Shown here piece by piece: positions 1 through 38,537 of a stretch of 38,537 nt of DNA. Both the position numbers and the translations under genes were made by a program. The notes beneath the pieces are model-generated. The model was given only the letters and a program-made list of their open reading frames with translations. It was not told the origin of the DNA and did not search any database. Positions within the stretch are counted from its first letter, which is position 1. Each line of letters starts with the position of its first letter. Origin of the DNA: Gemmatimonadota bacterium (GTDB taxonomy: Bacteria; Gemmatimonadota; Gemmatimonadetes; Gemmatimonadales; GWC2-71-9). The stretch lies in the NCBI GenBank assembly GCA_040388535.1, contig JAZKBR010000009.1:193774-232310 (forward strand), written 5' to 3'.

Positions 1-2
1 GT

Positions 3-23
3 CCGCGAGGCCACGCCTCGCGG
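3..23. terminator. Hairpin at window start
   Basis: A 9-bp perfect inverted repeat (CCGCGAGGC, loop CAC, GCCTCGCGG) lies upstream of the first gene. It has no T-tract on either side, so it may be the end of a gene lying before the window, or a structural repeat. Bases 24-116 hold no gene that I can support. Confidence 0.35.
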
Positions 24-116
24 GCGCCAGTGGATGACATCCCCGCAAATGCCCGTTATCATCTGCGGGCTCTCCCACCGTACCTGTTCCTCCAATCGAC
101 CGTCCTCGAGGTGAAG

Positions 117-1847
117 ATGCGCGCGTGCTTCGCGCCGGTTCGAGGAGTGCGCCTGCCGGTGGCGCTCTTCCTGTTCGCGTCCCTGACGTCCACCGCGTCG
201 GCCCAGTGGCGCGATCATCGCGCCCTCAGTGCGGCACTCACGGCCCTGGCCCAGGAGCATGCGAGCCGGGCCTCACTGGTCACGGTGGCGACTTCGCCCG
301 GCGGCCGGTCGATCCAGGCACTTCGGATCGGTTCGGGAGGCAATGTGGCGACTCGCCCGGCGCTGCTGGTGGTGGCCAATGCCTATGGCCCGCACCTGGT
401 CGGTTCCGAGATCGCGTTCACGGCGGCGCAACGGCTGCTGCAAGGCTACGGTCGTGACTCTGCCGCCACCCGACTGCTGAACGGTACCACGCTCTGGTTC
501 GTCCCCCGGCTCAACCCCGATGCCGCCGAAGGGCTGCTTGGCGCTCTCAAGTGGGAACGGGTCGGCAACGGGACCGCCTTCGACGACGATCGCGACCAGA
601 AGGTCGACGAGGACGGCCCGGACGACCTCGACGGCAATGGCGTCATCACGATGATGCGGGTCGAGGATCCCAACGGCGAGTGGCTCGCGGATTCACTGGA
701 GCCGGGGCTGCTGCGGCGCGCCGACCCGGCCAAGGGTGAGGTCGGCAAGTATCGCCTCATCGGCGTCGAGGGAAAGGATGACGACGGCGACACGCGCTAT
801 AACGAAGACGCGGTGGGTGGCACCGATATCAATCGCAATTTTGCCTACAACTATGCCCACCACGGTACCAATGCCGGGCTCTTCTCGTTCTCGGCGATCG
901 AGACGCGCTCCTTTGCCGATTTCCTGATCGACCATCCGGAGATCGCGGCGGTGTACGTGCTGGGGCCGCAGGACAACCTGCTGACGCCGTGGACCAATCG
1001 GCCGTCGATGGGGATCGCGGACCCGCAAGGGAATCGTTCGCCCGAGGGAACCAGCGCGGGTGGCCAGCTCAACTCGATCCTCAAGGCGGATGAGGCGACC
1101 TTCGCTGACGCTTCACGCCGCTTCCAGAAGACCACCGGACTCAGCAAGGGGCCGGCGGGTGCAGCGAGCGCGGGCGACGTGCTCTCGTTCCTCTACTACG
1201 ATTTCGGTCGCTGGGCGTTCGGCTCGCGGGCGTGGTGGGTGCCCGAGGCGCCGCGCGATACCGCTGGGCGTGGCAGGGCAGGCGCAGCTGCGGGGACCGA
1301 CGGGCTCAGCGACGACCGCAATGCGTTGCGCTGGTTTCGCGCCAATCGGATCGACGCTTTCGTGCCGTGGGGCAAGGTGACACTTGCGGGCGAATCGCGC
1401 GCTACCGAAGTCGGCGGCTTCAAGCCGGGTGCGCTGCTCAATCCGCCTGTTGGTGAACAGTTCGACTCCACCATGGCGCGCCACGAGCGCTTCATCGTCG
1501 AACTGGCCGGGATGCTGCCTCGCATTGCCCTGCGCGACGTGAAACTCGAGGCGGTGGGTGAAGGCGTCTGGCGCGTCTCCGCCGATGTCGCCAACGATGG
1601 CGCGTTGCCGACGAGCACCGCTCTCGGCGCGCGGCTGCGGAATCCTCGCGGGATGCGTGTCGACCTCGATGTGAAGGGGAACACGATTCTCAGCGGCCAG
1701 AAGGTCCAGATCCTCGCACCCATTGCTGGGGGCGGGCGCTCGACCCGACTCGAATGGACCGTCGCGGCTCCTCGCGGCGCCGCCTTGTTGCTCACTGCTG
1801 GTTCGCCGGTGACGGGAACCGTGTCTCAGACCATCACGCTCCGGTGA
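117..1847 (+). CDS. Secreted M14 carboxypeptidase-like protein, predicted inactive
   Basis: Zinc carboxypeptidase (M14) fold protein of 576 residues with an N-terminal signal peptide (hydrophobic stretch ending TASAQ near residue 27). The start is ATG 117; GTG 111 is an alternative and the longer reading to base 30 adds no signal-like sequence. It aligns along its length with the next gene: a substrate-site NRN motif (INRNF), two Asp-rich inserts and a C-terminal beta domain are all present. All three zinc ligands of the family are replaced: the first His is Tyr90, the Glu is His93, and the second His is Gly283 by alignment. I therefore infer loss of peptidase activity, with binding or a partner role remaining. 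Only 8 bases separate it from the active paralogue, so the two are probably co-translated. Family membership is firm; inactivity rests on manual alignment. Confidence 0.85.
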   Translation: MRACFAPVRGVRLPVALFLFASLTSTASAQWRDHRALSAALTALAQEHASRASLVTVATSPGGRSIQALRIGSGGNVATRPALLVVANAYGPHLVGSEIAFTAAQRLLQGYGRDSAATRLLNGTTLWFVPRLNPDAAEGLLGALKWERVGNGTAFDDDRDQKVDEDGPDDLDGNGVITMMRVEDPNGEWLADSLEPGLLRRADPAKGEVGKYRLIGVEGKDDDGDTRYNEDAVGGTDINRNFAYNYAHHGTNAGLFSFSAIETRSFADFLIDHPEIAAVYVLGPQDNLLTPWTNRPSMGIADPQGNRSPEGTSAGGQLNSILKADEATFADASRRFQKTTGLSKGPAGAASAGDVLSFLYYDFGRWAFGSRAWWVPEAPRDTAGRGRAGAAAGTDGLSDDRNALRWFRANRIDAFVPWGKVTLAGESRATEVGGFKPGALLNPPVGEQFDSTMARHERFIVELAGMLPRIALRDVKLEAVGEGVWRVSADVANDGALPTSTALGARLRNPRGMRVDLDVKGNTILSGQKVQILAPIAGGGRSTRLEWTVAAPRGAALLLTAGSPVTGTVSQTITLR

Positions 1848-1855
1848 GGCCGCCG

Positions 1856-3598
1856 ATGCGCATCCGACTCCTCGCCCTCGCGGCCCTTGCCGTCACCGCT
1901 CGCATTGCTCCGGTGAGCGCGCAACAGGCACCGGCGGCCCTCGGCAATCTCGCCGCCGCCGGCTCGCCGCGTGATCCCAAGGTCCAGGTGATGTGGGATC
2001 GCTTCTATGATCACGCCGCCATCGGCGAAATCGGCCGGCGGTTACAGGCCGCTCACCCGAACACCTGCCGCCTCTCGTCCATCGGCAAGAGTCACGACGG
2101 CCGCGACATCTGGGTCATCACGGTGAGCGACTTCACCAAGGGCGATCCCGACAAGAAGCCGGCGATGTACATCGACGGCAACATTCACTCGAACGAAATC
2201 CAGGGCACCGAGTTCGCCCTGTACACGGCGTGGTACCTCTGCGAGATGCAGGGGCAGAACGCCTGGATCGATTCACTGCTGGCCACGCGCACGATGTACC
2301 TGGTGCCGACCATCAACCCCGACGGCCGCGAGGATTACCTCAAGCAGCCGAACAATGCCTCGTCGCCGCGCACCGGCAAGGTGCCGCGCGACAACGATGG
2401 CGACGGGCTCATTGATGAGGACAGCTACGACGACCTCGACAAGGACGGCAACATCACCCAGATGCGCCGTCGTAACCCCAACGGCCGCTTCATCGAGAGC
2501 CCGGAAGATCCGCGGATCATGATTCCCGCGCTCCCGGGCCAGAAGGGCCAGTGGGACCTGCTCGGCAGCGAAGGGATCGACAACGACGGCGATGGTCTGG
2601 TGAACGAGGATGGCATCGGCGGCTACGATCCGAATCGCAACTGGCCCTGGCGCTGGCAGCCGAGCTACGTACAGGGCGGCTCGGACTTCTACCCGACGTC
2701 ATTGCCGGAAACGCGTGCCGTCATCGACTTCGTGAGCAAGCATCCGAACATTGCGGGTGCCCAGAGCTATCACAACAACGGCGGGATGATCCTTCGCGGC
2801 CCTGGCTCTCCGCAGGACGAATACCGGCCGCAGGACGTCCAGGTCTTCGACCAGCTGGGTCGCGTCGGTGAGCGGATCCTGCCGGGCTACAAGTACATCG
2901 TGGTCTGGAAGGATCTCTATATCGTCTGGGGCGGGGAACTCGACTGGTTCTATGGCAATCGCGGCATCGTGACTTTCTCGAACGAACTGTGGACCGACTT
3001 CAAGTACTTCGAGAAGAACAACGACAACACATCGCGTTACGCGCGGCCGGACTATGAGTTCGATCGACTGCTCCTCTTTGGCGATGCCTTTGTACCGTGG
3101 AAGCCGTTCAAGCATCCGCAGTACGGTGACATCGAGGTTGGCGGCTTCAAGAAGACCTTCGGTCGTGCCGAACCCGGCTTCCTGGTCCAGGCGGAAGGGC
3201 ACCGGAACATGGCGTTCACGCTCTTCCAGATGTGGCAGTTGCCGAGCGTGGGGGTGGACTCGATCGGCGTACGACCGCTGGGCAATGGCCTCACCGAGGT
3301 CACCGCGATCGTCTCGAACAATCGCATCGTGCCGACGCACACCCAGCAGGATGTCGAGAACAAGATCACTCGTCCCGACTTTGTCACCCTCACGGGCGGC
3401 ACGGTCATCACCGGCTACCGCGTCACCAACACGCTCAACGGGCAGTCGACGGAGCAGGCACGCAATCCAGCGCAGCTCGAGATCAGCAACATCCCGGGCA
3501 ACTCGAACCTGATGGTGAAGTGGGTGGTTCGAGGCAACGGACCATTCACCGTCACTGTGGACTCGGAAAAGGGCGGCACGGCCACACTCCGCAAGTAA
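1856..3598 (+). CDS. Secreted M14 zinc carboxypeptidase
   Basis: Exported zinc carboxypeptidase of 580 residues that should trim C-terminal residues from peptides outside the cytoplasm. The signal peptide covers residues 1-22 or so (ends PVSAQ). The zinc site is intact: His111 and Glu114 in NIHSNE, and His306 in SYHNN. Glu377 in SNELW is the expected general base, and NRNW supplies the substrate-carboxylate arginine. Two DxDxDG-type loops (DNDGDGLIDED and DNDGDGLVNED), inserted before the NRN motif, look like calcium-binding loops. A C-terminal beta-rich domain follows the catalytic domain. ATG 1856 directly precedes the signal peptide; a longer in-frame opening only overlaps the upstream gene. 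Specificity cannot be read from the sequence. Confidence 0.93.
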   Translation: MRIRLLALAALAVTARIAPVSAQQAPAALGNLAAAGSPRDPKVQVMWDRFYDHAAIGEIGRRLQAAHPNTCRLSSIGKSHDGRDIWVITVSDFTKGDPDKKPAMYIDGNIHSNEIQGTEFALYTAWYLCEMQGQNAWIDSLLATRTMYLVPTINPDGREDYLKQPNNASSPRTGKVPRDNDGDGLIDEDSYDDLDKDGNITQMRRRNPNGRFIESPEDPRIMIPALPGQKGQWDLLGSEGIDNDGDGLVNEDGIGGYDPNRNWPWRWQPSYVQGGSDFYPTSLPETRAVIDFVSKHPNIAGAQSYHNNGGMILRGPGSPQDEYRPQDVQVFDQLGRVGERILPGYKYIVVWKDLYIVWGGELDWFYGNRGIVTFSNELWTDFKYFEKNNDNTSRYARPDYEFDRLLLFGDAFVPWKPFKHPQYGDIEVGGFKKTFGRAEPGFLVQAEGHRNMAFTLFQMWQLPSVGVDSIGVRPLGNGLTEVTAIVSNNRIVPTHTQQDVENKITRPDFVTLTGGTVITGYRVTNTLNGQSTEQARNPAQLEISNIPGNSNLMVKWVVRGNGPFTVTVDSEKGGTATLRK

Positions 3599-3619
3599 TA
3601 GGGCGGTGATGGGCAAAGC

Positions 3620-3652
3620 GAACGGGCGCCGGCAACACGCCGACGCCCGTTC
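3620..3652. terminator. Bidirectional terminator between convergent genes
   Basis: An inverted repeat with stem GAACGGGCG / CGCCCGTTC and inner CGGC / GCCG around loop AACAC gives 13 pairs with one C-A mismatch. It lies 22 bases after the M14 stop and 30 bases after the convergent M28 stop, so it can serve both. There is no strong T-tract; the plus-strand tail is a pyrimidine-rich heptad repeat. Confidence 0.7.
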
Positions 3653-3678
3653 TCTGGTCTCTAATCTCCAGTCTCTAG
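3651..3678. repeat. Four-unit TCTCTAG heptad tandem repeat
   Basis: Four consecutive 7-base units, TCTCTGG, TCTCTAA, TCTCCAG and TCTCTAG, fill most of the space between the terminator hairpin and the stop codon of the minus-strand M28 gene. The unit differs from the GAGAAGG repeats seen elsewhere in the window but has the same period. Confidence 0.7.
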
Positions 3679-3681
3679 CGA

Positions 3682-5394
3682 CTACTTCAGGCGCGGCTCC
3701 GTCTTCCGCGGTGCCTTGACGCAGACCGGCCATGCGCCGCCACCTGCACCACGACCACCGCCGGCGCCGTTGGCGGCAGGCGCCTGCGGGGTGACCCGGT
3801 CGAGCGAGATTCGCGTCGGATCTTCCGAGGCCATGTACGCGAGCATTGCCGTGATGGTGGCGTTCCCCTTGAGTTCGTCGAAGACGACCTTGTCAAAGGT
3901 GTCGCGTTCGGTGTGCCAGGTCACGTTGCCGTAGTCCCAGCCTGCCGCGCTGAGGCCGAACGCCGGGAGGCCGTTGCAGGCAAAGGAGAAGTCATCGCTG
4001 CCGCCGCCAGCCGGCCGGCCGGCGCCGCCGAAGTTGATCTGCGTCTTGAATTCGGTCGGCAGCTTCCCGAGCCAGGCGTTGATGTGATCGGGCGAGTTCA
4101 CCAGACCCCCGCCACCCATCCGGACAATGCGGCCAGTGCCGTTGTCCTGGTTGAAGAGCGCCATCAATCCCTTGAGGATATCGGGATGGTCTTCAGTGAA
4201 GGCCTTGGAACCAACCTCGCCCTCTTCCTCACCGCTCCAGTGTCCCACCAGGATGGTGCGCTTCGGCTTGGGGTAGGCGGTCTTGAGGATGCGCATCGCT
4301 TCCATCATCGTCAGCGTGCCGGTGCCGTTGTCGGTGGCACCGCTCGAGCCGTCCCACGAATCGAAGTGGGCCGAGAGCATCACATACTCGTCCGGCTTCT
4401 CGGTACCGCGGATCATCGCGACGGTGTTGAACACCGGCTGCTCGCCGAGCAGCTGGCCGTCGAGGTTGAGCCGGAGCTTCGGCTGTTCGCCCTTCTCGGC
4501 GAGTCGGAACACCAGGCCGTAATCTTCGCAGCTCAAGGCGATCGTCGGCACCTTCGTGGTGTAGGTCTCGAAGATTTCCATCGTGCCCCAGCCGGTATTG
4601 CTGGCGCCGCCGAGTCCACCCCCACCACCGCCACGCGCTCCAGGACCGGGCGCCGGCGTGGTGCCAGCCGGAGCCGGCGGCGGAGCCAGCCGCCACGGCA
4701 GCTTCGGTCGCGACGAGATCACGCCGGCGACGCCGCCCTGCTCGAGTCGCACCGCGAGTTCACCACCGCCGAGCGCGAGCGAGTAGCCAGTGCCGCGCAC
4801 GTCGCGACCGCTCCACTCACGCTGCGTCTTCACCATCAGCGAATCCATCCGCGACTTCACTTCCGGGGTGGCGTTCGCCTGCCAGTCGTCCTGCGGACGG
4901 CAAGTGGGGAGCCCGGCCGAAACCAGCACCAACTTTCCCTTGGCCTGCGGCAGCCACTTCACGAATTCGGTGCTGTCCTTGAACCGCGGCAGGATCACCG
5001 CAACGGCATCGACGTCCTTCTTGCCAGTGCCCGGCGAGTAGCCGAGCATCTGGCCCTCGAGAGTCCGGGTGCGCGGCGAAATGAGATCGATGTGGGAGTA
5101 GCCACGACGCCAGCCGCGCCAGGTGCCGTACTGTTCGTTCTTCGCTTCGATTCCCCAGCCGGTGTAAGTCTTCACCAGCCAGTCCTGTGCGGCCTTGAGG
5201 TTGGGAGCGCCCATCAGGCGGGGCCCGAGGGAGTCGAAGAGGGTGTGAGCGAGGTCCCAGGTCTTGCTGTTCTCCATTCCCATCGACCAGATCTGCTTGA
5301 TGACCGGATCGTCGGTGGGGAAGGTCTGGGCGGAGAGGGGCCCAGCGGCGAGCAGGAGCGCGCCGATGGCGAGGCGATGGTACGCACGAGGCAT
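3682..5394 (-). CDS. Secreted M28-family metallopeptidase
   Basis: Exported di-zinc aminopeptidase/carboxypeptidase of the M28 family, 570 residues. The signal peptide ends at LSAQ near residue 23. Metal-site motifs appear in order: SAHFDSWDG near residue 342, ATDNGTG, GEEEGEVGS near 390, QDNGTG, SDDFSF near 465 and a late WHTERDT His near 493. A Gly/Pro-rich insert (near 4590-4680 on the plus-strand scale) interrupts the region before the catalytic domain, probably at a PA-type or linker boundary, and the C-terminus is also Gly/Ala-rich. ATG 5394 begins the signal peptide; the 147 residues open upstream overlap the glycosyltransferase gene and have no signal character. It lies 85 bases after that gene, so it could be last in the operon or have its own promoter. 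Confidence 0.92.
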   Translation of the reverse strand: MPRAYHRLAIGALLLAAGPLSAQTFPTDDPVIKQIWSMGMENSKTWDLAHTLFDSLGPRLMGAPNLKAAQDWLVKTYTGWGIEAKNEQYGTWRGWRRGYSHIDLISPRTRTLEGQMLGYSPGTGKKDVDAVAVILPRFKDSTEFVKWLPQAKGKLVLVSAGLPTCRPQDDWQANATPEVKSRMDSLMVKTQREWSGRDVRGTGYSLALGGGELAVRLEQGGVAGVISSRPKLPWRLAPPPAPAGTTPAPGPGARGGGGGGLGGASNTGWGTMEIFETYTTKVPTIALSCEDYGLVFRLAEKGEQPKLRLNLDGQLLGEQPVFNTVAMIRGTEKPDEYVMLSAHFDSWDGSSGATDNGTGTLTMMEAMRILKTAYPKPKRTILVGHWSGEEEGEVGSKAFTEDHPDILKGLMALFNQDNGTGRIVRMGGGGLVNSPDHINAWLGKLPTEFKTQINFGGAGRPAGGGSDDFSFACNGLPAFGLSAAGWDYGNVTWHTERDTFDKVVFDELKGNATITAMLAYMASEDPTRISLDRVTPQAPAANGAGGGRGAGGGAWPVCVKAPRKTEPRLK

Positions 5395-5479
5395 ACGAAA
5401 GTCCGGCTGATGTGAAACTGACGGGGGGGACAACCTGCTGGTACGTCCACCGGCCCCGGGATGTTGACGGTGAGGGGGC

Positions 5480-6466
5480 CTAGGCGAGAAATGGCCTGAG
5501 CGCGGCCTCGATCCGGTCGGCACAGGCACCGATGGTGAGCTGGGGGAGGGGCTCATCCGCAACGGTGGTGGCGGGGGAAGCAAGCGCCTCGCGGCAGGCG
5601 TGGGCGAGCGCCTCGGCATCGTCAGGATCGAAGAGCCGAACCTTCGGGCCGACAAACTCCCGGTGCACCGCAATGTCCGATGCCACCACCGGCCGCCGCA
5701 TCGCCAGCCCTTCCATGGGCGTGAGTCCGAAGCCCTCGAATCGCGACGGGCAGACCACGACCGAGGCCTCTCGGTACGCCGCCACGATCTCCTCATCACT
5801 CGCCCAGCCGTCGTCGAGTCGCAGGGCAACACCAAGCCTCGCCGCCTCCTGGCGCAACGAGTCGGCCTCGACCCCGCGGCCGATGATCCGGACTGCGACC
5901 GGCTCGGGAATCCTCGCGGCGGCCCGGAGCAGCACGCTGTGATTCTTCATCTGCGTGAGCCGTGAAATAGAGAGCAGAACCGCCGTGCCGCCTGGTGCTG
6001 CGGCGGTGGCATCGCCGTTGAAGCGCCCACTATCGTAGCAGAACGGCAATTGCGTCGCCTCGACTCCGAGGCGTGCGCGAACGTCAGCGACCGTCGTAGT
6101 CGATGGTGCCAGCACGAGCGTGGCCTGTTGCGCCACGTAGCCGATGCGACTGTAGTTGCCTGCACGCTCGGGATAGCGATTGAAGAGCCGCGGGATCTTC
6201 CAGAGTCGGCCACCGGTCGCGAAGATGTGATCTGGTCTTCCCGTGCCGAGTCGCCACGGGGGCAGGTCCCAGATGTAGAGGATCAGCGGGCAGCGATGGC
6301 GTGTGGCGTAGGCGAACGCCGCCACGGCGCACTGACCGTCGGCAGCCAAGGCAACGCGCGCCGGTCGGTCGCCGTCCTCGCTGATCTGCAGGCCGTGCGT
6401 GCGCAGTGTGGGCACTGGCAAGGTGCAGAAGCGATTGGGTGCGAACCAGCGAACGTCATCCACCAC
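5480..6466 (-). CDS. GT4-type glycosyltransferase
   Basis: GT-B fold, glycogen-synthase-like (GT4) glycosyltransferase of 328 residues, predicted cytoplasmic. The C-terminal nucleotide-sugar half is typical: LLSISRLTQMKN opens the second Rossmann domain, IIGRG follows, and SRFEGFGLTPMEG near residue 245 carries the EX7E pair. The GTG start at 6466 abuts the TGA stop of the upstream M28 gene (6467-6469) with no gap, which implies coupled translation. The N-terminal acceptor domain is weakly conserved, so donor and acceptor cannot be named. Its place between two secreted peptidases has no obvious biochemical logic. Confidence 0.85.
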   Translation of the reverse strand: MVDDVRWFAPNRFCTLPVPTLRTHGLQISEDGDRPARVALAADGQCAVAAFAYATRHRCPLILYIWDLPPWRLGTGRPDHIFATGGRLWKIPRLFNRYPERAGNYSRIGYVAQQATLVLAPSTTTVADVRARLGVEATQLPFCYDSGRFNGDATAAAPGGTAVLLSISRLTQMKNHSVLLRAAARIPEPVAVRIIGRGVEADSLRQEAARLGVALRLDDGWASDEEIVAAYREASVVVCPSRFEGFGLTPMEGLAMRRPVVASDIAVHREFVGPKVRLFDPDDAEALAHACREALASPATTVADEPLPQLTIGACADRIEAALRPFLA

Positions 6467-7480
6467 TCACTGCCCGGCGGCGGTGATCCTGGCATTGACC
6501 GGCGCGCTGTCGAAGCGACGAATGAAATCGGCGACCGTCCGCAGCGCGCCAACGTAGAACGCTGGCATCAGCTTATCGGCGTGATCGCTCGGCCGATGGT
6601 AGTCGGGGTGATCTTCTTCGCCGAAATAGACGAAGGGAATTCCCTTGGCGTGAAAGGCACCTTGGTCGGATTGCCCGGTCCAGTCGTTACCGGGGCCGGC
6701 CGATGCGCGATCGTGCCCGATCGTCAGGTGAATCGGTGCACAATCGACCGTGGCCTCGAGCAGCGGCGTCAGCAGCGGATACTTCCCCGGGCCAGCCGCA
6801 TAGAGTTCGTTGTTCACGTTGCGGCCGACCATATCCAGATTCACATTGAGGAGGATCTGGTCGAGCGGCACCGTTGGCGCAGAAACGAAGAAGCGCGAGC
6901 CCCACATGCCGGACTCTTCACCGTCCACGGCTGCGAAGATGATCGAGTGGGTCGGGCGCACGCGCAGGAAGTGTCGCGCCAGAATCGCGAGTGCCGCTGT
7001 GCCGGAGCCGTTGTCGTCGGCGCCGTTGTAGATCGAGTCGCCGTTGACGGGGCGGCCGATGCCGAGATGGTCGTAGTGCGCCGTGACCACGATGTACTGA
7101 TCGGGGAACGCGCTCCCCTTGATCAGTCCGACAATGTTCGCACCAGACTTCACGTCCTTGAGCCGGGCAGAGGTCGAAGTCACCGGGACCTTGTGAATTC
7201 GTCCGGGCGCGACCGTTTCGAGGCCGAGCGCGTCGAAGCGCGCAGCGAGGAAGTCGCGGACCTTGGCGCTTCCGAGGGAGCCGATGGCGCGGCCACCCAT
7301 CGAGTCAGCCGAGATGGCCGCCACGTCACTCAGCAGCGCGACCGAGTCGAGCATCGGCAGCGGGGCGCACCCCTGCTTGGTCGGGGGGATGGTCGAGGCC
7401 ATCGTCGTCTGGCCGGTGCCCCGGGCGCAGGCAGCCGCGACCAGAAGGAGCGGGAGGATCAAGGTCGGGCGGAGCGTCAT
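6467..7480 (-). CDS. M28 aminopeptidase lipoprotein
   Basis: M28 family metallopeptidase of 337 residues, predicted to be a lipid-anchored aminopeptidase. The signal ends in lipobox LVAAAC with Cys18 as the lipidation site. Catalytic motifs are complete and in order: AHYDHLG near residue 134, GADDNGSG near 153, DGEESG near 187, NLDMVG near 215, SDQGAF, and DHPDYH near 293. It is the first gene of a minus-strand unit followed directly by the glycosyltransferase. The likely promoter is at 7530-7557; the leader from there to ATG is pyrimidine-rich because it is transcribed from the GAGAAGG heptad array, and I see no Shine-Dalgarno sequence in it. Confidence 0.93.
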
Positions 7481-7491
7481 GGAACGACCGG

Positions 7492-7531
7492 GAGAAGGGC
7501 GGATGGAGAAGGGAGAAGGGGTAAGGGGAAG
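7492..7531. repeat. Degenerate GAGAAGG heptad array in 5' leader
   Basis: Successive 7-base units GAGAAGG, GCGGATG, GAGAAGG, GAGAAGG and GGTAAGG, then GGAAGG, keep a strict 7-base phase. The array occupies almost the whole leader of the minus-strand M28 gene. The plus strand has five runs of three or four G. The same unit forms the perfect array at the right end of the window. Confidence 0.75.
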
Positions 7532-7557
7532 GCTATCCTCCTCCGGCAGGATGACAA
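7530..7557 (-). promoter_or_regulatory. Promoter for the M28-glycosyltransferase unit
   Basis: Read on the minus strand, TTGTCA (7557-7552) and TAGCCT (7535-7530) are 16 bases apart and would start transcription about 43 bases before ATG 7480. The -35 box overlaps that of the opposite tRNA promoter by five bases. Confidence 0.5.
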
Positions 7558-7579
7558 CCCCGCCGCGTCGGGCTACTTT
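7551..7579 (+). promoter_or_regulatory. Promoter for tRNA-Ser
   Basis: ATGACA (7551-7556, five of six matches to TTGACA) and TACTTT (7574-7579) are separated by 17 bases. The predicted start near 7586 is just ahead of the first tRNA base at 7589. Confidence 0.6.
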
Positions 7580-7588
7580 CCCGCCCCG

Positions 7589-7675
7589 GGACAGGTGGCC
7601 GAGTGGTTTAAGGCACCACGTTGGAAGCGTGACGTACCGGCAACGGTACCGAGGGTTCGAATCCCTCCCTGTCCG
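7589..7675 (+). tRNA. tRNA-Ser(GGA)
   Basis: Class II tRNA. Acceptor stem GGACAGG (7589-7595) pairs with CCTGTCC (7668-7674), with discriminator G at 7675. The D stem is GCC/GGC, the anticodon loop TTGGAAG carries GGA (7623-7625), and the T arm is GAGGG-TTCGAAT-CCCTC. The long variable arm GTACCG-GCAA-CGGTAC (7634-7649) is diagnostic for serine. The first anticodon-stem pair (7616 with 7632) is a C-A mismatch, leaving four good pairs. No CCA is encoded. Confidence 0.96.
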
Positions 7676-7748
7676 TGGGCTTCGCCTTCAGAAGGAACCG
7701 ATCCACTTCGGGCGGCGTAGATTCGGTGGACCCTCCTGGAGTGCCGCC

Positions 7749-8648
7749 GTGCTGATTCGCCGCCCCGATGACATCGCTTCGCGTGACATCACCGACGAAG
7801 CGCTCTACCTGAATCGACGCGCCTGGTTGCAAGCCGCCGGAGTCTCACTGGCTGCCTTCGCCCCGCTGCGGTTCTCCCGATTCCACAGCGTCGACGACAA
7901 GCCGACTCCCTACAAGCTCATCACGACCTACAACAACTTCTACGAATTCGGCACTTCGAAGGAAGACCCCTCGGAGAATGCCGGCACGTTGCGGCCGAAG
8001 CCGTGGACCGTGTCAGTCGAAGGCGACATCAAGCGCCCGGCGAAATACGCGCTCGACGATCTCCTACGCGGGATCCCGGTCGTTGACCGGACCTATCGCC
8101 ATCGCTGCGTCGAGGCATGGTCGATGGTGATTCCCTGGAACGGGATCCAGTTGCGGGATTTGATCCGCAAGCTCGAACCCGGCTCGAAAGCGAAATTCGT
8201 TGAATTCACGACCCTCAACGATCCAGTGCAAATGCCGGGGCTCCGGTCGAACGCGCTGCCCTGGCCGTATGTCGAAGCGTTGCGGATGGACGAGGCGATG
8301 CATCCGCTCACGCTCCTTGCGACCGGCATCTATGGCAAGTCGCTGCTCAACCAGAACGGCGCACCACTCCGTCTGGTGACGCCGTGGAAGTACGGCTTCA
8401 AGGGCGGCAAATCGATTGTGCGGATTCGCTTTCTCGAGTCGCAGCCGGCGACCACCTGGAATGTGGCCGCGCCGGATGAGTACGGCTTCTACGCCAACGT
8501 GAATCCGTCGGTCGATCATCCGCGCTGGACTCAGTCGAAGGAGCGGCCGATCGGCGGATTCCTCAAGGTGCCGACGCTCCCGTTCAACGGCTACGCTGAT
8601 CAGGTTGCCTCGCTCTACGCAGGGATGGACCTGCGCCGCAACTTCTGA
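7749..8648 (+). CDS. msrP: Protein-methionine-sulfoxide reductase catalytic subunit
   Basis: MsrP (YedY) is a molybdopterin enzyme that reduces methionine sulfoxide in envelope proteins. The 299-residue product has the family N-terminus ([18 protein letters not shown]), a twin-arginine signal at Arg23-Arg24 that implies export of the folded protein. Cys120 in HRCVEAWS is the expected molybdenum ligand, and the C-terminal half ([15 protein letters not shown]) is typical of the family. GTG 7749 is preceded by GGAG at a normal distance; earlier in-frame sequence runs back through the tRNA and is not coding. msrQ starts 4 bases downstream, the usual pairing. Confidence 0.95.
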
Positions 8649-8652
8649 ATCG

Positions 8653-9285
8653 ATGACCGCTGCGCAATGGGTCGGGCGTGTCGCCCGGCCCGCCGTCTGG
8701 TTCGGCGGCGCCATCCCGGCCGTCGTCCTCGTGCTCCGTTTCTTCAACGTCTACGGGGAAGACCTCGGCGCGAATCCCGCTGAGAAGCTGGAGCACTTCA
8801 CCGGAACCGCAGCGCTCATCATCCTGCTGGTGACCCTGACGATCACCCCGCTGCGCCGGGTCACCGGAGTCAATGCGTTCATCAAGCTGCGGCGGCCGAT
8901 CGGCCTCTGGGCCTTTGCGTATGCCTGCGTCCACCTCTCCTGCTACCTCGTCTTCGACCAGTCGTTCGATTGGCCCGAGATTCTCAAGGACATCGCCAAG
9001 CGGCCCTACATCACGGTCGGCTTTACCGCCTTCCTGATCCTCCTTGCCCTCGCCTTGACCTCGACCGCCTGGGCGATCCGGCGGCTCGGTCGGCGCTGGC
9101 AGGCCCTCCACCGGCTGGTCTATGTGGCCGCGACGCTCGGGGTCTTCCATTACCTCTGGTCGGTGAAGCGCGACGTATCCGTACCGGTCGGGCTGGGGAT
9201 GGTGTTGCTCGCCCTTCTCGCGCTGAGGGTCAAACGGCCGCCAAGTCGCGCGGCTGCCGGGGACGCCCTACCTTTAGAGTCCTGA
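8653..9285 (+). CDS. msrQ: Heme-binding quinol:MsrP electron-transfer subunit
   Basis: MsrQ (YedZ) is an inner-membrane b-type heme protein that passes electrons from the quinone pool to MsrP. The 210-residue product has about six membrane segments and the expected membrane histidines: EHFTGTAAL, FAYACVHLS, and the pair in LHRLVYVAATLGVFHYLW. ATG 8653 is 4 bases after msrP. No molybdenum-cofactor genes lie in the window, so the cofactor must be supplied from elsewhere. Confidence 0.95.
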   Translation: MTAAQWVGRVARPAVWFGGAIPAVVLVLRFFNVYGEDLGANPAEKLEHFTGTAALIILLVTLTITPLRRVTGVNAFIKLRRPIGLWAFAYACVHLSCYLVFDQSFDWPEILKDIAKRPYITVGFTAFLILLALALTSTAWAIRRLGRRWQALHRLVYVAATLGVFHYLWSVKRDVSVPVGLGMVLLALLALRVKRPPSRAAAGDALPLES

Positions 9286-9348
9286 CCTGATCCGATTGGC
9301 ACCGCCGTCACTTGTGGCCACGCCGCGGCCCCCGCACGGAGATCCTGA

Positions 9349-10704
9349 ATGACTTTCGTCCATCGTAGCGTGGTACTGGCCCTCGTGGTCGCCGGCTGTT
9401 CGCCTGCCGACAAGCCCCAGGCCCCGACGGCCCCCGCTGTCGCCATGTCTCCGGTGACGGTGGAATCGAAGGCGACCAGCAACGGTGCCACGCCGATGTT
9501 TCTGATGACCCCGGGCGGCGCGAAGGTGCTCTCCTGGGTCGCGGCGCCGGATAGCGGGTCGGAAGGGGTGCTCTTCGTGCGGGTCGAGGCTCCCGACGGC
9601 AAGGTCACCACGTCGGGCATTCACGATCCACTCGGCGCCGTCGAGCCGCATGGCGAAGCACCGCCGCAACTCGCCGCAGGTGCCGACGGCTCGCTGTACG
9701 CGCTCTACACCGTGGGACGGGACACCGGTGGTCGTTTCGCCAAGAGCGCGCTGCGCTTCTCGCGCAGCACCGACGGCGGTGCGACCTGGAGCGCGCCCCA
9801 GAGTCTCAACGAGGGCGAAGAGTTCGGGTCGAACAACTTCCATTCGCTGCTGGCTGGCAATGACGGGACCGTGTACGCTGCCTGGCTCAGCAGCGTCGAT
9901 CAGAAGTCGGGCGTCTGGCTTCGGGTCTCGTCGGATGGCGGGAAGAGCTGGAACAAGTCCAAGGCGATCCACCCCGACCCGACCTGCCCCTGCTGCCGCA
10001 CCGGTCTGGCGCTGGCTCCCGACGGCACGCTCTACTCCTCTTATCGGAAGATCTTCCCCGGCGACGTGCGCGACATGGTCGTGATGGCGTCGCACGACAA
10101 GGGCGCCACCTGGAGTGCACCGGTGCGTCCGCGCGCCGACGAATGGGTCTTCCCGGGCTGTCCGCACGCCGGCGCGTCGCTCAAGGTCGACGCGACGGGC
10201 GCAGTGCACATCGCCTGGTGGACCGGCAAGGCCGGAGCGGCCGGGGTCTGGTATGGCGTCTCGAAGGATGGCGGTGCTACCTGGACCGCGACGCCGATTG
10301 ATACCGGCGCGACCTCGGCACCGGCCCACGTCCAGCTCGCGCTTACCGGGGCAACCGGAGTCGTGGTGGCGTGGGACGATGGCAAGTCGAAGCTCCCCCG
10401 GATTCTCCTGCGCGCGTCGGCGGATGGCGGCACGACCTTCGGCAAGGCGCTGGAAATGAGCGACGCTCGCAGCGGTGCGGCGACCTTCCCGGTCCTGGCC
10501 GTTGATCGCGACTCGCTCACCGTGGCATGGAGTCAGAAGCCCGATTCGAGTTATCGCGCGGAACTCGCCATGCGCGAGGCGATGAAGCACGACAAGAGTG
10601 TGAAAATGGGGATGCCGCGGGTCGGCCAGCAGGAAGTCCTGGCGCGCCGAATTGCGCTGTCGGCCCTGCCGGTGGCCCCCGTTTCCGTGACCCAGCGGCC
10701 GTAG
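9349..10704 (+). CDS. Asp-box (BNR) propeller lipoprotein with CPCC motif
   Basis: Sialidase-like beta-propeller protein of 451 residues. The lipobox LVVAGC puts lipidation at Cys17. Asp-box repeats are spread through it: RSTDGGATWS, SSDGGKSWN, HDKGATWS, SKDGGATWT and SADGGTTF. The catalytic Arg/Tyr/Glu set of true sialidases is not evident, so I do not call it an enzyme. Two features are unusual: TCPCCR at residues 212-217 and PGCPHAG around Cys271, which put four Cys and one His on neighbouring blades and could form a metal or redox site. It lies 63 bases after msrQ on the same strand, so an envelope redox link is possible but unproven. AGGAGA-like sequence (CGGAGA) precedes ATG 9349. Confidence 0.8.
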   Translation: MTFVHRSVVLALVVAGCSPADKPQAPTAPAVAMSPVTVESKATSNGATPMFLMTPGGAKVLSWVAAPDSGSEGVLFVRVEAPDGKVTTSGIHDPLGAVEPHGEAPPQLAAGADGSLYALYTVGRDTGGRFAKSALRFSRSTDGGATWSAPQSLNEGEEFGSNNFHSLLAGNDGTVYAAWLSSVDQKSGVWLRVSSDGGKSWNKSKAIHPDPTCPCCRTGLALAPDGTLYSSYRKIFPGDVRDMVVMASHDKGATWSAPVRPRADEWVFPGCPHAGASLKVDATGAVHIAWWTGKAGAAGVWYGVSKDGGATWTATPIDTGATSAPAHVQLALTGATGVVVAWDDGKSKLPRILLRASADGGTTFGKALEMSDARSGAATFPVLAVDRDSLTVAWSQKPDSSYRAELAMREAMKHDKSVKMGMPRVGQQEVLARRIALSALPVAPVSVTQRP

Positions 10705-10708
10705 TCAC

Positions 10709-10730
10709 AGGCCGAGTTCCAACCCGGCCT
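10709..10730 (+). terminator. Weak hairpin after the BNR lipoprotein
   Basis: AGGCCG and CGGCCT pair around a 10-base loop, 5 bases after the stop. No T-tract follows. A second short hairpin (GGGGT-CGG-ACCCC, 10750-10762) precedes the next gene. Termination here is possible but not strongly supported. Confidence 0.35.
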
Positions 10731-10791
10731 CTTCCTGCTGCGTAGCGAAGGGGTCGGACCCCCGCGTTTCCTCCAACTTCGAGCCTGCTTC

Positions 10792-13700
10792 ATGCGACGA
10801 CTTCGCATCAGTGCTGCCGTTGTGCTCCTGTTCCTGGGCACATCGGCCCACGCCGTGGCCCAGACACACGCCACTCTCGATTCGGCGACGGTTGCCGCCT
10901 TCCGCTGGCGGAACGTCGGGCCCGCCAACATGCAGGGCCGCGTCACCGACGTCGAGGGGATCCCCTCGCCGTCGCACACGTTCTTCGTCGCAAGCGCGGC
11001 TGGCGGAATCTGGAAGACCACCAACGGCGGGGTCTCGTTCCGGCCGATCTTCGAGAAGGAACGGGTGGTGTCGATGGGCGATCTCGCGATCGCGCCGAGC
11101 GACACCAATCAGATCTGGGCGGGGACTGGCGAAGAGGATTCCCGCAATTCCATCTCGCCGGGGCAGGGGATCTACAAGTCGGCCGACGGCGGCCTGACCT
11201 GGACCCTGATGGGACTCGAGAAGACCCAGGCGATCGCCAGGATCCTGGTGCACCCGCGGAATCCCGATGTGGTCTGGGTCGCCGCGCTGGGTGCGGCGTG
11301 GAACAGCAATCCCGAGCGCGGTCTCTACAAGACCACCGATGGTGGCAAGAACTGGCGTCTCGTGAAGTTCATCTCCGACAAGGCCGGCTTCATCGACATC
11401 GCGATGGATCCGACCAACCCCGACATTCTATTCGCGGCCAGCTGGCAGCGCGTGCGCGGACCGTACTTCCTCAATAGCGGCGGCCCCGGTAGTGCTCTCT
11501 GGAAGAGCACCGACGGCGGCGAGACCTGGAATGAAGTGAAGGGTGGCGGCTTCCCGGAAACGGTGAAGGGGCGCATTGGTCTGGCGATTGCGCCGAGCGA
11601 TGCGCGGGTGGTGTATGCCCTGGTCGAAGCCGATTCGGTGCCGAACCCGAAGGGGAAGAAGGGCGTCGGGACTCCGGCGCAGCTGCAGAACGGTCTCTAC
11701 CGTTCCGCCGATGGCGGCGCGACCTGGGCCAAGATGAACAACGTCAACGTGCGGCCGTTCTACTACTCGCAAGTCCGCGTTGACGTCAAGGATCCGAATC
11801 GGGTCTACTGGTCCTCCACGCCGGTGAGCATGAGCACCGACGGTGGCAAGACCGTGCGCCAGACGACCGTGGGCCTGCACGTCGATCACCACGCGATGTG
11901 GCTCGATCCCAATGATGCCAATCACATGGTGGTCGGCAATGACGGCGGCGTGGGACAGAGCTGGGACAAGGGCGGTAACTGGCAGTTCCTCAACTCGTTC
12001 GCGATCGGCCAGTTCTATGAAGTCTCCTTCGACTTCGCGACGCCATACAACATCTGCGGCGGCCTGCAGGACAACGGCTCGTGGTGCGGACCGAGTCGGC
12101 GCCGCAATGGTGCGATCACCAACGCGATGTGGCACAACGTCGGCGGTGGCGACGGCTTCTATACCGCCCAGGATCCGACCGATCCGAACATCATCTACTC
12201 GGAGTCGCAGGGTGGCTCGATGGGGCGCGTCGATATCTCGACCGGCCAGAGCTACCGGATCAACAAGCCCAATTGGCGCACGCGGGCCGGCGAGATGGAG
12301 GATTCCATCGCCGTGCTCGAACTCGACTCGCTGAAGGCAGCCTCACCGGCGGGGAAGAAGCGCATCACCGAGATCCGCGGGCTGGTCGCGGCCGACTCGA
12401 CCGCGCTTGACCTGCGCTGGAACTGGAACACCCCGTTCTTCCTCTCGCCGCACAACCCCACCGTCTTCTATGCCGGTGCGAATCGGGTCGTGAAGTCGGT
12501 CAAGCGCGGCGAGGATCTCTTCGTGATCTCGCCCGATCTCACGATGCGCGACACGATGAAGATCCGCGTGTCGACGCAAACCACTGGCGGCATCACGACC
12601 GATGCTACCGGCGCCGAGACCTTCGGGACCATTACCACGCTGGCGGAGTCGTACAAGCGGCCCGGTCTGCTCTATGCTGGCACCGATGATGGCAAGGTCT
12701 GGCTCACGCGCAACGATGGCGGCAACTGGGAAGACCTCACGGGTCGCTTCCCCGGCGCACCGGCGGGCGCCTACGTCGTCCGCATCGAGCCGTCGTACGT
12801 CGATACCAACACCTTCTATGTCGCGTTCGATAACCACCGCGTCGGCGACTACCTGCCGTATCTCTACGTCACCACCGACTACGGCAGGACGTTCAAGTCG
12901 ATCGTGAACAACCTGCCGACCGGTGGCGTCGATTTCCTCCACGTCGTGCGCGAGGATCCCGCGTCACCCAAGGTCCTCTATGTCGGCACCGACGTCGGCG
13001 CGTATCTCTCCCTCGATCGTGGGGCGTCGTGGCAGAAGTTCATGACCGGCCTGCCGACGGTGCCGGTGCACGATCTCAAGATCCAGCCGCGCGATCGGGA
13101 GTTGATCGCCGGCACGCACGGCCGCGCGATCTGGGTGGTCGACGTGGCGCCGCTGCCGCAACTGGCGGACTCCCTCACCCGTGCTGCGGCGCTCGTGGTA
13201 TTCAAGCCGCGGACCGCGTGGCAGTACGGTGAACGCCGCATCAACGGTGAGGATGTGGGTCAGGGCACCTTCCGTGCGACGTCACCGACCTACGGTGCGG
13301 ATATCGCCTACCGGGTCACCGGCGCCACGGCCAACACCGATCGTGCGACGATCACCATTCTCAATGCGGCAGGCGATACGGTGCAGTCGCTGACCGGCCC
13401 AGGTAGCAACGGTCTCCAGCGGGTCAGCTGGAATTTCCGGTCTCGTCCTGGTCCGCGCGCGGCACTCTCTCCCGCCGCGCTGCGCGACAGTATCAAGGGT
13501 GCCAAGCGCTTCGACGCCGTCATGGATTCGCTCACGAAGGCGGGCACCGACACCGCAGCGCTCGGTCGGGTACGACGCATCCTGCGTCCGGTCGGCGGCG
13601 CCAACCCACAGGGCGGGCGCAACTTCGGCGGAGGCGGGCCGGGTGGCCCTGGCGGTGGCCAACCGACCGGCTGGGTCGAACGGCCCGGTGAAGCAGCGGG

Positions 13701-14034
13701 TGGTGGCGGCCGTGGCCCGGGTGGTGGCGGAGCGGCCGGTGCCGACTCGGCGCTGGTGCGGATCGTGACCGGTCTCATCGCGGTTCCAAATGCACGCGGC
13801 GGCGGGAACAACTTCGGCGGCGGTGGCGGCGGGCTGGTGGCGTCGGGTGATTATCTCGTCGTCGTCAAGCTGGGCGACAAGATCGCGAAGACCCTGCTGC
13901 GGGTCGAGCGCGGTCCCGGTGCCGATATCGACGTCTCCTTCTTCGAAGATCACGACGATCCCGCCACCGATGGCGACGACGGCGATGATGCCGCGGACGA
14001 CGCAGACGGAGGCGGTGGCTTTCCGCGTCGATGA
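10792..14034 (+). CDS. Large secreted VPS10/BNR beta-propeller protein
   Basis: Exported protein of 1080 residues in the VPS10/sortilin-like 'glycosyl hydrolase' group. The signal peptide ends AVAQ near residue 24. About nine Asp-box repeats (for example KTTNGGVSF, KSADGGLTW, KTTDGGKNW, KSTDGGETW, RSADGGATW, TTDYGRTF, SLDRGASW) indicate one or two propellers over residues 30-790. A region near 800-900 resembles an FlgD/Ig-like sandwich. Residues around 936-990 and 1002-1018 are Gly-rich low complexity, and the C-terminus is a run of Asp/Gly. No catalytic residues can be assigned; binding to polysaccharide or protein is as likely as hydrolysis. Its stop overlaps the next start (ATGA), which is odd for such different products. 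Confidence 0.85.
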   Translation: MRRLRISAAVVLLFLGTSAHAVAQTHATLDSATVAAFRWRNVGPANMQGRVTDVEGIPSPSHTFFVASAAGGIWKTTNGGVSFRPIFEKERVVSMGDLAIAPSDTNQIWAGTGEEDSRNSISPGQGIYKSADGGLTWTLMGLEKTQAIARILVHPRNPDVVWVAALGAAWNSNPERGLYKTTDGGKNWRLVKFISDKAGFIDIAMDPTNPDILFAASWQRVRGPYFLNSGGPGSALWKSTDGGETWNEVKGGGFPETVKGRIGLAIAPSDARVVYALVEADSVPNPKGKKGVGTPAQLQNGLYRSADGGATWAKMNNVNVRPFYYSQVRVDVKDPNRVYWSSTPVSMSTDGGKTVRQTTVGLHVDHHAMWLDPNDANHMVVGNDGGVGQSWDKGGNWQFLNSFAIGQFYEVSFDFATPYNICGGLQDNGSWCGPSRRRNGAITNAMWHNVGGGDGFYTAQDPTDPNIIYSESQGGSMGRVDISTGQSYRINKPNWRTRAGEMEDSIAVLELDSLKAASPAGKKRITEIRGLVAADSTALDLRWNWNTPFFLSPHNPTVFYAGANRVVKSVKRGEDLFVISPDLTMRDTMKIRVSTQTTGGITTDATGAETFGTITTLAESYKRPGLLYAGTDDGKVWLTRNDGGNWEDLTGRFPGAPAGAYVVRIEPSYVDTNTFYVAFDNHRVGDYLPYLYVTTDYGRTFKSIVNNLPTGGVDFLHVVREDPASPKVLYVGTDVGAYLSLDRGASWQKFMTGLPTVPVHDLKIQPRDRELIAGTHGRAIWVVDVAPLPQLADSLTRAAALVVFKPRTAWQYGERRINGEDVGQGTFRATSPTYGADIAYRVTGATANTDRATITILNAAGDTVQSLTGPGSNGLQRVSWNFRSRPGPRAALSPAALRDSIKGAKRFDAVMDSLTKAGTDTAALGRVRRILRPVGGANPQGGRNFGGGGPGGPGGGQPTGWVERPGEAAGGGGRGPGGGGAAGADSALVRIVTGLIAVPNARGGGNNFGGGGGGLVASGDYLVVVKLGDKIAKTLLRVERGPGADIDVSFFEDHDDPATDGDDGDDAADDADGGGGFPRR

Positions 14035-14630
14035 CCAAGCGCTACGACAAGGCGTATTTCGACAAGTGGTACCGCGACCCCAGGCATCGCGTGGGGTCGC
14101 GGACGCGACTGCTCCGAGAGATCGGCTTCGTCGTCGCCGTGGCGGAGCAGTTGCTTGATCGGCCCCTCCGCTCGGTGCTCGACGTGGGGGCGGGGGAGGG
14201 GCGCTGGCAACCGCTGCTGCAGGAACTGCGACCAGGCTCGCGCTATGCCGGTGTCGAGCCCAGTGAATATGCGGTTGCACGCTGGGGTGGGCGGCGCAAC
14301 GTCCGTCTCGGTGATCTGGATTCGCTCGACGCCCTCGGCCTCGACGGACCGTTCGACCTCGTGGTCTGTGCCGATGTGCTGCACTACCTGCCGACCCCGG
14401 CGCTTCGCCGCGCGATGCACCAGCTTGCGCCACTCGTTGGTGGTTTGGCGTACTTGCCGACCTTCACGGCCGAAGACGACATCGACGGCGACCGGGTGGG
14501 CTTCCAGCGGCGCCGGGCAGCGACCTACCGGTCGATTCACCGGGCGGCCAATTTGATTCCCATCGGACTACACCTTTACGTCACTCGGGCACGTGCGAGT
14601 GAACTCGCCTCTCTGGAGCGGCCGCAATGA
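14031..14630 (+). CDS. SAM-dependent methyltransferase, class I
   Basis: Small class I methyltransferase of 199 residues, cytoplasmic. Motif I is VLDVGAGEGRW, the acidic ribose-binding position is in GVEPSEYA, and the post-core strand is FDLVVCADVLHYL. This is the Methyltransf_11/25-like core, without an obvious substrate domain, so the acceptor is unknown. ATG 14031 overlaps the preceding stop by 4 bases, and the gene ends in an ATGA overlap with the next gene. Confidence 0.85.
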   Translation: MTKRYDKAYFDKWYRDPRHRVGSRTRLLREIGFVVAVAEQLLDRPLRSVLDVGAGEGRWQPLLQELRPGSRYAGVEPSEYAVARWGGRRNVRLGDLDSLDALGLDGPFDLVVCADVLHYLPTPALRRAMHQLAPLVGGLAYLPTFTAEDDIDGDRVGFQRRRAATYRSIHRAANLIPIGLHLYVTRARASELASLERPQ

Positions 14631-15253
14631 CTCGCGACTCTCGGCGCTCCTGGTGGCTGCTCGGCATCGGAACTCTGGCCCTGGTGGTGTCACGGTTCGG
14701 CGCTTACGACCCCGGCACCTGGCTGATGGAGGTTTTCCCGATCTTCCTCGTGGTGCCGGTACTCATCTTCAGCGCCCGGCGCTTCCCGCTGACCCCGATG
14801 CTCTATCTGTTGATCCTGATCCACGCCATCATCCTGATGGTCGGTGGGCACTGGACATACGCGCGGGTGCCGGCCGGATACTGGGTCCAGGAACTGTTCG
14901 GGATGGTGCGCAACCCATATGACCGGCTCGGCCATTTCGCCCAAGGCTTCGTGCCCGCCATTGCGGCCCGTGAGATCTACCGGCGGCGCATCCCGCTCCC
15001 GCCCGGGAAGTGGCTCTTCTGGCTGGTCTGCTGCACCTGCCTGGCCATCTCGGCGTGCTACGAATTCATCGAGTGGTGGAGCGCACTGGCGATGGGGAAC
15101 GGCGCGACAGACTTCCTCGGCACGCAGGGCGATATCTGGGATACGCAGTGGGATATGTTCACCGCCCTGATCGGCAGCGGGGTGGCGCAGTTGACCCTCG
15201 CCCGGCTCCACGAGAGCCAGCTGGCTGCGCTCCCCGAGCGACCCTCCTCCTGA
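14627..15253 (+). CDS. YjdF-like (DUF2238) inner-membrane protein
   Basis: Membrane protein of 208 residues with about six hydrophobic segments. Conserved-looking polar stretches typical of the DUF2238/YjdF family are present: NPYDRLGHFAQGF, CYEFIEWW and GTQGDIWDTQWDM. The family has no established function that I can cite. It is translationally linked to the upstream methyltransferase by ATGA, and pyrR begins 20 bases after it. Confidence 0.82.
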   Translation: MTRDSRRSWWLLGIGTLALVVSRFGAYDPGTWLMEVFPIFLVVPVLIFSARRFPLTPMLYLLILIHAIILMVGGHWTYARVPAGYWVQELFGMVRNPYDRLGHFAQGFVPAIAAREIYRRRIPLPPGKWLFWLVCCTCLAISACYEFIEWWSALAMGNGATDFLGTQGDIWDTQWDMFTALIGSGVAQLTLARLHESQLAALPERPSS

Positions 15254-15273
15254 ACGATTAGTATTTGGCCCCG

Positions 15274-15819
15274 ATGCCCATCACGACGCGACTCCTCGAC
15301 GCCCCCGCCCTGGGGCGGGTGCTCACGCGCATGGCCTCGGAAATTGTCGAGCGCACGGCGGGACATGGTCCGGTGGTCCTGGTGGGGATCCAGCGCCGGG
15401 GCGTCCAGCTGGCCAACCGCCTCGCGCCGATGATCGAGGCGCAGCTCGACGCGCCGATCCGGCGGGGCGTGCTCGACATCACCCTTTATCGTGACGACCT
15501 GCAGGCCATCGGCCAGCGCCCGGTGGTGCACCAGACCAAGCTCCCTCCCCATCTCGACGGCACCACGGTCGTCATCGTCGACGACGTCCTCTTCACCGGA
15601 CGCACGGTGCGCGCTGCCCTCGACGAGATCGCCGATTTCGGACGCCCCCATCGCGTACTGCTCGCGGTGCTGGTCGATCGGGGCGGGCGCGAACTGCCGA
15701 TCGCTGCCGATATCATCGGGGCCACGGTGACCACCACCAGCGATGATCACGTGAAGGTGCTGGTGGCGGATCTCGATGGTGAGGATGCCGTCGACCTGGT
15801 GCGCGGAAGGTCCACGTGA
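15274..15819 (+). CDS. pyrR: PyrR bifunctional regulator / uracil phosphoribosyltransferase
   Basis: PyrR fold of 181 residues. The PRPP-binding loop is [18 protein letters not shown], and other family signatures are [19 protein letters not shown] and [11 protein letters not shown]. Known PyrR proteins bind pyr mRNA and/or make UMP from uracil. Here it heads pyrR-pyrB-pyrC, with a GTGA overlap into pyrB. Only 20 bases separate it from the preceding stop, so no attenuator leader fits immediately upstream. TAGTATTTG just ahead of ATG 15274 could be a -10 for a very short leader, but I see no clear -35. Confidence 0.95.
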
Positions 15820-16772
15820 CCGCGGTGCTCGGCAAGGATCTCGTCGGGCTCGAGTTTCTTTCGCGCGAGCAGATCACCGCGATTCTCGACACGGCGGAAC
15901 CGTTCAAGGAAGTGTCGGAGCGCCCGATCAAGAAGGTCCCGGCGTTGCGCGGGAAGACGATCGTCAACCTCTTCTTCGAAGCCTCGACCCGCACCCGGAT
16001 CTCGTTCGAGTTTGCCGAAAAGCGACTCTCCGCCGATACCGTCAACGTTCAGGCCGTCGGCTCGTCGGTGTCCAAGGGCGAGACCCTGGTCGACACCGCG
16101 CGCAATCTCGAGGCGATGCGGATCGACATGGTCGTGATCCGTCACGGCGCATCGGGAGCTGCGCGCTTCCTCGGCGATCGCATCCGCTCCAACGTCATCA
16201 ATGCGGGCGACGGCAAGCACGAGCACCCGACGCAGGCGCTGCTCGACCTGCTCACCCTGCGCGACCGGTTCGGCAAGCTTGAGGGGCTGAAGGTCTGCAT
16301 CGTCGGTGACGTGCTGCACTCGCGGGTCGCGCGCAGCAACATTTGGGGCCTGCTCAAGCTCGGCGCCGAGGTTGCGGTCTGCGGGCCGCCGACACTGCTG
16401 CCGAGTCACGTGGCAGACCTCGGAGTTCGCGTGTTCCGGCGCGTTGAAGAAGCGATCGAGTGGGCCGACGCGCTCAACGTGCTGCGGCTGCAGCTCGAAC
16501 GGATGCACGCCGGCTTCATCCCGTCGCTCCGGGAGTACAACCGGCTCTTCGGCGTGACCACCGAAAAGTTGTCGCGGGCACCGAAGGATCTCCTGATCCT
16601 CCATCCCGGGCCGATGAACCGCGGCGTCGAGATCGATTCCGACGTGGCCGACGGCGCCCATTCCGTGATTCTGCCGCAGGTGACCAATGGCGTCGCCGTG
16701 CGGATGGCAGTGCTTTACCTGCTGGCAGGCGGGGCGCCGGATTGGGCGTCCGCTGGAGGCGACACATCGTGA
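15816..16772 (+). CDS. pyrB: Aspartate carbamoyltransferase catalytic chain
   Basis: PyrB condenses carbamoyl phosphate with aspartate, the committed pyrimidine step. The 318-residue length is normal. Carbamoyl-phosphate site motifs are intact: [13 protein letters not shown] near residue 50, [11 protein letters not shown], and [24 protein letters not shown] is also typical. The GTG start overlaps the pyrR stop (GTGA) and the gene ends in GTGA over pyrC, so the three products should be made in linked amounts. No pyrI regulatory chain is present. Confidence 0.97.
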
Positions 16773-18055
16773 GTGCGATCCTGTTCCGTGATGGCCGCGT
16801 GATCGACCCGTCGCAACAGCTCGACGAGGTCACCCACTTGCTGGTCCAGGATGGCAAGATCGCCGCCATTGGCCGCGATCTTGGTACTCCGGATGGCGCG
16901 CGTGTCGTGGATGCGACCGGACTTGTCATCGCACCTGGGCTCATTGATGTGCACGTGCATCTTCGCGAGCCGGGGCAGGAGGATCGCGAGACGATTGCGA
17001 CCGGAGCCGCGAGCGCGGTAGCCGGCGGCTTCACCGGAATCTGCGCAATGCCGAATACCGATCCGGTGATCGACAACCAGGCGGCCGTGGGATTCGTGAA
17101 GGCACGCGGGCTCGAGGCGGCGCTCGCGCGGGTCTATCCCATCGGGTGCATCTCGCTCGGGCAACGCGGCGAGCAGCTCGCCGAGTTCGGTGAAATGGTC
17201 GCGGCCGGTGCCGTGGCGGTGAGCGACGATGGCCACCCGGTGATGTCGAGCCAGTTGATGCGAACGGCAATGGAGTATGCGCGCATCTTCGGCATTCCGG
17301 TGGCCGACCACTGCGAGGACACACCGCTGGCGCACGGCGGCGCGATGCACGAGGGGATCGTGAGCACCCGCCTCGGGCTCAAGGGGATTCCCTCTGCGGC
17401 GGAAGAGATTCACGTGGCCCGCGACTGCATTCTCGCGGATCTCACGGGCGGACACGTCCACCTCTGCCACATGAGCACCCGCGGATCGGTCGACCTCATC
17501 CGCCGGGCCAAGGAGAAGGGGCTGCCGGTCACCGCCGAAGCGGCGCCGCACCATTTCTCGTTGACCCATGAACGGTGCGAAGGGTACGACACCAATGCCA
17601 AGATGAATCCGCCGTTGCGTGAGGCCGAGGATCGTGATGCGATCCGCGCGGCACTCGCCGATGGTACCATCGACTGCATTGCCACAGATCACGCGCCCCA
17701 TCACTACGATGCCAAGGAGCGCGAGTTCGACGACGCACCCAACGGCATCATCGGGCTCGAGACGGCGCTGTCGATCGGGCTCCGCGAGCTGGTGCAGCCA
17801 GGATTGCTTTCGCTCGCGACGCTGATCGAGCGGATGAGCTGTGCCCCGGCCCGCCTCTGGCACCTCGATGGCGGTTCGCTGCGCCGCGGCGGGGTCGCCG
17901 ACATCGTGGTCTTCGATCCCGCGGCGACCTGGACAGTGGAGCCCAGCCGCTTCCGGTCGAAGTCGCGCAACACCCCGTGGGGAGGGGAAACCCTCCCCGG
18001 CGTGGTGCACTGGACACTGGTCGCCGGACGCCCGGTATACCAGCGGGCACCGTGA
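16769..18055 (+). CDS. pyrC: Dihydroorotase, class I
   Basis: PyrC cyclises carbamoyl aspartate to dihydroorotate. The product has 428 residues. Metal ligands are visible: His62 and His64 in [10 protein letters not shown], Asp153 in VSDDG, His in ADHCED, His in LCHMSTRG, and the catalytic Asp in ATDHAPHH. Asp instead of a carboxylated Lys at the bridging position places it with the Aquifex-type class I enzymes, which are known to work in a complex with aspartate carbamoyltransferase. GTG 16769 overlaps the pyrB stop. The longer in-frame opening to 16460 overlaps pyrB and is not coding. Confidence 0.96.
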
Positions 18056-18119
18056 TAGATTTGAGGGGTCCGCAGCCCCGCTCCCGGGGAATGGCTGCCC
18101 ATCAGGTATCCTGGAACCG

Positions 18120-19115
18120 ATGACCCAGACTCCCCACGATCTCGCCGCGGTCGAGCAGCTCCTTGAAGAGCGTGACGCCATCCACGGCTGGCTGTCGCGT
18201 CTCGATGCGGCCGGCGCCGCTGCCCCAGACTCCGTGCGCGCGCGGGTGCGACGCGATTACGAAGTCCGGATGGATGGACTCACCGAGCGACTCCGCGTTC
18301 ACGCCGATGCCGTAGCGGGGAAGCTTCGCGACGACCGGGCCGAGCACGCCGATCTGGCGGCGCGTGCCACCGCCGCGCGCGAGGCGCTCGCCGAGGCCGA
18401 ACTCCGGCATCTGGTTGGCGAATTCGAGGGCGAGCGCTACGAGGCGGAGCGCACCCGGCACAGCAGCGATCTCGAAACCTTCGAACTCTCGCTCGCCGCT
18501 GCGTCGGAGCGGATCGGCCGGCTTGAGGATGTGCACGCACTCATTGCCGCCGCACCGAAGGTCACTCCGCCCAGCGAGCCTCTCTCGGCTCCCGTGCTCA
18601 CGACGCCCGCGGTTGAACCGGCCGCGCCCGCCGAGCCGATGTCGCCGGAGATCGTGATCCAGTTCGAGTCCGAAGTCGAGGAAATCGAGATCGACGACCT
18701 GGCGCCGGATAACGACGATGACTTGCTCGCCGTCTTCGAGGACGTGGACTCGCTCCCTCCGCTGGTTGCCCCGGTCTCCGACTTTGCGCCACTCTCGTTC
18801 CGCCCGAGTGGGAATGCTCCTTCGGAGCCGGTCCGGCCGGTGACGCCGCCGCTCCGGTCGAATACCCCGCCGCTGGGGATGCCGGCCGAAAGTCCGCCAC
18901 GATTCGTCCGACCGGGTGAGGTCGTTGCCGCGCCAGTCCAGGGAGATCACGCGTCTGACTCGCTCTTCGACGAGGATATCGTCGCGGCGAGCCCGACTCT
19001 GGAACAGCCAGTGAACGTGGCTGGCCGGACGCTCAGGTGCGGCGAATGTGGCGCGATGAACCGGCCGCTCGAGTGGTACTGCGAGAAGTGCGGCGCGGAG
19101 CTGACGGCCTTGTAG
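18120..19115 (+). CDS. Coiled-coil protein with C-terminal zinc ribbon
   Basis: I do not recognise a named family. The 331-residue product has three parts. Residues 1-145 or so are rich in charged helices (heptad-like, many Glu/Arg/Ala), probably a coiled coil. Residues 146-300 are Pro- and acid-rich and likely disordered, with an acidic core VEEIEIDDLAPDNDDDLL. The C-terminus is a zinc ribbon with Cys307, Cys310, Cys321 and Cys324 in CGECGAMNR and WYCEKCGAEL. There is no signal peptide. The layout suggests an adaptor or scaffold binding protein or nucleic acid. A small hairpin (CCCCG-CTCC-CGGGG, 18076-18089) lies in its leader. Confidence 0.8.
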   Translation: MTQTPHDLAAVEQLLEERDAIHGWLSRLDAAGAAAPDSVRARVRRDYEVRMDGLTERLRVHADAVAGKLRDDRAEHADLAARATAAREALAEAELRHLVGEFEGERYEAERTRHSSDLETFELSLAAASERIGRLEDVHALIAAAPKVTPPSEPLSAPVLTTPAVEPAAPAEPMSPEIVIQFESEVEEIEIDDLAPDNDDDLLAVFEDVDSLPPLVAPVSDFAPLSFRPSGNAPSEPVRPVTPPLRSNTPPLGMPAESPPRFVRPGEVVAAPVQGDHASDSLFDEDIVAASPTLEQPVNVAGRTLRCGECGAMNRPLEWYCEKCGAELTAL

Positions 19116-19136
19116 GGGCGGCGCTAGCGCCGCCCC
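19115..19136. terminator. Perfect 22-bp palindrome at the stop codon
   Basis: GGGGCGGCGCT is followed at once by its exact reverse complement, beginning on the last base of the TAG stop of the zinc-ribbon gene. It has no T-tract, so it may end that transcript as a strong hairpin, or be a dispersed palindromic repeat. Confidence 0.55.
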
Positions 19137-19156
19137 GCACATGCGCCGCTCGAGGG

Positions 19157-19195
19157 AAAAATCTCGCCCGCCAGAGCATCAGCTCTGGCGGGCGA
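19157..19195 (-). terminator. Rho-independent terminator of rpsT
   Basis: CGCCCGCCAGAG (19165-19176) and CTCTGGCGGGCG (19183-19194) form 12 perfect pairs, 13 with the flanking T-A, around loop CATCAG. Read on the minus strand, the hairpin is followed by AGATTTTT (complement of AAAAA at 19157-19161). This is the best intrinsic terminator in the window and lies about 34 bases after the rpsT stop. Confidence 0.9.
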
Positions 19196-19228
19196 TTTGG
19201 TGCAGGGGAGTCCAGCCTGGCTTGGAGC

Positions 19229-19486
19229 TTACTTCGCCTTGGCGGCGTTCAGCGCCTTCGCAAGCCGGCTCTTGGTGCGGGCCGCGGTGTTGCGGTGCAC
19301 GATGTTCTTCCGCCCGGCGCGATCGATCAGCGAGGCAGCTTCCTGAAGGGCCTTCTCGGCCTCGTCGGGGGAAGCGGTCCGGACCTTCTTGATCGCGGTG
19401 CGAAGCTCGCTGCGTGCCGCCTTGTTGTGGGCGGTACGGGCCTTCGTCTGGCGCATGCGCTTCTTGGCGGACTTGATGCGTGGCAC
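19229..19486 (-). CDS. rpsT: 30S ribosomal protein S20
   Basis: S20 of 85 residues, a helical small-subunit protein binding the 5' domain of 16S rRNA. The sequence begins PRIKSAKKRMRQT after the start and is highly basic, as the family is. GTG 19486 is chosen because the S20 N-terminus starts there and AGGGGAA lies a normal distance upstream. Non-ATG starts are known for rpsT in other bacteria (UUG in E. coli). It is monocistronic, has its own promoter and terminator, and points against both neighbours. The 60-base leader has GC-rich stretches that might fold, but I cannot assign an autoregulatory site. Confidence 0.96.
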   Translation of the reverse strand: MPRIKSAKKRMRQTKARTAHNKAARSELRTAIKKVRTASPDEAEKALQEAASLIDRAGRKNIVHRNTAARTKSRLAKALNAAKAK

Positions 19487-19552
19487 GGTGTTCCCCTGGC
19501 AGCTGCGTTGATCAGATGGGGGAGGCCCACCGAGGGTCCCCGCAAGCCCTGT

Positions 19553-19581
19553 AGGATAGTGAGCCGAGCCCCGGCCGACAA
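19553..19581 (-). promoter_or_regulatory. rpsT promoter
   Basis: On the minus strand, TTGTCG (19581-19576) and TATCCT (19558-19553) are separated by 17 bases. Transcription would start near 19546, giving a leader of about 60 bases before GTG 19486. Confidence 0.65.
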
Positions 19582-19601
19582 GGGGGGAGAGGGCCAAACC
19601 T

Positions 19602-19630
19602 TTGACCAAGTCGCTGTCCCGGGCTAGGTT
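19602..19630 (+). promoter_or_regulatory. Promoter of the 17-gene M50-to-ubiA unit
   Basis: TTGACC (19602-19607) and TAGGTT (19625-19630) are separated by exactly 17 bases. It is divergent from the rpsT promoter, with 20 bases between the two -35 boxes. Transcription would start near 19637, downstream of the earliest in-frame TTG of the M50 gene; this is one reason for choosing the later start. Confidence 0.65.
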
Positions 19631-19664
19631 GGACCACTTCTCCTGCGCCGAAGGATCTCCCCTG

Positions 19665-20354
19665 CTGGACTTTCTCCTCGCCCTCCCAATGCTGCTCTTC
19701 GCCCTTGTGGCGCACGAGTTCGCCCACGGCTGGGTTGCCCACTCCCAGGGAGACGACACCGCCTACAATCTGGGGCGGTTGACGCTCAACCCGATTCCCC
19801 ATATCGACCCCTTCCTGACCCTGATCCTGCCGATCGTGCTCTGGGTCGGGTCCAATGGGGCGTTCACCTTTGGCGGGGCGAAGCCGGTCCCGATCAATCC
19901 GCGGAATTTCCGGAACTACCGCCGCGGTGACATCCTGACCTCCGGGGCGGGCGTCGTCACCAATGCCGTGCTGGCAGTGGCCTGCACCCTGTTGATCATC
20001 CTGGTGGGCTGGCTCCACCAGCTCAGCGGCGGCCTCGGCACCTCCACGGCCAACGCCGCCCAGCGGATGCTGACCTACGGGGTGATGATCAACTGCGTCC
20101 TGGCGGTGTTCAACCTGATCCCGATCCCGCCGCTCGATGGCTCCCGGCTCTTCTACCACCTGCTCCCCCCGGCGCTGGGGGCGCGGTACCGCGCGCTCGA
20201 CCGGTTCGGGTTCGCGATTCTCCTCGTGCTGATGCTGCTGGGGAAGGGGCTGATTACCACCCTCCTGACCCCCGCGTACTGGAGCGCCGAGCACCTGCTC
20301 GCCCTGGCCAACCCCTTCGCGGTGGCTGCTTCCGCCGACATCTTCCAGCCATGA
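19665..20354 (+). CDS. Site-2 protease-like M50 membrane peptidase
   Basis: Intramembrane zinc protease of 229 residues in the compact M50 group. HEFAH in LVAHEFAHGWVAH supplies two zinc ligands and the catalytic Glu; NLIPIPPLDGSR has the third ligand (Asp) in the usual NPxPPxDG-like context. About five to six membrane segments are visible. The start is uncertain: CTG 19665 (AAGGA 9 bases upstream, downstream of the predicted transcript start) is preferred; TTG 19602 and TTG 19629 lie in the promoter boxes, and ATG 19689 would leave only seven residues before HEFAH. It overlaps scpA by ATGA. Substrates are unknown. Confidence 0.88.
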   Translation: MDFLLALPMLLFALVAHEFAHGWVAHSQGDDTAYNLGRLTLNPIPHIDPFLTLILPIVLWVGSNGAFTFGGAKPVPINPRNFRNYRRGDILTSGAGVVTNAVLAVACTLLIILVGWLHQLSGGLGTSTANAAQRMLTYGVMINCVLAVFNLIPIPPLDGSRLFYHLLPPALGARYRALDRFGFAILLVLMLLGKGLITTLLTPAYWSAEHLLALANPFAVAASADIFQP

Positions 20355-21112
20355 GTACAACGCTTGACCCGCTCGCCGGGGAGCTGGAGCAGGGTGCCGG
20401 GTTTGTCGTGGCGCTCGACGGTTTCACCGGGCCTCTGGATCTTCTCCTGCATCTGGTGCGCGAGGAGCAGATCGATATTGCCGATATTCCCGTCGCGCGC
20501 ATCTGCGACCAGTTCCTCGGCATCATTCATTCGCTCGGGCTGAACCAGGCCGCCGACTATCTCGAACTGGCCGGTCGGCTGATTCGACTCAAGGCGCAAC
20601 TGCTGCTGCCGCGTCGCACCGACGACGACGAATGGGAAGATCCGCGCGCCGAACTGGTGCGCCGACTGCTCGAGTATCAGCAGATCAAGGAAATTGCGCT
20701 GCAGTTCTCGCGGATGGCGGAGCGTCGGGCGCTGCGCTGTGCCCGCGGGTTCCTGCCGCCGCCGGGTGAGGCGCCACCACCACTCCCGCTGACGATGGAC
20801 CTGCTCGACCTGCTGGTCGCCGTCGAGCGCGTGGTGATGAACATTCCCTCGCCGGTGATGCACAGCATCGTGACGCGTCCACTCGATGTCGAGTCGGCCG
20901 TGACGCGAATCGAGGAGCTGCTCGCGGCGCACGAGCATTTCGACTGGCGTGATGCCCTCGGACCTCAGCCCACCATCGTGGTGCTGCTCTCCACCCTGCT
21001 TGCCATCCTGGAACTCGCACGTCGTGGCATCTGCCGCGTGCGCCAGGATCTTCCCTTTGCCACGTTGGTGATTGCCCGTGAGCTCGCTGAACCCGCTGTC
21101 GCAACTGCTTGA
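20351..21112 (+). CDS. scpA: Segregation and condensation protein A
   Basis: ScpA is the kleisin that bridges SMC heads in the bacterial condensin. The 253-residue product opens its conserved region with FTGPLDLLLHLVREEQIDIADI, written here in two parts: FTGPLDLLLHLV and REEQIDIADI. Other family stretches are ADYLELAGRLIRLKAQLLLP and the C-terminal winged-helix region (TIVVLLSTLLAILELARRG). No smc gene is in the window. It overlaps scpB by about 35 bases. Confidence 0.95.
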   Translation: MSTTLDPLAGELEQGAGFVVALDGFTGPLDLLLHLVREEQIDIADIPVARICDQFLGIIHSLGLNQAADYLELAGRLIRLKAQLLLPRRTDDDEWEDPRAELVRRLLEYQQIKEIALQFSRMAERRALRCARGFLPPPGEAPPPLPLTMDLLDLLVAVERVVMNIPSPVMHSIVTRPLDVESAVTRIEELLAAHEHFDWRDALGPQPTIVVLLSTLLAILELARRGICRVRQDLPFATLVIARELAEPAVATA

Positions 21113-21674
21113 GGCTGCGTTCTTCGCGGCCAACCGTCCCCTCACGCTCGATGAGCTGGAGGGGCTGGAGCCCGAGGCCGCCCCGGCAGAAATTCGCACC
21201 GCACTCGATGAGTTGCGGGAGCATTACGACTTCGGTGGCCATTCCATCGAGGTCGTCGAGATCGGTGGCGGCTTCCAGATTCTTACCCGGCCGGCGTTCG
21301 CCGCCGCCGTGGAACGCGCCCACGCGATGCAGCGCCAGCCGCGACTCTCCGCCGCGACGCTCGAGACCCTCGCGACGATCGCGTACCGCCAGCCCGTCGG
21401 GCGCGCGGAGATCGAGGAAATTCGCGGGGTGAACTCCGGCGGCGTGTTGCGCACGCTGCAGGAGCGCGGGCTCATCGAAGTGATCGGCCGAAGCGAAGCG
21501 CTCGGTCGTCCGCTGCTCTACGGCACCACGCCACTCTTCCTCGAGTTGCTCGGCATCAACGACCTCGCCGACCTGCCACGCGCCGAAGAGCTCACGATCG
21601 CACTGCAGCCGCATCGTCCCGAGCCCGAACCTGAAGGTGATGCTGCCGGATTTGCCTCGGTCGAGGAGGGCTGA
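21078..21674 (+). CDS. scpB: Segregation and condensation protein B
   Basis: ScpB, a dimeric winged-helix partner of ScpA in the SMC complex, 198 residues. Typical stretches are LEAAFFAANRPLTLDEL, LSAATLETLATIAYRQP and IEEIRGVNSGGVLRTLQERG. GTG 21078 is chosen over TTG 21072 as the stronger start codon; neither has a clear Shine-Dalgarno, consistent with translation coupled to scpA, which it overlaps. The C-terminal tail is acidic and unstructured. Confidence 0.93.
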   Translation: MSSLNPLSQLLEAAFFAANRPLTLDELEGLEPEAAPAEIRTALDELREHYDFGGHSIEVVEIGGGFQILTRPAFAAAVERAHAMQRQPRLSAATLETLATIAYRQPVGRAEIEEIRGVNSGGVLRTLQERGLIEVIGRSEALGRPLLYGTTPLFLELLGINDLADLPRAEELTIALQPHRPEPEPEGDAAGFASVEEG

Positions 21675-22405
21675 TGCCCCCGATGCGATTGCAGCGCTTC
21701 CTCGCGCGAGCGGGGGTGGCGTCACGTCGGCAGGCGGAACTGCTGATCACCGAAGGAAAGGTCCGGGTCGACGGCAAGCCGGCCGAGCTGGGGATGTCGG
21801 TCGATCCCCAGAAGGCGCGCGTCACCATCGGCAAGAAGGTGATCAAGCTGGCGGAGCGTCGCTGGATCGCGCTCAACAAGCCGATGGGTGTCGTCACCAC
21901 GGCCGATGACGAGGAAGGGCGCAAGACCGTCTTCGACCTGATCAAGGAATCCAACGGTCTCACCTATGTGGGGCGCCTCGACGTGGCGACCACCGGCCTG
22001 TTGTTGCTCACGACCGACGGCGAAGCGGTGCATCGCCTCACGCACCCCAAGTACCGGGTACCGCGCAGCTACATCGCACTGGTCCACGGGGTCGACACGG
22101 CCGTGCTCGATCAGCGCTCCAAGGAGAAAGTGGTCATCGAGGGGCGCCCCGTCGTCCCCTCGCGCGTACGGGTCCGCCCAGGCAAGGATGGCCGCAGCGT
22201 GCTCGAGGTGACACTGAGTGAGGGTCGAAATCGTATCGTGCGACGCTGGGTCGAGGAGATGGGCGGCAAGGTCGAGCGACTGGCCCGCGTCTCGTACGGT
22301 CCGGTACGGCTCGACGATCTGCCGAGCGGACACTGGCGTCCGCTCACGCCGCAGGAAGAGCGCGGCATCTACAAGGCGATCGGCATGAAGGACGAGGAGG
22401 ACTAG
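21674..22405 (+). CDS. rluB: rRNA pseudouridine synthase, RsuA/RluB family
   Basis: Pseudouridine synthase of 243 residues. An N-terminal S4 RNA-binding domain (MRLQRFLARAGVASRRQAE) is followed by the catalytic domain with GRLDVATTGLLLLTTDG, where the Asp is the nucleophile, and a final EGRNRIVRRW motif. Neighbours scpA-scpB are the common context for RluB-type enzymes, which modify 23S rRNA, so rluB is favoured over rsuA or rluF. ATG 21674 shares its A with the scpB stop; ATG 21683 is an alternative. Confidence 0.88.
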   Translation: MPPMRLQRFLARAGVASRRQAELLITEGKVRVDGKPAELGMSVDPQKARVTIGKKVIKLAERRWIALNKPMGVVTTADDEEGRKTVFDLIKESNGLTYVGRLDVATTGLLLLTTDGEAVHRLTHPKYRVPRSYIALVHGVDTAVLDQRSKEKVVIEGRPVVPSRVRVRPGKDGRSVLEVTLSEGRNRIVRRWVEEMGGKVERLARVSYGPVRLDDLPSGHWRPLTPQEERGIYKAIGMKDEED

Positions 22406-23355
22406 TGGCGTTTCCGGTTGCGGCGGTGATGACCGAGGTTCGCAAGCGAATCGTCGGTCAGGAGACGATGGTGGAGCGGTTGCTGATCGGCCTGCTGACG
22501 GGCGGGCATGTCCTGCTCGAAGGTGTGCCGGGGCTCGCCAAGACACTGACGGTGCGGACGCTCGCAGATGTGCTGAACGCGTCATTTTCCCGGATCCAGT
22601 TCACGCCCGACCTCCTCCCGGCCGATGTGGTCGGGACGATGATCTTCGAACAGCAGCGTCAGGCATTCACGGTACGCCACGGGCCGATCTTCGCGCAGAT
22701 CGTGCTCGCCGACGAAGTGAACCGCGCTCCGGCCAAGGTGCAGTCGGCACTGCTTGAGGCGATGCAGGAACGGCAAGTGACCATCGGCGGCACCTCGTAT
22801 GCGCTGCCCGAACCATTCCTCGTCCTCGCGACCCAGAACCCGATCGAGAACGAAGGGACCTATCCGCTGCCGGAAGCGCAGCTCGATCGTTTCCTGCTGA
22901 AGATCAAGGTCGGCTATCCCGATCGTGCCGAGGAGCGCGAAGTCCTCACCCGGATGAGCGCCTCGTTCGACAGCATCCCGGTGCAACGCCTCGCCGAGCC
23001 GGCGCAGGTGCTAGCCGCCCGGGCGCAGATCGAGGCGATCCATCTCGATGCCCGACTGGCGGATTACATCGTCGACCTCGTTCGTGCCACACGCGAACCG
23101 GCCGCGATCGGCCTCGGCGCGCTCACACCGATGATCGCCTTCGGCGCCTCGCCGCGCGCATCGATCGCCCTGGCGCAGTGCGCGCGTGCCCACGCGTACT
23201 TGCGGGGTCGCGACTACGTCACTCCGGCCGATGTGCAGGCGCTGGCCCCGGATGTGATGCGTCACCGCATTGTGCTCACGTTCGACGCCGAGGCCGAGGG
23301 CCTCGATACCGACGCGGTCATCGCGCAGGTGCTGGCCGCGGTACCGGTGCCGTGA
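22405..23355 (+). CDS. MoxR-family AAA+ ATPase
   Basis: MoxR ATPase of 316 residues, thought to act as a chaperone for VWA-domain partners encoded nearby. Walker A is GVPGLAKT (residues 40-47), Walker B is LADE (Asp103, Glu104), sensor 1 is LATQNPIE, and EGTYPLPEAQLDRFLLK is the MoxR signature. The GTG start overlaps the rluB TAG stop. It heads the Bat-like module. Confidence 0.95.
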   Translation: MAFPVAAVMTEVRKRIVGQETMVERLLIGLLTGGHVLLEGVPGLAKTLTVRTLADVLNASFSRIQFTPDLLPADVVGTMIFEQQRQAFTVRHGPIFAQIVLADEVNRAPAKVQSALLEAMQERQVTIGGTSYALPEPFLVLATQNPIENEGTYPLPEAQLDRFLLKIKVGYPDRAEEREVLTRMSASFDSIPVQRLAEPAQVLAARAQIEAIHLDARLADYIVDLVRATREPAAIGLGALTPMIAFGASPRASIALAQCARAHAYLRGRDYVTPADVQALAPDVMRHRIVLTFDAEAEGLDTDAVIAQVLAAVPVP

Positions 23356-23356
23356 G

Positions 23357-24238
23357 ATGGCGGGCATTCTTCCCCCCGCGCTGCTGAAGCAGGTCCGCAC
23401 GCTCGCCCTGCGCGGGCGGCGTGCGACCGATGCGATTCTGGGTGGTGAAGTCCGGTCCCTCTTCCGCGGGACCGGGATGGAGTTCACCGACATCAGGCCA
23501 TACACCGAGGGCGATGATCTTCGCCTGCTCGACTGGAACCTGCTGGCGCGCACCGGCCTGCCGTATGTCAAGCTTTACACCGAAACCCGCGAACTCACGC
23601 TGCTGCTGCTGGTCGACCACTCGCCCTCTACTGGCGTAGGCGATCCGGCGCCGAAGGTCGAGCGCGCCGCAGAAGTAGCCGCCTTGCTGGCGCTGGTCGC
23701 GACGCAGCAACATGACCGCGTCGGGCTCGTCGCCTTCTCGAATACCGTCGGACCGGTCATCCCTCCGGGGCGGGGCCAGCGACACGCCTTTGGCGTCGTG
23801 CGGAAGCTGTTCGGCCTGGAGCCCTCCGGAACCGGGACCGACCTTGCGGGCGCCCTGCGCGCTGCCGGCTCCCTGCTCAAGCGCCGGTCGCTCATCGTCA
23901 TCATCTCCGACTTTCTCGCGCCCGACTGGGAGACTCCGTTGCGCGGCCTCGCGGCGCGGCACGAGATCACCGCCGTCTCGCTTGAGGATTCGCGCGAGAC
24001 CCAGCTCCCCGATGGTGGCTGGGTCACGGTGGCTGGTGCCGAACGCGGCGCACCGGTGCTCTTCGATGCCGGTGACATTCTCGCGCGCCGCCGCGCCGAG
24101 GCCGCCGTGAAGCGCGCGCGGGCGAAGCGCACCGCCTCGCTCAGCGCGGCTGGGGTGCGTGAGGTCGTCGTCCGCACCGACGGCGAATACCTCCCTGCGT
24201 TGCGGGCCGCCTTCAGTCGCAGCGCGCGACGCCGATGA
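23357..24238 (+). CDS. DUF58 (VWA-like) protein of the MoxR/Bat module
   Basis: Cytoplasmic DUF58 protein of 293 residues. The DUF58 signature GTGMEFTDIRPYTEGDDLR begins near residue 38 and ends in LLDWNLLAR near 57-65. A VWA-like domain follows with Asp87, Ser89 and Ser91 in VDHSPSTG matching DxSxS, so metal binding is plausible. ATG 23357 is 1 base after the moxR stop. MoxR-DUF58 pairs are a standard partner set. Confidence 0.92.
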   Translation: MAGILPPALLKQVRTLALRGRRATDAILGGEVRSLFRGTGMEFTDIRPYTEGDDLRLLDWNLLARTGLPYVKLYTETRELTLLLLVDHSPSTGVGDPAPKVERAAEVAALLALVATQQHDRVGLVAFSNTVGPVIPPGRGQRHAFGVVRKLFGLEPSGTGTDLAGALRAAGSLLKRRSLIVIISDFLAPDWETPLRGLAARHEITAVSLEDSRETQLPDGGWVTVAGAERGAPVLFDAGDILARRRAEAAVKRARAKRTASLSAAGVREVVVRTDGEYLPALRAAFSRSARRR

Positions 24239-24921
24239 GGCAACAGCCGCCGCAGCAGCATACCGTCGGCGACACGCTGACCATCGTGCAGCGCGTTCGG
24301 GTGCCGTCCGATGCCGTGGTGCAACCGCGGGCACCTGCCGACTCCGCACTCGTCACCATGCTGATGCCGCCTTCGCTCACTCGCGAAGGCGAAACGGTGC
24401 GCATCGCCTATCACGTCGCGTTGTGGCAGGCCGGAACCAACGAGCTCACCCTCCCGGGCGCTGTGGTCGTGTCTTCCGGCGGCCATGTCGACACGCTCCC
24501 GGACTCCCATGTCTTGCTGCAGGTGTCGTCGCTCCTGCCGGTTGGCAAGGCGGTGGCGACGGTCCAGCCGCGGGGTGCGCGCACGGTGCTGCCGCGTGCC
24601 GACCGAACAGCGCTGCCGTTCCTCGTCGTTCCCGGCATCGTGCTCCTCATCCTGGCCGGAGCGTGGTGGTGGCGTCGTCGTCGCGGGCCCGCCCGCGCGC
24701 AGGGTCGCCCGCTGGCGCCGACGCCGATCGATTCCGAGCGGATCGCGCGCTGGCTCGCAGCGGGCGAGGCTCAGCTCGCGCTGACTCACGTCGAAGCGCT
24801 GCTGCGGGACAATCCCGATCTGGCGGAGTGGCGCGCGCGTGCCGCCGCAGCACGTTACGCCCGGGGTGCCGATGCCGAATTGGCCGCCCTGGTGCGTGAA
24901 GGGTGGGAGCGAGTCCGGTGA
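24235..24921 (+). CDS. BatD-like Ig domain/single-TM protein without signal peptide
   Basis: Product of 228 residues. Residues 1-120 or so look like a beta-sandwich of the BatD type (GDTLTIVQRVRVP, REGETVRIAYHVALWQAG). One membrane segment (PFLVVPGIVLLILAGAWWW) near 128-147 is followed by RRRR and a soluble helical tail. BatD domains normally lie outside the cytoplasm, but no signal peptide is present, and in-frame sequence upstream has a TGA at 24160-24162 with no usable start in between, so it cannot be extended. It overlaps DUF58 by ATGA and batA by GTGA. The BatD relation is inferred from pattern and context. Confidence 0.75.
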   Translation: MRQQPPQQHTVGDTLTIVQRVRVPSDAVVQPRAPADSALVTMLMPPSLTREGETVRIAYHVALWQAGTNELTLPGAVVVSSGGHVDTLPDSHVLLQVSSLLPVGKAVATVQPRGARTVLPRADRTALPFLVVPGIVLLILAGAWWWRRRRGPARAQGRPLAPTPIDSERIARWLAAGEAQLALTHVEALLRDNPDLAEWRARAAAARYARGADAELAALVREGWERVR

Positions 24922-25895
24922 TTGGCTTCGTGCGACCGCTGCTCCTGCTGCTGCTCCTCGCGCTGCCATGGTGGTGGTGGCGTCGCCGGAGGCTGCCACC
25001 AGCGACCGCCATCGTCAGCGACACCGCGCCATTTGTTGCGGCGACACGGGGGCGCTGGAAACTCTGGCTGCCACCAGCGCTGCGATCGCTCGCCCTCGCC
25101 CTCCTGGTCTCGGCTGCGGCGGGGCCGTATCGCCGCGGCGATCGAACCATCGTGAATGCCGACGGCATCGCCATCGTGATCGCGATGGATGTGTCGAGCT
25201 CGATGTTGGCGGAGGATTTCACCCCCGCCAATCGCCTCGAAGTCGCGAAGCAACAGGCGCTCGCCTTTGTGCGCGGCCGCACGGCCGACCGGATCGGCCT
25301 GGTGACCTTTGCGGGTGAGGCGCTCACCCAGGTGCCGGTGACCCTCGACTATCCAGCACTCGAACGTGCCATCGAGTCCGTCAAGATTGGCGACCTCGAA
25401 GATGGCACGGCCATCGGCTCGGGCCTCGCGACGGCAGTCGCGCGTCTGCGCAAGGTGCCCGGCAAGGAGAAGGTGATCCTCCTCCTCACCGACGGCGAGA
25501 ACAACCGCGGATTGATCGACCCCAGGACGGCAGCGCAGACGGCGCAGGCGTTTGGCATCAAGGTCTATACCATCGGCGTCGGTACCGAGGGGCAGGCGCG
25601 CTTTCCGACAGGGCAGGGGCTCAACGGCTTCCGCTACGAGATGCTGCCGGTCCGCATCGATGAGGTGCTGCTCAAGGAGATCGCCGCCAACACCGGCGGG
25701 CGCTACTTCCGCGCCAAGGATGCCGAGGCGCTGATCCGCATCTTCCAGCAGATCGACCGGCTCGAACGGACACCGATCGATGTGGTGCGCTATACCCGGC
25801 ACGAGGAGTGGACGCGGCCCTTCCTGGTCGCGGCGCTGGTGCTGCTGGGCCTCGAGCTCCTGCTCTCCACCACCACCGTGGTGCGGATCCCGTGA
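24918..25895 (+). CDS. batA: BatA-like VWA membrane protein
   Basis: Aerotolerance-type BatA of 325 residues. Two N-terminal membrane segments (about 4-22 and 55-70) are followed by a VWA domain with an intact MIDAS: Asp91, Ser93 and Ser95 in AMDVSSSM, a Thr in DGTAIGSG, and Asp in LLTDGENN. A last membrane segment lies near 303-318. The RRRR after segment 1 is best placed in the cytoplasm, which puts the VWA domain outside. GTG 24918 overlaps the preceding stop (GTGA); GTG 24903 is less likely. The gene symbol follows operon convention. Confidence 0.88.
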   Translation: MIGFVRPLLLLLLLALPWWWWRRRRLPPATAIVSDTAPFVAATRGRWKLWLPPALRSLALALLVSAAAGPYRRGDRTIVNADGIAIVIAMDVSSSMLAEDFTPANRLEVAKQQALAFVRGRTADRIGLVTFAGEALTQVPVTLDYPALERAIESVKIGDLEDGTAIGSGLATAVARLRKVPGKEKVILLLTDGENNRGLIDPRTAAQTAQAFGIKVYTIGVGTEGQARFPTGQGLNGFRYEMLPVRIDEVLLKEIAANTGGRYFRAKDAEALIRIFQQIDRLERTPIDVVRYTRHEEWTRPFLVAALVLLGLELLLSTTTVVRIP

Positions 25896-27487
25896 AGATC
25901 GAATACCCGATGTTGCTGATGGCCGCACCGCTCCTCACGATCGGCATATTCGCGCTGGGCTGGGCCGCGCGTCGTCGTCGACGTGCTGCGGCAGCATCGT
26001 GGTCCGCAGCGCTCGGCGCGCAGGCAATGCGCATCGGGCGTCGTTCGCCCTGGCTCCTCGCGCTGGTGGCCTTGCTGACCGCGATCGGCATGGCCGGGCC
26101 ACGATGGGGAAGCCTGTCGCAGACCACCGAGTCGCGGGCGATCAACGTGATGGTCGTGATGGATGTCTCGCGCTCGATGACAGCAACGGATGTGCTCCCC
26201 GATCGTCTCACTCGCGCGAGCGGACTCGCTCGTCGTCTCGTGCAGGACCTCGGCGGAGATCGCATCGGGCTGATCGCATTCAGCGGACGTGGCTATCTCC
26301 TCTCACCACTCACGCTCGACCAGAGCGCGATCGCCCTGCAGCTCGACGCCCTCGATGCCGAGATGGCGAGCGAAGGCGGCTCGGCTCTCGCAAATGCGCT
26401 GAATCAGGCGCGCATCGTTCTCAATGCATCATCGCAAGGCGGGGATCGCGCCATTGTCGTCTTCACCGATGGCGAGAGCTTCGATGACGGTTCCGAACTC
26501 GCAGCCGCCGGACGCGCGCTGCACGACGCGAAGATCACGCTCGTGGCCGTGCCCGTGGGAGAAACCTCCGGTGCGCGAATTCCGGAAGCGGCGGGCGGCT
26601 TCCGGAAGGACTCCAACGGCCGCGAGATCATCACCTACCGGCGCGACGATCTGCTGCGAATCGCGGTCGAGGCAGCAGAAGGGGTGATGGTCCCGGCAAA
26701 TGCGGCCGACCCGTCGGGCGAAGCGAGACGCGTGCTCTCCCGGTTGGCGCGTGCACCCGCGAGTGACCGTGCGACTGCCGACCTCGTGCCGCGCGCCTGG
26801 ATCTTCGCGCTGATGGCCGCGCTGCTCCTGCTGGCGCAGACCGTGACGCGTCGGAGCGCTGCACTCGTCGGACTGCTCCTGGTGGTGGGTGCCGGCGTGG
26901 CCCGGGCGCAGCGTCCATCGGCCGGTTCGCGTCTGCTCGCCCATGGCGACAGCGCCGCCGCTCGCGTCGCCCTGCTGCACGAAGCCACCCGACTCAATTC
27001 GGACACTGCATGGTTCAACGCCGGCACGGCCGCACTGCTCGCGGGCGACATGCCGACGGCGACACTGGCGCTGCAACGCGCCACCACATCCCTCGACCCA
27101 GAGCTCCGCCGACGCGCACTCTACAACCTCGGCACCGCGTACCTGCAACAGGCACGTCGAGACACGACGCGTCGCGATTCGCTGCTGACCGCCGCCGCCT
27201 CGCAGTTGCAAAGCGCCCTGCTCCTCGGGCCGAACGACCGCGATGCCAAGTTCAACTACGAACTCGCCCGCAAACTCCGACCCCCTACGCCACCCAATCC
27301 GTCGGGGGGCGGCGGGAAAGGGAAGGGGCAGCCGCCGCCGGCGCCACCGAAGAATGACAAGGGCGCGATGAGCAAAGCCGAGGCCGAACAGGTGCTCAGC
27401 GCGATGGAACGCGCCGAGCGCGAGACGCGGCAGAGTCAGTATCAGAAGCAACGCCGTGGGCAGCCGCCCACCGGGCCGGACTGGTAA
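25892..27487 (+). CDS. BatB-BatC fusion: VWA domain plus TPR region
   Basis: One 531-residue frame joins two Bat proteins. Residues 1-310 are BatB: two membrane segments, a VWA domain with MIDAS Asp91, Ser93, Ser95 in VMDVSRSM (same positions as in batA), and a third membrane segment near 303-317. Next comes VTRRSAALVGLLLVVGAG ending VARAQ at about 318-340, which has the n-, h- and c-regions of a signal peptide and begins at an in-frame GTG (26843). Residues 345-460 carry TPR-like repeats (TAWFNAGTAALLAGD, ALYNLGTAYLQQA), and the tail MSKAEAEQVLSAMERAE is typical of BatC. Positive-inside reasoning puts both VWA and TPR parts outside the cytoplasm. VWA-TPR fusions occur in other phyla. Confidence 0.88.
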   Translation: MKIEYPMLLMAAPLLTIGIFALGWAARRRRRAAAASWSAALGAQAMRIGRRSPWLLALVALLTAIGMAGPRWGSLSQTTESRAINVMVVMDVSRSMTATDVLPDRLTRASGLARRLVQDLGGDRIGLIAFSGRGYLLSPLTLDQSAIALQLDALDAEMASEGGSALANALNQARIVLNASSQGGDRAIVVFTDGESFDDGSELAAAGRALHDAKITLVAVPVGETSGARIPEAAGGFRKDSNGREIITYRRDDLLRIAVEAAEGVMVPANAADPSGEARRVLSRLARAPASDRATADLVPRAWIFALMAALLLLAQTVTRRSAALVGLLLVVGAGVARAQRPSAGSRLLAHGDSAAARVALLHEATRLNSDTAWFNAGTAALLAGDMPTATLALQRATTSLDPELRRRALYNLGTAYLQQARRDTTRRDSLLTAAASQLQSALLLGPNDRDAKFNYELARKLRPPTPPNPSGGGGKGKGQPPPAPPKNDKGAMSKAEAEQVLSAMERAERETRQSQYQKQRRGQPPTGPDW

Positions 27488-29430
27488 TGCTGATCGCCTT
27501 GCTGTTCACGCTGGTGGCGCAGGACACCACCGGACTGTCGCCACGCGCGCGCGCGATGCTCGATCGCTTCCCGCTGCCGCGCACCGGCGAGGTCTCGATC
27601 GCAACGCACTTCTCCACCGACACGGCATGGTTCGGGGAGCAGGTCGAGCTCGTGACGGCGGCGTGGTTCCCGCGTGAGCTGCGTAATCGACTGCGCCACA
27701 CCCCGAACCTGTTGCCTCCGGCGTTGAGCGGGCTCTGGAGCGTGCAGGCGCAGGCGAACATGTCGATGGCGGCGACGCGCCTCGTCGGCGGTCAGCTCTA
27801 CGACCTCTTTGTTGCGCATCAGACGCTCTTCCCGCTCGGCGGCGGCAAGATCACCGTGCCCCCAGCGATCCTGACCTACTCGGTGCCGGCGTCGCTCTCG
27901 TTCTTCGCACCAGAGCAACGCAAGACCCTCTCGTCACGACCCGCAACACTGGTAATCCGCCCCATCCCGGCGCGGCTCTCGAGCGAGCTCGGGAGCGGGC
28001 CAACGGCGCGTGCCGTGAAGGTGGTGTGGCGCGGCGTCAGCGGTGCGATTCACGCCGGGACACCCGCGATGATCGAGCTGGTGCTCGCGGGCGAGGGCAA
28101 CATCGCGCTCTGGCCCACTCCCGAGGTGGCTTGGCCCTCAGGAGTTCGCGTCTATCCCGACCGGACCGAGGAACGTGCCATCGATATCGCCGGCCGACGC
28201 GGTGGCGAGAAACGTTTTCGCTTTACCGTGGTTGCCGATAGCGAGGGGGTCCTCTCACTGCCGCAGGTGCGCTACCCCTACTTCGATCCTGTCACGGCAG
28301 AGGTCAACACGGCGATGACCGACGCGGTGGCGCTGGTGGTCCTGCCTGGCACCGGCGCAGGAGCGCTGCGGCGGGTGCTGCCGATTGTCGATGAAGAGCA
28401 GGTGCCGGTGGCATCGGCGGTGGTCGCGCGGGCGCCATGGGCGCTCCCGGCGCTCTTCCTCCTGCCGTTGCTCGTGGTGGCGTGGCGTCGTCGCCGGCGT
28501 GCGCCTCGCGCGGTCCCGAGCGCGCCACGTTCGCCTGAGAATGAACTGCGCGACCTGCTGGGCACGCGCGGTGAAGCATCCCCGGAAACCGTAGTGCCCG
28601 TGCTCCGGCGTCGGGGAGTTCCCCGGGAAGATGCCGAAGGGGTACGTCAGTGGCTCACTGCGGCCTCGCGCCGCCGCTACGGGCCGCCCGGGGCCGATGT
28701 CACGCCACCACCGGCACCGCTCGCGCGCGTGCTCAAGCGACTGCGCAGCGCGATGCGGCTGACACCGCTGGTGGCGGTATGCTGCGTCGCCCGTGCCGAT
28801 GCCCAGGCGTTGTCCGACGGTGCTGCCAGGTATCAGGCGGGTGAGTACCACGAGGCGGCAGTTGCCTTCGATGAGGCACGACTTCGGTCACCGAATTCGG
28901 TCGGGAGCTGGCGGAATCTTGCGGCGGCGCACTGGCTCGAAGGTGACGATGTCGGCGCTGCCGCGGCCTGGGTCCGGGCGCTCGAGCTTGCGCCGCGCGA
29001 CGCGGTGACCCGGGCCGAGTGGCATGGTGCCGGCGGGATCCCCGGCGAAGTGCGTGCGCTCGCGCCCACGCTGCCGGTGAGTCGCGACGAGCTGCTACTG
29101 ATCAGCCTCGGTTGCTGGCTGGTCGGCTGGGGTCTCGCTGCCGTTCGGGCACGTCGTGTCGCGCTGTTGTTCGGGCTCGTGGCGCTGCTCGCGCTCGGGG
29201 TTGCCGGGCTCCGGTTCCAGCTGGAGTCGCAGGATCGCGCGCTGCTGCGGCCCGGTGCAGTGCTGCGGGTCTCGCCACACCCTGCGGCGCCGTCGCTGGG
29301 CGATGGTGCGGCGTGGACACTCGCGCGGGTGGAGCAGCAGCGTGCCGGATGGCTGCTGGTGCGGCTCGACGGTGGCCGGCGTGGCTGGCTACCCGGCAGC
29401 GCAGTCGCCCCCCTTGGACCGCTAGATTGA
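27487..29430 (+). CDS. BatD-BatE fusion: Ig domains, TPR and SH3
   Basis: A 647-residue frame. A short N-terminal signal (MLIALLFTLVAQD) precedes BatD-type beta domains to about 310 (GEQVELVTAAWFP, KVVWRGVSGAIHAGTP). A membrane segment (318-333) and RRRRR lead to a cytoplasmic helical linker. At residue 423 an in-frame ATG (28753) starts MRLTPLVAVCCVARADAQA, a second signal-peptide-like segment, followed by TPR repeats (AARYQAGEYHEAAVAFDEA), two membrane segments near 535-580 and a C-terminal SH3-like domain, the BatE arrangement. ATG 27487 overlaps the batBC TAA stop. It could make one polypeptide, or BatE separately by internal initiation or by cleavage. Confidence 0.85.
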   Translation: MLIALLFTLVAQDTTGLSPRARAMLDRFPLPRTGEVSIATHFSTDTAWFGEQVELVTAAWFPRELRNRLRHTPNLLPPALSGLWSVQAQANMSMAATRLVGGQLYDLFVAHQTLFPLGGGKITVPPAILTYSVPASLSFFAPEQRKTLSSRPATLVIRPIPARLSSELGSGPTARAVKVVWRGVSGAIHAGTPAMIELVLAGEGNIALWPTPEVAWPSGVRVYPDRTEERAIDIAGRRGGEKRFRFTVVADSEGVLSLPQVRYPYFDPVTAEVNTAMTDAVALVVLPGTGAGALRRVLPIVDEEQVPVASAVVARAPWALPALFLLPLLVVAWRRRRRAPRAVPSAPRSPENELRDLLGTRGEASPETVVPVLRRRGVPREDAEGVRQWLTAASRRRYGPPGADVTPPPAPLARVLKRLRSAMRLTPLVAVCCVARADAQALSDGAARYQAGEYHEAAVAFDEARLRSPNSVGSWRNLAAAHWLEGDDVGAAAAWVRALELAPRDAVTRAEWHGAGGIPGEVRALAPTLPVSRDELLLISLGCWLVGWGLAAVRARRVALLFGLVALLALGVAGLRFQLESQDRALLRPGAVLRVSPHPAAPSLGDGAAWTLARVEQQRAGWLLVRLDGGRRGWLPGSAVAPLGPLD

Positions 29431-29434
29431 GGTG

Positions 29435-31171
29435 ATGCCCACCGAGGCCGTTCGCCGGATTGCGATTCTCCCTGATGCGGTTGCCAACCAGATCGCCGCC
29501 GGCGAAGTGGTGGAGCGACCAGCCTCGGTGGTCAAGGAACTCGCTGAAAATGCGCTCGACGCGTCGGCCCGCCACGTGCGCGTCGCGATCGAGAACGGCG
29601 GCAAGACCGTCATTGAAGTCGCCGATGACGGTGTCGGCATGAATCGCGACGACGCCATCCTCGCACTCGATCGCCACGCCACCAGCAAGATCCGCTCGAC
29701 CAGCGACCTCGTCGGCATCGGGACGTTCGGCTTCCGTGGTGAAGCGCTCCCCGCGATCGCGTCAGTGACGCGATTCACGCTGCTCACGACGTCGGCCGAC
29801 GGCATCGGCACCGAAGTGGCCGTGACCGGGGGCCGAATCGACGAGGTACGCGATGCCGCCCGGCAGCGCGGCACAACCATTACCGCGCGCGCGGTCTTCT
29901 TCAATACTCCGGCGCGTCGCAAGTTCCTCCGATCAGCGGCGACCGAGACGCGGGCCGTGATCGACGCGGTCAGCACGCTTGCGCTGGCGCACCCGGCAGT
30001 GGGATTCGAGCTGGTCATCGATGGCCGTCCGCGGCTGGTCGTGCCAGCGGACCAGCCGCGGGAGGAGCGACTCGCCGCGGTCTGGGGCCCCGACCTCGCG
30101 CGCACATTGCTGCCGGTCTCCTTCGCCGTGGGTGGTGTCCTGGTCGAGGGCTTCACGCAGCGACCGGCCGACGCGCAGCCCACCGGGCGACGGACGCAGT
30201 TGTTCGTCAACGGCCGTCCCTTCCGCGACAACTTCCTGATTCGCGCGGCCGAAGCCGGGTATCGCTCGGCGATTCACCCGGGTGACCGGCCGTCGCTCTT
30301 CCTGAACGTCCGAGTTGATCCGGCCGAAGTAGACGTCAACGTCCACCCGGCGAAGCTCGAGGTGCGCTTCCGGGAACGCTTCGCGGTCGAGCGCGCCGTC
30401 GAAGAAGCCGTGCGGCACGCGCTCGGGGCACTCGTCGCATCGGCCGTCGTCGGCGAGGCGCCGCTGGCAGGCGCCGTGCCTGCCCCACGCTGGCCAGAAG
30501 TGTCAGACGAACAACTCCCGCCGCCTGACCTCTTTGCCCCGCTCGACGGTGAGCCGGAAGACACAGCACCCGCAGCTGCCGCCGCAGCGACCGCGTCTGC
30601 CTGGAACACGCCACTGCTGCAGCTCGCCGACACGTACATCTGTTACGAATCGCCCGATGGGATGGTGATCGTCGATCAGCACTCGGCCCACGAGCGCGTG
30701 CTGTACGAGGAAGTGATGCGGGAACTCGCCGGCGAGGGAATTCCGGCGCAGCGGCTCCTCCTTCCGCTGACGATCGAGCTCACCGACGAGGAAATCGATG
30801 TCACGGTGACGCATGCCGAAGAACTTCGTCGCATCGGCTTCGAAGTGGAGCCCTTCGGGGGTCGAACCGTTGCGATTCACGGGGTGCCGAATCCGCATCC
30901 TCGCTTCGATGCCGCGAGCTGCTTCCGGGAGATGGTGGCCGACCTCGCACGAGGTCGCTTCGGCGGATGGGCCAATCGGCTCGAGCGCTTCGCGGCCACC
31001 TATGCCTGTCGCGCTGCGGTGAAGGCAGGACAACGCCTCGACGAACGAAGCATGCGCGAACTCCTGCTGCGGCTCTTCGGCTGCCGGCTTGCACCGCACG
31101 ATGTGCACGGGCGCTCGACCATCGTGCAGCTGCCCCGGGAAGAACTGGAGCGTCGTTTTGGCCGACGCTAG
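29435..31171 (+). CDS. mutL: DNA mismatch repair protein MutL
   Basis: MutL of 578 residues. The N-terminal GHKL ATPase is intact: ANQIAAGEVVERPASVVKEL, ENALDA with the catalytic Glu, DDGVGM, ATSKI and TFGFRGEAL. FFNTPARRKFL and VDVNVHPAKLEVRF are also classical. The C-terminal domain has DQHSAHERVLYEE (Asp414, His416, Glu420, Glu425), close to the endonuclease DQHA(X)2E(X)4E motif with Ala to Ser, and ACRAAVKAG (Cys525), but the CPHGR motif reads DVHGR (556-560). ATG 29435 is preferred to GTG 29432. TAGATT seven bases before it may be a -10, though no -35 is seen. No mutS is present. Confidence 0.95.
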   Translation: MPTEAVRRIAILPDAVANQIAAGEVVERPASVVKELAENALDASARHVRVAIENGGKTVIEVADDGVGMNRDDAILALDRHATSKIRSTSDLVGIGTFGFRGEALPAIASVTRFTLLTTSADGIGTEVAVTGGRIDEVRDAARQRGTTITARAVFFNTPARRKFLRSAATETRAVIDAVSTLALAHPAVGFELVIDGRPRLVVPADQPREERLAAVWGPDLARTLLPVSFAVGGVLVEGFTQRPADAQPTGRRTQLFVNGRPFRDNFLIRAAEAGYRSAIHPGDRPSLFLNVRVDPAEVDVNVHPAKLEVRFRERFAVERAVEEAVRHALGALVASAVVGEAPLAGAVPAPRWPEVSDEQLPPPDLFAPLDGEPEDTAPAAAAAATASAWNTPLLQLADTYICYESPDGMVIVDQHSAHERVLYEEVMRELAGEGIPAQRLLLPLTIELTDEEIDVTVTHAEELRRIGFEVEPFGGRTVAIHGVPNPHPRFDAASCFREMVADLARGRFGGWANRLERFAATYACRAAVKAGQRLDERSMRELLLRLFGCRLAPHDVHGRSTIVQLPREELERRFGRR

Positions 31172-32084
31172 GACGCCGATCATCCTCGGCCCCACCGGCG
31201 TGGGGAAGACCGCGATTGCGCTGGCCCTCGCCGAGTACTGGCCGATCGAAGTGGTCTCCGCAGATTCACGACAGGTCTATCGCGGGCTCGATATCGCCAC
31301 GGCCAAGGCCACGCGCCGCGAACGTCAGCGCGTACCGCATCACCTGCTCGACCTGATCCCGCCGGGAGAGCGCTACAGTGCCGGCCGGTTTGCTGTCGAT
31401 GCAGCCGAGGCAATTGCCGAGATCAGGTCTCGCGGCAAGCTGCCGGTGGTGGTGGGGGGAACCGGGCTGTATCTCAAGGCGTTGGTCGATGGGCTCTTCC
31501 AGGAGCCGCCGCTCGATCGGCCGCGCCGCGACGCGCTGCTCGCGGTCACGGCCGGCATGGACAACGCCACGCTGGTGCGCTGGGCAGCGCGGCTCGACCC
31601 CGGGATGCCTGAGGGAAGTGGCCGGCAGCGCGCGTCGCGCGCCATCGAGATTGCCCTGCTGACGGGCTTCTCACTGCGCTGGTGGCAGCGCTCGGTGGCG
31701 GCGCAAGGCGTGGTCAACCCGTGGATGGTCCGACTCACGGTGCCGCGGCAGGTGCTGCATCAGCGCATCCGGGTGCGCACCGAAGAGATGCTCCGGCGAG
31801 GCCTGCTCGAAGAGGTGGCCGCGGCGCTCGCTGATGGCGCACCCGCTGAGGGCCCCGGGATGGATGGCATCGGCGTGCGCGAAGCGGTCGCCGTGCTGCA
31901 AGGGCGGCTGCCGCAGGAATTGCTGGTCGACCTGGTGGCGACAGCGACCCGCCAGTATGCCAAGCGTCAGGAGACGTGGTTTCGTCACCAGGTGGCGGGC
32001 GAGATGTTCACCCTCGACGCCACCAGGTCACCAGAACAGCTCGCGGCGACGATCGCTGCGGAATGGGAGCGAGTGTCGCAATGA
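31158..32084 (+). CDS. miaA: tRNA dimethylallyltransferase
   Basis: MiaA adds dimethylallyl to A37 of tRNAs reading UNN codons. The 308-residue product has P-loop GPTGVGKTAIA, SADSRQVYRGLDIATAK, HHLLDLIPP, VGGTGLYLKAL and the late TRQYAKRQETWFR substrate motif. No ATG lies at the N-terminus of the conserved region; TTG 31158 is used, with GGAG 8 bases upstream, inside the mutL end (14-base overlap). mutL-miaA adjacency is common in bacteria. Confidence 0.94.
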   Translation: MADARTPIILGPTGVGKTAIALALAEYWPIEVVSADSRQVYRGLDIATAKATRRERQRVPHHLLDLIPPGERYSAGRFAVDAAEAIAEIRSRGKLPVVVGGTGLYLKALVDGLFQEPPLDRPRRDALLAVTAGMDNATLVRWAARLDPGMPEGSGRQRASRAIEIALLTGFSLRWWQRSVAAQGVVNPWMVRLTVPRQVLHQRIRVRTEEMLRRGLLEEVAAALADGAPAEGPGMDGIGVREAVAVLQGRLPQELLVDLVATATRQYAKRQETWFRHQVAGEMFTLDATRSPEQLAATIAAEWERVSQ

Positions 32085-33208
32085 AGATCGGCATCACCTG
32101 CTATCCGACTTACGGCGGTTCCGGCGCGATGGCCACAGAGCTGGGGCTCGATCTGGCCCGGCGCGGTCATGAAGTGCACTTCATCACCTTCGACTCGCCG
32201 TTCCGGCTCCGTGGCTACGCCGAGCGCACCTATTTCCATGAAGTCGACACGGCGATGAGCCACTATCCGCTGTTCGAGCATTACCCCTACACGCTCGCAC
32301 TCGCGTCGCGGCAGTACGAAGTGGCACTTCAGGAAAAGCTCGACCTCCTCCATGTGCACTATGCCATCCCGCACGCCACGACCGCCTTTCTTGCGCGCGA
32401 GATGCTGGCGCCCGAACTTCCGCTCAAGGTCATCACGACGCTGCACGGCACCGACATCACCCTGGTGGGTCAGGAGGCATCGTTCTACGCGATCACCAAG
32501 TTCTCGATCGAGCGATCCGATGGTGTCACGGCCGTCTCGGCGTTCCTGCGCGACGAGACCTACCGTGCCTTCGGGTGCGTGTCGTGTGATCTCGCCGTCA
32601 TTCCGAATTTCGTGAACCTCGCCGAGTACCACCCCGGTGCGGTGACCAAGGGGAGCGTGCTCGCGCCGGCGGGGCACAAGGTGCTCTCGCACATCTCCAA
32701 CTTCCGCGAAGTGAAGCGGGTGAAGGATGTAGTCCGGATCTTCGCGCGCGTGCGACGCGCCATCCCCAGCACGCTGGTGATGGTCGGTGACGGCCCTGAA
32801 CGCCTCGACGCCGAGCGGGAGGCCCGTGAGCTCGGCGTCGCCGACGACGTGCGCTTTCTTGGCCGGCTCGACACGGTGGCGCCGATTCTCGCGGCGACCG
32901 ATCTCTTCCTGCTTCCCTCGCAGACCGAGTCGTTCGGGCTCGCCGCCCTCGAGGCGATGGCCTGCGGCGCGCCGGTGCTCGCGTCACGCATCGGCGGGCT
33001 TCCCGAAGTGGTGGTCGACGGCGTCAACGGGATTCTCGAGCCGCCGGGTTCGGTGGAAGCAATGGCCCGTCGCGCCATCGACATGCTGAAGGATCGCAAT
33101 CGCCATGAGGCGATGCGCGAAGCAGCCGTGGCACGGGCGGCCGAATTCTCCGCGGATGTCGTCGTGCCTCAGTATGAAGCCTTCTACCGCCAGGTCCTCG
33201 GTCGCTGA
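32081..33208 (+). CDS. bshA: Bacillithiol biosynthesis glycosyltransferase BshA
   Basis: BshA, a GT4 enzyme making GlcNAc-malate from UDP-GlcNAc and L-malate, the first step to bacillithiol. The 375-residue sequence has the family's N-terminus (KIGITCYPTYGGSGAMATEL), VHYAIPHATTAFLAR, TLHGTDITLVG, VIPNFVN, HISNFREVKRVKD and SQTESFGLAALEAMACG with the EX7E pair. These family-specific stretches favour BshA over a general GT4. bshB and bshC are not in the window. It overlaps miaA by ATGA and uppP by TGATG. Confidence 0.93.
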   Translation: MKIGITCYPTYGGSGAMATELGLDLARRGHEVHFITFDSPFRLRGYAERTYFHEVDTAMSHYPLFEHYPYTLALASRQYEVALQEKLDLLHVHYAIPHATTAFLAREMLAPELPLKVITTLHGTDITLVGQEASFYAITKFSIERSDGVTAVSAFLRDETYRAFGCVSCDLAVIPNFVNLAEYHPGAVTKGSVLAPAGHKVLSHISNFREVKRVKDVVRIFARVRRAIPSTLVMVGDGPERLDAEREARELGVADDVRFLGRLDTVAPILAATDLFLLPSQTESFGLAALEAMACGAPVLASRIGGLPEVVVDGVNGILEPPGSVEAMARRAIDMLKDRNRHEAMREAAVARAAEFSADVVVPQYEAFYRQVLGR

Positions 33209-34017
33209 TGCTTTTTGCCCCGATCATCATTGCCATCATTCTCGGTCTCGTCGAAGGCGCGACCGAATTTCTGCCGGTCTCCTCGACCGGCCACCTCATT
33301 GTCGTCGGCGGCCTGCTCAACTTCACCGGCCAGCGTGCCGCGACGTTCGAGATCGTCATCCAGCTCGGCGCAATCCTCGCAGTCATCTGGCACTACCGGG
33401 CGACGCTCTGGCATCTCGTCACGCGGTTGGTTGGAGACCCGGCCGAGCGGCGACTGGCGGGCAATCTCGTCCTGGCGTTTCTCCCCGCGGCGATCATCGG
33501 TTTGCTGGCACACGACTGGATCAAGGCGAATCTCTTCTCACCCACTACGGTCGCCGCCGCGTTGATTGTCGGTGGCGTGATCATGCTGGTGCTCGAGTGG
33601 TTCCGGCCCGCCGTGACGACCGGAACCATTCGTGATATCACACCACGGCAGGCCCTCGGCATCGGCTTCGCGCAGGTGCTCTCGATGGTCCCGGGCACCT
33701 CGCGTGCGGCGGCCACGATCCTTGGTGGTTACGGGCTCGGCTTGTCCCGACCGGCTGCCACCGAGTTTTCGTTCCTCCTCGCCATTCCCACGATCGTCGG
33801 CGCGGCCGGACTCGACCTGGTCAAGAGTCGCGACCTGCTGACCATGGCCGACTTGCCGATGTTCGCCGTCGGCACGTTGGTGGCCTTCGTCGCCGCGCTC
33901 GGCGTGATTCGCGGCTTCCTGCGATTCATCGAGCGGCATTCGTTCGTGGCATTCGCCTGGTACCGGATCGCGTTCGGCGGGCTGCTCGCGTTGCTCTTCG
34001 CGATGCGCGCGATGTGA
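33208..34017 (+). CDS. uppP: Undecaprenyl-diphosphatase
   Basis: UppP (BacA) dephosphorylates undecaprenyl pyrophosphate to recycle the cell-wall lipid carrier. The 269-residue membrane protein has both signature motifs, LVEGATEFLPVSSTGHLI near residue 15 and SMVPGTSRAAATILGG near 165, with seven to eight membrane segments. ATG 33208 shares its A with the bshA stop. Confidence 0.97.
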   Translation: MLFAPIIIAIILGLVEGATEFLPVSSTGHLIVVGGLLNFTGQRAATFEIVIQLGAILAVIWHYRATLWHLVTRLVGDPAERRLAGNLVLAFLPAAIIGLLAHDWIKANLFSPTTVAAALIVGGVIMLVLEWFRPAVTTGTIRDITPRQALGIGFAQVLSMVPGTSRAAATILGGYGLGLSRPAATEFSFLLAIPTIVGAAGLDLVKSRDLLTMADLPMFAVGTLVAFVAALGVIRGFLRFIERHSFVAFAWYRIAFGGLLALLFAMRAM

Positions 34018-34024
34018 GCCGCTA

Positions 34025-34732
34025 GTGCCCGAGTTGGTTCGCGTCGCAGATGTGGCGAGTACGATGGAAGCGGCGCACGCGCTGGCGCAGCAAGGCGCGG
34101 CGCATGGAACCGCCGTGGTGGCCGAGCGGCAGAGCGCCGGGCGCGGTACCCGCGGGCGTCAGTGGTCCGCGGAGGCAGGGGGGCTCTGGCTCTCGGTGGT
34201 CGCCCGACCGACGCGCACCGATGCCCTCGAAGCGCTTTCGCTTCGCATCGGACTGGTGCTCACGGCGTTGCTCGAGCGCACCTTTCCGTCGCTCCCGCTC
34301 ATTTCGCTCAAGTGGCCGAACGACCTGATCCTCGACGAGCGGAAACTCGCCGGCATTCTCTGTGAGGCGCGCTGGGCCGGCTCGGTCTGCCAGTGGGTCG
34401 TGATCGGGGTCGGCCTGAACGTCACCAATCCGCTCGAGGATTCGCTCACCTTTGGCGCCACCCGGCTCGCTGACTGGGTTGCGAATGCCGACGCCGCAAC
34501 GCTCGCCTCGCCCTGTGCAACGGCTGTCGCAACCGCCGCCCGTGCCGCCGGGCCATTGACCTCGGCCGAACTCAACGCCTTCGCGGCTCGAGACTATCTG
34601 ACTGGTCGGCGGGTCTCCGATCCGGTTGCCGGCACGGCCGAAGGAATCACCGCCGCAGGGGCCTTGCGGGTCCGTACCGACTCCGGCCCGGTCAGGGAAA
34701 TCCTGGGCGGGGTGGTCACCACGCCCGGTTGA
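34025..34732 (+). CDS. birA: Biotin-protein ligase, catalytic type
   Basis: BirA-type ligase that attaches biotin to carrier proteins such as the acetyl-CoA carboxylase carrier. The 235-residue product has GRGTRGRQW (biotinyl-AMP loop), KWPNDLILDERKLAGIL (catalytic Lys) and GVGLNV. The N-terminal helix-turn-helix of regulatory BirA is missing, so it is not expected to act as a repressor. The GTG start lies 7 bases after uppP, and coaX starts 15 bases later; birA-coaX neighbours are common. Confidence 0.94.
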   Translation: MPELVRVADVASTMEAAHALAQQGAAHGTAVVAERQSAGRGTRGRQWSAEAGGLWLSVVARPTRTDALEALSLRIGLVLTALLERTFPSLPLISLKWPNDLILDERKLAGILCEARWAGSVCQWVVIGVGLNVTNPLEDSLTFGATRLADWVANADAATLASPCATAVATAARAAGPLTSAELNAFAARDYLTGRRVSDPVAGTAEGITAAGALRVRTDSGPVREILGGVVTTPG

Positions 34733-34747
34733 CGCGAGATTCCACCA

Positions 34748-35527
34748 ATGCTTCTTGCCCTGGATATCGGGAACACCGAGGTCACGGTCGGGCTCTTCGC
34801 CGGCAGTGAGCTCCGCGGCCACTGGCGGCTCACCACTGCGGCCGATCGGACGCCCGACGAATGGGCTGTCGCGCTCGAGGCCTTTCTGGTGCGGGCAGGG
34901 CACTCGCCGGCCGAGATCCGGGCGGCCTGCATCGCGTCGGTGGCCCCGGGAGTAACCCAGGCACTGGTTCAGGCGGTACGGATTTCGGTGACCTCTATCG
35001 TCGGGCTGGTCGAGCCCGCCGCGGCACTTCCGCTTGTCCTCGACGTCGATGAGCCGCTCTCGGTTGGTGCCGACCGCATCGCGAACGTGCTCGCCGCACT
35101 CGCACTGCATCCTGGCGATAGCATCGTGGTCGACTTCGGCACTGCAACGACCTTCGATTGCGTGACTGCGGACCGACGCTTCATCGGCGGTTCCATCATG
35201 CCGGGGTTACGGACCTCAGCAGAGCAGCTGGTGCGGAAGGCCGCCAAGCTCACCGCCACCGAACTCCTGCCACCCGCCCGCGCGATCGGGCGACGGACAG
35301 ACGAGCACATCCGCGGCGGCGTGCTCTTCGGCGCTGCCGATGCTGTCGACGGAATGGTGCGACGCATTCGCGCCGAGTGGCCGGGCGGCGCGCGCCCCAA
35401 GGTCGTTGCGACGGGCGGGCTCGCTGCGCTGATTGCGCCACTTACGTCGAGCATCGAGATCGTGGATCCCGACCTCACGCTGCACGGCCTGCGGGTCGCC
35501 GCCGTCGCGCTGGGGCTGGTCCAGTGA
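34748..35527 (+). CDS. coaX: Type III pantothenate kinase
   Basis: CoaX phosphorylates pantothenate, the first step of CoA synthesis. The 259 residues contain the ASKHA-fold motifs: LALDIGNTEVTVGLF at the N-terminus, VGADRIANVLAAL, and VDFGTATTFDCV. IGGSIMPGLRTSAEQL is also family-typical. The gene ends in a GTGA overlap with the prenyltransferase. Confidence 0.96.
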   Translation: MLLALDIGNTEVTVGLFAGSELRGHWRLTTAADRTPDEWAVALEAFLVRAGHSPAEIRAACIASVAPGVTQALVQAVRISVTSIVGLVEPAAALPLVLDVDEPLSVGADRIANVLAALALHPGDSIVVDFGTATTFDCVTADRRFIGGSIMPGLRTSAEQLVRKAAKLTATELLPPARAIGRRTDEHIRGGVLFGAADAVDGMVRRIRAEWPGGARPKVVATGGLAALIAPLTSSIEIVDPDLTLHGLRVAAVALGLVQ

Positions 35528-36462
35528 GCGCGGCGTTGGGAAGTGAGAATGCGCTCACTGCGACACCGTCGCGGCGCGTGGCGCATCGCGTTCTCGGCCC
35601 CGCGCTGCCATATCTGCTGCAGTTGCGTCCGCTCGAATGGCCGATCGTGGCCGCGCACACCACCCTTGGCTGGCTGCTCGCGTCAGGATTGCGACCGCTC
35701 GACCGGCACGGCGCGCTGGGGCTCGGGGTCTGGGTCGTCGCCCTCAACGGCGGATCGCTGGCGCTCAACTCTGCCTTCGATCGAGACAACGGCGATGTCG
35801 CTTACCTGCGCGAACCGCCGCCGGTGCCACACGGCCTCGCCTGGTTCGCCGGGGCGCTGATCTTTGTCGGTGCGCTGCTGACCTGGACGATGCCGCTGCC
35901 ATATCGCATCGGCTATCTGCTCTGCGCCTTGCTCTCGGTGCTCTACTCGGTCCCGCCATTTCGACTCAAAGGCGTTGGCGGTGTCGACTGGCTCATCAAT
36001 GTCCTTGGCTTCGGCATCGCGACGCCGGTCGCCGGCTGGGCGCTGAGTGGGCGCCCCTTCACGGGACCGATCACGCTCGTGGTCTGGGCGTTCTGCCCGC
36101 TCTTCGCGGCGCTCTACCCGCTGACCCAGCTCTACCAGATGGACGAGGATCTCGCGCAAGGGGAAACCACATTGGTGCTCCGTCTGGGTACCCGACGCAG
36201 TCTGGCCGCAGCGTTGCTGGCGACCGGGCTTGCCTTCGGACTCCTGTGCGGGGCAGCGTGGCAGTCGGGCTGGCGGGGTGGGGCGGAATGGCCGCGCTGG
36301 GCGGCCCTCGGCTGCGCGCTCGCGGCGTGGCTCGTCGTGCTCTGGCCGTGGTATCGCGATGGGCGACGGTGGTCTTCGGCAGAGCACCAGCGAGGGATGT
36401 ATCACGCGCTGGCGGCATGGGCGCTCACCGATGTCGCCGTCTTCCTGGGCTGGGTCCTCTGA
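35524..36462 (+). CDS. UbiA-family prenyltransferase
   Basis: Integral-membrane prenyltransferase of 312 residues with eight to nine hydrophobic segments. The first Asp-rich motif is NSAFDRDNGD (Asn82, Asp86, Asp88, Asp91), and the second is QLYQMDEDLAQGETTL near 200. These bind the prenyl diphosphate through magnesium. The first motif is slightly non-standard in its spacing compared with NDxxDxxxD. Acceptor (quinone, heme or lipid precursor) cannot be told from sequence. It is the last gene of the long unit; an 82-base gap with a new promoter follows. Confidence 0.88.
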   Translation: MSAALGSENALTATPSRRVAHRVLGPALPYLLQLRPLEWPIVAAHTTLGWLLASGLRPLDRHGALGLGVWVVALNGGSLALNSAFDRDNGDVAYLREPPPVPHGLAWFAGALIFVGALLTWTMPLPYRIGYLLCALLSVLYSVPPFRLKGVGGVDWLINVLGFGIATPVAGWALSGRPFTGPITLVVWAFCPLFAALYPLTQLYQMDEDLAQGETTLVLRLGTRRSLAAALLATGLAFGLLCGAAWQSGWRGGAEWPRWAALGCALAAWLVVLWPWYRDGRRWSSAEHQRGMYHALAAWALTDVAVFLGWVL

Positions 36463-36478
36463 ATTTGATGCGAGGCCC

Positions 36479-36508
36479 TTGGCCCCGACCCCGCTCTTCC
36501 GCTAGCTT
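36479..36508 (+). promoter_or_regulatory. Promoter of the NlpC/P60 unit
   Basis: TTGGCC (36479-36484) and TAGCTT (36503-36508) are 18 bases apart, placing the start near 36515. GGAG at 36534-36537 is a good ribosome-binding site for ATG 36545. Confidence 0.5.
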
Positions 36509-36544
36509 TTCGCCCGACCTCTGTACCGCTTTCGGAGATACCAG

Positions 36545-37174
36545 ATGGCCACGGCTGCCCGACTCGACCTTTCCAGCGATGCCACCGAAGTGCCCAGCGT
36601 GCTGCGCGGCGCTGTGCAACTCGGCCTGATTCAGGCCGTCTGTGTCTTCGTCGTCTCGCTCATCAATCGCAGTCTCGAAGGGACAGCCGACCACGCCCTC
36701 ACCGGCATCGTGGTGGCGATCGGAGCTGCGGCGACCATTCTGCTGCCGGGACTGCGGACCCGGCCCCGGACGATCGAAGGGATCGCCGGCGCGGCCGGGA
36801 TCGGTCTCGGTGCTACGGTGATGTTCCTGTTGCTCGATGTCACGGTGTTGCAGACGCTGCACACCTACACCAACCGGTGGCGCGAAGTCGGTGGTGGTTC
36901 GAACTGGTGGTATCACCCCGTCTGGTGGATGGTCGGGACCTACCTTTCCTGGATGGGCGCGTGGATCCTCGCCAATCAGACCAACAAGCAGGGCGCACCG
37001 TCGGTCGCGGGCGCGGTTGGGCTGATCGCCGTGCTGACGGCGCTCTTTGGCGCCGTCGCCGCCGCCGTCCACTTGCCGCTGGCGGGCTGGAACGTTCCGA
37101 CCTTCGCGGTCGCCGTGCTGCCGGCCCTCGCGCTGAGCGTGGTGGTGAGCGGACTCGGCGCCAAGCGGGGCTGA
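36545..37174 (+). CDS. Unknown integral membrane protein
   Basis: I do not recognise this 209-residue protein. After a polar N-terminus of about 20 residues it has roughly five hydrophobic segments, with an aromatic central stretch (GGGSNWWYHPVWWMVG) that may lie at the membrane surface. GGAG is well placed before the ATG. It leads a three-gene unit with a second small membrane protein and an NlpC/P60 enzyme, so an envelope role is the only hint. Confidence 0.82.
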   Translation: MATAARLDLSSDATEVPSVLRGAVQLGLIQAVCVFVVSLINRSLEGTADHALTGIVVAIGAAATILLPGLRTRPRTIEGIAGAAGIGLGATVMFLLLDVTVLQTLHTYTNRWREVGGGSNWWYHPVWWMVGTYLSWMGAWILANQTNKQGAPSVAGAVGLIAVLTALFGAVAAAVHLPLAGWNVPTFAVAVLPALALSVVVSGLGAKRG

Positions 37175-37185
37175 CGGGAGGCACC

Positions 37186-37509
37186 GTGCTGGCCCGCGCC
37201 GCACGGCTGGTACTCCGGATCGCCGGTTGGCTCCTGACGCCCATCGTGCTCGCTATCACCGCCGCTATCGGGGCGACCATCGGTGCGATGGCCGCCCCGA
37301 GGTTTTCTCCCACTGGTGGACTTCTCGTGACGGCGGTGGCCGGACTTCTCGGAGCCTTGCTTGGGCTGCTGGCGTGGGAGAAGCTCCTCGGACGCTCTCC
37401 CGAATTGCGAGCCGCGTTGGCCCTCACCGCCGAAGGCATCCCGGAGCCTGCCGTTGTCGAGGAGATGGTGACCGCCCAGCCCGATCCCCCCGACCCGGGA
37501 GCGCCGTGA
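37186..37509 (+). CDS. Small unknown membrane protein
   Basis: A 107-residue product with two hydrophobic segments (LRIAGWLLTPIVLAITAAIGAT and a Gly/Ala-rich one, LLVTAVAGLLGALLGLLAW; shown separately) and an acidic Pro-rich tail. GTG 37186 follows GGGAGG at 6 bases. The upstream open frame overlaps the previous gene and is discarded. It ends in a GTGA overlap with the NlpC/P60 gene, so the two are probably translated together. No family recognised. Confidence 0.78.
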   Translation: MLARAARLVLRIAGWLLTPIVLAITAAIGATIGAMAAPRFSPTGGLLVTAVAGLLGALLGLLAWEKLLGRSPELRAALALTAEGIPEPAVVEEMVTAQPDPPDPGAP

Positions 37510-38474
37510 GTACCAGCCGATGGGTCCTGCTCGGGTTCGCGGCGGGAAGTCTGCTCGCAGCTCCGGCTGCGGGGCAGCAGGGGTTCTTCGTGACCGCTGG
37601 CCGGGTCACTGCGGGTAGCCCGAACGAATCGAGCTGGCGGCTGACCCTGCAGCGCGACCTGGCTGGCCCGCTCGGTCTCGATCTCTCACTCAACGAACTC
37701 CCGGGTGGTCGCCCGCGCGAAGGTGAGCTCTACGGCGTTGGCGCCGACGTGACCCTATTCAGTGATGCGCGTGGCCTCCCTACGGTGTTCGTGGGCGCGG
37801 CCGCCGGGCTCGGGCTGGGCGACCAGCGGCGCTTCTGGACCAGCGGCTCCATTGGCCTGCGGATGCCCGTCGTCGTGCTGGGTGCCTTCCGACTCTCGCT
37901 CGAAGGGCGCTGGCGCAACATCACCGTCACTGATCGCGATGGCCTCGAGTTCGGCATCGCCATGGGCTATCGGGTCCGGCGCGATCGCGACGCCACCCGG
38001 CCCGAGAGCGCCGGGCTCTGGGCGCCGCGCGCAACAGCCGATGCGCTCCGTGCCGGCGGGATCCCCGAAGCGAAGGCCCGGCTGTTGAGCGATGTGGTGT
38101 CGACCGCGCTCGAGGAGATGGGGCAACCGTACGTCTGGGGGGGCACCGGCGACGGCAATGGCGGATTCGACTGCTCCGGGCTCATTCACTACGCCTACTC
38201 GCGACACGGGGTGCCGATTCCCCGCACGGCCGCGAGCCAGGCCATCGCCGGCACCGCCATCCGTCGCGACCCCGATGGGCTCCTCCCGGGTGACATTCTC
38301 ACCTTCACCGGCGAGCGTGGCGAGAACGTCACCCACGTCGGTCTCTACGTCGGCGAGGGTCGCTTCATTCACAGCGCCTCGGGTGGCGTTCGGCTGAGTC
38401 GGCTGAACGAAGAAGACCCCGATGGCCGGTACTGGCTGAAGCGGTGGGTCGGGGTCAGGCGGATCGTGGAGTAG
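37506..38474 (+). CDS. Barrel-like domain fused to NlpC/P60 cysteine peptidase
   Basis: Exported 322-residue protein. A signal peptide ends AAGQQ near residue 22. Residues 25-165 alternate short polar and hydrophobic beta stretches (TVFVGAAAGLGLG, FRLSLEGRWRNITV, FGIAMGYRVRR) resembling a small outer-membrane barrel. Residues 195-320 are an NlpC/P60 domain with Cys223 in FDCSGLIHYAYS, His277 in THVGLYVG and His289 in FIHSASGG, a complete triad set expected to cleave peptidoglycan stem peptides. The GTG start overlaps the previous stop. The barrel assignment is inferred from pattern only. Confidence 0.86.
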   Translation: MSTSRWVLLGFAAGSLLAAPAAGQQGFFVTAGRVTAGSPNESSWRLTLQRDLAGPLGLDLSLNELPGGRPREGELYGVGADVTLFSDARGLPTVFVGAAAGLGLGDQRRFWTSGSIGLRMPVVVLGAFRLSLEGRWRNITVTDRDGLEFGIAMGYRVRRDRDATRPESAGLWAPRATADALRAGGIPEAKARLLSDVVSTALEEMGQPYVWGGTGDGNGGFDCSGLIHYAYSRHGVPIPRTAASQAIAGTAIRRDPDGLLPGDILTFTGERGENVTHVGLYVGEGRFIHSASGGVRLSRLNEEDPDGRYWLKRWVGVRRIVE

Positions 38475-38482
38475 CTTCGGAC

Positions 38483-38537
38483 GAGAAGGGAGAAGGGAGA
38501 AGGGAGAAGGGAGAAGGGAGAAGGGAGAAGGGAGAAG
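38483..38537. repeat. GAGAAGG heptanucleotide tandem repeat, runs off the window
   Basis: Seven perfect copies of GAGAAGG and six bases of an eighth start 8 bases after the NlpC/P60 stop and continue past the window end. Regularly spaced GGG runs (GGG AGAA GGG) fit the usual G-quadruplex pattern on the plus strand. Confidence 0.95.

Follow-up and report, generated by a model that had tools for sequence, protein, structure and literature searches.

Why does a bacterium keep an intact gene for a peptidase homologue without zinc ligands directly upstream of a gene for a homologue that has all of them? The question is raised by two M14-family genes, P1 and P2, near the start of a 38,537-nucleotide stretch of DNA from a Gemmatimonadota bacterium (the whole stretch that was analysed, hereafter the window). 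The features that concern the pair are as follows.

117..1847, + strand: P1, secreted M14 pseudo-carboxypeptidase (ATG at 117, stop codon at 1845-1847; 576 aa)
384..395, + strand: P1 codons 90-93, Tyr-Gly-Pro-His, in place of the first two zinc ligands, HxxE (from the alignments)
963..977, + strand: P1 codons 283-287, Gly-Pro-Gln-Asp-Asn, with Gly for the third ligand His, then the near-invariant Asp-Asn
1227..1229, + strand: P1 codon 371, Arg, at the position of the catalytic glutamate (from the alignment)
1856..3598, + strand: P2, secreted active-type M14 zinc carboxypeptidase (ATG at 1856; 580 aa)
2186..2197, + strand: P2 codons 111-114, His-Ser-Asn-Glu, zinc ligands 1 and 2 (His and Glu in 100 of 100 P2 rows)
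2771..2773, + strand: P2 codon 306, His, third zinc ligand (97 of 97 readable P2 rows)
2984..2986, + strand: P2 codon 377, Glu, catalytic glutamate (from the alignment)

The two proteins are homologous, with 27% identity over 516 columns (E 1e-38). Both match the M14 profile PF00246 above its cut-off of 21.6 bits (84 bits for P1 and 140 bits for P2), and neither has a match in NCBIfam. A signal peptide is visible at each N-terminus, at about residues 1-29 in P1 and 1-22 in P2. AlphaFold2 models built from homologue alignments have a pLDDT of 93.7 and a pTM of 0.94 for P1, and 91.1 and 0.90 for P2. Among carboxypeptidases, carboxypeptidase T is the top structure match of both models; the P1 model aligns with it (3prt) over 288 residues with an rmsd of 2.7 A and a VIA-align Z of 31.0, and the P2 model matches it with a Foldseek E of 6e-22. 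Thus, by profile match and by carboxypeptidase fold, both are M14 homologues, and the structure prediction and profile alignment that the preliminary description had proposed as checks place P1 confidently in the family.

In the alignment, Tyr90, His93 and Gly283 of P1 stand where P2 has His111, Glu114 and His306, and the spacing between the ligand positions is 193 residues in P1 versus 195 in P2. These residues, their coordinates and the spacing were exact as first described, and the NRN motif, the Asp-rich loops and the signal peptides were found in both proteins, as had been said. The ligand positions also coincide in the two models, lying ahead of the helix that follows the third strand and right after the end of a strand. 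The loss extends further in P1: Arg371 is aligned to the catalytic Glu377 of P2, the equivalent of Arg127 is Val, and the loop carrying Tyr248 is absent. Both the HxxE...H zinc set and the catalytic Glu of an active M14 metallocarboxypeptidase are therefore missing from P1. As judged from the alignment and the model, its fold makes P1 an M14 protein, but its residues do not make it an M14 enzyme; with them it can neither hold the M14 zinc nor carry the catalytic Glu.

Two other readings of the P1 sequence were rejected. The Glu of the motif WVPEA was considered as a retained catalytic Glu, but it is not conserved among P1s, and most of them have P, R, Q or N at the aligned position. A misalignment of P1 and P2 was also considered; the family-wide alignment, the secondary structure of both models and BLAST are concordant. 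As for the Asp-rich loops, calcium-binding-like segments of the DxDxDG type occur twice in each protein, at about residues 155-175 and 218-235 of P1 and 178-198 and 240-255 of P2. They are kept in most P1s, and given these loops calcium binding by P1 may be retained.

In carboxypeptidase A, the catalytic Glu is E270, the C-terminal carboxylate of the substrate is held by Asn144 and Arg145, and the S1' position is a guide to the preferred C-terminal residue. P2 carries the HxxE...H set, the catalytic Glu and the equivalents of Arg127, Asn144, Arg145 and Tyr248, all of them conserved in the P2 rows, as predicted for an active M14 enzyme. Its S1' specificity position is Leu (Ile or Leu in most relatives), which suggests, by analogy, that P2 would remove hydrophobic C-terminal residues. 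Only 8 nt separate the stop codon of P1 from the ATG of P2. From this gap and the tight spacing that is conserved elsewhere, the two genes are probably co-transcribed. Two M28-family peptidase genes adjoin the pair (3682-5835 and 6467-7480 of the window, both on the minus strand, the first of them convergent with P2); this is not a conserved neighbourhood in other genomes.

Is the pair a peculiarity of this genome? A search of 249 Gemmatimonadota genomes found P1-type genes in 30, two of them cut by contig ends. A P2 profile search of the same 249 genomes found 30 that carry P2, with E values near 1e-139 or lower; the next group, at 1e-111, is well separated. The two sets of 30 genomes are identical, and P1 is always upstream on the same strand. 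When 84,980 species genomes were scanned, 80 loci were obtained whose ORFs have the same P1-P2 arrangement; they come from Gemmatimonadota, Acidobacteriota, Planctomycetota, Aminicenantes, KSB1, Bacteroidota/Rhodothermales and unclassified bacteria. Over 100 loci, some of which come from one genome, the distance from the P1 stop codon to the start of the P2 domain is 93-248 nt (median 158), leaving room for little beyond the P2 signal peptide. Several genomes have two or three pairs, and every one of these pairs consists of a dead gene followed by an active gene. No conserved third gene beside the pair was found in a search for one. No fused P1-P2 frame, and thus no single chain of the carboxypeptidase D type, was seen in the loci examined.

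The survey of dead/active neighbours that had been proposed thus gave a consistent result: wherever contigs allow, the dead clade lies directly upstream of the same active clade, with one ambiguous exception. P1s without a P2 and P2s without a P1 lie at contig ends, except for one locus (L080) in which P1 is followed by a sequence that I read as RNase HIII-like and by no P2; the contig starts at P1. Two further groups of apparent exceptions were rejected. In a sample of 216 Planctomycetota genomes, the P2s without a P1 match have a strongly diverged dead M14 gene directly upstream where contigs allow (L213, L215-L217 and L219-L223). In Acidobacteriota, solo matches of the P1 model score better on the P2 model; they belong to a different, unpaired M14 group and are not P1-type.

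The active-site loss is shared by the whole P1 group. A P1 homologue with an intact HxxE...H set, which would have spoken against a dead P1, was sought among the 95 distinct P1 proteins for which the sites could be scored, and none has it. Site 1 is E in 56 of them, D in 16, S in 8, Y in 7, F in 3 and H in 2, and W, Q or V in the rest; site 2 is mostly H (64) or Q (18), with D, R, T, F, V or L in the others; site 3 is G in 74, S in 16 and another residue in the remainder. The commonest motif, NLEGDH, is a swap of acid and histidine (E..H), and about 195 residues further on stands the near-invariant Asp-Asn (D in 87 of 95, N in 87 of 95). Within the subclade of the window's P1, site 1 is occupied by Y, F, S, W or H; Gln at site 2 occurs in relatives. 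Alternative metal ligands were also sought, and as judged by conservation P1s have no constant replacement set. About three quarters of P1s retain the Asn144 and Arg145 equivalents (82 and 84 rows), and only about a third retain that of Arg127; several members of the window's subclade have A, S, I or K instead of Arg145, the Arg of the NRN motif. An intermediate state was found at one locus (L225), where two of the three ligands, the Glu and the third His, are still present in the first gene, the first ligand is replaced by Ala and the catalytic Glu by Arg. One P1 subgroup (L056:6630-8750 and L057:5637-7760) has an inserted domain of about 100 residues ('GTWAIQ...LTLERDGTTLIGSFDSP...') right after the strand of the lost catalytic Glu.

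How have the two genes evolved? In a tree made without the catalytic columns, P1s form one clade (support 100/100) and P2s another (99/98), and both clades span multiple phyla. In a comparison of 22 genomes with RpoB as a proxy for the species tree, the distance matrices of P1 and P2 correlate at r 0.958, and the correlation with RpoB is 0.59 for P1 and 0.56 for P2. The partial r between P1 and P2 given RpoB is 0.94 (permutation p 2e-4). Since the P1 and P2 trees agree far better with each other than with RpoB, the pair has been inherited and transferred as a unit. Three genomes (G049, G198 and G123) are put with another family by both trees, contrary to RpoB, so that in these the pair has apparently moved between lineages together. 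Among close relatives, dN/dS is 0.12-0.31 for P1 and 0.02-0.24 for P2. P1 is under purifying selection, and it evolves about 1.3 times faster than P2.

What does P1 do? The preliminary description had taken it for a pseudo-enzyme that acts as a partner or regulator of P2, and this reading is supported by the dead clade, the adjacency, the purifying selection and the matching trees. I consider it probable that P1 is a conserved non-catalytic partner dedicated to P2, presumably as a subunit of a heteromer. The loss of the catalytic set, the M14 fold, the purifying selection, the near-obligate adjacency in a fixed order and the joint inheritance and transfer are computed results, while I infer that the two proteins associate physically, what P1 does to P2 and what the substrate is. 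Together, the two genes would form a module that encodes a single secreted peptidase system, with P2 as its catalytic member; both proteins would be exported, most likely associating after secretion. As a subunit or a closely tied cofactor, P1 may aid the folding or stability of P2 and/or shape or present its substrate, by analogy with the M16B and Csd1/Csd2 pairs described below. The loss of the NRN Arg in the window's subclade and the faster evolution of P1 fit a scaffold better than a subunit that binds C-termini. A bolder form of the partner reading, put forward tentatively as one toward which I do not lean, is that the pair represents a hitherto undescribed class of two-subunit bacterial M14 peptidases, in which the active carboxypeptidase owes part of its substrate site or gate to an obligate pseudo-subunit, as in the M16B clamshells.

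The neighbourhood, the selection and the co-inheritance would also fit two secreted proteins that act sequentially on one substrate. All of the genomic linkage applies equally to a P1 that is tied to P2 but is no stable subunit, such as a secreted protein that captures peptides or presents substrates, a decoy or a sensor, with the genes kept together for co-expression. The Asn144/Arg145 equivalents that most P1s retain despite the lost catalysis favour such a binder, but the scarcity of the Arg127 equivalent, the missing Tyr248 loop and the replacement of Arg145 in several of the window's subclade do not, and the strict one-to-one adjacency and the duplication as pairs suggest stoichiometric partners; I regard this main alternative, in which P1 would be a peptide binder or regulator, as unlikely. 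More improbable is a P1 that has been re-purposed rather than inactivated, with the ExxH swap and the Asp-Asn forming a different metal or catalytic site. An acid at site 1 is indeed often combined with His at site 2 (EHG, EHS and DHG make up 46 of 95), and the Asp-Asn is well conserved, but the catalytic Glu and the Tyr loop are lost, the window's P1 has Tyr at site 1, Gln occurs at site 2 in relatives, and such variation at sites 1 and 2 inside one clade argues against a single conserved new metal site. It is scarcely credible that P1 is a decaying paralogue that is intact by chance. Every catalytic residue is gone and it evolves faster than P2, but its dN/dS, the intact frames in many genomes of several phyla, the single ancient clade and the co-occurrence in 30 of 30 genomes all stand against decay; a pseudogene was rejected by the dN/dS and the breadth of distribution.

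Dead partners of active metallopeptidases are known in other families. In the M16B family, the bacterial two-gene peptidases SPH2681/SPH2682, TTHA1264/TTHA1265 and Bcn-gP1/Bcn-gP2 form active heterodimers, and the dead subunit of mitochondrial MPP alpha/beta is essential (PMC12731061, PMC8960859, PMC11266112). As with P1 and P2, two homologous genes are involved, only one of which encodes the zinc motif; however, M16B belongs to an unrelated clan, and P1 and P2 have the M14 fold and motif instead of the clamshell M16 fold and HxxEH. The dimer is proven there and inferred here. Csd1/Csd2 of Helicobacter pylori is an active/dead pair of the M23B family (PMC5053510), which differs from P1/P2 in family (LytM domain), in its peptidoglycan substrate and in having a crystal structure of the complex. 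At the gene level, P1 and P2 show the same pattern as these two-subunit systems, adjacent homologues of which one is intact and the other is without metal ligands. Domain III of carboxypeptidase D has the same fold as P1: it is a dead M14 unit that works beside active M14 units, nearly all of its catalytic residues are substituted, and substrate presentation has been proposed for it (PMC11266112). It is, however, the last unit of one fused animal polypeptide, whereas P1 is encoded by a separate bacterial gene that comes first.

AEBP1/ACLP, CPXM1, CPXM2 and yeast Ecm14 also have the M14 fold and have lost residues for catalysis or substrate binding, but they are eukaryotic, keep two or three zinc ligands (Table 2, PMC11266112) and are described there without a co-encoded active partner. 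The discoidin domain that precedes the carboxypeptidase unit in the AEBP1/CPXM type is absent from P1, in which only PF00246 matches, from residue 39, just past the signal peptide. Carboxypeptidase T of Thermoactinomyces, the closest solved fold to both proteins, is a single active enzyme whose catalytic set is common to P2 and absent from P1. In a 2024 review of inactive metallopeptidases, the M14 pseudopeptidases are all eukaryotic, four from vertebrates and one from yeast (PMC11266112). No bacterial M14 pseudopeptidase and no two-gene active/dead M14 system was found in the open papers searched (PubMed Central, with most subscription papers outside). Thus, dead partner subunits are known in principle from other families, while the near-obligate bacterial M14 form appears to be undescribed within this literature. 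If confirmed, it would join an enzyme and a pseudoenzyme in an ancient, near-obligate pair that occurs in several phyla. Loci that differ in how far the active site has been lost (for example, the one with two of three ligands) would serve as natural replicates, and the function of a dead protease subunit could be studied in a simple system. The blanket annotation of PF00246 matches as carboxypeptidases is wrong for half of these pairs' members. If the two-subunit reading were true, the picture of M14 enzymes as self-sufficient monomers would fail for a large environmental lineage.

Other M14 genes were seen in the loci examined. Many members of the solo group in Acidobacteriota have an intact set, and one class (L068, L154, L158, L163-L168, L171, L172 and L175) has Asp for the third ligand His ('LDLHRNYPE ... 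[D]T') with HxxE and the catalytic Glu kept, consistently across many genomes. Two more solo genes (L063:5919-7763 and L064:5307-7439) have Asp for the first zinc-ligand His, with the other catalytic residues intact. Four loci of Aminicenantes/Acidobacteriota (L155, L159, L179 and L180) have tandem M14 pairs in which both members carry the catalytic set, and the clade of the second member is sister to P2; these possibly represent an older arrangement of two active genes. KSB1 bacterium 4572_119 has a reversed tandem (L162:2115-6098), an active-type M14 gene followed by a dead one (R/E/Q, with Ser at the catalytic Glu). The latter falls outside the P1 clade, which suggests a separate origin of an active/dead pair.
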